Assembly: GCA_029261715.1 (NCBI GenBank)
Contig: JAJDAT010000025.1
Location: forward strand, 186,001-250,000
Direction: 5' to 3'
Source of the DNA: Nitrospinia bacterium
GTDB lineage: Bacteria > Nitrospinota > Nitrospinia > Nitrospinales > JAJDAT01
Length of the DNA stretch: 64,000 bases
Below are positions 1 through 64,000 of this stretch, piece after piece. Under the pieces are notes generated by a model, which was not told the DNA's origin, did not search any database, and worked only from the letters and a program-made list of their open reading frames with translations. The translations under genes and the position numbers were made by a program. Each line of letters opens with the position of its first letter. Within the stretch, counting starts at the first letter, position 1.

Positions 1-104
1 ATACTTTGGAGCATGTTCGGTAACAGACTTTTACCAGGCCCATAAGTGAGGGCTTCGCTAGTTGAGAGATTTGTTTTATATCTGAAATAAAAGGGTAAAT
101 CAGC

Positions 105-133
105 TTGATTTACTAAAGTTCCTATGGCATATT
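105..133 (+). promoter_or_regulatory. Possible sigma-70 promoter of the rpsF operon
   Basis: TTGATT at 105-110 and CATATT at 128-133 are separated by 17 bases. The -35 box is close to TTGACA and the -10 box matches TATAAT at four of six positions. A transcript would start near 140 and carry a leader of about 70 bases holding the hairpin at 165-190. In AT-rich DNA such matches also arise by chance. Bases 1-104 show no gene I can support. Confidence 0.3.
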
Positions 134-164
134 CAATTGCTTTTAAGAACTCTAAAAAATTATA

Positions 165-190
165 AGCCTCGCCTCATTTTAGATGGGGCT
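165..190 (+). promoter_or_regulatory. Leader hairpin with pyrimidine-rich bulge before rpsF, possible S6:S18 operator
   Basis: AGCC (165-168) pairs with GGCU (187-190) and CAU (175-177) pairs with AUG (183-185). This leaves UCGCCU bulged on the 5' side and UUUAG as the loop. The Shine-Dalgarno AGGAG lies about ten bases downstream, at 201-205. In several bacteria the S6:S18 complex binds a bulged leader hairpin of rpsF to control its own synthesis, and the position here fits that. I cannot confirm the consensus fold; the assignment is inference. Confidence 0.3.
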
Positions 191-210
191 TTAACTCAAG
201 AGGAGAGAAA

Positions 211-675
211 ATGCGGTTTTACCAAACCATCGTTATTTTGCGTCCCGACCTGGACGACGCTCAAGCCAAAGAAAATTCCGAGAAAATTAAAGGTTTCATC
301 GCCAAATATGATGGCGAAATTGTCCGGATGGATAATTGGGGAAAGAAACGTCTCGCCTACCGAATCAAAAAAAATCGTTTTGGAATTTATTTAAATATTT
401 GCCATAAGTTAGAAGGAAGCCAAGTAGATTCTTTAGAAAAAGAATTTCGACTTGATGAAACAATTCTTAAGTTTCTCGTTGTTCGACTAGAGGCTGATGA
501 GTTTGAAAGAATTTGTGGACAGCAATCCATTTTTGACGATCCGGATAAGAAGTCGGATTCTGAAGAAGGTAGCAGTAGGGGGGATGAGACTGCGACCAAA
601 GCTGAGTCCGAGCCTGAAGCTGAACCAGAAGCCGAAGCAGAAGCTGAAACAGAAGCCGCAGAGGAAATCAACTAA
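211..675 (+). CDS. rpsF: 30S ribosomal protein bS6
   Basis: This is small-subunit ribosomal protein S6, which pairs with S18 on the central domain of 16S rRNA. Residues 1-100 carry the S6 fold, opening with MRFYQTIVILRPDL and containing the segment WGKKRLAYRIKK. Residues 105-154 form a very acidic tail rich in Glu, Pro and Ala (EPEAEPEAEAEAE), longer than a minimal S6 but of a type seen in other long S6 proteins. The ATG follows the Shine-Dalgarno AGGAG at 201-205. The stop codon shares a base with the ssb start (TAATG), so the two are probably translationally coupled. It is the first gene of the rpsF-ssb-rpsR-DUF2232-rplI-dnaB operon. Confidence 0.96.
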   Translation: MRFYQTIVILRPDLDDAQAKENSEKIKGFIAKYDGEIVRMDNWGKKRLAYRIKKNRFGIYLNICHKLEGSQVDSLEKEFRLDETILKFLVVRLEADEFERICGQQSIFDDPDKKSDSEEGSSRGDETATKAESEPEAEPEAEAEAETEAAEEIN

Positions 676-1076
676 TGGCTAGCTTTAATAAAGTTTTATT
701 AATGGGAAACCTGACTCGCGATCCAGAATTGCGATTTACTGCAAATGGCTCAGCCGTTGCTGGTTTTGGATTGGCTATTAATAGAAAGTATAAGCAGGGA
801 GACGAATGGAAAGAAGATGTTTGTTTCGTCGATATAACCGTTTGGGGAAAACAAGCGGAAAACTGCGCACAATATTTAAACAAAGGAAGCGGAGCTTTTA
901 TTGAGGGGTACTTACGCTTGAATTCGTGGGAAACTGATTCCGGCGAAAAAAGAAACAAGCTAGAAGTCGTCGCTAATACCGTTCAATTTTTACCAAAGGG
1001 AACGTCCAATAGAGATATGGGACAAGGGGGAGATGGCTTTGATGACATGGCCCCTAAAGGCGATATTCCCTTTTAG
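675..1076 (+). CDS. ssb: Single-stranded DNA-binding protein
   Basis: SSB coats single-stranded DNA during replication and repair and recruits partner proteins through its C-terminal tip. Residues 1-108 form the OB fold, beginning MASFNKVLLMGNLTRDPELR and containing WGKQAENCAQYL. The linker is short and glycine-rich. The protein ends in DIPF preceded by acidic residues, the standard partner-docking tip. At 133 residues it is compact for the family. It starts inside the rpsF stop codon, and rpsR follows after 27 bases. Placement between rpsF and rpsR is the common bacterial arrangement and links S6/S18 and SSB expression. Confidence 0.96.
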   Translation: MASFNKVLLMGNLTRDPELRFTANGSAVAGFGLAINRKYKQGDEWKEDVCFVDITVWGKQAENCAQYLNKGSGAFIEGYLRLNSWETDSGEKRNKLEVVANTVQFLPKGTSNRDMGQGGDGFDDMAPKGDIPF

Positions 1077-1103
1077 GATAATTTATTTAGGAGTTTTTTA
1101 AAC

Positions 1104-1355
1104 ATGGCTTTAAAAGGAAAATCGCGCGGAAGACGGCGATCATTTGTTTCGCAAAAAGTTTGTAGGTTTTGCGTTGAAAAACTAGAGTACATTGATTTTT
1201 TTGATATAAAAACTTTGAAACCATTGATTTCAGAAAGAGGCAAGATTGTTCCCTCCAGAATTTCGGGAAACTGCGCAAGACATCAAAGGCTGTTGACCTT
1301 AGCAATTAAAAGAGCAAGGAATATAGCGTTGTTGCCATTTTCTGTAGAGCGTTAG
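1104..1355 (+). CDS. rpsR: 30S ribosomal protein bS18
   Basis: S18 is the small-subunit partner of S6. The 83-residue protein shows the family core [15 protein letters not shown] followed by ARHQR and [11 protein letters not shown] CxxC pair (CRFC, residues 21-24), a third Cys in GNC and a nearby His could bind zinc, as in the cysteine-containing form of S18 proteins. The start ATG has AGGAG at 1090-1094 upstream. The next gene begins at a TTG three bases after the stop, so the operon continues without a break. Confidence 0.96.
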
Positions 1356-1358
1356 GTT

Positions 1359-2327
1359 TTGACGGATAAGATTCCGCTCAAAGAGATTTTATTACCAGTT
1401 GCGGTTACTCTTGTAATTTTTTTTACTTCGTTACTTGTCCCACCTTTAGGGATTGTGATCGGAGTTCTTTCTCCAGTTCCTCTCGTTTGGATTTATTTGA
1501 GAGGAGGAAAACAGATAGGCTTAATTTGTTTAGCCTGCGCGTGTGGGATTATTTTATTTGCTTTCGGAGCAAGGCACGCTCTTTTTTTTATGGCTGAATA
1601 TGGTGTAATGGCCTTTATCTTAGGGGAAACGGTTAGGTTTCGTTTGCCCATTGAAAAGTGCGTCGGTTTTACCGCACTTGGCTCGGCCCTGATGTCCGCC
1701 GCAGTTTTGACGTTTGCATTTTCGACGGAAGAAGTCAGCTTGCAGGAATTTATCCAAGAGCAAGTTCAAGTTCACGTCAAGCAGTCTGCGGAAACCTTTA
1801 AGGCAATGGGAAACGACCCAGGAGATCAAGCGTCTTTTGAGAAGACTCTTAATCGAATTGCCGGTCTTTTAGCGACAGCGTATCCTTCTTTTATATTTGT
1901 AGGATCTTTATTTGGGGCATTAGCAAATTATTCTGTTGCTCGATATGTTTGGAGGCGGCAAACTAACGCTTATCCTTTTTTTGAGGAAAAGTTTAACTCC
2001 TGGTTGTTGCAAGAAAATTTTATTTGGGCGTTTATAGCGTCGGCAGGAATTGTTTGGTTTACTTCGGAAGGAAGCTTGTTTGGAATTGGAATAAACGGTT
2101 TAATTGTTTGCTTGGCTGTTTATATATTACATGGACTGGCGATAGCCTTTCATTTCCTTGAATCCAAATCTGTGCCCAACTTTTTGTGGGTTTTGTTGGT
2201 GGCGTTTATTTTTTCCCAACCTATTTTGATTGGTTTGTTGGTTGGCTTGGGGATTTTTGATTTGTGGGCCGACTTCAGAAAATTAAAAGTAGTTGAGGTT
2301 TATCCACAAGATCTTGATGAAGATTGA
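1359..2327 (+). CDS. DUF2232 (YybS-like) integral membrane protein
   Basis: This 322-residue protein is strongly hydrophobic, with about seven or eight membrane segments from residue 10 onward (for example LLPVAVTLVIFFTSLLV) and one polar loop near residues 125-165. Size, composition and position between rpsR and rplI match the DUF2232/YybS family found in that slot in Bacillus and in many proteobacteria-like genomes. Its biochemical role is not established. The start is a TTG three bases after the rpsR stop. No strong Shine-Dalgarno is visible, so translation may depend on coupling to rpsR. Confidence 0.8.
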   Translation: MTDKIPLKEILLPVAVTLVIFFTSLLVPPLGIVIGVLSPVPLVWIYLRGGKQIGLICLACACGIILFAFGARHALFFMAEYGVMAFILGETVRFRLPIEKCVGFTALGSALMSAAVLTFAFSTEEVSLQEFIQEQVQVHVKQSAETFKAMGNDPGDQASFEKTLNRIAGLLATAYPSFIFVGSLFGALANYSVARYVWRRQTNAYPFFEEKFNSWLLQENFIWAFIASAGIVWFTSEGSLFGIGINGLIVCLAVYILHGLAIAFHFLESKSVPNFLWVLLVAFIFSQPILIGLLVGLGIFDLWADFRKLKVVEVYPQDLDED

Positions 2328-2369
2328 AATTGAAAATATTGAATTTTTATTTTTGGAGTTTGTAGATTC

Positions 2370-2855
2370 ATGAAACTTTTATTAAAAGAAGATGTTGAAA
2401 ACGTAGGTTCGGTTGGTGACGAAGTCGAAGTTAAAGATGGTTTTGGAAGAAACTTTTTAATACCTTCTGGTAAGGCTATTTTAGCTACTCCTCGTAACTT
2501 AAAAGCGTTTACTCACCAAAAGAACGTAGTTAAAGCGAAGTATAGAAAATTTAAGAACGCCGCTGAAGAAACGGCCTCAAAAATTAGCTCCATTTCATGT
2601 GAGTTTGTAAAAAAAGTTGGAGATACTGGGAAATTATTTGGTTCGGTAACCAGTCAAGATATTGCTGACTCCATGTCTAAACAGGGCGTCGATATCGATA
2701 AAAGGAAAATTCAACTTAAAGAACCTATTAAGGCCCTTGGCGATTTTACGGCTTCTTACAAAGTTCACCCAGAGGTGACAGCGGAGATTAAAATAAAGGT
2801 AACGAAGGAAGAAGAGCCCAAAACTGAGGAAAAAACAGCCGAAGAAAAAGAATAG
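2370..2855 (+). CDS. rplI: 50S ribosomal protein bL9
   Basis: L9 binds 23S rRNA near the L1 stalk and helps keep the reading frame. The N-terminal RNA-binding domain is clear: MKLLLKEDVENVGSVGDEVE, then KDGFGRNFLIPSGKAILAT. A long central helix follows, then a C-terminal domain with GKLFGSVTSQDIADSM near residues 87-102. A lysine/glutamate-rich tail (residues 145-161) extends beyond the usual end of about 150 residues. The Shine-Dalgarno GGAG lies at 2355-2358. The dnaB start comes 36 bases after the stop. Confidence 0.96.
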   Translation: MKLLLKEDVENVGSVGDEVEVKDGFGRNFLIPSGKAILATPRNLKAFTHQKNVVKAKYRKFKNAAEETASKISSISCEFVKKVGDTGKLFGSVTSQDIADSMSKQGVDIDKRKIQLKEPIKALGDFTASYKVHPEVTAEIKIKVTKEEEPKTEEKTAEEKE

Positions 2856-2890
2856 CTCGTAAATTAAAATTTTAGCGTGATGCAATAACT

Positions 2891-4282
2891 ATGGGTGATG
2901 CTTTAAATGAAATTGGGTTAAAGAAGCTATTGCCTCATAGCGTTGAGGCGGAAAGATATGTGCTTGGCGCTTGTTTGAAATCCAATGATGTTTTTGCAAG
3001 AGCGTTAGAGACATTAGAAGGCGAAGATTTTTATAAGATTGGCAGTAAAAAAATCTTTGCCGCCATGAGTAGTTTATTTGAAGCTAGCGAAGAAATAGAC
3101 ATTCTGACCCTTTCTGAAAGGCTCCGCAAGAATGGTGATCTCGAAGCTGTAGGAGGGATGGACTTTTTAGATTATCTCGACGACTTAGTGCCAACCTCCG
3201 GGGCACTTACTCATCATGCCAAAATAGTTCGAGATAAACGCGTATTAAGAGATTTAATAAATAGCGCGACCGATATCGTCAACCAAGGCTACGATGATAG
3301 CGAGGATGTAGAAACTCTCTTAGACAAAGCCGAAACCTCCATATTTGAGATATCCGAAAAAAAATCTAAGCGAACCTTTTTTCCCATTAAAGAGGTGCTC
3401 TCAAAAAGTTTTGAAGCGATTGAAAAACTATTTGAGCGTCCGGGGTTAGTAACTGGAGTCGAAACGGGTTTTGTTGAGTTGGATAGAATGACTTCGGGCT
3501 TTCAACCCTCAGATTTGATCATCCTAGCCGCAAGGCCCAGTATGGGGAAAACTAGTTTAGCCCTGGATATAGCTCGGTTTGCGGCGGTGAAAAGAGCAAT
3601 TCCCACTGCCATATTTAGTTTGGAAATGTCTAAAGAGCAATTGGGGCTTCGTTTACTTTGTTCAGAAGCGAGAGTTGATTCGCAAAAAGTTAGAACAGGT
3701 TTTTTAGGGAAATCGGATTGGCCTAAGTTGACCGAAGCGGGGAGTAAATTGACCGAAGCGCCAATTTTTATTGACGATTCGCCATCTGTTTCGGTTTTAG
3801 ATGTAAGAGCGAAAGCGAGACGCTTATATGCTGAACATAAAGTTGGGTTGATAATTATCGATTATTTGCAACTGATGCATTCCACTAAACATTCCGAAAG
3901 CAGGCAATTAGAGATTTCCGAAATTTCTAGAGGAATCAAAGCCTTAGCTAAAGAGTTAAATGTTCCCATTGTTGCACTTTCCCAATTGAGTAGAGCGGTC
4001 GAAAGCCGAACGGACAAAAGACCTCTACTATCGGACTTAAGAGAATCAGGGTCTATTGAGCAAGACGCCGATGTTGTTATGTTTATATACAGGGACGAAG
4101 TGTATAACCCCGAAGGAGGGGAAGAGGGTAAAGCGGAGATTTTGGTCCGCAAGCAAAGGAATGGCCCTATTGGTGAAGCCCATATTGCTTTTCTAAAAGA
4201 TTATACAAGATTTGAAAACTTGGAAGAAGGAGATATTCCTCCTGATATGATCGAAGCAGATGACGAGGAGGTGCCTTTTTAA
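2891..4282 (+). CDS. dnaB: Replicative DNA helicase DnaB
   Basis: DnaB is the hexameric 5'-3' helicase that unwinds DNA at the replication fork. The N-terminal DnaB domain (LLPHSVEAERYVLGACL, residues 14-30) is followed by the RecA-like ATPase. The ATPase shows Walker A ARPSMGKTS around residues 213-221, a Walker B-type segment GLIIIDYLQLM, the SQLSRAVESR segment and the arginine-finger region KQRNGPIGE. Length 463 is normal and I see no intein. It is the last gene of the ribosomal protein/replication operon; a hairpin without a U-tract follows at 4385-4412. Confidence 0.97.
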   Translation: MGDALNEIGLKKLLPHSVEAERYVLGACLKSNDVFARALETLEGEDFYKIGSKKIFAAMSSLFEASEEIDILTLSERLRKNGDLEAVGGMDFLDYLDDLVPTSGALTHHAKIVRDKRVLRDLINSATDIVNQGYDDSEDVETLLDKAETSIFEISEKKSKRTFFPIKEVLSKSFEAIEKLFERPGLVTGVETGFVELDRMTSGFQPSDLIILAARPSMGKTSLALDIARFAAVKRAIPTAIFSLEMSKEQLGLRLLCSEARVDSQKVRTGFLGKSDWPKLTEAGSKLTEAPIFIDDSPSVSVLDVRAKARRLYAEHKVGLIIIDYLQLMHSTKHSESRQLEISEISRGIKALAKELNVPIVALSQLSRAVESRTDKRPLLSDLRESGSIEQDADVVMFIYRDEVYNPEGGEEGKAEILVRKQRNGPIGEAHIAFLKDYTRFENLEEGDIPPDMIEADDEEVPF

Positions 4283-4384
4283 TTCTGTTTTTGTTGTTTA
4301 TCTCCTCTCTATAAATAATATAGTATCCAATACCATTCTTATTGTAGTTCCTAAAGATATATCTATAAAACTGGGAGTTTTTTG

Positions 4385-4412
4385 ACTTTGGAGAATATTT
4401 TTTCTCTAAAGT
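4385..4412 (+). other. 11-bp hairpin downstream of dnaB
   Basis: ACTTTGGAGAA (4385-4395) pairs with TTCTCTAAAGT (4402-4412) with a single G-U pair and a six-base loop. No U-run follows, so this is not a classic intrinsic terminator. It could protect the 3' end of the operon transcript or act as a weak terminator. The rest of 4283-4563 shows nothing recognisable. Confidence 0.45.
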
Positions 4413-4563
4413 AATTTGTCGTACTCCAAAAATTAAATTTCGTTAAAAAAGAGTCTTGCTTTGATGGCGGATATCATTTCTAATCAATTGTTTTTGGTAG
4501 TTTTTTCTAATTCGCATTAAACTTCTTTTTCAACTAATTATTTAGAAAATTTCTTTAGCTTAA

Positions 4564-4959
4564 ATGAAACTAAATTCTGAGGAAGTTTCAGCCTTATTTA
4601 AAAAGCAAAGAATGGATGAATCTCTTGACGGAGAGAGTAATCCCGCTTTTGATGAATTGGAACCTTTGCGTACCTTTCGAAAATTTATCGACGATACTCG
4701 AGAGCAACTAGGAGCAAATCTTACTGTATTGCAAGATAAGGAAAAACAGCTGATAGATCTTCACCGCAAAACGGTGATGAAAATTAAAGAAGCAAGATCG
4801 ATTTCCACGACTCCAATCAAATTTTTCAATGAAAGGAGAAAAGATTATCTGGCTATGATCGAAATGGTAATGTTTGGTATCAAACATGGTCGGCGCGTAG
4901 AAATTCCCCCCTTTGGTTCCGCTATTTTAAAGAAAAAACAAATAACTATGGGGTTATAA
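4564..4959 (+). CDS. Hypothetical charged protein, 131 residues
   Basis: I do not recognise this protein. It is highly charged and looks mostly helical. Residues 35-80 (LEPLRTFRKFIDDTREQL onward to LIDLHRKTVMKIKEA) have heptad-like spacing that could form a coiled coil. There is no signal peptide, membrane segment or cysteine. The upstream sequence lacks a clear Shine-Dalgarno. It sits alone between the dnaB operon and a secreted TPR protein on the same strand. Codon use resembles the neighbours, which argues for a real gene, but the function is unknown. Confidence 0.6.
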   Translation: MKLNSEEVSALFKKQRMDESLDGESNPAFDELEPLRTFRKFIDDTREQLGANLTVLQDKEKQLIDLHRKTVMKIKEARSISTTPIKFFNERRKDYLAMIEMVMFGIKHGRRVEIPPFGSAILKKKQITMGL

Positions 4960-5139
4960 TTAAGAGAACTCCCATAAGCTTTTTTGACCGATGCTTTCCC
5001 CTCCACTTATTTTGAAGAACGGTTTAATTAATAGAGATAAATAATTTTTCCCCATTAATATTTTTGTAGCTAAGTCTTTATTAAAGCTTCATATTAAATG
5101 GGAGAACCATAACTTTATTTTGAAATTAGGTATGTAAAT

Positions 5140-6027
5140 ATGCGATTAGCTGTGTGTTTTTTCGCCAATTTATTATTGGCCTCTTTATTGATAGTTTCTC
5201 AAGTTATGGCGCAAGCACATTCAAATTTTGATCAAGAGCCTACTTTAAAGCAAAAAGCTGAAATTTTTTTATATAGAAACGAGTTTTCAGAAGCAATCAT
5301 TTATTACAAACAAGCGATAGAAAAAGATAAAACGGATGCGTATTTGTTTCGAGGGCTTGCTCAAGCTTTTAATAGTTCTGGAAAAACTAGAGAAGGAACA
5401 GACACCTTTAATCAATATTTAAAAACTTCCCCTCCCCACGCTCTTTATGGGCTTGGTTACTTGCATTATTTAACCAAAGATGAAGAGCAATCCCAGACGT
5501 TTTTGAGAGAAGCTATCAAGATGGATCCACAGCATACTTTGGCAATGAATAATCTAGGAGCGATACTATCGGATGAGAATGCTTTTGAAGAAGCTTTGAG
5601 TTTGGTGAAACAGGCCATCTCTATTAATCCGAAAGAAGGGATGTTTTATCGAAACCTCCAAATTATTTATTCAAAGATGGGTAAAGGAGAAGTGTTTGAA
5701 AATGAATATGAAGGAGCGCTTGAAGAAGGTTCGACAGATATAGCCAATGGTTATGGCAAAGCGTTCGCAACTTATCTACGACAGCAAGGCTTTAAGTACT
5801 TCAGTCAAGGAAAAGTTGAAAAATCAGTGAAAACTTTTGAAAAAGTTGTTGAAGTCTATAGGGCAATTCAACACCCAGGGGGAGAGTTAGCGGGATTATT
5901 TGGCCTAGGAATCTTGCATGAGGAATTAGGTAATGAAGAGAAAGCGTTTGAATTATATCGCGAAATTTTAAAAATAAACCCCAATCATATCCAAGCTAAA
6001 CAAAAGCTAGAACTTCAAAAAAAATAA
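5140..6027 (+). CDS. Exported TPR-repeat protein
   Basis: A signal peptide (residues 1-25, MRLAVCFFANLLLASLLIVS then QVMAQA) is followed by several TPR-type helical hairpins. Examples are AIIYYKQAIEKDKTDAYLFRGLA near residue 53, FLREAIKMDPQHTLAMNNLGAIL near 125, and a final copy AFELYREILKINPNHIQAKQKL near 270. TPR arrays hold protein partners; here the location would be periplasmic or outer-membrane associated. No enzymatic domain is visible. Neighbouring genes do not point to a partner. The gene itself is sound, the role unknown. Confidence 0.75.
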   Translation: MRLAVCFFANLLLASLLIVSQVMAQAHSNFDQEPTLKQKAEIFLYRNEFSEAIIYYKQAIEKDKTDAYLFRGLAQAFNSSGKTREGTDTFNQYLKTSPPHALYGLGYLHYLTKDEEQSQTFLREAIKMDPQHTLAMNNLGAILSDENAFEEALSLVKQAISINPKEGMFYRNLQIIYSKMGKGEVFENEYEGALEEGSTDIANGYGKAFATYLRQQGFKYFSQGKVEKSVKTFEKVVEVYRAIQHPGGELAGLFGLGILHEELGNEEKAFELYREILKINPNHIQAKQKLELQKK

Positions 6028-6653
6028 TACTTTTGGTTGTTTTTGTATTTGATCTTTTTGTTTTTTTTGGGGCGTGAATTTCCTTAAGAGGAAGAATAAT
6101 TCACAAAGAATTTAGGTATATTTGTTTTAAATATAAGGTTCTCATAGTTCAGTTGTTAATGAAAAAAGTACAGCAAGGGTTTATCTAATTAGGTTTGGTC
6201 TTAAAAAAAAATCGATAACTTTTCGTTTATGAACCCATAATTTGAGTAATCGAGTTCCCCTTAATTTATAAGAACCTCATGTGGATTTTGAGTTTGGTTT
6301 ATTAAGGCTAGCCTAATTTTAGGATAATAGTTTTGGTGCTGTGAACCTTCAATTTATTTGGCTCTTTTCTTATCATACTAATTGGAATGAGATAGGAAGT
6401 AATTAATTATAGGAGAATGTCAACGTTGCGACACCTTTTTTAATTTTTGTTTACGGATGTTTACTTTGAAAATACATGCAAGAATTTATGTATATGAGTG
6501 TTAGACGCAGGAATATTAATTTTAAAATATTAAAACTGCTGCTGACTAGCGACGTTTCAAAAACTACTACTTAAATACCATCGAGTTAAAACTTTTATTT
6601 AAAAGATGAAGTAGCTTTGTATTTAAATTCAATTTTCTTGCGATATAGACTTT
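6028..6653. other. 626-base intergenic region with one stem-loop
   Basis: No reading frame here looks coding. At 6074-6104 GTGAATT pairs with AATTCAC around an inner stem TCCT/AGGA with loop TAAG, giving a structured element 47 bases past the preceding stop. It lies downstream of a T-rich stretch and has no U-run after it, so its role is unclear. The remainder is AT-rich and presumably carries the promoter of the 566-residue gene that follows; no clear promoter was picked out. Confidence 0.4.
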
Positions 6654-8354
6654 ATGTTTATTTTTGACCCATTAACACAAGGACTGGAACTTCTCTCACA
6701 AAGGGAACTGCAAAAGGCCGAACGTTTATTCCTTGCGGTAATTAATGACCCTTATTCAGATGGGGAAGAGAACCACCTAGCGAGAAAATATTTGAACGAA
6801 ATTCGTTCTTGTCAAAATGGAGCGATGACGCTTGATTTTGAAGAGTATAAAGACTTGGCTGTTGCCAATGCTGGTTCTTTAGAAGTTGTTTTCGAATTTT
6901 TAAGCGATTTGTATTTTTCTACAATAGAAACTTATAGGGAATTCGATGAGGAGATACCTCAACGGTTAGCGATGGTAATTAACCGTTTGAAAAGAGAAAA
7001 AATTCGAGATGTTATCGCTCGCGACGACCTTTACCGGCAAATTAATGAAAAAGGCGCCAAGCAGGTTCAAGAACAAATTGTTAAAGGAAAAACGAACGGT
7101 GAATATTCGAAAGAATTCAATCAATATCGCTGGAAAACTGTTTTTAGAAAATTTGTCGAATATATAAACCCTATTTTATTAGAACGGCATTTAGAGCTTT
7201 TAGAATATGTTTTAGAGACAGGGGAAGTAGGGCTTTTAGACGATCCTAAAATTTCTGTACTTACCCCAAAACATCGATGGATTATTGAATCCACTTTAAA
7301 AAGCAAATGGTTCTTATTAAGAAGCTATTTTTTTAAAGCTAAATCTGAAATTAAAGAGCAGTTTAATAAAAAAGAAGGAACCCGTAAGTATTGGGAAGAG
7401 GTTAAATTAAAAAAAATAAAGATATTTGAAGAATGTGGTTTCGACGAAAGAAATATTCAGAAGTTCCTTTATAGCGATAAGCTTAATTATAAGACGTTGG
7501 AAGAAATTCATAAGTACGCTAGAGATATGAGCTTAGATTTAATTCCGCGAGATGTGAGCTTAGCTTTGCGCGGTGTTGAAAAGTCGAAAGGTCACATCAA
7601 AGAGCGTGCAGGTCATTTGATTGGGGCAAGGAAAGGATTTCAAGAAAAGTTAACTGATTTTGGGTTTTCGACGGAAAATTCTTACAAGATTGCTCGTCAA
7701 GCTAAACGCGCCAACGGTTGTCAGATATCCGAGACGTTTGAAAATGCTCTTCAAGTTGCGCGTGATGAAATTTATTGGTATCGAGTACCACCGCATTTCC
7801 TAAAGTTTCGAGATGATTTAGAAGAACAGTGTAGAAAGCATTTGAGCACGGTAAAAATCCATTTATTCGAAAGAGGTAGATTGAATAAGCTACTATTGCT
7901 TTCAGGTAAGCATCTTATTCGCAATTTTTTGATAAAAGTGTATGGCGAAGATGTGGTTTCATTACATTGTTATTTTCGGTTAGAGACAGTTCGTCAATAT
8001 TATAAGTTAAAGTGGTTTCAATACCATGCAGAACAGTTTCCAAGCGTTTCCGAACTAATAAAGATTAGTAGAAAAGAATTTCAACCAATGGTGTTGGAGG
8101 GATTTAGTTCTTTTGTAAAAAAGAAACGTTTAGAAGTTCCAGCTACTCAAATGAATAGTTTGGATAAGAACCGGTCAGAAACTGACTGGGAAGACCCCTA
8201 TACAACAGTAGAAGAAAAGGCTTTATTGAAGTTTTGGTTTTTAATGGATCACGGAGTTAATATCACGCAAGCGACGATTAACAAAGGGGTGCTAGAAAAA
8301 TCTTTCGACTTTATTAGTTATTTAAAACTTCAAGAATCAGAATGTAATAGTTGA
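6654..8354 (+). CDS. Hypothetical protein, 566 residues, no recognised domain
   Basis: I do not recognise this protein. The first 50 residues resemble a TPR-like helical pair (LSQRELQKAERLFLAVINDP). The rest is charged and helix-rich with many Lys/Glu/Arg, no signal peptide, no membrane segment and no catalytic motif I can name. The stretch RKFVEYINPILLERHLELLEYV near residue 166 and repeated basic segments could suit nucleic acid or protein binding, but that is a guess. No Shine-Dalgarno is evident before the ATG. Its 3' end overlaps the convergent YgfZ-TPR gene by 25 bases, an antisense overlap of two real coding ends. Confidence 0.65.
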   Translation: MFIFDPLTQGLELLSQRELQKAERLFLAVINDPYSDGEENHLARKYLNEIRSCQNGAMTLDFEEYKDLAVANAGSLEVVFEFLSDLYFSTIETYREFDEEIPQRLAMVINRLKREKIRDVIARDDLYRQINEKGAKQVQEQIVKGKTNGEYSKEFNQYRWKTVFRKFVEYINPILLERHLELLEYVLETGEVGLLDDPKISVLTPKHRWIIESTLKSKWFLLRSYFFKAKSEIKEQFNKKEGTRKYWEEVKLKKIKIFEECGFDERNIQKFLYSDKLNYKTLEEIHKYARDMSLDLIPRDVSLALRGVEKSKGHIKERAGHLIGARKGFQEKLTDFGFSTENSYKIARQAKRANGCQISETFENALQVARDEIYWYRVPPHFLKFRDDLEEQCRKHLSTVKIHLFERGRLNKLLLLSGKHLIRNFLIKVYGEDVVSLHCYFRLETVRQYYKLKWFQYHAEQFPSVSELIKISRKEFQPMVLEGFSSFVKKKRLEVPATQMNSLDKNRSETDWEDPYTTVEEKALLKFWFLMDHGVNITQATINKGVLEKSFDFISYLKLQESECNS

Positions 8355-10042
8355 TATTGGCGGGACTGCATTTCTTTTAATGGCATGAGGTCACCCTTCT
8401 TTGAAGCTGCGGCGATTCCCTTTTTATAGACTTCTAATGCGTCGTCTATTTTAGATAGTTTCTCCAACGTTTTTCCTAGCAAATTGTAGGCGACAGAATA
8501 GTCTGGAAAGTGTTCTACTAGTATTTGAAAGTGGGGAAGGGCTTTTTCGTGGAACCCTTGATCTGCGTATATGGAGCCCAAACCAAAGTTTGCGACTTGG
8601 TCGTTTTCGTCTATTTCCAGCACTTGCAAGAACATACCCATCTTTTCTTCCTGGTCTTTCTTTTTTTTCTCTGCATCTTTTGTTCTCTTTTTTTCGTCCA
8701 TTTTGGCCGAGATCAATTTGTCAAACTCGATGGCCGTTGCTTCAGCTTTCTCTTTTTCGGCATCTTCTATGCGCCCCTGTTGCATGTAATAAATGGACAA
8801 ATTTGAGTGGGCCATGATTTCCATAGGATCTATTTCAGCCAACTTTTTCATAAGAGAGATGGCCTCGTCTAATTTGTTTTGCTTTGAGAGCAAAACTCCA
8901 AGGGCTTCATAAGCTGCGGCGTATTTAGGGTCGAGTTCAATAGCCTCGCGTAGAACGGCAATAGGTTTGTCCAGATTTTCTTCTTCTTTGAAATAACCTA
9001 AAGCTTCTTGATGCAGTTTGCGCGCATGGTCCGACCGCGTTGCCGTTTGGAAAAAAGGGAGTAGAGCGGTTTTTGTTTGGAACGGTTGAGAGTCGATCTC
9101 AACGCTCAGATCGATATCCGGGCTTCTGTGTTCTTTTTGCATGTATGCCAGCGCGATGTTCTTCTCAAGCGTGTGCGAGTACGTAGAACTTTTAATGTAG
9201 CCGATCTTTTTCCCGTCAAGGGATATTTCTCCGTTATAGGGAGGTGGGGTATCTCCTTCGATGATAAGTCCCATCAGAGCATATGAAGGAGAACCGTAAG
9301 TCTTGATCCGAGCTATGACTTCTTGTCCTATATAACAACCTTTGTTGTAGCTGACTGAAGAATGTTCTAATCCTGTTTCTGGTAACACGTTAGAATTGTC
9401 CATATCCTTGCCATATATGGGTATTCCCGCTTCGATGCGAAGTGTTTCGCGAGCGTTTTCGCTAACTGAACAGGCATTAGCGTTTTCTAGAAATTCTTGG
9501 ATACGGAGTTTCAACTTGTCTGAAATGCAGAGAATAAACCCTTCTTCGCAGGTCAGGCTTTTGTTTATGATAAATCCTTGTTGTCCGTCTAACTCAAAAG
9601 AGCTGACATCGTTTGGCTTTTGCGGAAGGGTTAGGGAGTCTGTCAGCGTTTCGAGTATTAAACCGCTTTTCGGGCCCTGAACGGCGAGTAGGGAGTCTAT
9701 CCCTTTGGGGGGAACTAGTGTAACGTCTTCGCGGAATATAAAAGAGTCTAAATGCTTAACCAGGAGCTCTTTTTGGACTGTTTCGGCTAATAATAAAACA
9801 GAAAACTCTCCGGTTCTGTGACCGGAAAAGGCGGCTATTAGTTTACCTTTACGATTGCAGATCGCGTTATTTTGGCCTTTACCAACGGTCAGTTCTTTGA
9901 CATCGTTGGTGGTTTGAGTTTGCAAGTAGTCAAAAACATCCTTGCCAGAACAAGAGACCACAGACCAGTCATCCAAATGAAAATAGCCGCAATGAGAGCG
10001 AATTTGGGTTATTTCTTGAACAATATCGGAAACAATTTCCAT
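8330..10042 (-). CDS. ygfZ: YgfZ/GcvT-like folate-binding protein fused to a TPR domain
   Basis: Residues 1-330 form a YgfZ-type protein. They contain the diagnostic K-G-C-Y-x-G-Q-E motif at 234-241 with Cys236, and an aminomethyltransferase-like fold (SGKDVFDYLQTQTTNDV near residue 32). YgfZ/IBA57 proteins are folate-dependent helpers in maturation of certain Fe-S enzymes. From about residue 340 a series of TPR hairpins follows (ALGYFKEEENLDKPIAVLREA and later copies to residue 560), separated by a Lys/Glu-rich coiled segment near 435-460. Stand-alone YgfZ is about 325 residues, so the C-terminal 230 residues are an added protein-binding module. The gene follows the A-type Fe-S carrier by 34 bases, probably as one transcript, which supports an Fe-S role. 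The 3' end overlaps the opposite-strand gene by 25 bases. Confidence 0.88.
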   Translation of the reverse strand: MEIVSDIVQEITQIRSHCGYFHLDDWSVVSCSGKDVFDYLQTQTTNDVKELTVGKGQNNAICNRKGKLIAAFSGHRTGEFSVLLLAETVQKELLVKHLDSFIFREDVTLVPPKGIDSLLAVQGPKSGLILETLTDSLTLPQKPNDVSSFELDGQQGFIINKSLTCEEGFILCISDKLKLRIQEFLENANACSVSENARETLRIEAGIPIYGKDMDNSNVLPETGLEHSSVSYNKGCYIGQEVIARIKTYGSPSYALMGLIIEGDTPPPYNGEISLDGKKIGYIKSSTYSHTLEKNIALAYMQKEHRSPDIDLSVEIDSQPFQTKTALLPFFQTATRSDHARKLHQEALGYFKEEENLDKPIAVLREAIELDPKYAAAYEALGVLLSKQNKLDEAISLMKKLAEIDPMEIMAHSNLSIYYMQQGRIEDAEKEKAEATAIEFDKLISAKMDEKKRTKDAEKKKKDQEEKMGMFLQVLEIDENDQVANFGLGSIYADQGFHEKALPHFQILVEHFPDYSVAYNLLGKTLEKLSKIDDALEVYKKGIAAASKKGDLMPLKEMQSRQYQLLHSDS

Positions 10043-10076
10043 CAGTTAAAAAGACCCCGCTGGAGGTGAAAGGGTT

Positions 10077-10418
10077 TTAAATAACTGAGAACGATTCCCC
10101 ACATCCACAGGTGGAAGTGGCGTTTGGGTTTTTGAAAACAAAGCCTTTACCTTGCAAACCGCCTTCGTAGTCTAAAAGCATTCCTTTTAGATAAATCATG
10201 CTTTTAACGTCGATATACACTTTAAAGTCATCTTTTTCAGTGACGTTATCGCCTTTTTCTTCAGCTGTGAAGGAAAGATCGTAGGATAGCCCTGAACAGC
10301 CGCCACCTTTAACGCTCAATCTCAGACCGAGGCCCTTTTTATCTTCTTCTGCGACCAATTTTTTTACTTCGTCGTAAGCTATTGGTGAAATTTTTACAAA
10401 TTCTGTTGCGGTAGTCAT
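10077..10418 (-). CDS. A-type iron-sulfur carrier (HesB/IscA/ErpA family)
   Basis: This small scaffold/carrier binds Fe or an Fe-S cluster and passes it to apoproteins. With the start chosen here (113 residues) the three conserved cysteines are Cys41 in GGGCSGLSY and Cys104/Cys106 in TCGCGESF at the C-terminus. An in-frame start 45 bases upstream is possible, but the ATG at 10418 has GGAG seven bases ahead and gives the usual family length. The next gene in the same direction is the YgfZ-TPR fusion. BolA and a monothiol glutaredoxin lie divergently across a 313-base gap, so the locus gathers several late Fe-S assembly factors. Which of IscA, ErpA or SufA it corresponds to cannot be decided. 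Confidence 0.93.
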   Translation of the reverse strand: MTTATEFVKISPIAYDEVKKLVAEEDKKGLGLRLSVKGGGCSGLSYDLSFTAEEKGDNVTEKDDFKVYIDVKSMIYLKGMLLDYEGGLQGKGFVFKNPNATSTCGCGESFSVI

Positions 10419-10731
10419 TCTCGATCTCCAAAGATTTAAATTCTGTTTTATAGTTAGATTCAAATTTTCAGTTTAAGATTCTTTAAATTATATTAGAATC
10501 TACTAGAACGGGTCAAATTCATTTGCTTTAAAGTGGTAGATTCCTTTAATCTTATATGAAATTTTAGCGTAAAATATGTCTAATATTATTTTACAATGCT
10601 TTGAGGGATTGAGGGATTAAAATAATCATTTTTTGAAGTTAACTTAAAACTTTTCATGATATTTTGAATCCAATAACTTAAGGCAAGACGCTCAAATAAT
10701 TTAATAAGGATATGAAGGAGAAACGACTTTT

Positions 10732-10968
10732 ATGATTAGCGTTCCAGATATTATTGCATTGGTTCAGGCAAAGATCCCCGACGCCGAAGTGAATTGTTTA
10801 GATAAAACGGGAATGAGTGATCATTTTATCATTCATGTTGTCTCAAAGGTTTTTGCAGAGGGTAGCATTATGGATAGACACAGGATGGTGCAAGACGCTT
10901 TAAACCCAGCCATGCAAGACGGCAGACTTCATGCTGCAGAGATTAAAACGGAAGTTCCTAGCGATTAA
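10732..10968 (+). CDS. bolA: BolA family protein
   Basis: BolA-like proteins form complexes with monothiol glutaredoxins, sharing or handing on a [2Fe-2S] cluster. The 78-residue protein shows the family layout: an N-terminal helix (IIALVQAKIPDAEV), the strand DHFIIHVVSKVFAEGS, and the conserved His-Arg segment DRHRMVQDAL (His50, Arg51), then LHAAEIKT near the end. It has GAAGGAG upstream at about 10714-10720. A CGFS-type glutaredoxin gene follows 135 bases downstream, a pairing conserved in many organisms and strong support for a joint Fe-S function. Confidence 0.93.
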   Translation: MISVPDIIALVQAKIPDAEVNCLDKTGMSDHFIIHVVSKVFAEGSIMDRHRMVQDALNPAMQDGRLHAAEIKTEVPSD

Positions 10969-11103
10969 AGGTATTGACCTTTTTACCATATATATAATTA
11001 TAACGAGTTACTGGGGTGGTCAGTTTTAATCCTTTTTTTATAAAGGTAAATCTGGCTAGCAGCAGTCACTTATTAAAATCTAATTTATTTTGGAGTTAAA
11101 CAA

Positions 11104-11430
11104 ATGTCCGTTATAGAAGATCAAATTAAAGAAGAAATTGCTGAAAACAAAGTTTTGATTTATGGAAAAGGCACTAAGACGATGCCTCGATGTGGTTTTA
11201 CCGCTGAAACCGTTACATTTTTTTCAAAATATGGTTATCCTTTTGAAGTTGTTGATGTTTTGGAAAATATGGAAAAACGTGAAGTATTAAGCAAAATGAC
11301 TAACTGGCCGACTCTTCCAAAAGTGTTCATCGACGGCAAGTTTTATGGCGATACTGACATTTTGGATGAAATGGAAGCGAAAGGTGAAGTGAAGCCTTTG
11401 TTGCAAACCGCTTTTGGCGATAATGCTTAA
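11104..11430 (+). CDS. grxD: Monothiol glutaredoxin (Grx4/GrxD family) with a CGFT active site
   Basis: Monothiol glutaredoxins carry [2Fe-2S] clusters together with glutathione and BolA. The 108-residue protein has the family features: GKGTKTMPRCGFTAETV with the cluster-ligand Cys30, WPTLPKVFIDGKFYGDTDIL for glutathione binding, and the usual length for a single-domain Grx4. The canonical active site is CGFS; here the fourth residue is Thr, a conservative change. The Shine-Dalgarno GGAG lies at 11092-11095. It stands between bolA and a peroxiredoxin-like gene, all in one direction. Confidence 0.94.
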   Translation: MSVIEDQIKEEIAENKVLIYGKGTKTMPRCGFTAETVTFFSKYGYPFEVVDVLENMEKREVLSKMTNWPTLPKVFIDGKFYGDTDILDEMEAKGEVKPLLQTAFGDNA

Positions 11431-11519
11431 TCTGATTTTTGCCAGATTTAATTTTTGTAACAGTTATCTATTTATGAGTTCCCCGCGTTTTAGCGCAGGG
11501 CAGATTATTTGAGGAGTTT

Positions 11520-12041
11520 ATGCCCGATTTACTCGAGGTGGGCGACCGTGCCCCCAATTTTGAATTGCCCGCCATTTATGGTTATAAGCAAGGATATACA
11601 AGTCCGTCAGCTGAAGAGAATGTTAAAATCAGCTTAAAAGATTTTGAAGATAAATCTTGGGTGGCGTTAGTATTTTATAAGTACGATAGCACTCCAGAAG
11701 ATACTCGGTTGATGGTAGGGTTGAATGAAGGTTTACGGCGTTTTAAAACCCGAGAAGTTGAAGTATTAGGGTGTAGCTGGAATGGCTTGAATTCTCATCA
11801 ACAGTTCATTGAAGTTTACCAATTTGGCATTACGTTGATGGCCGATGAATATAAGAAGGTAACGGATCTATACGGCGTAATCAAAGAAGAAGACGATATG
11901 GGCAAAATGGTGAAGTATATTGAAAGAAGTTGTATTGTCATCGACAAAACAGGGTGCATACGTGGACTTTGGCGAGGAATAGAAGACTTACGTGGATTTG
12001 GCAAAGAGCTTTGGGAATTTATTAAAGCCGAAAAGAAATAA
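11520..12041 (+). CDS. Peroxiredoxin-fold protein (AhpC/TSA, BCP-like) lacking the peroxidatic cysteine
   Basis: The 173-residue protein has the redoxin fold: GDRAPNFELPA at the start, SLKDFEDKSWVALVFYKYDSTPEDT over residues 39-62, and VLGCSWNGLNSHQQFIEVYQ near residue 83, which aligns with VIGVSxDSxxSHxxF of BCP/PrxQ proteins. In active enzymes the motif is DFTPGCT; here it reads DSTPEDT, so Asp61 stands where the peroxidatic Cys should be. Cys85 and two cysteines in RSCIVIDKTGCIR remain but are not in that position. It is therefore probably not a normal peroxidase and may act as a binding, chaperone or regulatory protein. It follows grxD by 89 bases, with GAGGAG at 11511-11516. Confidence 0.85.
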   Translation: MPDLLEVGDRAPNFELPAIYGYKQGYTSPSAEENVKISLKDFEDKSWVALVFYKYDSTPEDTRLMVGLNEGLRRFKTREVEVLGCSWNGLNSHQQFIEVYQFGITLMADEYKKVTDLYGVIKEEDDMGKMVKYIERSCIVIDKTGCIRGLWRGIEDLRGFGKELWEFIKAEKK

Positions 12042-12060
12042 TCCGAAGAGCGATTTTTAA

Positions 12061-12097
12061 AAAAAGCCCGTCCTTAAAAAGGACGGGCTTTTTTGTT
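12061..12097 (+). terminator. Rho-independent terminator
   Basis: AAGCCCGTCC (12064-12073) pairs perfectly with GGACGGGCTT (12081-12090) around the loop TTAAAAA and is followed by a T-run. It ends the bolA-grxD-peroxiredoxin unit. An A-run before the left arm gives a shorter U-tract on the other strand, so weak bidirectional action is possible, although the minus-strand gene nearby ends before reaching it. Confidence 0.93.
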
Positions 12098-12236
12098 TTT
12101 ATATGATTTAGCTAGGCTCAAGTCTTTTCGAAAAATAATTTTTTCATTTAAATAGAAAGCTTATTTCTTAATCATCATAGAATCGTTTCGAAAGGACTAG
12201 GAAGAACCTAAGGTTTAATCCGCATATTGTATAAGA

Positions 12237-12962
12237 TCAAGGCTTAAGAAGAGCATTAGCTCTCACGGTGAGGGTTATATTACTTTGTCCTGGAGCGGCT
12301 ATGGGAGCAGCCATTTTTGCCATATCTGACATAGCCATAGCGCGACCTTGCATTGGTGTGGGGCTATAACCGCCGCTATCAACAGTCACGTGTAAAAGAG
12401 CTGTCTTTGTTTTGCCAAGAGCTCTGGCAGTGCGTTTGGCTTTTATCTGAAGTTTTTTGAGCGCAGCTTCAAGTAGGTTGTTGCGCGTCTCTTCGAGGAG
12501 TTCCGGAGAAACGCTATAATTTAAACCGTTCATGGTAAGACCAGTTCCTTGAATCCTTCCAACTAGATCTAAAAGGTCGTCCGCATTTTTACTTTTAAGT
12601 TGAATACCCTGAGAACCTCGCCATATTTTTTTCGACGGTAATGATTTCTTATGCCGATGTGGATCGTATTGATATACATTGTAACCTTGCGTGGATGTTT
12701 TAACGGTTTCAACGCTCTGCGCAATGCCTAACGCTTCTTTCATATGGCTGTTAATTTCGTTTTGCAATGCTCGAGGGTTGGAATTTTCAGTTTCGTAGCG
12801 AAGCGTAGCCGTTAAAAGGTCTTGCTCTACTTCCACTCGTTCTGTAGCTGAAAGATCAACAAGCGTCCCGCCTTCTGGGATATCAAGAAGGGTTTTATAG
12901 TCCTGCGCTTGTGTAGGAACAGACAAAAGTAATAACAAGGCGATCAAAAGTATTATGCGCAT
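12237..12962 (-). CDS. SIMPL (DUF541) domain exported protein
   Basis: A signal peptide (residues 1-19, MRIILLIALLLLLSVPTQAQ) leads a 220-residue SIMPL/DUF541 domain. Visible family features are VDLSATERVEVEQDLLTATLRYE, the central GLTMNGLNYSVSPELLEETRNNLLEAAL (about residues 135-163), and AKRTARALG. Proteins of this family are periplasmic or surface proteins, some linked to stress or immune signalling, with no general enzymatic role known. The upstream GGGGATG before the start serves as Shine-Dalgarno. It is separated from the topoisomerase genes by a 171-base gap and may be its own unit. Confidence 0.85.
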   Translation of the reverse strand: MRIILLIALLLLLSVPTQAQDYKTLLDIPEGGTLVDLSATERVEVEQDLLTATLRYETENSNPRALQNEINSHMKEALGIAQSVETVKTSTQGYNVYQYDPHRHKKSLPSKKIWRGSQGIQLKSKNADDLLDLVGRIQGTGLTMNGLNYSVSPELLEETRNNLLEAALKKLQIKAKRTARALGKTKTALLHVTVDSGGYSPTPMQGRAMAMSDMAKMAAPIAAPGQSNITLTVRANALLKP

Positions 12963-13133
12963 GACATCCCCTTCATGTTGAAATTAAACTGTTGAGTGAA
13001 ATTATAATTTAGGAGAAAACAATTCAGATAAATAAAGTATAACGCTTTTTTTCGAACGGCGTTTTGATATGGAAAACCTGCGCTGGCCTCCTGCGAAGGA
13101 TAGTGAGAGTTTTTAAGGCTAAGTTAATGGAGA

Positions 13134-15023
13134 TTAAACGTCAAGTTCTTCGAAGAATGCCGCTCGCTCGCGGATGAATTTAAACCGATGGTGAGCTTCT
13201 TTACCCATTAGTTGGTTGAAGATTTCGTTAGCGGAAGGGTCGTCGCTAATTTCTACACGTATTAGCGATCGGTTGGTTTTATTCATAGTAGTAGATTTTA
13301 AGTCGGACGCAGGCATTTCTCCTAATCCTTTAAAACGGCCAATATCGTATTTATGGCCATTTAACTTTTCTACGATTTTTTCTTTTTCTTCATCATCTAT
13401 GGCATAAAACGTTTTTTTGCCAGAATCAATGCGGTATAAGGGAGGTTGAGCAATATAGATATGGCCTTTTCGAATGAGTTCTGGTAAATATCGGAAAAAG
13501 AATGTTAAGAGTAGCGTGCATATATGAGCGCCATCAACATCAGCATCGGTCATAATAATGACTTTACCGTAGCGAAGTTTTGAGTAGTCAAATTTAGGGG
13601 CAATTCCCGTTCCAACAGCAGATATTATATTTCCTATTTCTACATTGGCTATAGCTTTACCGGTTCCTGCCGTTTCCACGTTTAGGATCTTTCCTCTTAG
13701 TGGTAATATGGCTTGTGTCTTGCGGTCTCGGGCTTGTTTGCTGGAACCGCCAGCCGATTCTCCTTCGCATATGAACAGTTCGGAATCGTCTCTATTAGTT
13801 GAAGAGCAATCTGACAGTTTTCCCGGTAAGTTGAGTCGATGAGAAACTGCGGTTTTACGGTTGACTGCGTCTTTAGCTTGCCGAGAAGCAATTCGTGCTT
13901 GCGCCGCTAGAATAACTCGATTGGCTATGCGATCCCCGAGAGTTTGGTTCTCATGAAGATAATGCTCGAAGGAATGTTTAACGACAGAATCAACCTGATT
14001 TGCGATATCGGAGTTTAGTCGCCCTTTAGTTTGGCCTTGAAACTCAACGTCGCCTTGTAGGTAAACATTGATTATAGCGATGAGTCCTTCGCGAACGTCG
14101 TCGTTAGTGATTCCCGTCACGCCCTTGGGTAATAACTTTCTTCTCTCAATGTAAGCCCTTAAAGCTTTGGTTAAACCATTGCGGAAACCATTTTCGTGTG
14201 TTCCGCCGTCAATGGTTCGAATGGCGTTGGCAAAGGAATGAATAGTGGCTTCTGTTCTAGAAGTCCAAAGAAAAGCCACTTCTAATCTAAGCTCTTTATC
14301 TTCTTTTTCTACATAAAACGGTTCTGGAGTGATGGAAGGTTTTTCTCCGACTATCTTCTTTATATAATCTTTGATCCCTTCTTCAAAATGGAACGTATGA
14401 CGATTACCGTTCTCTTCAACATGTATCGTCAAACCCTTATTTAAAAAAGATTTTGATTCGGCTTGTTCTAATATCCATGTTGGATTGAATTGAATTTTTG
14501 GAAATATTTGAGAATCAGGCTTGAAGCGAACCGTGGTTCCTTTTAGCCGAATCGGTTTTCCTTTTTTAAGTTTTGAAGTGGGTTTTCCTCGGGAAAACGT
14601 TTGGGTCCACTCAAATCCATCGCGGCACGAAATGGAAGTTAAGGATTCGGAAAGGGCGCAGACAACTGCCATGCCGACTCCATGTAAACCTCCGGAAACT
14701 TTATAGGCATTTTCGTCAAATTTACCGCCCGAATGTAGGGTGGTAAATAAAACTTCCATAGCGCTTTTACCTGTTTTTTGAAATTTGTCTACAGGAACGC
14801 CCCGACCATTATCTTGAATGGACACTTCGCTATCCTTAAGCAAAGAAATTTTGATGGTGTCGCAGTGTCCGTTTAAGGATTCGTCTACAGCATTGTCAAG
14901 AATTTCCCATACTAAATGATGTAGACCTGTAGGCGAGGTGGAGCCTATATACATGCCAGGGCGGCGGCGAACAGGTTCTAATCCTTCTAATACTTGTATG
15001 TCTTTTGCTTCGTAAGTAGCCAT
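13134..15023 (-). CDS. parE: DNA topoisomerase IV subunit B
   Basis: This is the ATPase subunit of a type IIA topoisomerase, which with ParC decatenates daughter chromosomes. GHKL ATPase motifs are present (EILDNAVDESLNGH, DNGRGVPVD, GGLHGVGMAVV), then the transducer domain and the TOPRIM domain with FICEGESAGGSSKQARDR and the metal site DADVDGAHI. The SSKQARDR sequence is of ParE rather than GyrB type (AKQGRNR in GyrB). Length 629 without a large C-terminal insert also suits ParE. It is the second gene of a parC-parE pair, 21 bases after parC. Confidence 0.92.
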   Translation of the reverse strand: MATYEAKDIQVLEGLEPVRRRPGMYIGSTSPTGLHHLVWEILDNAVDESLNGHCDTIKISLLKDSEVSIQDNGRGVPVDKFQKTGKSAMEVLFTTLHSGGKFDENAYKVSGGLHGVGMAVVCALSESLTSISCRDGFEWTQTFSRGKPTSKLKKGKPIRLKGTTVRFKPDSQIFPKIQFNPTWILEQAESKSFLNKGLTIHVEENGNRHTFHFEEGIKDYIKKIVGEKPSITPEPFYVEKEDKELRLEVAFLWTSRTEATIHSFANAIRTIDGGTHENGFRNGLTKALRAYIERRKLLPKGVTGITNDDVREGLIAIINVYLQGDVEFQGQTKGRLNSDIANQVDSVVKHSFEHYLHENQTLGDRIANRVILAAQARIASRQAKDAVNRKTAVSHRLNLPGKLSDCSSTNRDDSELFICEGESAGGSSKQARDRKTQAILPLRGKILNVETAGTGKAIANVEIGNIISAVGTGIAPKFDYSKLRYGKVIIMTDADVDGAHICTLLLTFFFRYLPELIRKGHIYIAQPPLYRIDSGKKTFYAIDDEEKEKIVEKLNGHKYDIGRFKGLGEMPASDLKSTTMNKTNRSLIRVEISDDPSANEIFNQLMGKEAHHRFKFIRERAAFFEELDV

Positions 15024-15044
15024 AAAAAACTATATAAATTAATT

Positions 15045-17360
15045 TTACTTTTTATCTGGTTTAATAAACTTTTTAATTCCCGTAATCTTCTTACGCTTAG
15101 AAACGATGGTTCCTAAGCCGCCGCGATTATAAACGGGTAAGGAGCTAATAGAAATATCTTTTTGGCTGTTATCGTCAAATATTAATGTAGCTTTATCTTT
15201 TGCATCGACTACTATAAGGCCGGTCAAAATTGAGTCTCCGATGTTCATCAACTTAACCCCTTTACCTGCTCCAGAAAGAACAGATACTTGGTCTAGTGGG
15301 GTAACTAGTCCTTTCCCCTTTGAAGTTGTCATGAAAATAAACTTAGAGTCGATAATTTCCAAAGCAATCATTTTATCGGGTTCTTTTAAGCTGAATATTT
15401 TTTTTCCAGCTTTGGTGGTAATCCCAAGATTAGATATTGGAAATCGAAATCCATAACCATTGTTGCTTGCGGCTATAATTAATGGGCCCTCGGCTTCAGT
15501 TTTTTCAGAGAAATCCAACGCGTATTGTTTCTTGTCTGCCTTTAGCGGCTTTGGAGAACTTGTTTCTGTATTATTATTTTGGTTGTCGGGTAGCGTAAAA
15601 AATTGAATTACCTTTTCTCCATCTCTAAATTTAAAGAGGTTTTGAATTGGATCTCCAAAACCGCCGCGAGTATATGGCAAGTTAAAAGTTTTTTGAATGT
15701 AAACCATTCCTGCAGAAGTAAAAAAAGCGACTAATTCTTTTGAGTCGGCTTTGACCATACTGAGAAATCCATCGTTTTCTTTGAACTTAAGAGAAGAGGG
15801 TTCGACGAAGTTTTTAAATTTTCTGAGCCAACCGTTTCGGCTGAGAACTAAATACGCTTCTTCGTTTTCAATAAAGTCTTCTTCTTTTACTTCAACTTGT
15901 TCTACGGCTTTAATCTTCGTTTTTCGTTTGTCGCCGAAGATTTTATTAACCTCTTCCAGTTCTGTTTTAACTTCATCCCATATTTTAGTTTGCGATTTTA
16001 AAATACTTTCAATTTTTTTCTTCTCTTTGGTTTTTTCCTTCATTTCTTCCAAAATTTTGGTGATTTCCATCGCCACCAATTTGAATAGAGGGATTTCTAA
16101 TACAGCATTAGTTTGTTCGTCGTCAATTTGGAACGCTTTTTTTAGTTTTTCGCTCGCTTCTTGCTTGGATTTAGACTGGCGGATGAGACGTAAGGCTTTA
16201 TCTAAATCGTTAAATATTCGCGCAAATCCTTCGAGAATGTGTAAGCGTTTCTCTAGAATTTCTAAATCGTGTTTTAACCTGCGGACAACAACTTCCTTGC
16301 GAAAATCTAAGAAGTACTTACATATTTCTAATAGAGAAAGCCTTGAGGGTTCTCCCGTGGGCTTTAGGCAGGTAAAATTTAATTGGAAGTTGTATTCCAA
16401 GTCTGTATGTTTGAAGAGATAAGCCATGGTTTTTTCATTGACATCTTCTGACTTAGTTTCCATGACAATGCGAACTTTTTCGTCGCTTTCGTCTCTAACG
16501 TCTAATAAAGTCGGTATTTTCTTTGCGATTATTACGTCTGCAATTTTTTCAATGAGCCTGGATTTGTTGACGCTATAAGGGATAGATGTAATAACAATTA
16601 AAGATTTTCCGCGCGGTAAAGTTTCTACTTTCCATTCGCTCCGAATCTTAACCGCTCCAGAGCCTTCTTCGTAAGCTTTGCTCATTTCTTTTTTAGAATT
16701 CAAAATGACTCCGCCTGTTGGGAAGTCAGGGCCTTTGATGTTTTTCATCAATTGCAGAATTCCAATATTAGGATCATCGATCAAATCGATAAGAGCTTTG
16801 AAGACTTCGTTTAAGTTATGAGGGGGAAAGGAACAGGCCATTCCCACGGCTATACCAGAAGAGCCATTTATCAATAAGTTTGGGACTCTAGAAGGTAGTA
16901 CTTTAGGTTCTTCTATGGTGTTGTCGTAGTTGGCTTGAAAATCGACCGTATTTTTTTTGATGTCGTTTAAAAGAAAAGCAGAGATAGACATCAGCTTTCC
17001 TTCGGTGTATCTGTATGCCGCTGGAGCATCGCCGTCTAGAGATCCAAAATTACCTTTGCCATTTACCAATGGGTAACGCATGGAAAAATCTTGCGCCATT
17101 CGAACCATGGAGTCGTAAGTAGAACTATCTCCGTGTGGATGATATTTACCGAGGACTTCTCCAATAATTTTAGCAGATTTGACGTGTTTAGCGGCGGCGT
17201 TGAGCCCCATTGAATTCATCGCATATAAGATTCTGCGGTGAATGGGTTTTAGGCCATCGCGGACGTCGGGTAAAGACCTCGATACTATGGTGGATAAAGC
17301 ATACGTTAGGAACCGATTTTCTAGCTCCGTTTGAATATCGGATATAATTTCCTTAGCCAT
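15045..17360 (-). CDS. parC: DNA topoisomerase IV subunit A
   Basis: The DNA-cleaving subunit, partner of the adjacent ParE. The winged-helix/tower core is clear: LPDVRDGLKPIHRRILYAM, HPHGDSSTYDSMVRMAQ, and the catalytic tyrosine Tyr118 in AAYRYTE. Ser79 and Asp83, counterparts of E. coli GyrA Ser83 and Asp87, are the residues associated with quinolone susceptibility, so no classic resistance change is visible. The coiled tower (residues 355-480) and a beta-pinwheel C-terminal domain follow. A GyrA box (QRRGGKG) is absent, only a weak NRGGLGT near residue 750, which favours ParC over GyrA. 771 residues is typical. Confidence 0.92.
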   Translation of the reverse strand: MAKEIISDIQTELENRFLTYALSTIVSRSLPDVRDGLKPIHRRILYAMNSMGLNAAAKHVKSAKIIGEVLGKYHPHGDSSTYDSMVRMAQDFSMRYPLVNGKGNFGSLDGDAPAAYRYTEGKLMSISAFLLNDIKKNTVDFQANYDNTIEEPKVLPSRVPNLLINGSSGIAVGMACSFPPHNLNEVFKALIDLIDDPNIGILQLMKNIKGPDFPTGGVILNSKKEMSKAYEEGSGAVKIRSEWKVETLPRGKSLIVITSIPYSVNKSRLIEKIADVIIAKKIPTLLDVRDESDEKVRIVMETKSEDVNEKTMAYLFKHTDLEYNFQLNFTCLKPTGEPSRLSLLEICKYFLDFRKEVVVRRLKHDLEILEKRLHILEGFARIFNDLDKALRLIRQSKSKQEASEKLKKAFQIDDEQTNAVLEIPLFKLVAMEITKILEEMKEKTKEKKKIESILKSQTKIWDEVKTELEEVNKIFGDKRKTKIKAVEQVEVKEEDFIENEEAYLVLSRNGWLRKFKNFVEPSSLKFKENDGFLSMVKADSKELVAFFTSAGMVYIQKTFNLPYTRGGFGDPIQNLFKFRDGEKVIQFFTLPDNQNNNTETSSPKPLKADKKQYALDFSEKTEAEGPLIIAASNNGYGFRFPISNLGITTKAGKKIFSLKEPDKMIALEIIDSKFIFMTTSKGKGLVTPLDQVSVLSGAGKGVKLMNIGDSILTGLIVVDAKDKATLIFDDNSQKDISISSLPVYNRGGLGTIVSKRKKITGIKKFIKPDKK

Positions 17361-17501
17361 ACTGGAATAAACCTGGAGGGACGATTCTTTAGCTTTAAAT
17401 TTTTATTGCTTAAAAACCGTTAAATCCTTGAAACTTAAATTTCTTATTGATAGGTTAAAAAAAGAACGAATCAGAAGGAAACTTTTGAATTGAGTTTTGA
17501 G

Positions 17502-17528
17502 TTTGACTTTATAATAGTAAAAGTCAAA
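17502..17528. promoter_or_regulatory. Inverted repeat overlapping a TATAAT box in the parC/mrp divergent region
   Basis: TTTGACTTT (17502-17510) and AAAGTCAAA (17520-17528) are perfect inverted arms separated by nine bases. TATAAT at 17510-17515 lies inside the repeat on the plus strand; TTGAAT at 17485-17490 is a possible -35 with a long 19-base spacer. A repressor binding here would cover the -10 box of a promoter reading toward mrp. The 335-base region 17361-17695 otherwise holds only the Shine-Dalgarno GGGAGG of mrp. Confidence 0.4.
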
Positions 17529-17695
17529 TATGCTAATAGTCATTATATGGCGTAATATTATTTTTTCAATACAATATATTGATTTTACTTTGAATCGTTT
17601 TTTAAAGATGTTTCATCCTAACTGATAAATAACTTTAAAAATTTACAATAAATTTATTATATAAATAGTAAAAGAATAAATTTGGGAGGACATAA

Positions 17696-18790
17696 ATGTC
17701 TGAAGACGCACTACGCGAAGAAATAATTAAGGTTTTAAAAACGGTTAAAGATCCCGATTTAAATCGGGACATTGTTAGTCTTGGTTTTGTTAAAGAGATG
17801 AAGTTTGATGGTAATAACGTTAGCTTTGATGTTGAATTAACCACTCCAGCTTGCCCCGTAAAAGAGCAGTTAAAAAATGAATGCGAAACGAAAGTTAAAG
17901 CTGTTGAAGGGGTTGGCAATGTTGTCGTTAACATGACTGCGGTTGTTCGTTCTACAGATAGAGACCAACCTGTTTTACCAGGAGTGAAGAATATCATCGC
18001 AGTAGCCAGCGGCAAGGGCGGTGTTGGCAAATCTACCGTTGCGGCTAATCTAGCTTTAGCTCTTCATGTAACTGGCGCATCGGTTGGATTAATGGATGCT
18101 GATATTTATGGGCCTAGCGTTCCTCAAATGTTAGGTGTACCCATTGCGCCACCAAAAGGCGGTCCAGACAATAAAATCTATCCAATAGAAAAACATGGCA
18201 TTAAATTAATCTCTGCCGCATTTTTAGCGAAGGAAGGCCAGCCGTTGATGTTGCGCGGCCCTATGCTTGGCGGAATTATCCAACAATTTTTGCAAAACGT
18301 AGATTGGGGCGAATTAGATTATTTAGTGATCGATTTGCCACCTGGCACAGGCGACGTTCAAATGACTTTGACTCAAAGAGCTCCAATATCTGGAGCGGTT
18401 GTTGTCACTACTCCGCAAGAGGTTAGTTTGATTGATGCCGAAAAAGGCGTCAAAATGTTTTTTCAAGTTAAAGTACCGGTTCTTGGAATCGTTGAGAATA
18501 TGAGTTACTTTATTTGCGACGGTTGTGATAAAAAACATTTTATTTTTAAGAACGGTGGCGGAAAGACAATGGCGGAGAGGCTGAACGTTCCTTTCATTAA
18601 CGACATTCCTTTGATCACGAATGTAGCCGAATGTGGCGATGCAGGCACTCCAATCGTTGTTGCAGATCCAGATTCGCCAGCGAGCATAGCTTATAAAGAA
18701 TTGGCCGGCAAAGTCGCGGCTCAATTAAGTATTAATCAAGCGAAAGAAGATAATGTTGAAACATCTTTTGAAGTTGCTTGGGAAGGTTAA
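17696..18790 (+). CDS. mrp: Iron-sulfur cluster carrier ATPase Mrp/ApbC (Nbp35 family)
   Basis: Mrp/ApbC proteins are P-loop NTPases that bind a [4Fe-4S] cluster at a dimer interface and deliver it to target enzymes. Residues 5-85 are a MIP18/DUF59 domain with the segment TTPACPVKEQL (Cys53). The deviant Walker A GKGGVGKST spans residues 106-113, followed by DADIYGPSVPQMLG and DLPPGTGDVQ. The cluster-binding CxxC is CDGC at about residues 274-277. Length 364 matches the two-domain form. GGGAGG precedes the ATG. A DUF971 gene follows directly, a common partner. With the IscA/BolA/Grx block at 8-12 kb this is the second Fe-S assembly locus of the window. Confidence 0.95.
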   Translation: MSEDALREEIIKVLKTVKDPDLNRDIVSLGFVKEMKFDGNNVSFDVELTTPACPVKEQLKNECETKVKAVEGVGNVVVNMTAVVRSTDRDQPVLPGVKNIIAVASGKGGVGKSTVAANLALALHVTGASVGLMDADIYGPSVPQMLGVPIAPPKGGPDNKIYPIEKHGIKLISAAFLAKEGQPLMLRGPMLGGIIQQFLQNVDWGELDYLVIDLPPGTGDVQMTLTQRAPISGAVVVTTPQEVSLIDAEKGVKMFFQVKVPVLGIVENMSYFICDGCDKKHFIFKNGGGKTMAERLNVPFINDIPLITNVAECGDAGTPIVVADPDSPASIAYKELAGKVAAQLSINQAKEDNVETSFEVAWEG

Positions 18791-18807
18791 TTTTTAGAAA
18801 AAATATT

Positions 18808-19128
18808 ATGGCTGAAAAAGACGAAAACGGGCAGGGTGGGTTTCTACCCAAAAAGGTTTATCAAGTTGATCCCAAAACCCTAGGTATTATTTGGAACGAT
18901 GATAAAGAATGTTCCTATCCTGTCAAGTTGTTGCGCGAAAAATGCCCTTGTGCAAACTGTATTGACGAATGGTCTGGGGAGAATAAAATTGTACCTGGGT
19001 CAATACCTGATAGCATAAAACCCATTAAATTTAATTCTGTTGGGAGGTATGCTATACAGTTTTATTGGAGCGACGGTCATGATACCGGGCTTTATACGTA
19101 TGATTTGCTGCGTCGCCTTGGCGAATAA
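18808..19128 (+). CDS. DUF971 (GBBH-like N-terminal) protein
   Basis: This small protein matches the DUF971/GBBH_N family: SYPVKLLREKCPCANCIDEWSG, then the YAIQFYWSDGHDTGLYTYDLLR region near the C-terminus. The cluster CPCANC has three cysteines in six residues, suggesting metal or Fe-S binding. DUF971 domains occur fused to or beside Mrp proteins and at the N-terminus of gamma-butyrobetaine hydroxylases. The ATG at 18808 gives 106 residues and sits 17 bases after mrp. An upstream in-frame TTG at 18778, inside mrp, is less likely. A strong terminator follows. Confidence 0.88.
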   Translation: MAEKDENGQGGFLPKKVYQVDPKTLGIIWNDDKECSYPVKLLREKCPCANCIDEWSGENKIVPGSIPDSIKPIKFNSVGRYAIQFYWSDGHDTGLYTYDLLRRLGE

Positions 19129-19145
19129 CTCAATGGGTAAATTGT

Positions 19146-19190
19146 TTTAAAGGGCTATATTGTTCTTAAATAGCCCTTTAAACTTTTTTT
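19146..19190 (+). terminator. Rho-independent terminator after the mrp unit
   Basis: TTTAAAGGGCTAT (19146-19158) pairs with ATAGCCCTTTAAA (19170-19182) and is followed by C and seven T. It ends the mrp-DUF971 transcript. The remaining 19191-19510 is AT-rich, shows no coding frame and presumably carries the promoter of the ABC exporter. Confidence 0.92.
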
Positions 19191-19510
19191 AGATAATTCA
19201 GATTCTACTTTAACTGTTTCTTGAGAATCCATTGAAAATCTGATATAAAATTCAAGAATCAATTCCTATCAGTATTTGGTAGACTACTTTCCTTAGAAGT
19301 TCTTCTCTATTAGCTCTCTTGTTTCTTCCTAATGACTGAAAAATATTACGCTTGCGGTCTTAAATTAAGCTTTGGCTGGGTCCGATTATTTATTAAGTCA
19401 GTTATGGGAAATCGATTAAATTTTGATTTAGTAATTTAAAAGATGATTAGGTCAATTATTTTCGAAATTTTGCTAATAAAAATCAAAAAAAATCCCGATT
19501 ATAAAAAAAT

Positions 19511-21274
19511 ATGAAATCGGTTCTCTTATTTAAAACACTATTTCGCAGATACCAGGCATACTTTAATAAAACTCTATTATTGTTATTGGTCGAATTTGTT
19601 TTTGATATGTTGTCCATTTTCGCCATAGCTCCGGTAATGGATTTTTTGCTTGAACGAAACGAAGAAGACTTCAGCCAAATTACCCAATTTTTTATTAAAA
19701 CTTTTTCTTATTTTGGGTTGCCCATTACCCTGCTTACTTTTTTGGGCGCTTTTTTCTTTTTTCAAGTGCTTAAGAGTGGATTTTTTATTTTTGCTAGATT
19801 TTGCATACTAGAATTGAAATATGCAATTTTAAAAAATCTAATTACGGATTCATTTGAAAAGTTTTTTAAGGCCAGATGGCTGTATTTTACTAGTACCAAC
19901 CAAGGCAGACTAGTTAACACTTTTACTCGCGAAATATTGGTGGTTGGAGAAGCTTTTTTAGCAATGGCCTTGGTTTTATCTGGTGTGGTGCGTTTGGTCG
20001 TTTTTATTGGCGTTCCATTTTATATCTGTTGGCAAGCGGCTCTTGTGGCTCTTTTGGCGGGACTATTGTTTTCGATACCGTTGGGGATGTTAGGACCTGT
20101 GAATTATCAGTTGGGGATGTTAAGCACTTCTACGGCTAATCATTTGACAGCTATTGTTACCGAATGTCTTACCTCTATGAAGGTTATCTTAGGGTTTGGC
20201 GAAGGAAAAAAAACCTTGGGGATGTTGGGTGACAGTTTTGATTCGCATAGAAAGGCGGCCTTGAAATCGCAAACGTTACAAACAGCGACCCCTTTAATAT
20301 ATGAACCTTTGGGACTGTTGGCAGTTTTTGGAGCGATATTAACCGCTCAGAAATACTCTATTCCTTTCTCCGATATCGCGGTTATGCTTTGGGCTTTCAT
20401 GAAAGGAATGCCGCAAATTGGACAAATAATCGAACGCAAAAATTCATTAGAAAATTTTTTCCCCAGCTTTGAGCAAGTTTGTGAAATCCAAGAACAGGCA
20501 AAAAGCTTCGTACAACCGTCTGGCGGTAAAATGTTTTCTGGTTTGAAAAACGAAATATGTTTCCGAAATGTTGATTTTTCTTATGCAACAGGAGATCTAG
20601 CTTTAAAAGAGATAAATCTTAAACTGAATAAAGGGAAAATGGTTGCGGTTGTCGGTAAATCAGGATCAGGAAAATCAACGCTGATTGATATGATTATGGG
20701 ATTTAACCCTCCTTCGACAGGAGAAATACTTATAGATGGAAATTCGTTAGATGAATTTGACGTTGTTTCATGGCGTCATAGAATTGGTTATGTCCCGCAA
20801 GAAACGGTATTATTCAATTTGAGTATTCGTGATAATTTATTATGGGCAGCAGAAAATGCAAGTGAATCTGAAATGTTGGAAGCCTGTAAACTAGCTAATG
20901 CAGATGAGTTTATTAATGGGTTTAAAGATGGCTTAGAGACGATTGTTGGCGATCGGGGAGTCCGGTTATCTGGAGGACAAGCCCAACGAATTGCCTTGGC
21001 TAGGGCGATCTTACGAAAGCCAGATTTATTGATCCTTGACGAAGCTACTAGCGCTTTAGATACTGAAGCAGAACGATCTATTCAAACCGCTATTGAAAAA
21101 ATTGCTAAACAAACTACTGTATTAGCTGTTGCTCATAGACTTTCTACTGTCGCCAAAGCCGATTGTATTTATCTCCTTGAAGATGGGAATATTGAGGAAG
21201 AGGGAAATTACAATGATTTAATAAGCCTTGGAGGCAAGTTCCAAAAAATGGTGGAAATGCAAAAACTAGCTTAA
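19511..21274 (+). CDS. ABC exporter, fused membrane and ATPase domains
   Basis: The protein is a half-transporter of the MsbA-like class. The transmembrane region covers residues 1-330 with about six segments. The nucleotide-binding domain shows Walker A GKSGSGKST (about 383-391), the signature LSGGQAQR (about 485-492), Walker B LLILDEATSALD (about 505-516) and the switch His in VAHRLST. It probably works as a homodimer exporting a lipid, glycolipid or hydrophobic compound. No sugar or peptide genes nearby define the substrate, so MsbA itself cannot be claimed. It stands alone between a terminator and the DJ-1 gene. Confidence 0.9.
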   Translation: MKSVLLFKTLFRRYQAYFNKTLLLLLVEFVFDMLSIFAIAPVMDFLLERNEEDFSQITQFFIKTFSYFGLPITLLTFLGAFFFFQVLKSGFFIFARFCILELKYAILKNLITDSFEKFFKARWLYFTSTNQGRLVNTFTREILVVGEAFLAMALVLSGVVRLVVFIGVPFYICWQAALVALLAGLLFSIPLGMLGPVNYQLGMLSTSTANHLTAIVTECLTSMKVILGFGEGKKTLGMLGDSFDSHRKAALKSQTLQTATPLIYEPLGLLAVFGAILTAQKYSIPFSDIAVMLWAFMKGMPQIGQIIERKNSLENFFPSFEQVCEIQEQAKSFVQPSGGKMFSGLKNEICFRNVDFSYATGDLALKEINLKLNKGKMVAVVGKSGSGKSTLIDMIMGFNPPSTGEILIDGNSLDEFDVVSWRHRIGYVPQETVLFNLSIRDNLLWAAENASESEMLEACKLANADEFINGFKDGLETIVGDRGVRLSGGQAQRIALARAILRKPDLLILDEATSALDTEAERSIQTAIEKIAKQTTVLAVAHRLSTVAKADCIYLLEDGNIEEEGNYNDLISLGGKFQKMVEMQKLA

Positions 21275-21365
21275 TTGATTCAATAGAAATGTTAAAAAAC
21301 TTGTAGAAAAATGAATAGTTTATGTTAAAAATAGAAAATTATAGTTTTTTGGAAAGGTTTTAAAG

Positions 21366-21914
21366 ATTAAAGCTGTATTGATAATTGTAGCTCCTGGATT
21401 TGAAGAAATAGAGACCATTACAGTGGTGGATATTTTGCGCCGTTCGGGGGTTAGGGTGACTTTAGCAGGAACAGAACCTGGACCTCTTAAAGGCTCTAGA
21501 GACGTAGTTATTATTCCTGATACATTGTTGGAAGAAGTGATAGGAAAGAACTTTGACCTTATCGTTTTGCCAGGAGGACAACCTGGGACTACTAATCTGA
21601 TGAACAATCCTAAAGTATTAGATTTGATAACTAAGGCGAGCGAGGATAGAAGAAAAATTGCGGCTATTTGCGCGGCTCCACTAGTATTAGATTCAGTCGA
21701 TTTATTGGAAGGAAAAGTCTTTACAAGTCATCCAAGCGTTGAAAATGAGCTTGGTAAAGGGCAATATTCTCAAGAAAGAGTGGTTGTTGACGATAATCTT
21801 ATTACAAGCCGAAGTCCAGGTACTGCAATGGAGTTTGCTTTTGCCCTAGTAGAAGCGCTACTTGGAAAAGATCGTTCAAAAACGGTTAATAAGGGTGTAA
21901 TGGCAAAGTTATAA
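21366..21914 (+). CDS. DJ-1/PfpI family protein, apparent ATT start
   Basis: The sequence has the DJ-1/ThiJ fold: APGFEEIETITVVDILRRSGV near the N-terminus with the conserved Glu, VLPGGQPGTTNL, and the nucleophile elbow AAICAAPLVL with its Cys. C-terminal ITSRSPGTAMEFAF is typical. Family functions include deglycase/chaperone and stress roles. The first in-frame conventional start is TTG at 21378, but that would remove the first beta-strand residues; starting at ATT 21366 restores I/M-K-A-V-L-I-I-V-A-P-G-F-E-E, the usual opening. GGAAAGG at 21351-21357 is well placed for the ATT and the frame is closed just upstream by TAG at 21342. The ATT start is an inference; a point mutation or sequencing error is an alternative. 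Confidence 0.85.
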   Translation: MKAVLIIVAPGFEEIETITVVDILRRSGVRVTLAGTEPGPLKGSRDVVIIPDTLLEEVIGKNFDLIVLPGGQPGTTNLMNNPKVLDLITKASEDRRKIAAICAAPLVLDSVDLLEGKVFTSHPSVENELGKGQYSQERVVVDDNLITSRSPGTAMEFAFALVEALLGKDRSKTVNKGVMAKL

Positions 21915-22022
21915 TTTTGAAAAAAATTCAAATCTATTTTTTTATTAATGCGTCTAAAGTGTAGATTTGATTTTTATATTATATAGAACTCAATAATTAT
22001 AAATTCTAATTAGAGTTTTGGA

Positions 22023-22253
22023 ATGTTTGTTAATATTTCTCGAAATAAATTACTGATAAATAAAAATAGATTGCCTGGCAAAACACCTAAGGCAAAGAAA
22101 AAAGAGCCTAGATGCAATCATTGTGGTGGGTTGGTTCGATTTGATGGTGAAACCTCTTCATGTATCATGTGCTCAAGAGAGAAGGGGCATGCCTGCTCGG
22201 GATGTTCTTTTGCGACCCAATTAGAAGTGGATCAGAATAAGAAGCTGGCCTAA
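22023..22253 (+). CDS. Small zinc-ribbon protein
   Basis: A 76-residue basic protein with three CxxC pairs: CNHC, CIMC and CSGC, spaced RCNHCGGLVRFDGETSSC then SREKGHACSGC. The first two pairs make a classic zinc ribbon of about 20 residues. The N-terminal 30 residues are rich in Lys and Arg. Such proteins often bind nucleic acid or act as small regulators; the role here is unknown. It ends 17 bases before the convergent HD-GYP gene. The ATG lacks a clear Shine-Dalgarno. Confidence 0.65.
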   Translation: MFVNISRNKLLINKNRLPGKTPKAKKKEPRCNHCGGLVRFDGETSSCIMCSREKGHACSGCSFATQLEVDQNKKLA

Positions 22254-22270
22254 CTTTTGGTTTTGGAAAA

Positions 22271-23923
22271 TTATTCGTATCGTTCTTTGTAACGTTCGTA
22301 TACTTTTTCTTCGATAAAGAACTCCACAAGCTTTTGATCGAGCTCTTGATGTTCGCTCATTGACCTAAGAATTCTGTAAACGTTGGAAAGGGGCATTGCT
22401 TTTTTATAGGGTCTGTCAGAAGCCGTTAGAGCCTCGGCTATGTCGGTTACAGCCATCATTAGCCCTTCAAAAGGGATTTCATTTCCTTTCAAGCCTAAGG
22501 GATAGCCTTTGCCATTAACGAATTCATGATGCGCCCCTGCAAAGTTTGGGATGTTCTTTAATCTCTTAGTGAACGGTATACGATTAAGCATTTTTAGCGT
22601 TACCGTTGCATGATGTTGCATTATCTTTCTTTCTTTTTCCGTAATACTTCCTTTTCTTATGGATAAGTTTTCTAACTCATTCTCAGTTAGGAAGTTAACT
22701 GGTTCTCCATTTTCATCCTTATAAGTCATTTCGCTAATTTCTTTTAAGCGATTTAACTTATCGTCCTCTAAGAATTCTCCAGGTTCATTACATTTAATCA
22801 CAAAAGCTTTTATTTCCTCTAACTCTTGGATTTTGGTTTCTCCTTCTTCAGTTGCTTTACCTACTTCATCTGATGGAGCTCCGGATTCTAAAAGACTAAC
22901 TTTGCGCTCTAAGTTTTCATTTTTTAGTTTTTCAATCAAATATCGAAATCTCATTTCAATATAATGGACTCGGTCAAAAATTGTTTGAAGCTTTTTGCCT
23001 TTTTCAATGATTTCTACCGGAGTCGTTACTTTACCAATATCATGCATCCAGGCGGCTATTTTTAATTCGTACAGCTGTTCAGGAGTAAATTTGATATCCT
23101 TAAAAAAACCAGTTTTTGTTTCGTTTAAAATTTCCGCCATAGTAATTGTCATATTAGCCACACGTTTGATATGACCCCCAGTTACTGGCGATTTTTCGTC
23201 AATAGCGGTAGCCATAACTTCAACGAAGGCTTCAAACAGCTTTTCCATATCAAGGATTAACTTAACATTTGTAATTGCTACAGCTGCTTGTGAGGCAAGA
23301 GATTCGGTTAAGCCTTCTAAGTCTGGAGAAAATGGACTTACTTCGCCTGATTTCGGGTTTTGTGCATTCAGTAATTGCAAAACGCCAATAACATCATTTT
23401 CATGGTTACGCATAGGAACTACGAGCATTGATTGAGAGCGATAACCTGATGTTTGATCAAATTTCTTTGGACCTGTAAAATCAAATAGGTCGGAGTGATA
23501 AACGTCTGGAATATTTACTGAAATTCCTTTCATTGCGACATATGCAGAAACGTTTGATTCTTTTAACTCTACTGGTGGAAAAGGAATTTTGTCGCCTGAC
23601 TTTCCGCCCATTCTAATGTTAAGAGACTGGGTTTGAACGATTTTAAACCTTAATGTGTTGTCTTCAAGAATATAAAGAGTTCCCGCATCGGCATTGGCAA
23701 AGCTCCGCGCTTGATCCACTATCATTTCCAGTAGAGCATTAAGGTTTCTCTCCCCGGAGAGCGCTCTTCCAATATCAGACAATTGGCGAATTTGCGCAAT
23801 CATCCTATCTGCATAGCCTTTAACTTCGTTTACTATGCTCACTAAAAGAGAGTTTAGATGAGCGTCTTGAGAAAGGTTTACGCTATCTGGGGTTAAGTTA
23901 TTTGGTTTGGTGAAATCGTTCAT
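22271..23923 (-). CDS. GAF domain plus HD-GYP phosphodiesterase
   Basis: HD-GYP domains hydrolyse cyclic di-GMP. The N-terminal half (about residues 45-225) is a GAF sensor domain (SGERNLNALLEMIVDQARSF, VLQLLNAQNPKSGEVSPFS). The second half carries the HD-GYP motifs: GGHIKRVANMT, HDIGK near residues 294-298, and HHExxNGKGYPLGLKG near 464-479. A charged helical insert of roughly 100 residues (KKLQTIFDRVHYIEMRFRYL onward) lies between HDIGK and the later His motif. No membrane segment is present, so the protein is cytoplasmic and probably binds a ligand through GAF. The metal-binding residues look complete, so activity is expected. Confidence 0.92.
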   Translation of the reverse strand: MNDFTKPNNLTPDSVNLSQDAHLNSLLVSIVNEVKGYADRMIAQIRQLSDIGRALSGERNLNALLEMIVDQARSFANADAGTLYILEDNTLRFKIVQTQSLNIRMGGKSGDKIPFPPVELKESNVSAYVAMKGISVNIPDVYHSDLFDFTGPKKFDQTSGYRSQSMLVVPMRNHENDVIGVLQLLNAQNPKSGEVSPFSPDLEGLTESLASQAAVAITNVKLILDMEKLFEAFVEVMATAIDEKSPVTGGHIKRVANMTITMAEILNETKTGFFKDIKFTPEQLYELKIAAWMHDIGKVTTPVEIIEKGKKLQTIFDRVHYIEMRFRYLIEKLKNENLERKVSLLESGAPSDEVGKATEEGETKIQELEEIKAFVIKCNEPGEFLEDDKLNRLKEISEMTYKDENGEPVNFLTENELENLSIRKGSITEKERKIMQHHATVTLKMLNRIPFTKRLKNIPNFAGAHHEFVNGKGYPLGLKGNEIPFEGLMMAVTDIAEALTASDRPYKKAMPLSNVYRILRSMSEHQELDQKLVEFFIEEKVYERYKERYE

Positions 23924-24186
23924 TGACCAAGATTCAATTTAATTGTCATTTTCTTAATATAAAACAACGCATTAAAAAATAAAACCTTAAAAAATAAATA
24001 ACGGTTTTCAAAGATTAATATAAACGTTATTTAAACGATAATTAATTAAAATTTCCACAAGTTATTGTAGTATATTTATGACAGCTATTTGTAGAAAAAA
24101 ACCTTTAATCTCTTAGAATTAAATTGAAAGGTAGAGTTGTTTAAGTTGTCTTAAAAGTTTTGTGTGGGGAAATAATTCTTAGCTTT

Positions 24187-24206
24187 ATGTTTTGCATGCA
24201 AAACAT
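24187..24206. promoter_or_regulatory. Perfect 20-bp palindrome
   Basis: ATGTTTTGCA is followed directly by its reverse complement TGCAAAACAT, with no mismatch. It lies in the 391-base gap upstream of the HD-GYP gene (minus strand) and 109 bases past the end of the SDR gene. A contiguous palindrome of this length is typical of dimeric repressor sites. I cannot name the regulator. The rest of 23924-24314 shows no coding frame. Confidence 0.5.
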
Positions 24207-24314
24207 TTTTATTGGATAATTAAATTAGCTCGTCTTACAAGTAGCTATTTTTTGTATCGAAAAAACTTTGAAAAGCCCATTAAGTAGGTCGTTTGGAGGT
24301 AGACTTTAAGTATT

Positions 24315-25118
24315 TTAGATCTTTCCATCCAATAGTAACGGTTCTCTGGATTCCCATATTTTTTTACCGCAAACATTTATAAATGCCGGATTTTCGGATT
24401 CAAATAAAGTTAAATGAGATAAGTAGAGACCGTTAGCATCTGTAGGGCTGTCTCCGTAGGTCTCTTTTTCTTCCTGCATTATTCCAGCTTCAAATCGTTT
24501 GATTCCTTCGCTAGCGGCAACATTTTCAAAATAGGAGCCCAACAAGGGGTTGTTTTCTTTATTGATGCCTTTTGCATTTTTTCTTAAGAGTAATTTGATT
24601 GCTCGAGAAGAGTGTGAGGGAAACAAGCCTGCTCGGATGCAAGCGCGGTGTGACTTCCCTTCTTCCAAAGTCCATTTTTCGATTGCTTCTTTGGAATGTC
24701 CCATTGCCCCATAACTACAAATTTGATGCTTGAGTAAATAAAATGTTGAGTAGGCTACCATTTTTTCAACTTGAAACTGGTCTTCAAGTTTTTTTAATGG
24801 ATCAAAGGAAATCCGGTTTGAGTGATCAATTTGTTCTTTAGTAGATTCTTTGATAGGGAACCCTACTTCACCTAAAGCGGTAGCGTAAAATAGGTAATCG
24901 TACTTTTCCCCTCCAACTTTTTTAATATCTTCTATGCAATTATCTGAAGTAATATCTCCAAAAACGGTGTGGTTGGCGCCTTCAATTTTAAAGTCAGGAT
25001 CTTCTTTGCCGTACCAATTAGCGATTATATTTGCTTCTTCGCCAAACTTTTCTCTAACAGCTTTGATTGCGGCACTTCCCATAACGCCGCTCCCTCCAAT
25101 TACTAAATAATTTCCCAT
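24315..25118 (-). CDS. SDR-family oxidoreductase with FabI-like Y-x6-K site
   Basis: The N-terminus has a nucleotide-binding glycine motif (VIGGSGVMGSAA, residues 6-17) of a Rossmann fold. Classical SDR enzymes use Y-x3-K, whereas here SYGAMGHSKEAIEKW (about residues 145-159) places Tyr and Lys six residues apart, as in FabI enoyl-ACP reductases (E. coli YNVMGLAK). The downstream HRACIRAGLF resembles the FabI RVNAISAGP segment, and 267 residues is close to FabI length. The substrate is unknown; a divergent enoyl reductase or another SDR is possible. A Shine-Dalgarno GGAGG precedes the ATG. Confidence 0.65.
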   Translation of the reverse strand: MGNYLVIGGSGVMGSAAIKAVREKFGEEANIIANWYGKEDPDFKIEGANHTVFGDITSDNCIEDIKKVGGEKYDYLFYATALGEVGFPIKESTKEQIDHSNRISFDPLKKLEDQFQVEKMVAYSTFYLLKHQICSYGAMGHSKEAIEKWTLEEGKSHRACIRAGLFPSHSSRAIKLLLRKNAKGINKENNPLLGSYFENVAASEGIKRFEAGIMQEEKETYGDSPTDANGLYLSHLTLFESENPAFINVCGKKIWESREPLLLDGKI

Positions 25119-25211
25119 TCGTTTCCTCCAAATGGCAGGTTCAATGAATATAGAATATTTTGAGTTTGTATATTTGGAAATGCTAGTTGAGGTTGTAGCT
25201 TTTAAGGGCTC

Positions 25212-25886
25212 TTAAGAACCTCCAACGCTTTCTTGGATATCCCAATATGGTACTTGGGAGAGCTCACTTTCCGCTTGAACTATATTTTTATTAGATGTTG
25301 TAAAAGATGAGATCTGAACAAGTAACGATTCAACTTGCATTTTAAAAGCGTCTGCATTCAATTTAGATCGATTGTCTAAGTATAGTTTTACATATGAAGA
25401 GACTAGCTTTTTTGAAAGATTTAGAGTTTCTTTTATTGATGGATAATTTAAAGTTCTGTGTTCATGTTTTAAAGAAAAACTATAAAATTTGAACCAAACA
25501 TCGATTTCTTTATCTGGTTTTCCAAGAATCGTTAATTGTTTACGATACTCCTCTTCGTTCATTAATTTTAGATCGTCTCTAATAATCATTGCAAGGTCAT
25601 TTAAGGCAATACCATCAAGGGTTTCGCATAAATGGGTTAAATGGACAATCAATTTATTTATTTCTTTGTCTAAAGTGAGACCAATAACGGATTTTGTGCT
25701 AAGCGCTTTTGACTTTTCAAATAAGCTCCAGAATCCTCCATCGTATTGGGCTTTTTCTTTATGAATGATTAGCCGTTTTACTTCGTTTAAGCACTCCTTT
25801 TCGTCTGCAAATGTTGGATTTATGAATGAAATTGCGAAAACAAACAGAAAAAGGCTCGGTCTTTTTAATAGTCTAAAATACGCCAT
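25212..25886 (-). CDS. Exported hypothetical protein, 224 residues
   Basis: A signal peptide is visible (RPSLFLFVFAISFINPTFA, residues 9-27, with probable cleavage before DEKE). The mature part is helical and charged with two cysteines (KECLNEV and HLCETL). No domain is recognised. It follows the HISG-repeat lipoprotein by nine bases on the same strand, so the two are likely co-transcribed and both act outside the inner membrane. Function unknown. Confidence 0.65.
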   Translation of the reverse strand: MAYFRLLKRPSLFLFVFAISFINPTFADEKECLNEVKRLIIHKEKAQYDGGFWSLFEKSKALSTKSVIGLTLDKEINKLIVHLTHLCETLDGIALNDLAMIIRDDLKLMNEEEYRKQLTILGKPDKEIDVWFKFYSFSLKHEHRTLNYPSIKETLNLSKKLVSSYVKLYLDNRSKLNADAFKMQVESLLVQISSFTTSNKNIVQAESELSQVPYWDIQESVGGS

Positions 25887-25895
25887 AGATCTATA

Positions 25896-26255
25896 TTACT
25901 GTCCGCTAATATGAGGGCGTGTAACTCTTCCGCTAACGTGGGGTTGGAAACCGCTAATATTAGGAGAATGGCGTGGTTGCCCACTTATATGAGTTTGAAT
26001 TCCACTGACATGTGTTGCAGAGGTTCCACTTACACGGGGACTAACGCCGCTTATGTGTGGTGGTGTTGGCGAAGAAACTTGTTTCTGATCTGGTTCAGAT
26101 TGGTTTTCTTGTTTTTTTAAAGGCTGGTTTCCAGCTTTTGAAGCGGCAATGGGTTGCGGCGAATCACCAGTTTTTGCGGGTGATTTTTTTTTGTCGGAAC
26201 ATCCAAATGCCAACAAAAAAGCCAGTAGCAATAAAGTAAAACGATAATTTTTCAT
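25896..26255 (-). CDS. Lipoprotein with seven HISG-type repeats
   Basis: The chosen ATG gives a lipoprotein signal MKNYRFTLLLLAFLLAFGC with a lipobox ending in Cys19; an in-frame start 54 bases upstream would spoil it. A low-complexity Lys/Pro/Gln linker follows. The last 55 residues repeat a short unit: HISG, RVSG, HVSG, HISG, NISG, HVSG, HISG, spaced 7-10 residues apart, and the protein ends in SGQ. Regular His residues could bind metal or heme, but this is speculation. The gene is nine bases upstream of the exported protein gene. Confidence 0.65.
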   Translation of the reverse strand: MKNYRFTLLLLAFLLAFGCSDKKKSPAKTGDSPQPIAASKAGNQPLKKQENQSEPDQKQVSSPTPPHISGVSPRVSGTSATHVSGIQTHISGQPRHSPNISGFQPHVSGRVTRPHISGQ

Positions 26256-26360
26256 CTTAAAGCCAAGCTTTATAAAAGGAATTGTTCGTAAAATTCGATT
26301 AAAAACCAAACTTTGTCGATTGCTAATAGAAACCTAAAGTCATACAGATAATAAAAATTT

Positions 26361-26783
26361 TCAAATTCCTGTTAAATTTGTACTGCCCATTTTTAGAATT
26401 ATTTTAAATTCTTTTGGGGTCAATGGGGAAACGGATAGCCTGGATTGTTTGATCAGAGCAATATCTTCCAGACTTTTTTCTCCTTTTATTTGCTCTAATG
26501 AGACCTGGTTTTTTAACGGTTTAACAGCTTTGAGATCGACAACTACCCAACGTTCGTCTGGTGTAGTTGGATCTTGGTAAAATTCTTTAGCTACCTTGGC
26601 AATTCCCATTATTTTTTTGTCTGAAACGCTATGATAATAAAATGCGTAATCGCCTTTTTTCATAGCCTTTAAATTATTCCGCGCTTGATAATTTCTAACG
26701 CCGTCCCAATAAGTTTCTTTATCATGGACAAACTCGTCCCAGCTGTATTTTGTAGGCTCTTGCTTTACTAACCAGAAGTTCAT
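26361..26783 (-). CDS. EVE domain protein
   Basis: The 140-residue protein matches the EVE (PUA-like) family: MNFWLVKQEPTKYSWDEF at the start, WDGVRNYQARNNLKAMKKGD around residues 26-45, and AFYYHSVSDKKIMGIAKV. EVE domains bind modified bases in DNA or RNA. Length and N-terminal residues are typical of the single-domain bacterial form, so the start is well supported. It is a single gene on the minus strand, divergent from the aldolase operon. Confidence 0.92.
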   Translation of the reverse strand: MNFWLVKQEPTKYSWDEFVHDKETYWDGVRNYQARNNLKAMKKGDYAFYYHSVSDKKIMGIAKVAKEFYQDPTTPDERWVVVDLKAVKPLKNQVSLEQIKGEKSLEDIALIKQSRLSVSPLTPKEFKIILKMGSTNLTGI

Positions 26784-26934
26784 TGGGAAATTAGAAATGA
26801 AAAAAATGAGGTTTAAATTGGAAAGATTTTGAATTTCATTATAAACAATTATCGTTTAAATAGAAGATTTAATTTGGAAAAGTTGCTTGAGAAAACTTAA
26901 AGAAAATTTTATTAGTTTTTAGAAAAGATTCTGA

Positions 26935-26963
26935 TTGACGAAAATACTTTAGCTAAATATAAT
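26935..26963 (+). promoter_or_regulatory. Near-consensus sigma-70 promoter for the aldolase operon
   Basis: TTGACG (26935-26940) and TATAAT (26958-26963) are separated by exactly 17 bases, matching eleven of twelve consensus positions. Transcription would start near 26970, giving a leader of about 130 bases before the aldolase start at 27100. The remainder of the 316-base gap 26784-27099 shows no coding frame. Confidence 0.7.
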
Positions 26964-27099
26964 CAATAAGTTAAATTCTAAAAAAATTATAGGTCATTTT
27001 GAAAATAGAGATTTGGACAAATAGTTTGTTTAATCGCTATTGTCAAGATCAGGTTTTTAAATGGTTTCTGGGGTATCCCCCTAGGTTGGGAGTGATTGT

Positions 27100-28053
27100 G
27101 TGATGTTTCGTAAAGAGATTAAAGTATTAGACTGTACCATTCGAGATGGCGGACTGATGAACGCCCATCAATTTAGTGATGAGATGGTAACCAGGGTTTT
27201 CCGCGCTTGTACGGCCTCAGGCGTTGACTATGTGGAACTCGGATATAAAGCCGATGAATCCCAGTTTAGTCGAAAAGATTTTGGTCCGATGAAGTTTTGT
27301 TCCGAAAAAGATATTGATAAAATTATTGGTAAAGAAGAAAAGAAATGCAAAGTTTCGGTTATGGTTGATATCGGAAGAGTCGATCCTAACGACATAGTCC
27401 CCAAAAGCGAAAGCCATGTTGATATGATGCGGGTCGCTTCTTATGTTAAAGATATTGATAAGGCGATTAATTTAGTAAACCTTATTAAGGGAAAGGGGTA
27501 CGAAACCACGATCAATATTATGGCGGTATCCCATGCTCGAGAACAAGACTTGGACGAAGCTTTAGAGCAGATTGAAAGTGAAAGCGGCGTTGATGTTGTG
27601 TATCTAGTTGATAGTTTTGGAGCTCTGTACTCGGAGCAAATCGCTTACCTTGCTAAGAAATATAAAGGTATTTTGAAAACTAGAGAAATAGGCATTCATG
27701 CTCATAACAACCAACAGTTAGCGTTTTCAAATACTATCGAGTCAATAATTAATGATGTTAATTACTTAGATGGTACTATTTTTGGTATTGGTAGAGCTGC
27801 AGGTAACTGTCCTTTGGAATTACTTTTGGGTTTTCTTAAAAATCCAAAATTTGATCTCCGACCTATCTTGGAAGTTTTAGAGAAGGACTTTGTCAAATTA
27901 AGAGAAGAAGTCGAATGGGGGTACACAATCCCTTACATGATTACTGGTGTATTAGATAATCATCCGCGTTCAGCAATGGCATTAAGAAACTCGGATAATA
28001 AAGACGACTATCTGAACTTTTACGAAAAGTTAACTGCGGAATCAAACGTATAG
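27100..28053 (+). CDS. DRE-TIM (HMGL-like) aldolase family protein
   Basis: The protein belongs to the HMG-CoA lyase/homocitrate synthase/4-hydroxy-2-oxovalerate aldolase superfamily. It has the metal and catalytic signature DCTIRDGG (residues 11-18), the HxH metal ligands in GIHAHNNQQ near residues 199-201, and GIGRAAGNCPLELLLG near 230. Proteins of this type are annotated as aldolase catalytic domain proteins with undefined substrates. The KDPG-type aldolase gene starts five bases after it, so the two probably serve one pathway. Start is GTG 27100 or ATG 27103; GGGAG at 27088-27092 fits the GTG better. Confidence 0.85.
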   Translation: MMFRKEIKVLDCTIRDGGLMNAHQFSDEMVTRVFRACTASGVDYVELGYKADESQFSRKDFGPMKFCSEKDIDKIIGKEEKKCKVSVMVDIGRVDPNDIVPKSESHVDMMRVASYVKDIDKAINLVNLIKGKGYETTINIMAVSHAREQDLDEALEQIESESGVDVVYLVDSFGALYSEQIAYLAKKYKGILKTREIGIHAHNNQQLAFSNTIESIINDVNYLDGTIFGIGRAAGNCPLELLLGFLKNPKFDLRPILEVLEKDFVKLREEVEWGYTIPYMITGVLDNHPRSAMALRNSDNKDDYLNFYEKLTAESNV

Positions 28054-28058
28054 TCATA

Positions 28059-28715
28059 ATGGATTTTGAGCGGTTTGACTTGTCCCGCTTTGAGCAGGAA
28101 CCTGCCTTAGGAATATTAAGAGGAATCAAGCCGGAGCAATTGGATAGAACGTTTGAAGCAATAATTGCTTCCGGATTGAAACATGTAGAAATAACTTTAA
28201 ATACGCCAGATGCGTTTAAGTTGATCGAAAAGGCTGTAGTCAAATACGGTCAATCAATTTGCGTTGGAGCTGGCACAGTACTTTCTGCTGAAGACGCAAA
28301 AAAAGCTTCTCATTGTGGTTCAAAGTTTATCGTTGCTCCAACTTTGAGCGAAGAGGTAGCGAATTATTGTTCGTTAAAAAATACCCCTTATTTCCCGGGA
28401 GCTCTAACGCCGACTGAAATTGAGCGTTGCTGGCAGGCTGGAGCTACTATGGTTAAAGTCTTTCCTGCCTCTAGATTTGGTCCTGATTATTTTAAAGAAA
28501 TCAAAGGACCATTTAATGAAATTAAGTTGATGGCTGTAGGAGGTGTAAGGCCTGAAAATATAATGGCTTACCTGGGGTCAGGCGCTTCGGCATTGGCTCT
28601 AGGCGGGTCTATTTTTTCTACTTCAAGATTAGAGTTGGGAGAGTTTTCAAAGATTACCCATGATTTAAAAGAATTTTTATTTGAGATAAATAAGTATTTT
28701 CATAAAGAAAATTGA
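28059..28715 (+). CDS. eda: KDPG/KHG-type aldolase (Eda family)
   Basis: Class I aldolases of this family split 2-keto-3-deoxy-6-phosphogluconate or 4-hydroxy-2-oxoglutarate to pyruvate and an aldehyde. Visible features are GILRGIKPEQL, the catalytic Glu44 in VEITLNTP, GAGTVLSAEDA, FPGALTPTEIERCWQAGA, and the Schiff-base Lys133 in MVKVFPAS. Length 218 is typical. It is five bases downstream of the DRE-TIM aldolase. No edd or kinase gene lies nearby, so the true substrate is uncertain. Confidence 0.88.
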   Translation: MDFERFDLSRFEQEPALGILRGIKPEQLDRTFEAIIASGLKHVEITLNTPDAFKLIEKAVVKYGQSICVGAGTVLSAEDAKKASHCGSKFIVAPTLSEEVANYCSLKNTPYFPGALTPTEIERCWQAGATMVKVFPASRFGPDYFKEIKGPFNEIKLMAVGGVRPENIMAYLGSGASALALGGSIFSTSRLELGEFSKITHDLKEFLFEINKYFHKEN

Positions 28716-28754
28716 TGTTAAAATAAATTAAGAGCGAATAAATTAGGGGGATAA

Positions 28755-29018
28755 GTGGCTTACGATTTTTTAAAAAATTTCATGATTTTTGAAGATGAAG
28801 AAAAATTCAACCGATTATGCCAAGCTTTAGAAGATGTAATTAGAGACTTGGAAGATTCAGATGGTAAATTTTCCGAAGTCGAAATCATGCAAGCTCTTGA
28901 CATGGTTGGTTTCAATCAGTTTCGAGACTCTTGGGAAGAGTTTAAGAAAATGGACTTACAGCGGGATTTTTCAATGATGGAAATTGGAAGACCAAAATCT
29001 AAAAAGTTTTTGAATTAA
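28755..29018 (+). CDS. Hypothetical acidic protein, 87 residues
   Basis: An acidic, helical protein (FEDEEKFNRLCQALEDVIRDLEDSDGKFSEVEIMQALDMVGF) with no recognised domain. The start is a GTG with AGGGGG at 28745-28750, giving a short spacing; the next Met is twelve residues on. It follows the Eda gene by 39 bases and may be the last gene of the aldolase operon. It ends 21 bases before the convergent FTR1 gene. Unknown role. Confidence 0.6.
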   Translation: MAYDFLKNFMIFEDEEKFNRLCQALEDVIRDLEDSDGKFSEVEIMQALDMVGFNQFRDSWEEFKKMDLQRDFSMMEIGRPKSKKFLN

Positions 29019-29039
29019 GTTAGTCTCCTACCTTTTTCT

Positions 29040-30920
29040 TCAATTAGTCTTTTTGTTAAACATCCTTAAAGTATATATCGCTCCAACGGCTAAGGCTGTT
29101 AAAATAAGTCCTTGCCCTATGGTTGTTTCTAGAGTTGGGTAAATTCCTAGCCAATCAATTTCTGGAACGAAGTCAATAGCCGTTAGAGGTAAACCTCCTC
29201 CAACTTGGATTGCATGCAATCCTTTTCCGGTAAAAGTAAAAGCCATAAAATAAAGGAAAATGCTGGTTAGCCCAAAAAACCAGTTAATGGGAACTCTCAT
29301 TCCCATTTTGTTTATTGCGTAAAACACTGCAATGAGTACGACGCAACCAACAATAAACCCGGGAATAATTCCTCCGGTTGAATCTCCAGAATAGGTATAA
29401 AGGGCTTGATAGAAAAGGACAGTTTCAAACCCTTCTCGATATACTGATAGAAACGCTAGAGTTGCTAGTGTTATGCCACTTCCAGTTCGAACTGCTTCTT
29501 GCATTTTACCAGCGACAAATTTTTGGAACTTTTCAGCGCCTATTTTAGATATGAGCCAATAGCTAATGTAGAAAAGCATTGCGGCGGCTATTAGCATTAT
29601 GGCGCCTTCTAAAATTTCTTGATTGGCTGCGCTGACGCCTAAAATCTCATGAAGTAAATAAGCGGTTAAAAAGCTTGCTAGAATCCCAATGCCGGCCCCG
29701 AAATAGATGGTTTTTACTTGGCTCTCGTTGCGAGATTTGATTAGAAAGGTTATTAGGGCGGATAAAATTAGAATGGTTTCAAAACCTTCTCTAACGATTA
29801 TAGAAAATGATTGAATAAAGATTCCGGTTTCTTCCGTTTTAGCGGTAAAGACCTTGATTGCTTCATCAAGATCCGTATTAATTTTTTTAACTAAGGAATC
29901 TATTTCTATTTTTAGCGCTTTTCGCTTTATTTCACCTCGTAATCGGCCGAAATTTGCTTGTAATCTTAATCCAAGACTCTTTTCTTTAGCGATCAATGCA
30001 GCTTCAATGGTTTCGTAAACTAAGTATGCGTCAAAAGCGGCGTCTCCAGCTGTTTCGGTATTTCCATTACCAAGGTTTGTCGCGCTTGCGGCGACGAGCT
30101 GTTTGATTTTAGAGACTGTTTCGTGAATAGAAGCTTTGATTTCAGATTCGCTTGGAGCTGAAGCTATATTCGGAAGCTTTATGTTTTTGTTCGAAAAAGT
30201 CCGAATATAATAAGCGACATCCCAAATATCGTCTTCGGATAAAACGTCTGCCCATGCAATCATAGCTGTGTTGGCTATTCCTACATTGATAACTTCAAAG
30301 TTGTCGTAAGGCGATGAATGTTCATTACCTGTAATTTCGGGGTCTGCTAGTACTGCTGGTTTTGGTTCTAATTCAGCGGCAGTTGGGCCGTCGCCTTGGC
30401 CTGTTGTGCCATGACAGTGGGAACAATTTGTACGAAAAATATTCTCTCCGTTTTCTAAAGAGATAAGGCGTTTTGGTGATTTTTTTATCTTGATGCCAAA
30501 TTCGTCTAATATTCCATTTTGAATGGAAGTGGAAAGAATTTTTATTTTAGCTTTATCTAGTTTTTGCTGAATTACTGATTTTAACTCTGTAAGTTGATTT
30601 CTTATCGTATTAGCTTTTGTTGAGTCTTTAAACTGTGTTGAAATAGGAGCAAACTTATCGGACACCATTTGCAGAAAAGCTTGGCTTTCCTCGTATTCCA
30701 CTTCGTTAACGATTTGGCCATTTGATACGGCGAGCTCGTACTCCTTAGACACGATGGCTAACATCATTGCCAACTTCTTAATTTTTAGTTCAGTTTTTTG
30801 CTCTTTTTCTAATGCGTGGATTGAAGATGGAAATTGCAAAACTCCTAAGCAAACGGATAAAGATAGTAAAATAAAAAAATAAAACTTTCGTTGCGAAGAA
30901 GTTGGCTTTATAGAAAACAT
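29040..30920 (-). CDS. Cytochrome c-FTR1 fusion, high-affinity iron permease
   Basis: A signal peptide (about residues 10-36) leads a periplasmic region with one c-type heme site CSHCHG (about residues 165-170) followed by GQGDGPTA, a classic single-domain cytochrome c. The C-terminal 260 residues are an FTR1-type permease with about seven membrane segments. Both REGxE iron-binding motifs are present: [11 protein letters not shown] near residue 375 and [11 protein letters not shown] near residue 492. FTR1 permeases move iron, in several systems coupled to oxidation of Fe(II); an attached cytochrome suggests electron transfer during uptake. A predicted promoter and a Fur-like box lie upstream, consistent with iron control. 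Confidence 0.92.
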
Positions 30921-31097
30921 GTTTTTATTAGATTCTTTGTATTAATTTTTATTGGTTTAGTTGGGGCTGAAGAAATTGGGAGGAAAAAACTTAGGTGACC
31001 TCTGACAATTAGTATAATTTTTTTCTATTGAGGAAAATAATCTAAAAAATTGGTTTTATTATTTTGCTAGCATCAATTTTTAAGGATTCCTTCAATT

Positions 31098-31112
31098 TGA
31101 GAATTATTATCA
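31098..31112. promoter_or_regulatory. Fur-box-like site upstream of the FTR1 gene
   Basis: TGAGAATTATTATCA matches the 7-1-7 Fur motif TGATAAT-N-ATTATCA at 13 of the 14 defined positions. It lies 178 bases upstream of the FTR1 start and directly downstream of the predicted -10 box on the minus strand, so bound Fur would block initiation. The gene behind it is an iron permease, which makes the match biologically sensible. Function is inferred. Confidence 0.65.
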
Positions 31113-31142
31113 ATATTAGAATAGGACCTTATATTTGTCAAT
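31113..31142 (-). promoter_or_regulatory. Predicted promoter of the FTR1 gene
   Basis: On the minus strand a perfect TTGACA (31142-31137) is followed after 18 bases by TAATAT (31118-31113). The Fur-like box begins at the next base. On the plus strand the same gap holds TATAAT at 31160-31165 with TTGTCA 19 bases before it, which could serve the M32 gene. No coding frame is seen in 30921-31249. Confidence 0.45.
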
Positions 31143-31249
31143 TTTAACTTTTTGCTTTTTATAATTAATGGTTAAAATATCAATTAGTTTAAATCTTAAT
31201 TTAATTAATATATTTTCTCTCTATGAATAAACCTCTTTGGGAGTAATGG

Positions 31250-32755
31250 ATGAGTAGCAATAGTTACCAAAAATTAACAGTCCGTTTAGAAGAACTGACT
31301 AGCTTAAATGGCATTGCTGGAATTTTACATTGGGATCAAGAAGTTATTATGCCGTCTGGCGGTGTTGGGTTTCGCGCAAAACAGATGTCTACTTTAGCTG
31401 GTATTTTGCATGAAAAATCTACAGATCCTGCGATAGGAGATTGGTTGCGTGATATAGAGGGACAAACGACTGATGGTTTTGATGCTTACCAAGCTGCTAA
31501 TATTCGAGAAGCAAAGAGGGATTATGAACGAGAAGTAAAAGTTCCTAAAAGGTTAGCTCAAGAGATGGCTGAATTGAGCGCAACGTCTAGACAGGTTTGG
31601 GTCAAGGCGCGCCAAGAAAATCGTTTTGGTGATTTTGCTCCTAGTTTAAAAAAATGGATTGAGCTTAGGAAAGAGTGGGCTAGTCATGTAGATCCTGAAA
31701 AGGGGATTTACGACGCTAATATTGATGCATATGAAAGAGGCGGTTCAACGGAAAAGTTTGAAGGAATTTTTGAGAAAGTCAAAAAAGAACTAATCCCATT
31801 GGTAAAAGCGATTCAAGAAAATGGAAAAACCCCGAGTAGTTCTTTTTTGGATGGAGATTTTCCTACTGAAAAGCAAAAAGAGTTGGGACAACAAATCAGC
31901 AAAGACATTGGGTTTGCTTTTGACAAAGGTCGGATGGATGTTTCCGTTCACCCATTTTGTGGAGGTTCTCATCCCACAGATGTGCGTATAACCACACGAT
32001 ATCGCAGTGATAACTTTGTAGAATCCCTGTATGCAGTGATCCATGAGACTGGTCATGGGCTTTACGAGCAGGGAAGGATGGAGCGTGATCGAGATTTACC
32101 CGTTTCAGAACATTTGTCGATGGGTATTCATGAATCTCAATCGCTTTTCTGGGAAAGAATGATTGCCCAAAGTGAGAGCTTTTGTCATTGTTATCTTCCG
32201 AAATTTAAAGAAGCTTTTCCGGAAAAATTGGAAAATATTTCAGTAAGAAAGTTTTATGAAGGAATCAATCTTTCAGAACCTTCTATGATTCGGGTAGAAG
32301 CCGACGAAGTGACGTATCCCTTACACATCATTTTACGATTTGAAATAGAAAAAGGGTTATTTGATGGTTCGGTTTCTCCAGATGATTTGCCAGAGATTTG
32401 GAACGAAAAGATGGAAACCTATTTAGGTATACGACCAAAGACTGATAGCGAAGGTGTTTTGCAAGATATTCACTGGAGTATGGGTAGCTTCGGTTATTTC
32501 CCATCGTATACTTTGGGGGCAATGTACGCCTGTCAGTTTTTCAATACTTTAAAAATGCAGGACTCTGCTATTGAAGATAAAATCAAAGCGGGTAATTTTA
32601 TAGATATTAAGAAGTGGCTGAATGAAAGCATTCATCAAAAAGGGCGACTTTATTCCACTGACGATTTAGTGGTTCAAGTGACCGGAGAATCGCTGAACCC
32701 AGATCATTTTATTAAATATTTAAAAGATAAGTATAGCAATATATATCAATTGTAA
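31250..32755 (+). CDS. Carboxypeptidase Taq family (M32) metallopeptidase
   Basis: M32 enzymes are zinc carboxypeptidases acting on peptides in the cytoplasm. The active-site HExxH is present as HETGH (His265, Glu266, His269) in VIHETGHGLYEQG. Other family motifs are ILHWDQEVIMPSGG near residue 24, HPFCGGSHPTDVRITTRY before the zinc site, and IRVEADEVTYPLHIILRFEIE after it. Length 501 is typical. GGGAG at 31239-31243 precedes the ATG. It is followed by the SH3-domain protein after 51 bases. Confidence 0.94.
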   Translation: MSSNSYQKLTVRLEELTSLNGIAGILHWDQEVIMPSGGVGFRAKQMSTLAGILHEKSTDPAIGDWLRDIEGQTTDGFDAYQAANIREAKRDYEREVKVPKRLAQEMAELSATSRQVWVKARQENRFGDFAPSLKKWIELRKEWASHVDPEKGIYDANIDAYERGGSTEKFEGIFEKVKKELIPLVKAIQENGKTPSSSFLDGDFPTEKQKELGQQISKDIGFAFDKGRMDVSVHPFCGGSHPTDVRITTRYRSDNFVESLYAVIHETGHGLYEQGRMERDRDLPVSEHLSMGIHESQSLFWERMIAQSESFCHCYLPKFKEAFPEKLENISVRKFYEGINLSEPSMIRVEADEVTYPLHIILRFEIEKGLFDGSVSPDDLPEIWNEKMETYLGIRPKTDSEGVLQDIHWSMGSFGYFPSYTLGAMYACQFFNTLKMQDSAIEDKIKAGNFIDIKKWLNESIHQKGRLYSTDDLVVQVTGESLNPDHFIKYLKDKYSNIYQL

Positions 32756-32806
32756 AGCTCATCATAAATGAGTGGTTTTATCAGGCGTGATTGGTAGAAG
32801 AATAAA

Positions 32807-33292
32807 ATGGTTAAAAAAAATAAAAGAAACCCACCTTTAAAAGAGTGGATTATAAATTGCGATGTTTGTGGTGAGATAATCTTGCGGGATCAATGGTTTT
32901 GTAACCGTTGCGATCCTCCTCAATCTTTGCCAAAACCGTTATCCAAAAGTATAACGGGATTACAAGCTTTAGTAAGAATTTCATTGTTGACTGCTTTGTT
33001 TTTTTCTTTTGTGGTTTATAAGTTGGACCAAGATTTTGTGGGAAAAAGAGATATAGATTTTTATTCTCAAAAAGTAGAATTAGAGTCTCACCAAGAAGAA
33101 TTAAAACCAGTTCACATAGTTGGAGTTAAAATGGCCAACGTGCGTAGCGAACCCAATGGTGAAATTGTTATGGTGTTGTATGAAGGTGAAAAAGTTGAGG
33201 TGTTAAGCAATGATGGAAGTTGGTTGGAGATCAAAGTTCATGGTAAACCCGGATGGATTTCTGAAAATCTCATTAAAACCACCTTTGAATAG
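32807..33292 (+). CDS. Zinc-ribbon, membrane-anchored SH3b protein
   Basis: Residues 19-38 hold two CxxC pairs (CDVC and CNRC), a zinc ribbon. A single membrane segment follows near residues 57-75 (ALVRISLLTALFFSFVVYKL). The outer part ends in a bacterial SH3 domain: VKMANVRSEPNGEIVMVLYEGEKVEVL, GSWLEIKVHGKPGWISENLI. The layout puts the zinc ribbon inside and the SH3b domain in the periplasm, perhaps on peptidoglycan. The exact role is unknown. It lies between the M32 peptidase and a hybrid kinase on the same strand. Confidence 0.75.
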   Translation: MVKKNKRNPPLKEWIINCDVCGEIILRDQWFCNRCDPPQSLPKPLSKSITGLQALVRISLLTALFFSFVVYKLDQDFVGKRDIDFYSQKVELESHQEELKPVHIVGVKMANVRSEPNGEIVMVLYEGEKVEVLSNDGSWLEIKVHGKPGWISENLIKTTFE

Positions 33293-33450
33293 CTAGACTA
33301 ATTTTTTATAAAATAGTTCTTCTTTTGTTTTAAACACTGGTTTAGCAAATTGATAATTTAACTTCTGTTCTAAAGAATTTATTTGGTACACTGTGTTAAT
33401 AGATTTAGAATTACTTTAATTGTTTTTCAACTTTTAAAAGTGAGAGAATA

Positions 33451-35691
33451 TTGTCTAATACTGAAAAGTTTAAATTTTATCCAGAGTCAGAGAAGCTGGA
33501 AAATAGTCAAAATGACATAGCTCTTCATGGCCAAAACCAAGTATTAGAAATGCTGGCGACAGGTCAGTCTTTGAAAGCCACTCTAGATGTTTTAATTCAA
33601 AAGGTTGAAGCGCAGATAGACCGAATACGCGGTTCCATTTTTACGCTAGACAGTTCCGGAAAGTTTTTTTTAACAGCCTCAGCTCCGAGTTTACCGGAAG
33701 AAGTACACAATGCATTCGACGGCTTTGCAGTCAACGAGAAAGTAGGTTCTTGCGGGCCTGCTGTTACCCATAATAAGACTATTATTGTTGAAAATATTCA
33801 ATTAGATCCTAAATGGGAAGGTTTCCAAAGTTTTGCAGAAAACAATCAACTTGGAAGCTGTTGGTCTACTCCAATAAGAAATGTTGAAGGAAAAGTATTA
33901 GGAACTTTTTGTTGTTTCTTTTACGAACCGAGAAAACCGACCGAAGAGGAAATGCAAAAAGTTATTTTTGCCGCTTATCTAGCTGGAATTGCTATACAGA
34001 TGAAAATAGGCGAAATGGCAAATCGTGAAAGTGAGGAGCGCGATAGAAGGAGTTTGGAGCAACTACGCTCCATAATGGAGGGAACTGCATCCGATACTGG
34101 TGATAAATTTCTTCAATCTCTAGTTTTCAATTTAGCTGATTCTTTAAAAGTAAACTTTGCATTTTTAGGTCGTTTGGATGGTCGAATAAATAAAACTGTG
34201 GCTTTTTGGTCAAAAGGTAAATTTCAACCTAATATCGAGTTCGATATTTTGGGTACCCCTTGCGAACAGGTTATTGGAAGAAACGAGATTCAAATTTACC
34301 CAAGTGATGTGCAAAATAAATTTCCTGAAGATCATATATTAAGAGAACTCGGAATTCATAGTTATTTAGGTGTACCTTTAGTTAATGAATCGAAAAAGGT
34401 TATTGGCAATTTAGTGGTTATGGATACAAAACCAATGCAAGACCCTTCGATAGCAAAAATGATTATGGCAATTTTTAGCGCAAGGGCTGAAGCGGAGTTA
34501 GCTCGTAAATATGCTGAAGAAGCTTTACTAAAAGGTAAAAATGAGCTTGAAAATGTCAGTCAAGCCAAATCTGATTTCCTTTCTAGAATGAGCCACGAAC
34601 TCCGAACCCCAATGAATGCAATATTAGGTTTTTCTCAATTATTGACTATTAACTCAAAGGAGAAATTGTCGACTAGCCAACAGGATTGCGTTGATGAAAT
34701 CGAAAAGGCGGGAAATCATTTGCTTTCTCTTATTAACGAGGTGCTAGATTTGAGTAAAATTGAATCTGGCCAAATGGCGATTGCTCCTATCTCAATCGAG
34801 CTGATGTCATTAACTAAAGAGATTGCCGTATTGATGGAACCTTTAGCTAAAAACTACGATGTTCAATTATTGAATGAATGCGATCTAGTTAAAGAAGTGC
34901 CTTTGACAGTATTTGCTGATCGTATGCGACTGAAACAAGTTATGTTGAATTTATTATCGAACGGAATTAAATATAATAAAAAAGGTGGAACTGTTCGATT
35001 ATTCTGCACAAAAGAAGGAGTAGGGAAAGTTCGGATTCATGTTAAGGATACGGGAAAAGGAATTATAGATAGTAAATTAGAAAAATTATACGAGCCTTTT
35101 GACCGTCTTGGTGAGGAAAACTCGGAAGTGGAAGGATCAGGCATTGGGCTCACCATAACCCAGAAGCTCGTTGAATTAATGAATGGGGAAATCTTTGTGG
35201 AAAGTGAGTTAGGAGTGGGGAGTTGTTTTTCTATAGAATTGCCGGTCGGAGACAGTAAAGAAGAGGATAAGCAAGAACAGGTCGTAGAGCTCGAAGAGCC
35301 TAAGAAAATAAGCCCAATAGTTTTATATATAGAAGATAATCCCGCAAACTTGGCATTAGTTAAGCGTATTTTGTTGTTACGCGACGAAATACAGTTATTG
35401 ACTGCGCAAGAAGCTCGTTTAGGGATAGAATTAGCTCGCGCTCACCGACCAGATTTGATATTGATGGATATCAATCTACCGGGGATGAGCGGCATCGAAG
35501 CGCTTAAACATCTACAAACGTTTGATGAAACCAAAGATATACCTGCCATAGCCATTAGCGCATATATAACTCAAGATGACATAGATAGGGCAATGTCTGC
35601 CGGATTTCTAAAATACCTTACTAAACCAATCAAGGTAGATGAATTTTTAGAAACTATCGACATTATTTTGGCTAAGGGCAAGCTAGAATAA
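33451..35691 (+). CDS. Soluble hybrid sensor histidine kinase (GAF-GAF-HisKA-HATPase-REC)
   Basis: Two GAF domains (about residues 25-190 and 210-350) precede the HisKA phospho-acceptor helix with SRMSHELRTPMNA (His near 383), the ATPase with MLNLLSNGIKYN, DTGKGI and GSGIGLTI, and a receiver domain whose acceptor Asp is in LILMDINLPGMSG (near 673), followed by the conserved Lys in YLTKPI. There is no membrane segment, so it senses a cytoplasmic signal. No output gene is adjacent. The start is a TTG with GAGAG just upstream. The second GAF is less typical than the first. Confidence 0.92.
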   Translation: MSNTEKFKFYPESEKLENSQNDIALHGQNQVLEMLATGQSLKATLDVLIQKVEAQIDRIRGSIFTLDSSGKFFLTASAPSLPEEVHNAFDGFAVNEKVGSCGPAVTHNKTIIVENIQLDPKWEGFQSFAENNQLGSCWSTPIRNVEGKVLGTFCCFFYEPRKPTEEEMQKVIFAAYLAGIAIQMKIGEMANRESEERDRRSLEQLRSIMEGTASDTGDKFLQSLVFNLADSLKVNFAFLGRLDGRINKTVAFWSKGKFQPNIEFDILGTPCEQVIGRNEIQIYPSDVQNKFPEDHILRELGIHSYLGVPLVNESKKVIGNLVVMDTKPMQDPSIAKMIMAIFSARAEAELARKYAEEALLKGKNELENVSQAKSDFLSRMSHELRTPMNAILGFSQLLTINSKEKLSTSQQDCVDEIEKAGNHLLSLINEVLDLSKIESGQMAIAPISIELMSLTKEIAVLMEPLAKNYDVQLLNECDLVKEVPLTVFADRMRLKQVMLNLLSNGIKYNKKGGTVRLFCTKEGVGKVRIHVKDTGKGIIDSKLEKLYEPFDRLGEENSEVEGSGIGLTITQKLVELMNGEIFVESELGVGSCFSIELPVGDSKEEDKQEQVVELEEPKKISPIVLYIEDNPANLALVKRILLLRDEIQLLTAQEARLGIELARAHRPDLILMDINLPGMSGIEALKHLQTFDETKDIPAIAISAYITQDDIDRAMSAGFLKYLTKPIKVDEFLETIDIILAKGKLE

Positions 35692-35745
35692 ACATATCCA
35701 GATTATTAAACTAACTAAAATTCGAGTTCTGAAGACGATTCTATT

Positions 35746-37239
35746 TTAATTATAGCTGCGGTCTGATTTAGTTATGGAAGAAGCTATAATTTTTTTAGCG
35801 TGTTGTTTTTGTTTGGGGGCTTTATCGTATGCAGCGACAATTGTCGCTTTTTCTGTTTCTTCTAAAACGTATAGTTTTTGAATTGAGTTTTGCATAAAAG
35901 CATCTTTGTAAGCTTTTTTTACGGGAGGACCGCCAGGGGATTTAAAGGATAACGGATTAATAGGTTTTCCAAATTTTTTAAGTTGAAAGTCTAGATGAGG
36001 ACCAGTGGATGCTCCAGTTGTTCCAACATACCCAATGACTTGACCTTGATGAACCTTTTTCCCTTTCTTGACTCCTCGTCCAAACTTTGAGAGATGAGAG
36101 TAAGCGGTTCGGTAAACTCCATAATGAGTTAATGCAACATATTTTCCTGCCCGGCCATTACGTCCTGCAGAAGCGACTATCCCATCGGCTAAGGCGACCA
36201 CAGGAGTTCCTATGGGAGCGGCGTAGTCAACACCCAAGTGAGGTAAATACTTTTTATAGACCGGGTGGAATCTGCGGTAAGTATATCGTGAAGAAATCCT
36301 ACTATATTTCAAAGGAGCTTTTAGAAACTGTTTTACTAGCGGTTTGCCCTCCGATGTATAGTACCTTGCGCTTCCGTTCGGGGCTTTAAAGTAAATTGCA
36401 TCGAATGTTTTTTTACGAGTTTGAAGGATTGCCGCTAAAATCTTACCGTCTTTAACGAACTTACCATCACGCGATTTGGTTTCGACTAAAAATTTAAATT
36501 TGTCTCCTTTTCGTATATCTTTAAAAAAGTTGACATCCCAGGCAAATACTTCAGTAAGGTCTAATGCGTTTTGGTACGACCCTCCATATTCGAGCACGTC
36601 TGCTATTAAGCTATTTTTGATAGATCCTTTGACGATTTTAAAATCAGTATCGAATTTATAGTTTATTATTTCCGCTTTATAAGTGGAGCCTCTTTTTTTG
36701 AGTCGATAATAGCGAGAATTATTGAAGTAATATTCAAAACGATTGAATTCTCCTGTAGAGGATAATTCAATTTTATAATTTTTGTTCATTTGAAGCTTAC
36801 TGAGGTTTAAAACTTTTTTTGACGCTTTAACCATCTTCAAAGCTTCATTGGGAGCAACTTTGGCTTTGGTCATTATCTTGGAAAAGCTGTCATTTTTTAA
36901 AATGGAGCCTGTTAAAAATATAGATTTTGGCTTAGGTGGGGGAAGTTTTTTTAACGTTGGTTTTACTGGCGTTTTTTTTGAATGGAGATTAGGCTTTTTG
37001 GGTTTTGTGGCTAATGGAAAAAATGGGCGCGAGTCCTTTGGAGGTAACGCAGCTTTTTGAAATTTATTAACGGGTTTTGTAACGGTCGTTTTGTGAACAG
37101 GAGCGACAGAAAGTATCCAAAGAATTCCCATCACACAAGTGGAAATGACTAAAATAGCGGCGGGCCATTTTGTTTTTACGATATCTTTTTCTTTTTCAAT
37201 ATGTTCTTCGGGCGAAGGTTTGGTCGATTTTTTATCCAT
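35746..37239 (-). CDS. M23 family metallopeptidase, membrane-anchored
   Basis: An N-terminal membrane segment (about residues 27-46, WPAAILVISTCVMGILWIL) is followed by a Pro/Lys-rich linker, a LysM/OapA-like region (SFSKIMTKAKVAPNEALKMVKA), and a C-terminal M23 (lysostaphin-type) domain. Zinc ligands are the HxxxD of HLGVDYAAPIGTPV (near residue 333) and HLDFQ (near 416), with the catalytic HYG/SHLSKFG segment between. It probably cuts cross-links in peptidoglycan during growth or division. It overlaps the upstream plsC gene by eight bases. Confidence 0.92.
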   Translation of the reverse strand: MDKKSTKPSPEEHIEKEKDIVKTKWPAAILVISTCVMGILWILSVAPVHKTTVTKPVNKFQKAALPPKDSRPFFPLATKPKKPNLHSKKTPVKPTLKKLPPPKPKSIFLTGSILKNDSFSKIMTKAKVAPNEALKMVKASKKVLNLSKLQMNKNYKIELSSTGEFNRFEYYFNNSRYYRLKKRGSTYKAEIINYKFDTDFKIVKGSIKNSLIADVLEYGGSYQNALDLTEVFAWDVNFFKDIRKGDKFKFLVETKSRDGKFVKDGKILAAILQTRKKTFDAIYFKAPNGSARYYTSEGKPLVKQFLKAPLKYSRISSRYTYRRFHPVYKKYLPHLGVDYAAPIGTPVVALADGIVASAGRNGRAGKYVALTHYGVYRTAYSHLSKFGRGVKKGKKVHQGQVIGYVGTTGASTGPHLDFQLKKFGKPINPLSFKSPGGPPVKKAYKDAFMQNSIQKLYVLEETEKATIVAAYDKAPKQKQHAKKIIASSITKSDRSYN

Positions 37240-37969
37240 TAGAATTAGAGTTCTCCGCGAAGGTGGCGCAAATCATTTGTCGCACGTTATCTAAAACCGC
37301 ATCTCTTTCTTTTTTATCTAAGCTTTTTATTTCAATTGGTTTTAAAAATATTATTTTTATGTTGCCGGGTTTTACTCCGTAACTTCCTTTTCTCATTACT
37401 TTGCCAGTTCCCATAATTACTGTGGGAATCATAGGCGCTTCTGATCGTATAGCTAATAAATGACTTCCCTTTTTAAACTCGGCAATTGTTCCGTCTATGG
37501 AACGGGTTCCTTCAGGAAAAATGACTGCAGAAGCGCCATTTTTAATCCTATCCAATGCGTCGTTAAACGCCTTAAGAGATTCTTTTCGGTTACCCCTGCG
37601 CACTTTTACGTAGTTAGCGGCAGACATCGCCCAGCCAACAAAGGGTAGATAAAACAAACCTGCTTTAGCCATCCATCGTAATTGGACTGGTAAAAAACCA
37701 GCCAGGGCAAAAATATCGAAAAAGCTTTGATGGTTGGCGACGAATAACTGGGCGCGTTGAGAATCGACATTTTCTAAACCCACTAATTCAACATGAACGC
37801 CGCAGGCTTTACAAATCCAACAAGCCCATAAGCTATTTACTTTGTGACTGGTTTTTCCCGAATGATCTATTAAGCGGGTAATAACGGACAACGTTCCAAG
37901 GATAATAGAAAGGACCGTTATAGTGACCCAAAACCTTGTTGCGTTAAAAAACGAATTGAAAAAACTCAA
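37232..37969 (-). CDS. plsC: 1-acyl-sn-glycerol-3-phosphate acyltransferase
   Basis: PlsC adds the second acyl chain in phosphatidic acid synthesis at the inner membrane. The catalytic HxxxxD motif is NHQSFFD (near residues 78-84), and FPEGTRS (near 147) is the substrate-binding block. An N-terminal membrane helix spans about residues 10-30 (FWVTITVLSIILGTLSVI). Length 245 is typical. The M23 peptidase gene overlaps its end, linking envelope lipid and wall functions. A striking palindrome/direct-repeat cluster lies 43 bases upstream. Confidence 0.94.
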   Translation of the reverse strand: MSFFNSFFNATRFWVTITVLSIILGTLSVITRLIDHSGKTSHKVNSLWACWICKACGVHVELVGLENVDSQRAQLFVANHQSFFDIFALAGFLPVQLRWMAKAGLFYLPFVGWAMSAANYVKVRRGNRKESLKAFNDALDRIKNGASAVIFPEGTRSIDGTIAEFKKGSHLLAIRSEAPMIPTVIMGTGKVMRKGSYGVKPGNIKIIFLKPIEIKSLDKKERDAVLDNVRQMICATFAENSNSNG

Positions 37970-38011
37970 AGATGGCCCCAGATTTTGTAATGTTTTCTGG
38001 GTTTATTAGTT

Positions 38012-38071
38012 ATTTGTTTAAATTTAAACAAATTTAAACAAATAGTTAAAATCTCTGATATTTAAACAAAT
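38012..38071. repeat. Palindrome and direct-repeat cluster of TTTAAACAAAT
   Basis: ATTTGTTTAAA (38012-38022) is followed at once by its reverse complement TTTAAACAAAT (38023-38033), a perfect 22-bp palindrome. A second direct copy follows at 38033-38043, ten bases on, and another at 38061-38071. The 10-bp step equals one DNA helical turn, so bound proteins would sit on one face. The cluster is just upstream of plsC and reads as an operator region. The regulator is unknown. Confidence 0.55.
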
Positions 38072-38164
38072 TTTTGGGAGTTTTGCAAGAGGGTAAGCTT
38101 TGAATTTATTAAAAATTTGAGAAGAAAAGTGTTTGAAGTTTGGGGTCTTTTGGCTTTAAGAAGA

Positions 38165-39757
38165 TTAAGTTTCCTGCAACTCTGGTGTCGCTTCATCGGT
38201 GGCTTGAGAACCGTCTTGAAGTCCTTCTATTAACCTGTTCAACTCTTCCGCCAATATCATTAATCCTTGTGAAATACTATTAGTTTGTTGAGTTGATGCG
38301 GAATAATGGTGGATGCCTTGTTCAATTTCCTTTAGCGCTTCAAAAACTTGGCTAGTAGCAAATTCCTGCTGTTGAGTGGAAAAAGAGATAGTTGTAGCAG
38401 CGTCATTAGCAGAACGCGCTCCGTTAACTAAACCTTCGAATTGATTAAGAGTTTGGGCCGCGAGGTCGTTGACGGTTTTGATTTTTTTTGTGCCGTTTTC
38501 CGAAGATACGACTAATTTATTAATAGAAGCTTGTACTTCTTCAATTCGACTTTCGATATCTAGAGTGGATTTCATAACGTTGTCGGCAAGGTTCCGGATC
38601 TCTACCGCAACAACCCCAAACCTTTTTCCAGTTTCTCCAGCGCTGGCAGCTTCAATCGCCGCGTTAAAGGCAATCAGTTTGGTTTGATCTGCGATGTGGC
38701 TAATAATTTCCATAACGGAGCCAATTTCTTGTGATTTTCTTCCCAACTCCACAATTTCCATTAAGTTCCCTTCGTTATCGCGAGTGATATCGTCCATTCT
38801 CTCTTTTAATGATTCCAAAGCATGCACGCCTTTTTCAGAATAGGTAACGGAGGTTGAAGAGGTGTCAACAACCAGTGTAGAATTTTCTGCAATTTGGCTA
38901 GATGTTGTAGCAAGCTGTTTAAGAGTTGCTGAAATTTCTGAAATGGAAGTGGATTGGTCGGCGGCAATCCCAACTTGTTCTAAAATTGCGGCAGACATTT
39001 CGTTGGATGAAGATGTCAGTGTTTTAGACGTGTTAGCTATTGAGTTAATTTGATTTTCGAACGAATGTCTAATATTTCTGACCATGTTTTTGAAGTTTTT
39101 ACATAAAACGCCTACTTCATCACGCGTTTTAATATCAATATCAACATTAGTGTTGCCTTGGGAAATATTGTCTGCGGCTTCCGTTAGTTGAATGAGAGGT
39201 CTAGTAATTCTGTTACTGAAGAAATACGAAAACAAAACTCCCAGCAAAAGCATAGCGAGACAAATATAAAGTGTGGTTGTTTCGTTCTTTGAAATATTTT
39301 CATAAAAGCTTTTTAAAGATAAGCCTAAAATGACGTTCCCGTATTTGGTTTTGTTGTAGACTATGGGAGTTACTATGAAAAAATTTTCCTCAATCTCAAA
39401 AATTTCCTTTGCCTTTAATGCTTCTGAAACATCTAAACTGATATCTCCTGGATTGAAAGTAGATACAGGTTCATTGTCTTCGTCAAATATTCCAATATAA
39501 GCTAGACGAGAGTCCTGTTTCCCCCAATTGATCGCACTTGAAATAATCGAGAGATCTAATACTTCTAAACTAATTCCAGAAGTTAACGCAATCATTTCGC
39601 TCATTGTGGTTATATGATTATTCAAATTGGTCAAAGCTTGGACTCTATAAGTCTTCGGGTAATAGTTGAAGTTGAAAAACGTAAATAGAAGTATTAATGA
39701 GGAAAAAAGCCCGACCAACTTTAAGCGAATTGGAATACGCAAAGTGGAACCAAACAT
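38165..39757 (-). CDS. Methyl-accepting chemotaxis protein
   Basis: A transmembrane chemoreceptor. Membrane segments lie near residues 10-27 and 176-195, enclosing a periplasmic sensor of about 145 residues. A HAMP domain follows (about 195-250, SNRITRPLIQLTEAADNISQG), then the cytoplasmic signalling domain with the hairpin tip AFNAAIEAASAGETGKRFGVVA near residue 362, which contacts CheA and CheW. The C-terminus lacks a CheR-docking pentapeptide. It stands alone, without che genes nearby. With the flagellar genes at 47-52 kb it supports motility. Confidence 0.94.
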   Translation of the reverse strand: MFGSTLRIPIRLKLVGLFSSLILLFTFFNFNYYPKTYRVQALTNLNNHITTMSEMIALTSGISLEVLDLSIISSAINWGKQDSRLAYIGIFDEDNEPVSTFNPGDISLDVSEALKAKEIFEIEENFFIVTPIVYNKTKYGNVILGLSLKSFYENISKNETTTLYICLAMLLLGVLFSYFFSNRITRPLIQLTEAADNISQGNTNVDIDIKTRDEVGVLCKNFKNMVRNIRHSFENQINSIANTSKTLTSSSNEMSAAILEQVGIAADQSTSISEISATLKQLATTSSQIAENSTLVVDTSSTSVTYSEKGVHALESLKERMDDITRDNEGNLMEIVELGRKSQEIGSVMEIISHIADQTKLIAFNAAIEAASAGETGKRFGVVAVEIRNLADNVMKSTLDIESRIEEVQASINKLVVSSENGTKKIKTVNDLAAQTLNQFEGLVNGARSANDAATTISFSTQQQEFATSQVFEALKEIEQGIHHYSASTQQTNSISQGLMILAEELNRLIEGLQDGSQATDEATPELQET

Positions 39758-40205
39758 GAGATACCTTTGATTAAATGATTAGGTTTTTATATAAAAAATT
39801 ATTGAACGTTAGTTGAGGATGTATCGCAGTTTTAGATCGTGTTAAAGTGAAAGCATTAATAGATATAATACTTTCATTTATAGCTTATTCACTCATATAT
39901 TTTAACGCTTTATTTTATTTTATTGTAAAAAAGGTAAGGTTTTATTTTTGGAATTGACGAGAAATAATAATTGCTTAAAATGAACAAACAACGAACATTT
40001 GTTTCTTAAATTGATAATATCTAAGAGGAGTGTTTTCAAAAGACTTCAAAATACGACGAATATTAAAACGCTTTAAATTTTCGATTAAGCTAAATCAAAG
40101 TTTCCATGCCTAATCCATATAATAACAAGTTAAGCAATAGTAGAACGATCTCAGTTTAAGTTATTTGAGTCTTATTTTTATTCATTTTTTATTAGAGTTT
40201 TTACC
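39758..40205. other. 448-base intergenic region without recognised features
   Basis: This AT-rich stretch separates the minus-strand chemoreceptor from a small plus-strand gene. It should hold divergent promoters. I found no sigma-28 or sigma-54 consensus, no long hairpin and no coding frame. Confidence 0.4.
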
Positions 40206-40433
40206 ATGGCCCAATCGATGGAAGAAATTAAAGAATTCATCAAAGATTACTTAACCCGCTATAAAAAAGAAACAAACCTTGAAGAAATCAAGACAGATTA
40301 TTTGAATTCGTTTGACGAAAATGAATCTCCTTCCATAGAACCTTTCTATGCTGCGTGGAATAAGTTAAGGGAAGAAAATATTGTCGTCATGGTTTTAGGT
40401 TCAGAAAATACCTACCAATTAAAAAAGAATTAA
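40206..40433 (+). CDS. Hypothetical protein, 75 residues
   Basis: A small, charged, soluble protein (MEEIKEFIKDYLTRYKKETNLEEIKTDYL, later AAWNKLREENIVVMV and YQLKKN). The helix-then-strand order hints at a small winged-helix-like fold, but I cannot assign a family. It has no cysteines or signal peptide. It lies upstream of ppdK on the same strand with a 311-base gap. Codon use looks like the neighbours. Confidence 0.55.
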   Translation: MAQSMEEIKEFIKDYLTRYKKETNLEEIKTDYLNSFDENESPSIEPFYAAWNKLREENIVVMVLGSENTYQLKKN

Positions 40434-40744
40434 TAGATTAAAGTTTGTAATTTTAAAAACCCCAACCTAAATAAAGCGACCTTCGAAAATTAGAAGCTTT
40501 ATAAACTTTTTACATCATTCTCAAATTTAATCGATTGCTAATGTTGAATCGCCATCATATATTTGCTGCGATTAAAGTGAAAAATAGAAGAATTTAGTTC
40601 TTGCTAAGAGTTTATGAACAAGGGTCTTTTAATAAATAGCTTAAAAATGGTTTGAGATATGTTTTTTCCTTTAAATTCGCGTTCTAATCGTGCAAAATCT
40701 TCGGTTCAGTATAGTGTTTTGAGAGGTCATCAGGAGAATATTAA
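40434..40744 (+). other. 311-base leader/intergenic region before ppdK
   Basis: No coding frame. It contains the Shine-Dalgarno AGGAG of ppdK at about 40732-40736 and probably its promoter; TATAGT near 40710 is a possible -10 box but no good -35 box was found at normal spacing. Confidence 0.35.
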
Positions 40745-43414
40745 ATGACAAAGTGGGTTTATACATTTGGAACTGAAAAAACTGAAGGCAATGCAAAAAT
40801 GCGTGATCTTCTGGGCGGCAAGGGCGCAAATTTAGCCGAGATGGCCTCGTTAGGCCTACCTGTGCCTCCGGGATTTACTATAACTACAGAAGTTTGTACC
40901 TATTATTATAAGCATGAAAATTCTTATCCCCCAGAATTAAAGAGTTTGGTGGAAACTGCTCTGGCGGGAGTTGAAAAGGCCATGGGAATGGGGTTTGGCG
41001 ATAAAGAAAATCCATTATTGGTATCAGTGCGATCTGGAGCTAGGGTTTCTATGCCAGGTATGATGGATACCGTTCTCAACCTTGGATTAAATGATGAAAC
41101 TGTTGAAGGGTTGGCAAAAAAATCGAATGACGAGCGTTTTGCATGGGATTCCTACCGTCGGTTTGTGCAAATGTATGGCGACGTTGTATTAGGCGTAGAC
41201 CACCACGATTTTGAAGAAGTAATAGCCACTTACAAAGAAGATAACGGAATTACGGAAGACACCGATGTTAGCGCGCAAGGATGGCAAGATATTGTAGGTC
41301 AATTCAAAGCCACGATTGAACTCCAGTTGGGAAAACCATTTCCAAATGACCCAAAAGAACAGCTTTGGGGAGCGATTGGCGCAGTATTTGGTTCTTGGAT
41401 GGTTCCACGTGCGATTAAATATAGGCAAATTAACGATATATCTGCCGATTGGGGAACCGCTGTTAATGTTCAATCGATGGTATTTGGGAATATGGGAGCC
41501 GATTGCGCTACAGGTGTGGCTTTTACGAGAGACCCATCTACCGGAGAAAACTATTTTTATGGTGAATATCTAATCAACGCCCAAGGCGAAGATGTTGTGG
41601 CGGGGATCAGAACCCCCCAATCCCTTACCAAAAAAGGGCGCGAAATGGAAGGAAGCGATTTGCCCTCCATGGAAGAATCGATGCCTAAAGTTTTTGGCCA
41701 ACTAGGTGACTTGAGGGACAAGCTGGAATCTCATTTCAGAGATATTCAAGACCTGGAGTTTACGGTGCAGCAGGGAGAACTCTTCATGCTCCAGACGCGA
41801 ACCGGGAAACGTTCTGCAAAAGCGGCTTTAAAAATCGCTGTGGATATGGTGAACGAAGGTCGTATAAATAAAGAAGAGGCTTTGCTTAGAGTTGAACCGT
41901 CTTCTTTAGACCAGCTTTTACATCCAACCTTAGATCCGAAAGCAGAACGTAATGTTATCGCCAAAGGATTACCAGCTTCGCCAGGGGCAGCATCAGGAAA
42001 AATAGTATTCACTTCAGACGAAGCAGAAGCGAAGAAGCTTATTGGCGAGTCAGTTATTTTATGTCGACAGGAAACCAGCCCGGAAGATATCCATGGGATG
42101 CACGCTGCTGTAGGAATTTTAACTTCTAGAGGCGGCATGACCAGTCATGCGGCGGTAGTTGCTCGCGGTATGGGGAAATGTTGCGTTGCCGGAGCGGGCG
42201 ATTTACATATCGATGTTAAAACTCTCACGATTAGTGTAAATGGAAGCCAGATCAAAGAAGGTGATGTTTTGACAATTGACGGTTCTACCGGAGAAGTTAT
42301 TTTGGGAGAAGTGCCAACTGTAAAACCCGAAATGTCCGGCGACTTTGGCACACTTATGGGATGGGCGGATGAATACAGACGTATGAAAGTGCGAACGAAT
42401 GCGGAAACTGAATTAGACGCTAAAACTGCTGTAGATTTTGGTGCCCAAGGAATTGGTCTATGCCGAACTGAACATATGTTTTTTGATCACACTCGGATTC
42501 AGAACGTTCGAGAAATGATCTTTGCGACTAATGAGTCCGAACGTCGCGCTGCTCTTGAAAAGCTATTGCCCGAACAACGCAAGGATTTTGCAGAACTATT
42601 TACAATTATGAAAGGCATGCCTATTACCGTGCGTTTGTTAGATCCGCCTTTGCATGAATTTCTACCTCATGAAGAAGAAGATATAAAACACTTTTCGGAA
42701 GCTGCTGGAATAGGCGAAGATCAAGTTAGAGTTCGATTGGGGGATTTGGCAGAGATGAACCCAATGTTGGGGCATCGTGGTTGTCGTTTAGGTATTACCT
42801 ATCCGGAGATATACGAAATGCAGGCGCGGGCAATTTTTGAAGCGGCCTTAGAAGTAGCCGATAAAGGTCAAAGCGTTATCCCTGAAATCATGATTCCATT
42901 GGTTGCTACTCGAAAAGAGTTAGAAATGATGAGAGAGGTTGTGATCAGCGCAGCCGAAACCGTTTTTAAAGAGAGAGGCAAGAAAGTCGATTATATTGTA
43001 GGAACAATGATCGAGTTACCGCGCGCCGCTTTGACTGCGGGTAAAATTGCAGAAGCCGCTGATTTTTTTAGCTTTGGAACGAACGATTTAACCCAAACAG
43101 CTCTTGGAATGAGTCGAGACGACGTTGCTAGCTTCTTGCCAGAGTATGCCGAGAAAGGGATTTTTGAACGAGATCCGTTCGCTTCGCTAGATATTGAAGG
43201 TGTTGGTCAGTTAATTGAAATAGCTTGCGAACGCGGGCGTAAAACTAATCCGACAATCAAACTTGGAATTTGCGGAGAGCACGGGGGAGATCCGTCATCT
43301 ATTGAATTTTGCGAAAAAGTAGGATTGGACTATGTGTCTTGTTCGCCATACCGTGTTCCGATAGCCCGTTTAGCGGCAGCGCAAGCCACCATCAATAGCA
43401 AAAAAGGATCATAA
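40745..43414 (+). CDS. ppdK: Pyruvate, phosphate dikinase
   Basis: PPDK interconverts pyruvate + ATP + Pi and PEP + AMP + PPi, serving gluconeogenesis or pyrophosphate-linked glycolysis. The N-terminal nucleotide-binding part starts TKWVYTFGTEKTEGN and has LLGGKGANLAEMASLGLPVPPGF. The phospho-carrier His468 is in GGMTSHAAVVARGMGK. The C-terminal PEP/pyruvate barrel ends with GICGEHGGDPSSIEF containing the catalytic Cys (near 843). 889 residues is the usual bacterial length. It converges with the AGCS gene four bases away. A 7-bp hairpin spans the junction (CTCAATC 43417-43423 with GATTGAG 43433-43439). Confidence 0.97.
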   Translation: MTKWVYTFGTEKTEGNAKMRDLLGGKGANLAEMASLGLPVPPGFTITTEVCTYYYKHENSYPPELKSLVETALAGVEKAMGMGFGDKENPLLVSVRSGARVSMPGMMDTVLNLGLNDETVEGLAKKSNDERFAWDSYRRFVQMYGDVVLGVDHHDFEEVIATYKEDNGITEDTDVSAQGWQDIVGQFKATIELQLGKPFPNDPKEQLWGAIGAVFGSWMVPRAIKYRQINDISADWGTAVNVQSMVFGNMGADCATGVAFTRDPSTGENYFYGEYLINAQGEDVVAGIRTPQSLTKKGREMEGSDLPSMEESMPKVFGQLGDLRDKLESHFRDIQDLEFTVQQGELFMLQTRTGKRSAKAALKIAVDMVNEGRINKEEALLRVEPSSLDQLLHPTLDPKAERNVIAKGLPASPGAASGKIVFTSDEAEAKKLIGESVILCRQETSPEDIHGMHAAVGILTSRGGMTSHAAVVARGMGKCCVAGAGDLHIDVKTLTISVNGSQIKEGDVLTIDGSTGEVILGEVPTVKPEMSGDFGTLMGWADEYRRMKVRTNAETELDAKTAVDFGAQGIGLCRTEHMFFDHTRIQNVREMIFATNESERRAALEKLLPEQRKDFAELFTIMKGMPITVRLLDPPLHEFLPHEEEDIKHFSEAAGIGEDQVRVRLGDLAEMNPMLGHRGCRLGITYPEIYEMQARAIFEAALEVADKGQSVIPEIMIPLVATRKELEMMREVVISAAETVFKERGKKVDYIVGTMIELPRAALTAGKIAEAADFFSFGTNDLTQTALGMSRDDVASFLPEYAEKGIFERDPFASLDIEGVGQLIEIACERGRKTNPTIKLGICGEHGGDPSSIEFCEKVGLDYVSCSPYRVPIARLAAAQATINSKKGS

Positions 43415-43417
43415 TTC

Positions 43418-44767
43418 TCAATCGTATTTATTGATTGAGCCGTCTTTAATACCCGTTTCATAAGTTTGAGTATCTTTGACTAAGGTATTGCTTAACAAAA
43501 TTAGGCCTATTAGGTTTGGAACAGCCATCAATGCGTTCATAGCGTCTGAAAAATTCCAGACCAACTCTAGTTTTACCATAGCCCCTACAAAAACGAATGC
43601 CACCCAAACGTATCTATAATAGGGGACCCATTTATCCCCAAGGAGATACTCGAAGCATTTTTCGCCATAATATTCCCATGCTAAAATTGTAGAGAATGCG
43701 AAAGTAACTGCTCCAATGGTAACCAGCATATTCCCCCAGACCCCAGGTAATCCTGCCGAAAACGCCTGAATTGTAAGCGCCACTCCGGTTTCTCCTGAAG
43801 TCCAAACTCCTGTTGAGCTGATAGTAATCGCGGTTAATGAGCAAACAACTAATGTGTCGAGGAAAGTACCAGTCATGGAAACTAACGCTTGTTTTGCTGG
43901 GTGATTTGTTCGTGCTGCCGCTGCGGCGATAGGAGCGCTTCCCATTCCAGATTCGTTTGAAAAAAGACCGCGAGCTACTCCGTATCGAATTGTGCGAGCT
44001 AGAGAAGCTCCCATAAATCCGCCAGTGGCTGCCGTTCCGTTGAATGCGTGTTCAAAGATCAATTGAATTCCCAAACCGAGTTGATCTAAATGATTAAAAA
44101 TAACGATGAATGCGCCAATTAAATAAATAACTACCATTACTGGAACAAAAAAAGAAGCGACTTCTGCGATCCTTTTTATGCCTCCAATAATTACTAAAGC
44201 AGTTAAGAAAGCCATGGTCAATCCCACTGCAAGATTGCTGATTCCTAAAGACTCCGAAATGGCATGAGCGGTGGTGTTGGCTTGAACCATATTCCCAATG
44301 CCGAAGGCGGCAATTGCTCCAAAAGCCGCGAAGGAATATCCCAGCCATTTGCGGCCAAGTCCTTCCTCAAGGTAATACATGGGGCCGCCAGAAATTTCTC
44401 CAGAACTATTGGTTTTTCTGTATTTAACGGCTAAAAAACTTTCTGCGTATTTGGTGGCCATTCCAACAACCCCGGTCATCCACATCCAGAAAATAGCCCC
44501 AGGCCCGCCAAGCGCAATTGCTGTACTCACACCTGCAATATTACCCATCCCAACAGTAGCGGCTAAAGCGGTCATCAGCGCGCCAAAATGTGAAATATCT
44601 CCATGACCTTTACGTTCTTTGGAAAAAGTCAGACGAAACGCATAAAACAAACTGCGGACTTGGATTCCCCTTAAGCGAATGGTTAAATAAAACCCGACTC
44701 CTAAAAGCAAAGCGAGAAGCCAAGGTCCCCACATTAAACTCGCAAACTCTGAAAAAAAATTAGCCAT
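43418..44767 (-). CDS. Alanine/glycine:cation symporter (AGCS family)
   Basis: An inner-membrane sodium (or proton)-coupled amino acid symporter. It has about ten or eleven membrane segments and the family segments GGPGAIFWMWMTGVVGMATKYAE, SGGPMYYLEEGLG and GLFSNESGMGSAPIAAAAA. 449 residues is typical. Its promoter should lie in 44768-45117, where TTGACA occurs on the minus strand (44999-44994), although with a weak -10. It may take up alanine or glycine; the substrate is not fixed by sequence reading alone. Confidence 0.94.
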   Translation of the reverse strand: MANFFSEFASLMWGPWLLALLLGVGFYLTIRLRGIQVRSLFYAFRLTFSKERKGHGDISHFGALMTALAATVGMGNIAGVSTAIALGGPGAIFWMWMTGVVGMATKYAESFLAVKYRKTNSSGEISGGPMYYLEEGLGRKWLGYSFAAFGAIAAFGIGNMVQANTTAHAISESLGISNLAVGLTMAFLTALVIIGGIKRIAEVASFFVPVMVVIYLIGAFIVIFNHLDQLGLGIQLIFEHAFNGTAATGGFMGASLARTIRYGVARGLFSNESGMGSAPIAAAAARTNHPAKQALVSMTGTFLDTLVVCSLTAITISSTGVWTSGETGVALTIQAFSAGLPGVWGNMLVTIGAVTFAFSTILAWEYYGEKCFEYLLGDKWVPYYRYVWVAFVFVGAMVKLELVWNFSDAMNALMAVPNLIGLILLSNTLVKDTQTYETGIKDGSINKYD

Positions 44768-45117
44768 TGATATACTGACTCCGTGAATAGTTTCAGCTCG
44801 TTATATAGCTTTCTATTGAAACTTATTTAAGGCAAGATAATTTGTGTTTCAGGGGATGAAATTAAGGGCATCCATGATGGAGGAGGGATGTATGATTTTT
44901 TTTTGTACCTTGGGGCCTTAACATTTTATTAGCCTAAGTCGAGCTTAATAGTAAATAAAGGAGGAGTAGTTTGAATAAGTCTATTCTCTCTCTTGTCAAA
45001 CTTTGGAGCTCCTTGTATTTAATATTTCTTCAAAGCATTTTTTGTATCATGATAAATGGATGAATAATTTTCTGCCGTAATTTGATTGGATGGCAAATTT
45101 GATTTCATATAAATATC
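44768..45117. other. 350-base intergenic region upstream of the AGCS gene
   Basis: No coding frame. On the minus strand TTGACA at 44999-44994 is a perfect -35 box but has no convincing -10 partner. AGTTTGA (44968-44974) and TCAAACT (44996-45002) form an inverted repeat around it. Between thrS (ends 45118) and the AGCS start there is no clear terminator. Confidence 0.35.
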
Positions 45118-46971
45118 CTAAACAAAAAGCTTTGACTCATAAAACAAAGTATCATTTCTATTTTCCACTGAATTAATCAGATCTTTTTTAAACTCCTCTT
45201 TATTAATTTCATTAATATTACGACCATCACGTAACCTTAAAGAAATTGTTTCTGATTCCATTTCATTTTCACCTACAATTATAATAATCGGTATCCTTCT
45301 TAAAGTTGCTGATCGTATTTTTTTCTGCATCCTTTCATTGGTTGAGTCAATATCCATTCTCAAACCTAAACTGGCATTAGCAACTTTCGAGGAGACAAAG
45401 TCATCTTTTATACGGTTGGCATATTCAATATGTCTATCAGAAATCGGAATAATCAAGGCTTGAACAGGTGATAACCATATTGGAAGTTTCCCATTATAAT
45501 GCTCTATTAAAAAAGCAATAAATCTTTCATGCGACCCTAAGGGGGCTCGATGAATTACATATACTGGGTGATCTTTACCGTCTTCGCCCGTATAGTGTAG
45601 AGAAAACCTCTCTGAAGCTAAGAAATCCAATTGATTGGTAGAAATAGCTTGCTCAGTGCCAATAACACTTTTAATCATAAAGTCTACTTTGGGCCCATAG
45701 AATGCCGCTTCACCTTCAACCTCTTTGTACGGATATCCTGACTCATCCATTGCCGACCGAATAATTTTTGACGCATCAATCCATTTTTTTGGTTCATCAA
45801 CATATTTATCTAGCTTTTCCAAGTCTGGAAGAGAAAATCTCATATAAAATTCTTGAATATCAAACATTTTATAATATCTAGCATGCATATCCATTACATT
45901 GATGAACTCTTGTTTAGCTTGACTATAAGTACAATAAATATGAGCGTCATTTTGGCAAAAACCTCTCGTTCTCATTAAGCCGGAGAGGGCTCCAGAGTCC
46001 TCATATCTATATACTTGGCCATATTCAGCAAGTCTAACTGGGACCTCTCTATATGATCTTGGTCTACTCAAATAAATATGATGATGATGCGGGCAATTCA
46101 TCGGTCGTAAATAATAGTTATTCTTTTCTATTTCTATTGGGGGATACATATCATCTTTATAATAAGGTAGATGACCCGATTGGTAGTATAGCTTCTCATT
46201 TGTAATATGTGGAGTGACTACTCTTTGGTAACCATATTTTTTTTCTTCTTCTTTTGCCAGCAGTTCTAGTTCTTCTCTTACTATAGTTCCATTAGGTAAC
46301 CACAATGGTAATCCAGTTCCTACTTCTTCTGAAACATGATATATGCCTAACTCTTTTCCAATTTTACGATGATCTCGAAGTTTAACTTGTTCGAGTCTTT
46401 CTAACTCGGCCTTTACTTCCTCTTCGGTTTCGAAACATAAACCGTAAATTCTTTGAAGTTGCGGTTTCCTTTCATCCCCTCTCCAATAAGCTCCAGCTAA
46501 TTTATGTAACTTAAAACTTCCAATTTCTTTCGTAAAACCAACATGAGGCCCCCTACATAAATCAGTAAACTCTTCTACTTTAAAAAAACTAACTTCTTCT
46601 AGACCATCGCTTAAATCAACGCTATTTTGGTCTCCAGTTTCTTTGGCAACTGTTGTGGTGCCTTTTTCAGATAACAAATTAAGAAGATCTATTTTAAAAT
46701 CTTGATTATTTTCATTCATAAATTTCTTGGCATCATCGATGCTCATATACTCTTTAATGAATTTTTTATTCTTTTTTCTGATCTTCCGCATTTTGCTTTC
46801 AATTTTACTTAAATCCTCGATTTTAATCGGTTCAGGAAATAAAACATCATAATAGAATCCAGTTTCTATATCAGGACCTACGCCAAATTTAGCGCTTGGC
46901 CAAAGTTCTCGTATAGCTGCGGCCATTACGTGAGCGCAAGAGTGTCTAATAGTTTCGATGGGGTATTTCAT
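45118..46971 (-). CDS. thrS: Threonyl-tRNA synthetase without a TGS domain
   Basis: Charges tRNA-Thr. The protein begins directly at the editing domain: HSCAHVMAAAI gives HxxxH at His10/His14, counterparts of His73/His77 in E. coli, and CRGPHVGF completes the editing site. Thus the N-terminal TGS domain of about 60 residues is missing. The catalytic core is intact: motif 2 region MRTRGFCQNDAHIY, zinc ligand Cys in RPMNCPHHHH, motif 3 PLGSHERF, then the anticodon-binding domain. An in-frame TGA lies directly before the ATG, so no upstream extension exists. The usual infC-rpmI-rplT neighbours are absent; it could be a second or transferred copy. Confidence 0.92.
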   Translation of the reverse strand: MKYPIETIRHSCAHVMAAAIRELWPSAKFGVGPDIETGFYYDVLFPEPIKIEDLSKIESKMRKIRKKNKKFIKEYMSIDDAKKFMNENNQDFKIDLLNLLSEKGTTTVAKETGDQNSVDLSDGLEEVSFFKVEEFTDLCRGPHVGFTKEIGSFKLHKLAGAYWRGDERKPQLQRIYGLCFETEEEVKAELERLEQVKLRDHRKIGKELGIYHVSEEVGTGLPLWLPNGTIVREELELLAKEEEKKYGYQRVVTPHITNEKLYYQSGHLPYYKDDMYPPIEIEKNNYYLRPMNCPHHHHIYLSRPRSYREVPVRLAEYGQVYRYEDSGALSGLMRTRGFCQNDAHIYCTYSQAKQEFINVMDMHARYYKMFDIQEFYMRFSLPDLEKLDKYVDEPKKWIDASKIIRSAMDESGYPYKEVEGEAAFYGPKVDFMIKSVIGTEQAISTNQLDFLASERFSLHYTGEDGKDHPVYVIHRAPLGSHERFIAFLIEHYNGKLPIWLSPVQALIIPISDRHIEYANRIKDDFVSSKVANASLGLRMDIDSTNERMQKKIRSATLRRIPIIIIVGENEMESETISLRLRDGRNINEINKEEFKKDLINSVENRNDTLFYESKLFV

Positions 46972-47006
46972 TCAAAATTTCCTTACATTATATTAATGCC
47001 AAACGA

Positions 47007-47161
47007 GGGCGCTAAGTACTCATGAAATTATAAAGAAAATTATAATTGATTTAATTAAACCTTACAGATTAACTTTAATATTCATGAATTTAACTCCCTA
47101 GTCATATTTTGAGATTCAAGGTTAACATATACAAATACCTGAAATGCACTCAGTAGCGCCC
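47007..47161 (-). promoter_or_regulatory. Long-range inverted repeat in the thrS leader
   Basis: GGGCGCTA (47007-47014) and TAGCGCCC (47154-47161) are exact inverted arms, about 35 and 190 bases upstream of the thrS start. They are unusually GC-rich for this AT-rich leader. If transcribed they could close a long stem controlling thrS translation. A T-box consensus was not found. Short frames such as MNIKVNL in the leader are not obviously threonine-rich, so attenuation is unsupported. Confidence 0.35.
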
Positions 47162-47643
47162 GGTTAAGGAACTGCAAAATTCGGGTTAAATGAGAGTAAC
47201 ATTTATAAATATAGTTTTTTCAATATGAAATGGCTAGTCGGTTAAGATAAATTCGTTTAAATTAACTCATTAAAAGAGAAAACAATAATTCAAGGCTAAT
47301 ACCTTATCAGAAGAAAGTTAAACATTCTAGAGTTGGGATAAATCCTTGGAAATATATCTTAATCGTGCCCAAATTTGATGATTATCACTGTTATTATCAT
47401 ATCAAATCAGCTTAGAATCTGAGTATTAGGATGAACCTCTCGAAACCCCGAGAATTCTCCTGAGATTGGTAGTCAAATTTAGGGATCAAGCTCTAGAAGA
47501 AGCCCTCATTATAGATACTTAGCCCACGGACTTACACTGTCTGAAAGGGACACAGGGAGAGAATAAGGTTAAATAAGGTTTGAACAGTGCGATTTTGTTT
47601 ATTGTTTACTTAATCAAGTGAAAAATGTGGTAGAAGTTCTCAT
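47162..47643. other. Non-coding region between flhB and thrS
   Basis: No reading frame looks coding. Near 47376-47408 TTTGAT and ATCAAA flank two Fur-like half sites (GATTATCA, TTATTATCA), an imperfect palindrome. CTCTCG and CGAGA near 47431-47446 form a small stem. None is strong. It probably holds the thrS promoter and the 3' end of the flagellar transcript. Together with the leader it makes 672 bases without a gene. Confidence 0.35.
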
Positions 47644-48711
47644 TCAAAACGTTTTGTTTTTGATTTTGTATACTTGAGCTAGGATTTCGGCGATTGCGCG
47701 GAATAGATTAGCCGGTACCACTTGGCCGATGTCTACCGTTTTATAAAGCGTTCGCGCTAGTGGTTTGTTCTCAACTAAAGGCACGTCGCTTTTCTTCGCA
47801 AGTTCCCGAATTTTTGCCGCTAAATTATCGGCCCCTTTTGCCACTACAATTGGCGCCTGGAATTTATCTCTATCGTATTTCAACGCAACTGAGATATGTG
47901 TTGGGTTGGTTACTACCACATCGGCTTCCGGAACAGCCGACATCATACGCTTTCGCGCCATTTCTAATTGGGTAGATCGAATTCTTTGTTTGACATGTGG
48001 ATCGCCTTCTGTTTCTTTTCTTTCTTGTTTTACTTCTTCTTTCGACATTTTAATTTCTTCGCCATGCTGAAAAATCTGGAACGACACGTCGGCCAAAGCT
48101 AGAACAATCATGAAAACTAATGCTTTGAGCATAATTTCTATCATGACCTCTCCCATAAAAAACAGAATTTGGCCTACAGAATATTCCATGAGGGGAGGTA
48201 TTTGGTCCATTCGACTTTTAATTGTTATATAGCCGATAAAAGCTAGCGCGCCTACCTTAAACAATGATTTCATTAATTCAGAAACAGAATTTTTTGAGAA
48301 TATTCGACCAAATCCTTTCATAGGATTTAATTTAGAGAATTTGGGCGATAAGGGTTCCATCGAAAAATTTAAACCCTTGGTTTGCATTACATTTGCGGTA
48401 ACCCCAGCAACCATGATAGCTCCTAAGATAGGAGCCATGATTGCGAACATTTGCGTTAACACCCACTGCATAAAGACGTACATGTCGTTAACGGTTAAAG
48501 GGATGGCGTAAGATTGAGTCATGATGTGCCTCCAGGTTTCCATCATTTTGAGAGTTCCCTGGTGCCCGGCAAACATAAAAGATAAGATGGCGGCAAGCAA
48601 AACGAAAGTAGAGGTCAGTTCGCGACTATTCGCAAATTGTCCTTTTTCTTGGGTCTCGCGGACCTTTTTGGATGTCGCCTCCTCAGTTTTTGAATCTTTG
48701 TCTTCTGCCAT
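47644..48711 (-). CDS. flhB: Flagellar export switch protein FlhB
   Basis: FlhB is the export-gate subunit that switches substrate specificity from rod/hook to filament proteins. Four membrane segments lie in the first 215 residues. The cytoplasmic domain has the self-cleavage motif NPTH (about residue 265) in VVTNPTHISVALKYD, and the typical KSDVPLVENKPLARTLYK. Length 355 is normal. It is the last gene of fliO-fliP-fliQ-fliR-flhB, 36 bases after fliR. flhA is not in the window. Confidence 0.96.
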   Translation of the reverse strand: MAEDKDSKTEEATSKKVRETQEKGQFANSRELTSTFVLLAAILSFMFAGHQGTLKMMETWRHIMTQSYAIPLTVNDMYVFMQWVLTQMFAIMAPILGAIMVAGVTANVMQTKGLNFSMEPLSPKFSKLNPMKGFGRIFSKNSVSELMKSLFKVGALAFIGYITIKSRMDQIPPLMEYSVGQILFFMGEVMIEIMLKALVFMIVLALADVSFQIFQHGEEIKMSKEEVKQERKETEGDPHVKQRIRSTQLEMARKRMMSAVPEADVVVTNPTHISVALKYDRDKFQAPIVVAKGADNLAAKIRELAKKSDVPLVENKPLARTLYKTVDIGQVVPANLFRAIAEILAQVYKIKNKTF

Positions 48712-48747
48712 CTATGACCCTTAGTTTAGGTTTGAGATTCTCTAACG

Positions 48748-49524
48748 TTAAAAAGTTTGCATGATGCCAATAAGATTATTTGGCAGCTCGTAGAGATTGC
48801 GTTTAAAGACCATTCCAAAGTAAGACATTGAAAAATAGAACAGGATAAGTCCCATTCCAATTTGTAAAGGAAAGGCAACGATGAATACGTTCATTTGAGG
48901 TACGGTCCTAGCGACTAAGCCAAGGGCAACGCTGATGAAAAACAAACCCGCCACTACTGGAGCTGCCATTTTTATAGCTACAATAAATCCGGATGTGAAA
49001 ACATCCATGTAGATTTTCATGGATCCGCCTGAGAAATTAAACGTGTTTGGGTTGATTAATTCAAAGCTTTGAACCGCCGCATTGATTAAAAAATGATGGC
49101 CATCTAAAGCTAAAAAGAACAAAATTGAAATGATATTTAAGAACTGAGCTGTAATAGATACTTGTGATTGAGTTTGCGGATCAATAACGTTAACCACGCC
49201 AAATCCCATTTGAAAGTCAACTAAAGTTCCCGCAATTTGTACTGAGATAAAAATCATCCGTGCCATATAAGCGATTATAAGACCTATGGATAATTCCGAT
49301 AACATGTAGATGCCAAAGCTAAATATTCCTTTGGGTTGGGGAAGAGGAATGCCATCCAATAAAGGAAAAATCAGAAAGCTCATGACTAAGATTAGACCTA
49401 TCTTCAATTTACCTGGCACCGATGCGCTACCAATAATTGGCGCATAAAGAAACATGGCTCCAATCCGAATGAAAACGAAAAAAAACTTTTCCATTTCTGC
49501 ATAATTCAGGTTGAAGAGGTCCAT
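48748..49524 (-). CDS. fliR: Flagellar export protein FliR
   Basis: FliR is an integral membrane part of the flagellar export gate, assembling with FliP and FliQ. The 258-residue protein has about six membrane segments and the family stretch FVFIRIGAMFLYAPIIG, RMIFISVQIAGTLVDFQMGFGVVNVIDP. It starts four bases after fliQ and is followed by flhB, the standard order. Cellular location is the inner membrane within the basal body. Confidence 0.96.
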   Translation of the reverse strand: MDLFNLNYAEMEKFFFVFIRIGAMFLYAPIIGSASVPGKLKIGLILVMSFLIFPLLDGIPLPQPKGIFSFGIYMLSELSIGLIIAYMARMIFISVQIAGTLVDFQMGFGVVNVIDPQTQSQVSITAQFLNIISILFFLALDGHHFLINAAVQSFELINPNTFNFSGGSMKIYMDVFTSGFIVAIKMAAPVVAGLFFISVALGLVARTVPQMNVFIVAFPLQIGMGLILFYFSMSYFGMVFKRNLYELPNNLIGIMQTF

Positions 49525-49528
49525 CGCT

Positions 49529-49798
49529 TTATTTTATGTAGTTTGGAATATTTAAGAAGATGTTTTCGGTAAAACTCAACATCAGTTGGAACAACCAAGG
49601 GAAAAATAAAAGAAGCGCTAAAAATACCGCCAATATTTTAGGAATAAATGTCAACGTTAACTCTTGAATAGAAGTAACAGCTTGAAATATAGAAACCGCT
49701 AAACCTGTAACTAGCCCAAAGCCCAACATGGGAGCGGAAAGCAATAAAGTGGTTTTCATACTTTCCATTGCAAAACTGATTATGAATTCTTGTGTCAT
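49529..49798 (-). CDS. fliQ: Flagellar export protein FliQ
   Basis: An 89-residue protein with two membrane helices and the family sequences GLVTGLAVSIFQAVTSIQELTLTFIPKI. It forms the lateral part of the FliPQR export gate. Length and position between fliP and fliR are exactly as expected. No odd features. Confidence 0.96.
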   Translation of the reverse strand: MTQEFIISFAMESMKTTLLLSAPMLGFGLVTGLAVSIFQAVTSIQELTLTFIPKILAVFLALLLFFPWLFQLMLSFTENIFLNIPNYIK

Positions 49799-49829
49799 TT
49801 ATTTATTTCCCAAGTTAATTTGAAAGGCG

Positions 49830-50588
49830 CTAAGCAAAACTTTTCATCAAAGACCCGACAGTTAAATACCAACCGTCCACCATGACGAACAACATGAGTT
49901 TAAAAGGTAAAGAAATTAAAACAGGAGGTAACATCATCATACCCATTGATAGCAAAACGCTAGCTACCACCATGTCTAAAATTAAGAATGGGATATAAAT
50001 TAAAAAACCTATTTGAAAAGCCGTTTTTAATTCGCTGATTATAAAAGCGGGAATCAAAGCTTGAATTGGAATGTCTTTGGACGTTTTTGGTTTTTCTCCG
50101 CTTGATAAATTGATAAAGAGAGCTAAATCTTTTTGCCGAGTTTGCTTTGCCATGAAAGCTTTAATTGGAACTTGCGCTTTATCCATCGCCTCGGTTTGAG
50201 ATATTTGTTCGTTCAAATAAGGTTGAAGCGCATTTTTATTTACGTCCGTCCAAACGGGTTCCATTATGTAGAACGACAGGAACAAAGCTAAACCAACTAG
50301 AATTTGAGTTGGCGGTGTTTGCTGCGTACCCATAGCTTGTCTTAAAAATGACAAAACGATGATTACCCGCGAAAAGGAAGTCATCATAATCAAGAATGAT
50401 GGCATCAACGTCAGTATCGTTAAAAGGAATAGAACTTGTAGAGAGCTTGATACCTTTTCTGTTTCGCTGGAGTCTTCCATTCCAAATTGAATGGTCGGTA
50501 AAGAAACTGCCGAGCTATCGGCGGCAAGACCAAATAAAACGACATTTAACGCCAAGATTCCGATTAAATACTTTGCTAAGGTTTTCAT
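49830..50588 (-). CDS. fliP: Flagellar export protein FliP
   Basis: FliP forms the core ring of the export gate. It has a signal-like N-terminus (residues 1-27), then membrane segments and the signatures TSFSRVIIVLSFLRQAMGTQQTPPTQ, PAFIISELKTAFQIGFLIYIPFLILDMVVASVLLSMGMMM (given as separate blocks in one stretch). Length 252 is normal. The fliO stop and the fliP start share a base (TAATG), indicating translational coupling. Confidence 0.96.
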   Translation of the reverse strand: MKTLAKYLIGILALNVVLFGLAADSSAVSLPTIQFGMEDSSETEKVSSSLQVLFLLTILTLMPSFLIMMTSFSRVIIVLSFLRQAMGTQQTPPTQILVGLALFLSFYIMEPVWTDVNKNALQPYLNEQISQTEAMDKAQVPIKAFMAKQTRQKDLALFINLSSGEKPKTSKDIPIQALIPAFIISELKTAFQIGFLIYIPFLILDMVVASVLLSMGMMMLPPVLISLPFKLMLFVMVDGWYLTVGSLMKSFA

Positions 50589-52009
50589 TAAGCGGTCCGT
50601 AGTCTTCCTAGGTTTTTTTGAATTGAGTTAGCTGCCTTAGAAATAGAAGGCTTCGGGTCGCTCTTTTCTTTCGAAAATTGTCGAACGTAGTTTGCGAAAG
50701 CTTGGTTATCTACTTTTTTTGCCGGTTTCTTTGTTGGTACGGAAGCAACCGGAGTAGCTTTGTCTTTTTTTACATTTTTCCAGGCGCTGGAAATGGTTGC
50801 GTTTGGCGCAGTTTTAATTTCTTCAATTTTTTCTTCGTCTTCGATTTTGGAGAGTAGGGATATATTGTCGTTAGAAATGCCTAAGACTAAAATTTCTCCT
50901 GCAACTTCCACTAGAGAGACGCTTTTTCTAGGACCTAATACACCTGTTCCCAAGATTTTAATTGTTTGCGTATTTCCGCCCATCAAACCATTTTTTAAAA
51001 CAAACTTTTTAAAAACATAAAAGACCATGAACATTACGCCTAAAACCAAGGCTAGGGAAGAAAACATCTTGCCCGCTGTTTCAGGCATCCCAGGCGCAGA
51101 ACCGTTAGTAAGGTCTCCGTCGTAGTCCAAAAACTTTAATGGTTTGTTAGAAGAATCGGTTTGTTGAATAGATTCTCGTCTTTTTGGTTTAGAAGTTTCA
51201 GGAAGTGGATCCTTTCGGCTAATAATAGATTGCAATTGATCTTTATAAGAAATGTCGGCAACTTGTTCGACTTGAGCGTTAGACTCTTCTGATTGTCTTT
51301 CAGTTTGTCTTTGAACTGCTGGTTCCGTTGAAACTTGTTCATCAGATATATACGAGTCGTTAGCGGCTAAAGTTTTTTTTGCTTGATCGATTTCTCTAAG
51401 GATATCGTCTAATACGTCTTCATTAGATTGTGTCGCTTGGATGGCTTTAGGCGTTTCGTAAACTTTAGTAATTTCATTTGTTTTTAAAGTTTTAGGGGGA
51501 GTAACAACTTTTGGCGTTTCTCTAACAATATTTTCCTTTGGGAAACTATCGGCAATATCTTTTGTCATTGCGTAGTTTTGAGAGTTTGTAGAGATTGGCG
51601 CCCCTATATTTATGTTTAGAAAACGACCAGCCTTTTGAATTTGGAATTGTTCTCTTAAATCGATATTTTCATCCGTTAATACGAATCGAACTCTAACCGT
51701 TTTTGGATCTATTTGAGCGACAAAAACCTCTGAAACAATTGAGCTATCAATTGGGAAAGTTTGTTTTGCTGGATCGATATAAGCATCTGGAAAATCCAGT
51801 TGGATGGATTTTTTGAAAAACGTTGGACCGGTAAAATACTTAATAGGTTTAGTAAACTCTATATTGTAAAAAGACTCGGTTTCTGTAGTTTCAGTAACAA
51901 CATCTTCCAAGAAGTTTAAACCTTTCAAGTCCACCATCGCTTCAGCTCCAAAAGCCGTCAATAAAATGATGATTAAGGTTCCAAATTTAATTGTGATTTT
52001 GTTAATCAT
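50588..52009 (-). CDS. fliO: FliO with an AMIN-like N-terminal domain
   Basis: FliO helps assemble FliP rings. The FliO domain is at the C-terminal half: a membrane segment near residues 315-335 (FSSLALVLGVMFMVFYVF) followed by IKILGTGVLGPRKSVSLVEVAGEILVLGI. The first 150 residues after a signal peptide (ending GAEA) look like an AMIN domain, with paired strands (FYNIEFTKPIKYF, KSIQLDFPDAYI, VRVRFVLTDENI, RFLNINIG) of the kind that binds cell wall. A Ser/Gln/Lys-rich linker joins them. Ordinary FliO is about 100-150 residues; this is 473. First gene of the flagellar export operon, preceded by a sigma-54 promoter match. Confidence 0.85.
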   Translation of the reverse strand: MINKITIKFGTLIIILLTAFGAEAMVDLKGLNFLEDVVTETTETESFYNIEFTKPIKYFTGPTFFKKSIQLDFPDAYIDPAKQTFPIDSSIVSEVFVAQIDPKTVRVRFVLTDENIDLREQFQIQKAGRFLNINIGAPISTNSQNYAMTKDIADSFPKENIVRETPKVVTPPKTLKTNEITKVYETPKAIQATQSNEDVLDDILREIDQAKKTLAANDSYISDEQVSTEPAVQRQTERQSEESNAQVEQVADISYKDQLQSIISRKDPLPETSKPKRRESIQQTDSSNKPLKFLDYDGDLTNGSAPGMPETAGKMFSSLALVLGVMFMVFYVFKKFVLKNGLMGGNTQTIKILGTGVLGPRKSVSLVEVAGEILVLGISNDNISLLSKIEDEEKIEEIKTAPNATISSAWKNVKKDKATPVASVPTKKPAKKVDNQAFANYVRQFSKEKSDPKPSISKAANSIQKNLGRLRTA

Positions 52010-52081
52010 GGCTAACCTATTATTTTTAAATGAGTTTCAGTTGTCAAAAATCCGACATTTTTTATTCTGATAACTGTAAAT

Positions 52082-52096
52082 GCAAGGTGTGTGCCA
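52082..52096 (-). promoter_or_regulatory. Sigma-54 (-24/-12) promoter of the fliO operon
   Basis: On the minus strand TGGCAC (52096-52091), five bases, then TTGC (52085-52082) followed by A match the RpoN consensus TGGCAC-N5-TTGCW completely. It lies 73 bases before the fliO start codon. Flagellar export and basal-body genes are sigma-54 dependent in many bacteria, so function is plausible. An activator protein would be needed; an inverted repeat lies at 52167-52206. Confidence 0.75.
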
Positions 52097-52166
52097 CTTT
52101 TTATGATGCTAAAAGAGATATTTTTTTACTTTAGAGCTTATGGATTGAGGAGGGCGGATTATTGGA

Positions 52167-52206
52167 ACCATGGCATGGGAATTAAACAGAATTCTCATGC
52201 CATGGT
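52167..52206. promoter_or_regulatory. 17-bp inverted repeat upstream of the sigma-54 promoter
   Basis: ACCATGGCATGGGAATT (52167-52183) pairs with AATTCTCATGCCATGGT (52190-52206) with one G-T mismatch and a six-base centre. It sits about 70-125 bases upstream of the sigma-54 box, the normal distance for an enhancer where an NtrC/FleQ-type activator binds. It could instead be a transcribed hairpin or mobile-element end; no other copy was noticed in the window. Confidence 0.55.
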
Positions 52207-52351
52207 ACGGAAGTAAAAATCGAGCGGTATATGAAAAGACTATTATATTGAGTGAAGAGGCCTGAAATTAGGTTTGTCTTAAGTGATCAAGGGGTAATGT
52301 TCTTAAGAAAAACGTGCAGGGTATTACTATCTATTCTAATGATTTGGAATT

Positions 52352-52404
52352 CAAGGTGGCTGCTCTTTATATGTTTTTTACTATTTAAACTGGCAGTCAC
52401 CTTG
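52352..52404 (+). other. Second inverted repeat in the fliO/catalase gap
   Basis: CAAGGTGGCTGC (52352-52363) pairs with GCAGTCACCTTG (52393-52404) with one G-T pair around a 29-base loop. The 445-base gap 52010-52454 therefore holds the sigma-54 site and two long inverted repeats. A 68-residue plus-strand frame (52252-52458) spans this repeat but shows no family features. The GC-richer, repeat-laden character suggests a remnant of an inserted element or a structured RNA. Confidence 0.35.
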
Positions 52405-52454
52405 GCAGCTATTGTTAGGCGAAATGATTGTGATCGGATGATAGAACAGGTTAT

Positions 52455-53705
52455 CTAATTCTTCTGTCTTATTTGATTCTTCTTTTTCATTTGTTGCCCC
52501 ATGCGATTCTTTCGACCCTTAGCAGATTCTGAATAAATAGGATTACGTAATCTGTTGATACTTCCAACTGGCTGATGTTCAGCTAAAGAATGCCAAGGGC
52601 TGAGTTCTAAGTTTTCGCAAGCTTCGTCGTTAGCGCGTGTGTCAAAGTTTTGCTTTGGTATCATTATTTGGGCTACTTTTGTATAGGAAATGCCCTTTTT
52701 AAATTTACCAGGAAATTCTGCAAGGTGTGTTTGTTCTTCAATCCATTCAAAGGTCGCATCTTCCAACCCCAGAATTTCTGAGAAATTGCCCTCGGGTATT
52801 GGCGGAACTTGGACAAGAAAATCAAAACAAGCTTCCCCTTCATTAAGACTTTTTTTCATTGCTTGACGAAGGTAATCGGGAGATGGATCGTTAGGAGTTA
52901 CCTGCGCGGTTTCTGCACAAGGTTTTGCTGAAAACTTCATTACTTGATTGTCCCCAAATAAGAATGGGGCTGCAGAAAAATATTGGGTTTCTAAAGGATC
53001 GGCAAGAGGCGTGTTAGAAAGAACGCCTATTATTTGAGCTTCTCGAAAGTGTTTTGTTGGTTTACCTTCTTTACTGAACCCTAAAAATGTAAGGACCGAA
53101 CTTGGTATTTCTCCCTTTAGTTCTAGTTCGGCAATTTGGAGATTTGTGATTTCAAGATAATCTTCTACGTTTTTGAACGCAAAAGTAGGTTGGTTGATCA
53201 TTAAAAAATCCTGAGTTCCTTTTTGGCGCGGAATAGACAGTACTTTTTTTCCTAATATTTTTTCCACGTTGGGAATTTGAATAGCCATTCCTCGACTTCT
53301 AGAACTTTTTCTTGTTTTATCTATGTCGTCGCTTATTTCCGTTGTGGCATTAGAAAACCTGATCTTGACGTTTTCATAGGTATGGCCGGGCTTAGAAAAG
53401 AGTCCTACTTGTAATTCCTTTTTAATATCTTTATTAACAGTGAATTTTGCGTTGACGCACCCATGCGCTTTGGGATGGACATTTCTCAGTTTTCTTGCGT
53501 TCTTACTGGAATAACGTAGCGCTTGTAATTTTCTCTGAGCGTTTGCGATTTTGTTTATATTATTTTTTTCGCCCGCAGGAGGCTTGTCGAACTTGGTGAG
53601 TTTTATGTCGTGGGTATATTGATCGGCAAATACATTCACGCCAAGGCTAAGGGAAATAGAGATTAAAAAAGCCGTAATAATTGTACGATTTATTTTATGT
53701 GGCAT
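52455..53705 (-). CDS. Exported catalase-fold heme protein
   Basis: A signal peptide (about residues 1-27, IITAFLISISLSLGVNVFA) precedes a catalase-like domain. The segment LRNVHPKAHGCVNAKFTV (about residues 73-90) resembles the distal-His region of catalases, and KIRFSNATTEISDD followed by RSRGMAIQIPNV matches RFS...RGFAVK. Near the C-terminus SPWHSLAEHQPVGSINRLR is typical of the catalase-like family found next to cytochromes. The usual proximal heme tyrosine motif is not obvious, so activity is uncertain. It lies 53 bases downstream of the di-heme cytochrome gene and is probably co-transcribed. Confidence 0.8.
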   Translation of the reverse strand: MPHKINRTIITAFLISISLSLGVNVFADQYTHDIKLTKFDKPPAGEKNNINKIANAQRKLQALRYSSKNARKLRNVHPKAHGCVNAKFTVNKDIKKELQVGLFSKPGHTYENVKIRFSNATTEISDDIDKTRKSSRSRGMAIQIPNVEKILGKKVLSIPRQKGTQDFLMINQPTFAFKNVEDYLEITNLQIAELELKGEIPSSVLTFLGFSKEGKPTKHFREAQIIGVLSNTPLADPLETQYFSAAPFLFGDNQVMKFSAKPCAETAQVTPNDPSPDYLRQAMKKSLNEGEACFDFLVQVPPIPEGNFSEILGLEDATFEWIEEQTHLAEFPGKFKKGISYTKVAQIMIPKQNFDTRANDEACENLELSPWHSLAEHQPVGSINRLRNPIYSESAKGRKNRMGQQMKKKNQIRQKN

Positions 53706-53758
53706 GATAATCTTTCCTTATTTATTCAGAAAAGTGGATGATCGTTAATCTTTAGAGG

Positions 53759-55675
53759 TCATTGTGTTTTCAAATATTCAATGAGCGCATACCTTTCGGA
53801 AGGTTCAAGATAACGACCTATATTTCCATTTCCTTTTGTTCCATAGTTAAACTCATGACCTTTATTAGAGTTCCCGGTAATAGTTGTATCAAACTTGTAT
53901 CCGCCTCTAAATTCACGGGTTTCAAATCCAACTTTTTCAGGGTTGAACATTTTACTTCCTAGGTAAAAGACTTTTGGTCTTTCACTTATAGGAGATAAGA
54001 TATCGTAAAGGTTAGGTACCGAGCCGTTATGCAGAAACGGCGCTGTTGCCCAAATTCCATTTAACGGGCGAGCTTTATAAACCGATTCTGCCTGAATAAG
54101 GTTTTCCCTGTAGCCATTAAATTTATTTCTTTCCTGCTGAGGAATATTATTTGATTCATACCATCGGTTGTCGATGTTTACTATGACATTGCCAAGCGCT
54201 ACGCCCATTCCCATATTCTTTGTTACTGGTTCCCATTTATTGGGTTCGCTTCCAGGAGTTGTTAAGGCCCCTGCATATCCAATCTTAGCGTTAATAAAGT
54301 TATCCAATAAAGTGGAATCAGTTCCGATATCTTTGGCTTGTATTTGTTGAACTTCTAATAATGCGATTCCTTCTTTGCGGTAGCCTTTAATCCAAAATTT
54401 ATTTGTCCAATGTTTGGCTTTGGAGTATTCATCTTGTGGTTTCAAAGTTTTCAAGTCTGCCTTCAGCTCTTCCAACGGAGGAAGATGGCACCCTTGGCAA
54501 AGTTCTTTATAAAGCTTTTTGCCCTGAGCGGCTTTTTTCTCATTTATCTCCGGAAATAGTTTGTTAGGCCATTTAGGCGAAGTTAAACCGCCAAATGGTT
54601 TTTCTCCGGCGAGCCACTCTTCAATATGGTGTAAATTTTTGATATTTGCCGAGGATTTATACAGTAACTTTTCGTCTACAAAGTTCGCGCTAGCCTTTAC
54701 TCCCAGAGCTTCTCCAGCGTTACGAACCATAGGTTGGTGAATGGAGGCATTATATTGCACCCAATCGAACCATGAAGCGTCCCAGATATGTGGAAAGTTT
54801 ACCGGGGCGTTGTTCGGCACAAAGTTTGATGCCGCTCTTTGTTCTTTGTCATTAATTAATAAATTGGAGCCAAATACTTGATTGAGAATGCGGTCTAACG
54901 CGTCGGTACGGGAAAAACCTCCTTGAAATTTACTAGGATCTAGAGGTTTCGGAAGTTGTTTCATCGTTTTATTGTAGAGTGTGCTTTCTTTAATTCCATT
55001 ATTCACTACCGCTTGTACTATTTTTTTTAAGGCTGCAGCTTTTTGCTCCGTATACTCTTGGCCTTGGCGTTTAAAAACACGTTTGGCGAAGCGTTCGAAT
55101 CTGCTGTCTATATTAGCTGTTAAACCCAAAGCCAGACCTGTTGCGTTTGCAAACAACCCAGGATCAACCATCCCTGGACCGCCGTCAATCCGGAGTGCAT
55201 GAGTTTCATCGCCTTTTTTGAAGTGGAGATCCCCAGTGTGGCAGGCGGCGCAAGTGAGTCCAATCACGGTCATCTTCTGTCCGGTATTAGAATCGACAAA
55301 TCTGTCGTCTTTGGCAAAACCTATTGGGAGGTCGTCGGGGCTCTTACCGGAAGTATCCAAAATAAAACCGATCCTTCCTAGATACTTTGGGTCAGATAAA
55401 AGGGGTTGCTCAAAAAATATAGATGTGGGTTGCTCCAAAGAAACAAACCAATCGTAAGGCATTATTCTAGTTCCTTGAGATATATGGTAGAAATTTTGTC
55501 TCGACCCCACTCCCCATTGGTTAAGATAATGGGTCTTATCAACTTTTTGGTATTTTGGAGTTGCTTCAACGATTTTGTCAATTTGTTCGCCAGTCTCCAC
55601 TAATTTAGCAATTGACGAACAGCTTGTAATCATAAGAGTAATTAGCAAAATTCCAATGTGATGAAAGCGAAGCAT
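53759..55675 (-). CDS. Di-heme c-type cytochrome lipoprotein, RoxA/MauG-like
   Basis: A lipoprotein signal with lipobox TSC (Cys19) is followed by a large periplasmic protein with two heme sites: CAACH (about residue 142) and CQGCH (about residue 393). A segment LNGIWATAPFLHNGSVPNLYDIL near the C-terminus is the hallmark of the di-heme cytochrome c peroxidase/MauG superfamily. Length 638 and the two widely spaced hemes are close to RoxA rubber oxygenases. The catalase-fold gene follows directly. Whether it is an oxygenase, a peroxidase or another oxidase cannot be told from sequence reading. Confidence 0.82.
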   Translation of the reverse strand: MLRFHHIGILLITLMITSCSSIAKLVETGEQIDKIVEATPKYQKVDKTHYLNQWGVGSRQNFYHISQGTRIMPYDWFVSLEQPTSIFFEQPLLSDPKYLGRIGFILDTSGKSPDDLPIGFAKDDRFVDSNTGQKMTVIGLTCAACHTGDLHFKKGDETHALRIDGGPGMVDPGLFANATGLALGLTANIDSRFERFAKRVFKRQGQEYTEQKAAALKKIVQAVVNNGIKESTLYNKTMKQLPKPLDPSKFQGGFSRTDALDRILNQVFGSNLLINDKEQRAASNFVPNNAPVNFPHIWDASWFDWVQYNASIHQPMVRNAGEALGVKASANFVDEKLLYKSSANIKNLHHIEEWLAGEKPFGGLTSPKWPNKLFPEINEKKAAQGKKLYKELCQGCHLPPLEELKADLKTLKPQDEYSKAKHWTNKFWIKGYRKEGIALLEVQQIQAKDIGTDSTLLDNFINAKIGYAGALTTPGSEPNKWEPVTKNMGMGVALGNVIVNIDNRWYESNNIPQQERNKFNGYRENLIQAESVYKARPLNGIWATAPFLHNGSVPNLYDILSPISERPKVFYLGSKMFNPEKVGFETREFRGGYKFDTTITGNSNKGHEFNYGTKGNGNIGRYLEPSERYALIEYLKTQ

Positions 55676-56368
55676 GGGACCTCCTTTGGCAAACTACCAC
55701 CAGTCTTGTTATATATAATTGAATGGGTATCAAGTTTGAACTCACTATATGATGAAAGAAAATTTGCTTCAACAAAAATATTTCCCATTTCAGAATAGCG
55801 ATTGAATTTATTTAAGTTACTAATGTTTAAAGGTTTTACCAATATGAGAGAAAGTTTGATACCGGGTTAAAAGTAGAGTGTCAAAAATGGTTAGTGTTTA
55901 AAGGTATTAGTCTTCATAAGAGGAAATGAATTGATGATTTGGAATCGGAACACTGGTTTAAAATTGAATCGTTGTTTGGTTCGTAATGGGTGAATTTTTT
56001 TGTTTATAGAACTTTTCGTGTTTTGCAAGTCAAAGAGGGGAGAGGTATTAATTGAAATATTTTGGAGAATTTTATTCCTGACTTTCAAAATTTTAAAAAA
56101 TTAGGTAAAAGATTTTTCGTTCAATAGATTTATCTTTAAAACCATAGTTTATAGCAAGGGGTGTAATTTTTTTCATTTACAACGTATTATGAGAACCTTG
56201 GGTTTTTTATGAATATTCCCTCCTGGTTATCCTAGATTTCATTTATTTAGCCTAAAGTTTTTAGTTTAATAACTTATTAGCTACAAAATTAGAAATAGGT
56301 GAATGCTGAGCGCTGATATTTCTATAAAATATAAATATCATTAAATTACTATAAATTTTAGAAAATTA
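55676..56368. other. AT-rich intergenic region before the two-partner secretion locus
   Basis: About 690 bases without a supported gene; two short minus-strand frames (55642-55842 and 55891-56088) show no Shine-Dalgarno or family features. It separates the minus-strand cytochrome pair from the plus-strand tps genes and should hold both promoters. Confidence 0.4.
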
Positions 56369-56397
56369 TTGATTTCTTAATTCAAGTCTTTTATAGT
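56369..56397 (+). promoter_or_regulatory. Sigma-70 promoter of the tpsB-fecR-tpsA locus
   Basis: TTGATT (56369-56374) and TATAGT (56392-56397) are separated by 17 bases, nine of twelve consensus matches. Transcription would begin near 56404, just before the AAGGGGA Shine-Dalgarno at 56417-56423. This supports a start near 56437 for the first gene. Confidence 0.5.
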
Positions 56398-56436
56398 TCC
56401 TATATCCACATATATTAAGGGGAATCCTTAAAGTTT

Positions 56437-58809
56437 TTGGCTTTCTACAGTTTTTTGAAGGTTTTCGAACAAAAAGAAACTGAAGAGCTAAAAGTTTGTG
56501 TTTTAAAGGATTTCTCCAAAGACAGGTTTCTGCAAAGATTTTGCGGGGAAAGGAATCTTCGCTCAGTGCAACGATTAGTTTTTCGCGGACTTATTAAGTT
56601 TATGCCGTCGCTTAAAGTTTTAATAAAAATGGTTATAGCGGCGAGTGTTTCTTTCGTCTTTTGGGGATATGGGCAAACAGCCGAAGTTGGAAAACCGAGA
56701 CCTTCGGTTATCCAAGCTGACGTCGTTGGTTTTTTGCAATGGCTTGTATTAGATTCAAATCAACCTCAAATTTCTCCAAATAAAAATAAATCTCAAGGTT
56801 ACGAACCTGATAATTCAAAAGAGTCTCCGTTAACGGATAAGATGATCCGTCAAGCTCGATTTCTTTTGGAAAATATGCCCGCAGATTCGAAAAAATCCAA
56901 TCAACCAGAGAAAAGCCTTCCTGAAAAAGACTGGGATATTCCTCAATCCACACTTCAAAAACCAAACAGAAAAAAGGTTACACCAAAGCGAGAAGCTCCA
57001 AAAGTGGCCGAGCAAAATAGCAAACAGCCTGAGAGGAAGTTTTCTGAACCTATTAATGATAGTGTTGAAACGGAAGTTGAAGAGAAAAAATCTATTTTTA
57101 GTGGTTGGTTTTCAGGGAGTAAAACCGTACTTGCTAATGCTTCTAATTGGGCAATGGGAAAATTGGGAGCTAGTAATTTGACCTCGAAAACAGGCGCCGA
57201 AGTTGGGATGTTGGAAGACTCAGGTTTCCCAACTAAGTCCACATCAAATAAGGACAAAATAAACGATGGGCGCAAAGTAAAAGACCCTGGCGCTGGTTCA
57301 ACCTTCTTCGTTCGATTGATTAAGATTAAAGGAAACACTGTTTTCTCTGATGCTACTTTAGCTCCTATAGTGGATGTAGGAGAAGGCTTGGATATGACTC
57401 TTGGAATTTTGAATCTGTATAGCCAAGAAATTCGAGCGTACTATCTTTCAAGAGGATATTTTTTAGCCAAAGCCTTTGTCCCAAAACAAGAAATTGTGGA
57501 TGGCGTTGTCAAAGTAGTCGTTGAAGAAGGTAAGATCGGTAATATTAAAGTTACTGGCAACGAAACAATCCCGACTAAAGATATTTTAAAAAGATTTAAA
57601 AAATTCTCAAAAGAGAGAATTCCTAACGAAAAAACTTTAGAAAGCGCTCTTTTGGAACTCAACGATATAATAGGAGTTCAGGCTAAATCCTTAGTTAAAC
57701 CAGGAGAGACTCCGGGGACCTCCGATTTGGAAATTGTTATTGAAGAGCCTTTGCCGTATACGTTTGCTCTCGATGGCGATAACTTTGGATCTGAGTTTAC
57801 GGGAAGAAATCGGTTTGGAATTACGGCAACTGCCGGAAATGTTCTTCGATTAGCGGACCAGTTTGCGATAAGAGGGGTCGAGTCTGATGAAGATCAAAAA
57901 ACATTTCAAGCGTCTTACTCAATTCCCGTTAATGATAGCGGTACTTCTGTTGGATTTTCGTATATTTTCTCTGAGCAAACTTTAGGTTTAGATTTGGCGG
58001 CTTTAAATGCGGGCGGAGAAACCAATATTGGAAGTTTAGAATTGGTCCAGCCTTTATACCGGTCCAGAAAAGGTATTATAAAGGCGCGAGCTGGTTTTGA
58101 TTTTCGAAAATTTAAAAACTTTGTTCAAAATCAAACGTCAAGTGAAGACGAACTAGTTGGCGGATTTTTAGGGATTTCTGGTGATTATAAGGATGAATTT
58201 CAAGGGCATAGTTATTTCGATGTTTCGGTGCATCGTGGTTTTAACGAAACAAGCGAAAACCGGGCTCTTGCTTCAAGAATCCGTGGTGAAGGGGATGTGA
58301 CTGTTGGAGCGTATAGTTTCTCACGGACGCAAAATGCTGGGTTTTGGGACAGTTACTTTGTATTAAAGTCGCTTGGGCAAATTGCCAGCGCAAGAGCTCT
58401 TGCCCCTGATCTTTTTTATTTAGGAGGATTCAGTTCTATTCGAGGTTATCCTCTAGCGGACCAGTCGGGCGACCAAGGGTTTTCCGGAACGTTAGAATAT
58501 GTTGTACCCATTCCGGGGGTAGTTAATTTCTTAGGAGACCTATATAATTTAAGAGATCACATTTCCATTTTCGGTTTTGTCGACCACGGCAAAGCAATTG
58601 TTCTGAATAATCAACCAGGTGAATCAGACGCGTCTATAACTGGCGCTGGAGGTGGATTTCGGATGACATTGCCACAAGATGGCTCATTTCCTTTTATTGG
58701 AGTAAACGCAAGTTATGGTCTCCCTGTGAGAGGTCCAGATCCGTCGGATAGAACTAATGGTATTTGGTACGTTAACGGTTATATGGCTTTTAGGTTTGAC
58801 GATGCTTAG
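56437..58809 (+). CDS. Two-partner secretion outer-membrane transporter (TpsB, ShlB/FhaC family)
   Basis: TpsB proteins are outer-membrane beta-barrels that pull a TpsA adhesin through the membrane with periplasmic POTRA domains. A signal-like segment (KMVIAASVSFVFWGYGQTAE) lies near residues 64-83. A Lys/Pro/Ser-rich extension of about 200 residues follows. POTRA domains span about 285-440 (FVRLIKIKGNTVFSDATLAPIV, then GKIGNIKVTGNETIP). The barrel ends with GGFSSIRGYP (conserved RGY/F loop) and the final strand YMAFRFDDA. The TTG at 56437 follows a promoter and Shine-Dalgarno; the ATG at 56602 is an alternative start giving a normal signal peptide. The fecR gene overlaps its end by eight bases. 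Confidence 0.9.
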   Translation: MAFYSFLKVFEQKETEELKVCVLKDFSKDRFLQRFCGERNLRSVQRLVFRGLIKFMPSLKVLIKMVIAASVSFVFWGYGQTAEVGKPRPSVIQADVVGFLQWLVLDSNQPQISPNKNKSQGYEPDNSKESPLTDKMIRQARFLLENMPADSKKSNQPEKSLPEKDWDIPQSTLQKPNRKKVTPKREAPKVAEQNSKQPERKFSEPINDSVETEVEEKKSIFSGWFSGSKTVLANASNWAMGKLGASNLTSKTGAEVGMLEDSGFPTKSTSNKDKINDGRKVKDPGAGSTFFVRLIKIKGNTVFSDATLAPIVDVGEGLDMTLGILNLYSQEIRAYYLSRGYFLAKAFVPKQEIVDGVVKVVVEEGKIGNIKVTGNETIPTKDILKRFKKFSKERIPNEKTLESALLELNDIIGVQAKSLVKPGETPGTSDLEIVIEEPLPYTFALDGDNFGSEFTGRNRFGITATAGNVLRLADQFAIRGVESDEDQKTFQASYSIPVNDSGTSVGFSYIFSEQTLGLDLAALNAGGETNIGSLELVQPLYRSRKGIIKARAGFDFRKFKNFVQNQTSSEDELVGGFLGISGDYKDEFQGHSYFDVSVHRGFNETSENRALASRIRGEGDVTVGAYSFSRTQNAGFWDSYFVLKSLGQIASARALAPDLFYLGGFSSIRGYPLADQSGDQGFSGTLEYVVPIPGVVNFLGDLYNLRDHISIFGFVDHGKAIVLNNQPGESDASITGAGGGFRMTLPQDGSFPFIGVNASYGLPVRGPDPSDRTNGIWYVNGYMAFRFDDA

Positions 58810-59839
58810 ACCATCTAAAAAAATAAACCGAATTTTTTGGAATAGAGTTTCTTGCTTAGCTTTTTTATTCTGTTTAATTACAGGAGACGTAAACTCTTGG
58901 GCGGAAGAAGAGCCTGTAGGAAAAGTAATCGCCATTAGCGGTAAAGTTGAATTTGCAACTCTTGAGCAAATAGAAGGAAAAGAACAAAAAGGATTGATGA
59001 GTTTAGTAAAGTTTTCTTCGTGGAAAACAACTGAATTTCAGCAATTGGTTTATGCAAGAGATGTTTATAAAACAAAACGTGGAAGTCGCTTAAAAATACT
59101 TTTTAATGACAATAGCCTCATAGCTTTGGGACCAGGTTCTACCATGAAGGTCCAGTCGTATCTCTTTTCTCCAAAAGAAAAACTAAGGAGAACGACAATT
59201 GATATAGCCCAGGGTTTTGCCATGTACATAATCAACAAATCTCAAAAAAATCCAAAATCTAGTTTTAAGATTGTCAGCCCAGTGGCAAACTTATCCTCAA
59301 GGGGAACCCAAGGATATATAAGTTCTTTTGCAGGAGAAACTATTGTAGCGAATCAAGCTGGGTCTATGGCAACGCAAAACAGAGATCCGGGAGTTCCCGG
59401 TTCTGTTATTGTTGGTCCAATGTCTCGCACTATTGTTGAATCAGGCAAACCGCCAGAATTGCCAACTTCATTGAGCGGAGGTGAACTTTCTGCAATACGA
59501 ACTGGTATTTTGGGTAGAGTTGAAGCTTTTTCAGGCGGATCGAATCGATCATTGATAAGACTGCAAAAAGAAAACGTGGATTCAGAAGATGAAGAAGATA
59601 TTCGCGATTCTATTGAATCGTCTTCTGCTGCGGATGAAGAAGAAATTGATTCTAGAAAAGATTATTTAGACGCTTTGTCTGAAGGGAGAGAGGGGTTTGC
59701 TTCTCCAGGCGGAAATGGTCAAAATCAGTTTTTTTTAGGAAAAGTCAGACCGGGTGATGTTGGATATGGAAACGCTCAAGATTATGCATCTTTCAACGAA
59801 CCTTTCGATCCAGGTATTTTAAGCGCTTGTGGACCTTAG
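58802..59839 (+). CDS. Exported FecR-domain protein with a C-terminal cysteine
   Basis: A signal peptide (about residues 15-33, SCLAFLFCLITGDVNSWA) is followed by a FecR domain: VGKVIAISGKVEFATLEQ, VYKTKRGSRLKILFNDNSLIALGPGS, and a strand-rich region to residue 180. A disordered acidic stretch (VDSEDEEDIRDS) and a Gly-rich tail complete the 345 residues. The only cysteine of the mature protein is third from the end (SACGP). The ATG overlaps the tpsB stop; a further upstream in-frame start would spoil the signal. Between tpsB and tpsA, it probably acts in the periplasm or on the surface with them, not in classic FecI/FecR iron signalling, as no sigma factor gene is present. Confidence 0.85.
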   Translation: MLRPSKKINRIFWNRVSCLAFLFCLITGDVNSWAEEEPVGKVIAISGKVEFATLEQIEGKEQKGLMSLVKFSSWKTTEFQQLVYARDVYKTKRGSRLKILFNDNSLIALGPGSTMKVQSYLFSPKEKLRRTTIDIAQGFAMYIINKSQKNPKSSFKIVSPVANLSSRGTQGYISSFAGETIVANQAGSMATQNRDPGVPGSVIVGPMSRTIVESGKPPELPTSLSGGELSAIRTGILGRVEAFSGGSNRSLIRLQKENVDSEDEEDIRDSIESSSAADEEEIDSRKDYLDALSEGREGFASPGGNGQNQFFLGKVRPGDVGYGNAQDYASFNEPFDPGILSACGP

Positions 59840-59863
59840 TTTTTTTCAGGGAATTTTAACTGT

Positions 59864-62494
59864 ATGTTGATGACTAACTTAATGAAAAGATGGTTTCGAA
59901 CAACGGTATTGACTGTTGGGTTTCTTATTTTTTTGTTAGGAGGTTTTCCCTGCATTTTATTTGCGTTACCCCTCGAAGGGCAGATCACGTCGGGAGACGG
60001 CAGTTTTCACCAGCCGAACAGTAATGAGCTAATCATTCAGCAAAATTCCGACAGACTAATCTCTCAGTGGCAACAATTTAATATTGGAACGAATGAAAAA
60101 GTTCAGTTTCTGCAACCTAATTCAGACGCGATTGCGTTAAATAGAATTACCGGTGGAAACCCAAGCGAGATTTTAGGTCAATTACTAGCTAACGGTAAAA
60201 TATTTTTACTGAATCCTTCCGGAATCTTTTTTGGACATAGCGCACGTGTTGATGTTGGCGGGTTGATGGCTTCAACTCTTAGTTTAAGCGACAATAATTT
60301 TTTAGACGGAAATTATTCTTTCGTTCAAGATTTGAATAGGCCTTTAGCTTCTATTATTAATGAAGGAATTATCAACGCTAATGGCGGTTATGTTGGGTTG
60401 TTAGCGCCTTCGGTCGTTAATAAAGGAACGGTTGTCGCTAATTTAGGATCAATACATATGGCTTCTGGGGAAGCGGCTGTTTTAGATTTCACTGGCGACG
60501 GGCTAATTAACTTTGAAATAACTCAACCGGTTAGAGGAGACGTTATAGACAGGTCAGGCAACGTTACGCAAGATCGCGTGATCAATTCAGGAACGCTTCA
60601 GTCGGATGGAGGTCATGTGGCTCTTTCAGCGCGCGACGCTGTAAAGGTTTTTGATAACGTTATTAGTCATACGGGTTCTATTCAAGCTAGAACTGTTGAA
60701 AAAAGAGAAGGAAGAGTTTTCTTAAACGGCGGCGACCATGGAGTAACTAACGTAACGGGAAGAATCGACGCTTCCGGGTTAGATGGAGACGAGCGTGGAG
60801 GAAGGGTTCATATCTTAGGAGAACGGGTTGGACTGTTTGATAATGCAAGTGTTGATGTTTCGGGAAATAATGGAGGAGGTACCATCCTCATTGGAGGAGA
60901 TTATCAGGGAAAAGGTGAAGTTCCAAACTCTCTAGTATCTTATGTAGACAAGGGTGTTGTTTTGAATTCTAGAGCTGTTAATTCGGGAGATGGCGGAAAA
61001 GTGATCGTTTGGGCAGACGATACTACCCGATTTTTTGGAACTGTTGATGCGCGAGGTGGTGATTTATCAGGCAATGGTGGTTTTGTAGAGGTATCTGGTA
61101 AAAACGTTCTTTCTTTTCAAGGCGATGTTGATACCACCGCTAAAAATGGATCTACAGGAGATTTATTGCTAGATCCGGGCGATATCACAATTGCCGATGG
61201 AGCGGGAACTGATAGTTTAAGTAGTGGAGCCTTAACTGTTGCTTCTGGTACTTCGACTATTTTTGAACAAAATTTAGAAAGCGTTGCAGCAACAACCAAC
61301 ATTACCTTAGAAGCAGGCGCAAGTATTACCGTTGCAGATTTGTCTGACGATCTTCTTGACCTGCAACAAACATCTGGAAATTCGGTAACCTTCACAACCA
61401 CTGATGAAGCTGGAACAATTTCTTTCGCAGACGTATTTGATGAGATTAGGACTCAAGGCGGTAGCATAACCATGAACTCCTCTGGCGGAACGGTGAGTGT
61501 TGGAAAACTTACTTCAAACGGAGGAGCGATTACTCTAAATGGAGCGGATGGAGTTACTGTTAACGGCGACATCAGAACAGGTGGCGGCAATTATACAGTC
61601 GATGCTGACAGTGACAATGGCAGTGTGGGAGTTTATACTCAGGGTGTTAATAAGACAGTACGGACTGGAGGTGGCGCAGTCAATATTATTGCATCTGATG
61701 TTGATTTGCTAAACGGGTCCGCTAATATTTCAGGTTCTACAACTAACTTCAAATCTATAATTACAGGAAGTGGTTTTACAGATGGAGGTTCAGTAACCTT
61801 TAATCAATCCTTCAGTGGAAAGACTATAGGCATAGGAGAATCTGCCGCAAGTGATTTTAATATTGATCAGAACGAGCTAGCTAGCATCCGAACTCCTACT
61901 TTGAATATTGGAAGCAATGGGATCTCCGCAGATGTAACAATTGGTACATCTGATTTTGGATTAAAGGCTACAACGATTACTTCTGGTTCATCAATAACGC
62001 TTTCCGGGAGTAAAGTAATTTATAGAAAAGACCTAGCGTTGACAGCTAAAGATAACGTTACCATTTCTAACGGTTCGAGCGTCGAAGCGCATATTTCTGG
62101 GAAGAACGCTAGCTTTTCGGCGACAGCCGACTCTGATCAATTAAATGGAGGTGGATTTTCTTTGGATGGAACGAGTTCTATCACCACCCAAGGCGGTAAC
62201 GTGACCTTAATAGGAAATACGGTAACCAATAGTGGAACGATAACAACCAATGGAGGTACTTTAACCACTACCGAAAGATCTACAGGAGATGGTTCCAGTA
62301 GTAGCACTTCGAGTCCTAGTTCTGTTAACGAAACCAGCTCTTCAGTTTCTGGAGTGAGTTCAAGCTCATCATCATCCAGTAATTTACCAATACCATTAAC
62401 CCCGGAAGAGATAAGGGCTATTGATGAACGTAATAATGTTCAGTTTGTAAGTAGATTTTTTAAGAAGCTTGGCGATAACCCCGGCGGTTGTTAA
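59864..62494 (+). CDS. Two-partner secretion adhesin (TpsA, filamentous hemagglutinin-like)
   Basis: The partner protein of TpsB. A signal peptide (to about residue 37, ending CILFALP) is followed by the TPS secretion domain (LEGQITSGDGSFHQPNSNEL, FNIGTNEKVQFLQPN, NRITGGNPSEILGQL, FLLNPSGIFFG). Beta-helix repeats rich in Gly, Asn, Thr and Ser follow to residue 800. A Ser-rich linker (about 805-840) leads to a conserved-looking tail LPIPLTPEEIRAIDERNN, ending GGC. The mature protein has one cysteine, its last residue. AGGGA at 59848-59852 precedes the ATG. Length 876 is small for a hemagglutinin. Confidence 0.93.
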   Translation: MLMTNLMKRWFRTTVLTVGFLIFLLGGFPCILFALPLEGQITSGDGSFHQPNSNELIIQQNSDRLISQWQQFNIGTNEKVQFLQPNSDAIALNRITGGNPSEILGQLLANGKIFLLNPSGIFFGHSARVDVGGLMASTLSLSDNNFLDGNYSFVQDLNRPLASIINEGIINANGGYVGLLAPSVVNKGTVVANLGSIHMASGEAAVLDFTGDGLINFEITQPVRGDVIDRSGNVTQDRVINSGTLQSDGGHVALSARDAVKVFDNVISHTGSIQARTVEKREGRVFLNGGDHGVTNVTGRIDASGLDGDERGGRVHILGERVGLFDNASVDVSGNNGGGTILIGGDYQGKGEVPNSLVSYVDKGVVLNSRAVNSGDGGKVIVWADDTTRFFGTVDARGGDLSGNGGFVEVSGKNVLSFQGDVDTTAKNGSTGDLLLDPGDITIADGAGTDSLSSGALTVASGTSTIFEQNLESVAATTNITLEAGASITVADLSDDLLDLQQTSGNSVTFTTTDEAGTISFADVFDEIRTQGGSITMNSSGGTVSVGKLTSNGGAITLNGADGVTVNGDIRTGGGNYTVDADSDNGSVGVYTQGVNKTVRTGGGAVNIIASDVDLLNGSANISGSTTNFKSIITGSGFTDGGSVTFNQSFSGKTIGIGESAASDFNIDQNELASIRTPTLNIGSNGISADVTIGTSDFGLKATTITSGSSITLSGSKVIYRKDLALTAKDNVTISNGSSVEAHISGKNASFSATADSDQLNGGGFSLDGTSSITTQGGNVTLIGNTVTNSGTITTNGGTLTTTERSTGDGSSSSTSSPSSVNETSSSVSGVSSSSSSSSNLPIPLTPEEIRAIDERNNVQFVSRFFKKLGDNPGGC

Positions 62495-64000
62495 ACTGTT
62501 TTAAGTTTAAGCCAAAAAAGCCATTCAAATATATAGTCATATCTATAATAGTCTATTCGTTGTTTTTGGTTCTTTATTATCCATTCCTTAGCTAAACTTT
62601 CTGCTTCGGCAATATGATCAGGCAGCATTTTTTTTTCGATTTTTTTTTTGAATGCTCTACTTTTATTACTTCCATTTTTTATTGCTATAATTAACCACTT
62701 TAGCCCATTAATATAATTTTTTTCATCATTAATTAGGCATACCATACAACCAAGTGAAAATTGGGCTAAAGTTAAATTTTCTTCTGCGGCTCTATTTAAT
62801 AGTTTAAAGCTCTCCTCGAAATTTTGAGTGATACCCTCTCCATTCCAATACATTAAACTTAGATTATATAGCCCGTGTGCCTGATTTTGCTCGGCAGCTT
62901 TGCTGTACCACTCGACTGCTTTTTTGTAATCTTCAGGAACTCCATGTCCATAATAGTACATTTCGCCAATGTTGTTTTGTGCAACAGCTAGATTTTGCCA
63001 TGCTGCTTTATGATAAAGCTTAAGGGCTTTCTTATAATCACGAGCGACCCCTTGCCCAAGTAGATACATAGTGCCAAGATTGTTATATGCACCTAAATTT
63101 TCTTGGTCTATGGCTTTATGATAATATTGGAAGGCTTTTTTATAATTTTTCAATCCTCCTTTTCTGTCTTGATATATGCTGCCAAGACGTAATAGTGCTT
63201 CTGCATTACTTTTTTCTGCTGCTTTCGAATACCATTTAATGGCTCCTTTATAATGTTTTTTTCTCTCTTTCGTATATATGTTACTAAAATTTAAACATAT
63301 TGCGCCGAGGTTCAATTGAGCAAGCACGTAACCTTGTTCTGCCGGAAACTGATACCATCGTTTTGCTATTTGCAGATCTCTATTCACAACCTTTCCTTCT
63401 TCATACATAACGCCAAAATTATTTTGAGCTTTACCATGGCCTTTCTCTGAGGCTTTACGATACCAATTGTGAGCTATTATAAGGTTTTGATCGACTTCTT
63501 TTCCTTCTTCATAAATGACTCCAAGGTTAAATTGCGCTTCTGAATCCTCTTTTCGTGAGGCAATTTTTAATTGTTCCAAACTTTTGACTTCTTTGGATAA
63601 ACCATATCTTTTATTATTTTCTTTTAAAGAATTTTCAGGTTTTTCTTCTAATGATTTTATTTGATCTTTTAATTTGTCATCATTTAGTTCGTTATTATTC
63701 TTTGTTCTATCTGAAAGAGGAGGCAAACCCTTTAATCGGCCGATATGATCTTCTAAGTCGAGATAACTAGGATTTTCTGGTTCTAGTTGAATTGTTTTTT
63801 CATAAGCATGTTGTGCGACTTCGAAATCGACTCGGTTTTCCGCCAAAAGGCCTAATTGATAGTTAATCTTAGCCGCTAATAAGGGTTGTTTTGTTACCAT
63901 TTTTTTTAATATATATTCAGCCATGGCTGCATTACCAGTTTCCAAAGACGTTAACGCCTGTTTGCATTCGAGATCTTCAAACTGGGTGTGAAATTTAATC
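62491..64000 (-). CDS. Sel1-repeat (SLR) protein, 5' end beyond the window
   Basis: The frame stays open to the window end, so the N-terminus is missing; the upstream residues read KFHTQFEDLECKQALTSLE. After a TPR-like start and a charged linker (residues near 100-120 of the visible part), about eight Sel1 repeats of around 36 residues follow, e.g. AQNNFGVMYEEGKVVNRDLQIAKRWY and AYNNLGTMYLLGQGVARDYKKALKLY. Sel1 proteins are scaffolds, often in envelope or signalling complexes. The stop overlaps the tpsA stop on the opposite strand by four bases. Partial gene; function unknown. Confidence 0.85.
   Translation of the reverse strand, partial: IKFHTQFEDLECKQALTSLETGNAAMAEYILKKMVTKQPLLAAKINYQLGLLAENRVDFEVAQHAYEKTIQLEPENPSYLDLEDHIGRLKGLPPLSDRTKNNNELNDDKLKDQIKSLEEKPENSLKENNKRYGLSKEVKSLEQLKIASRKEDSEAQFNLGVIYEEGKEVDQNLIIAHNWYRKASEKGHGKAQNNFGVMYEEGKVVNRDLQIAKRWYQFPAEQGYVLAQLNLGAICLNFSNIYTKERKKHYKGAIKWYSKAAEKSNAEALLRLGSIYQDRKGGLKNYKKAFQYYHKAIDQENLGAYNNLGTMYLLGQGVARDYKKALKLYHKAAWQNLAVAQNNIGEMYYYGHGVPEDYKKAVEWYSKAAEQNQAHGLYNLSLMYWNGEGITQNFEESFKLLNRAAEENLTLAQFSLGCMVCLINDEKNYINGLKWLIIAIKNGSNKSRAFKKKIEKKMLPDHIAEAESLAKEWIIKNQKQRIDYYRYDYIFEWLFWLKLKTV

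Follow-up and report, generated by a model that had tools for sequence, protein, structure and literature searches.

The window, which is the whole 64,000-nucleotide stretch of DNA analyzed here, comes from a Nitrospinota-like genome of 5.33 Mb, and its nearest named relative is an uncultured Nitrospinaceae. The phylum Nitrospinota includes marine nitrite oxidizers. The genes fliO, fliP, fliQ, fliR, and flhB form a tightly spaced set on one strand, downstream of a predicted sigma-54 element and of a short box in the fliO leader, and a long palindrome lies farther upstream (Table 1). In most of the relatives examined, fliO is preceded by genes that correspond to fliL-fliM-fliN in size and order. 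In the present genome, fliL is 83 kb from fliO on the same contig, and the region upstream of fliO (52455–55675, minus strand) contains a catalase-like ORF, named by eye and with no Pfam match, together with a RoxA-like cytochrome. The predicted promoter and box are, as judged from the sequences, retained through this upstream rearrangement. Beyond this region, on the plus strand (56437–62494), is a group of two-partner secretion-like ORFs whose translations, read by eye, are outer-membrane transporter-like, FecR-like, and filamentous haemagglutinin-like.

Table 1. Features of the fliO promoter region and of the genes that follow it, in window coordinates
Feature	Position	Strand	Remarks
Sigma-54 (−24/−12) element TGGCACACACCTTGCA	52081–52096	−	Sequence and position kept in 46/46 assessable relatives
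Box GTCGGATTTTTGAC	52043–52056 (about +15 to +28)	−	TTGAC spacing in 47/47 fliO promoters; proposed FleQ-type activator site
Palindrome	52167–52183 / 52190–52206		17-nt arms with a single mismatch around a 6-nt loop; not conserved as a promoter element
fliO	50588–52009	−	473 aa; Pfam FliO, E 3.5e-13
fliP	49830–50588	−	Pfam FliP, E 2.2e-84
fliQ	49529–49798	−	Pfam Bac_export_3
fliR	48748–49524	−	Pfam Bac_export_1
flhB	47644–48711	−	Pfam Bac_export_2, E 5.9e-126

The element TGGCACACACCTTGCA matches both the TGGCAC-N5-TTGCW consensus and the GG-N10-GC core perfectly, in keeping with the full RpoN consensus reported upstream of fliO in the preliminary description, and is separated from the fliO ATG by 71 nt. 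If the C of the GC (52082) is taken as −12, a start is predicted at 52070, which coincides with the start near 52070 proposed in that description and would give a leader of 61 nt. Within the window, TGGCACACACCTTGCA is the sole match with one mismatch or fewer, 0.74 such matches being expected by chance. Genome-wide statements in this study are based on pattern and family searches; these located two perfect TGGCAC-N5-TTGCW matches in the genome, as compared with the three or so that we estimate on the basis of its base composition. Because the only other perfect match lies inside a methyltransferase-like coding ORF, a perfect match is not significant by itself, and it was rejected as proof of a promoter.

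The order was sampled with 61 genomes, of which 52, including the present one, have a detectable FliP, and 46 relatives have contigs that reach far enough past fliO to be assessed. All 46 contain a GGYAY-N5-NTGCW element at a narrow position before fliO, and GG, A, and TTGC are invariant across the 47 fliO promoters obtained when the present genome is added. A search for rpoN, proposed earlier as a check, found a single open frame whose 494 residues include an intact RpoN box, ARRTVTKYRK. Because the element is conserved in every assessable relative and a single intact rpoN is present, its assignment from sequence as the sigma-54 promoter of fliO-P-Q-R-flhB is close to certain, and this part of the preliminary description is well supported. 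That the unit is expressed "early," as was also suggested there, is something that we only infer.

The preliminary description placed the regulatory site upstream of the promoter and did not include a second conserved element, which is located downstream of the predicted start, in the leader. TTGAC occurs 32–35 nt past the −12 element in each of the 47 fliO promoters, and the other half-site reads GTC in 27 of these promoters and GTT in a further 8, giving GTC-N8/9-GAC (GTC-N8-GAC in the present genome). Identity between genera is 64% in the box as compared with 34% in the spacer of 20 nt and 26% in the upstream DNA. The GTC half is absent in some genera and also at fliL of the present genome, where only the TTGAC half is clear.

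In the present genome, the composite of sigma-54 element and TTGAC is found, with a spacing of 33–34 nt, at fliO, fliL (named by Pfam), and flhA (named by reading its translation), and one more site with a shorter spacing precedes a small ORF of unknown function. The flgC promoter has TGGCATGGCATTTGCT plus GTCAAAAAATTGTC at the same offset as in fliO. Across the 61 genomes the composite gave 135 matches as compared with 19 for the reversed control, and a tighter version applied to 77 genomes gave 62 versus 2. The genes behind 19 non-fliO sites from five relatives, named by reading translations, are flgC (two), flgB (two), flhA, fliL, one encoding a GGDEF protein, and several that are conserved but of unknown identity; at the flgB sites, where the first codons overlap TTGAC, its presence may be due to chance. 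Small or coiled-coil proteins of unknown function, which fall into three families (L265/L272, L266/L271/L275, and L269/L274), lie behind the composite in several relatives and may represent additions to the flagellar regulon; a search of NCBIfam with one member each of the first two families gave no specific match. When the composite was sought in other phyla, among 80 named FliP loci that included one from Nitrospinaceae (L107), it was found only in the latter and in one probable chance match.

A FleQ box, GTCaNTAAAtTGAC, has been published for Pseudomonas, with sites at fliL, fliE, and flhA, together with a caution that the motif does not predict sites reliably on a genome-wide scale (PMC6120874). 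The 47 fliO promoters match this consensus partially, at a mean of 9.0 of 13 positions as compared with 7.8 of 13 in shuffles; GTCGGATTTTTGAC matches at 9 of 13, which is not significant by itself, and the flgC box at 11 of 13. Because the resemblance is only partial, the proposed assignment of the box to FleQ leans on combined evidence, namely the identity of the recognition helix described below, the half-sites, their position, and the set of genes that they precede.

The genome encodes about 17 clear sigma-54 activator domains. A search for a FleQ-, FlrC-, or NtrC-type activator, suggested in the preliminary description, identified both FleQ-like and FleSR-like regulators. The FleQ-like activator (C14:134290–135324; L191:8287–9324, minus strand) has 345 residues and comprises an AAA+ domain that begins at residue 6 and includes a GAFTGA loop, followed by a Fis-type HTH. 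Its best solved relative is FleQ (E 2.6e-92), with which it has the recognition helix RTTLVEK in common, and its gene adjoins a flagellin-like gene. The N-terminal degenerate receiver domain is absent from the protein in the present genome and in the relatives, and we therefore refer to it as FleQ-like rather than as FleQ proper. It is kept in 53 of the 61 genomes of the order; because three of the four complete-looking genomes with no detected FliP also carry the gene, its co-occurrence with flagella is not clean. In the KExxxRN sequence of FleQ, the N that follows the post-Walker A arginine is replaced by A or C in the FleQ-like activator. Control by c-di-GMP may therefore differ in the FleQ-like protein.

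Comparison of sequences establishes the presence of the predicted promoter element and box at a fixed spacing, of related boxes at flhA, fliL, and flgC, of rpoN, and of the receiver-less FleQ-like protein; we infer the binding of this protein to the box, the activation of transcription by such binding, and the timing. In the mechanism that we consider probable, the RpoN promoter would start the fliO-P-Q-R-flhB transcript near 52070, a FleQ-type activator would bind the GTC-N8-GAC box just past the start, and the activator bound at +15 to +28 would remodel the closed complex of RNA polymerase and sigma-54 with no far-upstream enhancer. A broader proposal, which we put forward tentatively and hold to be somewhat less than an even prospect, is that in the Nitrospinota of this order fliO, fliL, flhA, and flgC are run by a receiver-less activator derived from FleQ through a single box phased at ~+15 to +28, and that the order has kept this downstream-only enhancer architecture while receiver-dependent control, and perhaps control by c-di-GMP as well, has been removed.

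The main alternative is that the downstream box is real but could be bound by a FleR/FlrC-like response regulator. A FleSR/FlrBC-like pair, consisting of a PAS-histidine kinase and a receiver-AAA+-HTH protein, is encoded directly before flgC-fliF-fliG-fliH-fliI, and downstream sites are known for Vibrio FlrC, which also speaks for such a binder. However, the recognition helix that equals that of FleQ belongs to the FleQ-like activator, and the half-sites of the box are of the FleQ type, so that we regard a FleR-like binder as unlikely. It is somewhat less likely still that the conserved leader serves instead as a second promoter with TTGAC as its −35 element, as a site for a repressor, or as an RNA element. 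The sequence TTGACA-N17-AATAAT (52019–52047, minus strand), which overlaps the box and occurs in the present genome only, matches 11 of 12 sigma-70 positions, but transcription from it would start almost on the ATG, and TTGAC was ruled out as a conserved −35 element since no conserved −10 hexamer follows it in the relatives. With respect to an RNA element, no Rfam family scored above its cut-off, and we judge the 3-bp GTC/GAC stem too weak for a leader hairpin.

The palindrome pointed out in the preliminary description as an inverted repeat of 17 bp with one mismatch upstream of the promoter is real and spans −97 to −136 relative to the predicted start. No other short-loop inverted repeat in the window is as long, arms of at least 16 nt arose in none of six block shuffles, and its RNA hairpin has a predicted energy of −22.4 kcal/mol (z −5.7). 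Long hairpins are not rare in this genome, as 258 kb contain 13 short-loop inverted repeats whose arms reach 14 or more. One of these, with 26-bp arms and a 3-nt loop (L106:18287–18341, 55 nt), is longer than the palindrome at fliO. The arm has no other copy in the genome at one mismatch or fewer, for which reason a dispersed repeat was rejected, and its single match at two mismatches is in an unrelated place. The palindrome was not found at the fliO promoters of the relatives, nor was its half-site found upstream of the other flagellar promoters of the present genome, where a search for copies had been proposed. An intrinsic terminator was rejected, with no T-run on either strand and an empty terminator scan, as was a known RNA family, with only a chance miRNA match far under the cut-off. 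The earlier proposal that the palindrome is an enhancer, from which an activator dimer would reach the promoter by looping of the DNA, agrees with the classical position of such sites and with a repeat so far from random, but it is very improbable because the palindrome is private to this genome, the relatives' fliO promoters have no conserved upstream activating block, and the upstream region is rearranged here. The palindrome may be a hairpin at the end of the upstream gene's transcript, a lineage-private operator, or unrelated sequence. The case is a caution that the most visible palindrome is not necessarily the enhancer.

Downstream enhancers have been regarded as a peculiarity of a small number of flagellar promoters. 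A box present throughout an order at one fixed distance would make activation of sigma-54 from inside the transcribed region testable, and would offer an initial rule, at the level of sequence, for the Nitrospinota flagellar regulon. The proposed arrangement is close to that of the FleQ/RpoN promoters of Pseudomonas (flhA, fliE, and fliL), which share with it a sigma-54 promoter, basal-body and export genes, an activator of the FleQ family, and sites downstream of the RpoN element (PMC6120874); the title of Jyot et al. (2002), as cited in that paper, describes FleQ enhancers as "atypically downstream" of the RpoN site. It differs from the Pseudomonas system in that the box of the present order is at one fixed offset and matches the FleQ consensus only partially, the activator of the present genome lacks the receiver domain, and fliO has its own promoter. 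As in the FlrA-FlrC and FleSR hierarchies of the polar flagellates Vibrio and Pseudomonas, the present genome encodes, beside flagellar genes, an activator like FleQ/FlrA as well as a FleSR/FlrBC-like pair. The FleQ-like activator also resembles receiver-less activators of the PspF type, which consist of AAA+ and HTH domains with no N-terminal regulatory domain and have a similar length, but its sequence scores 313 bits with FleQ as compared with about 204 bits with PspF and is thus nearer to the former.
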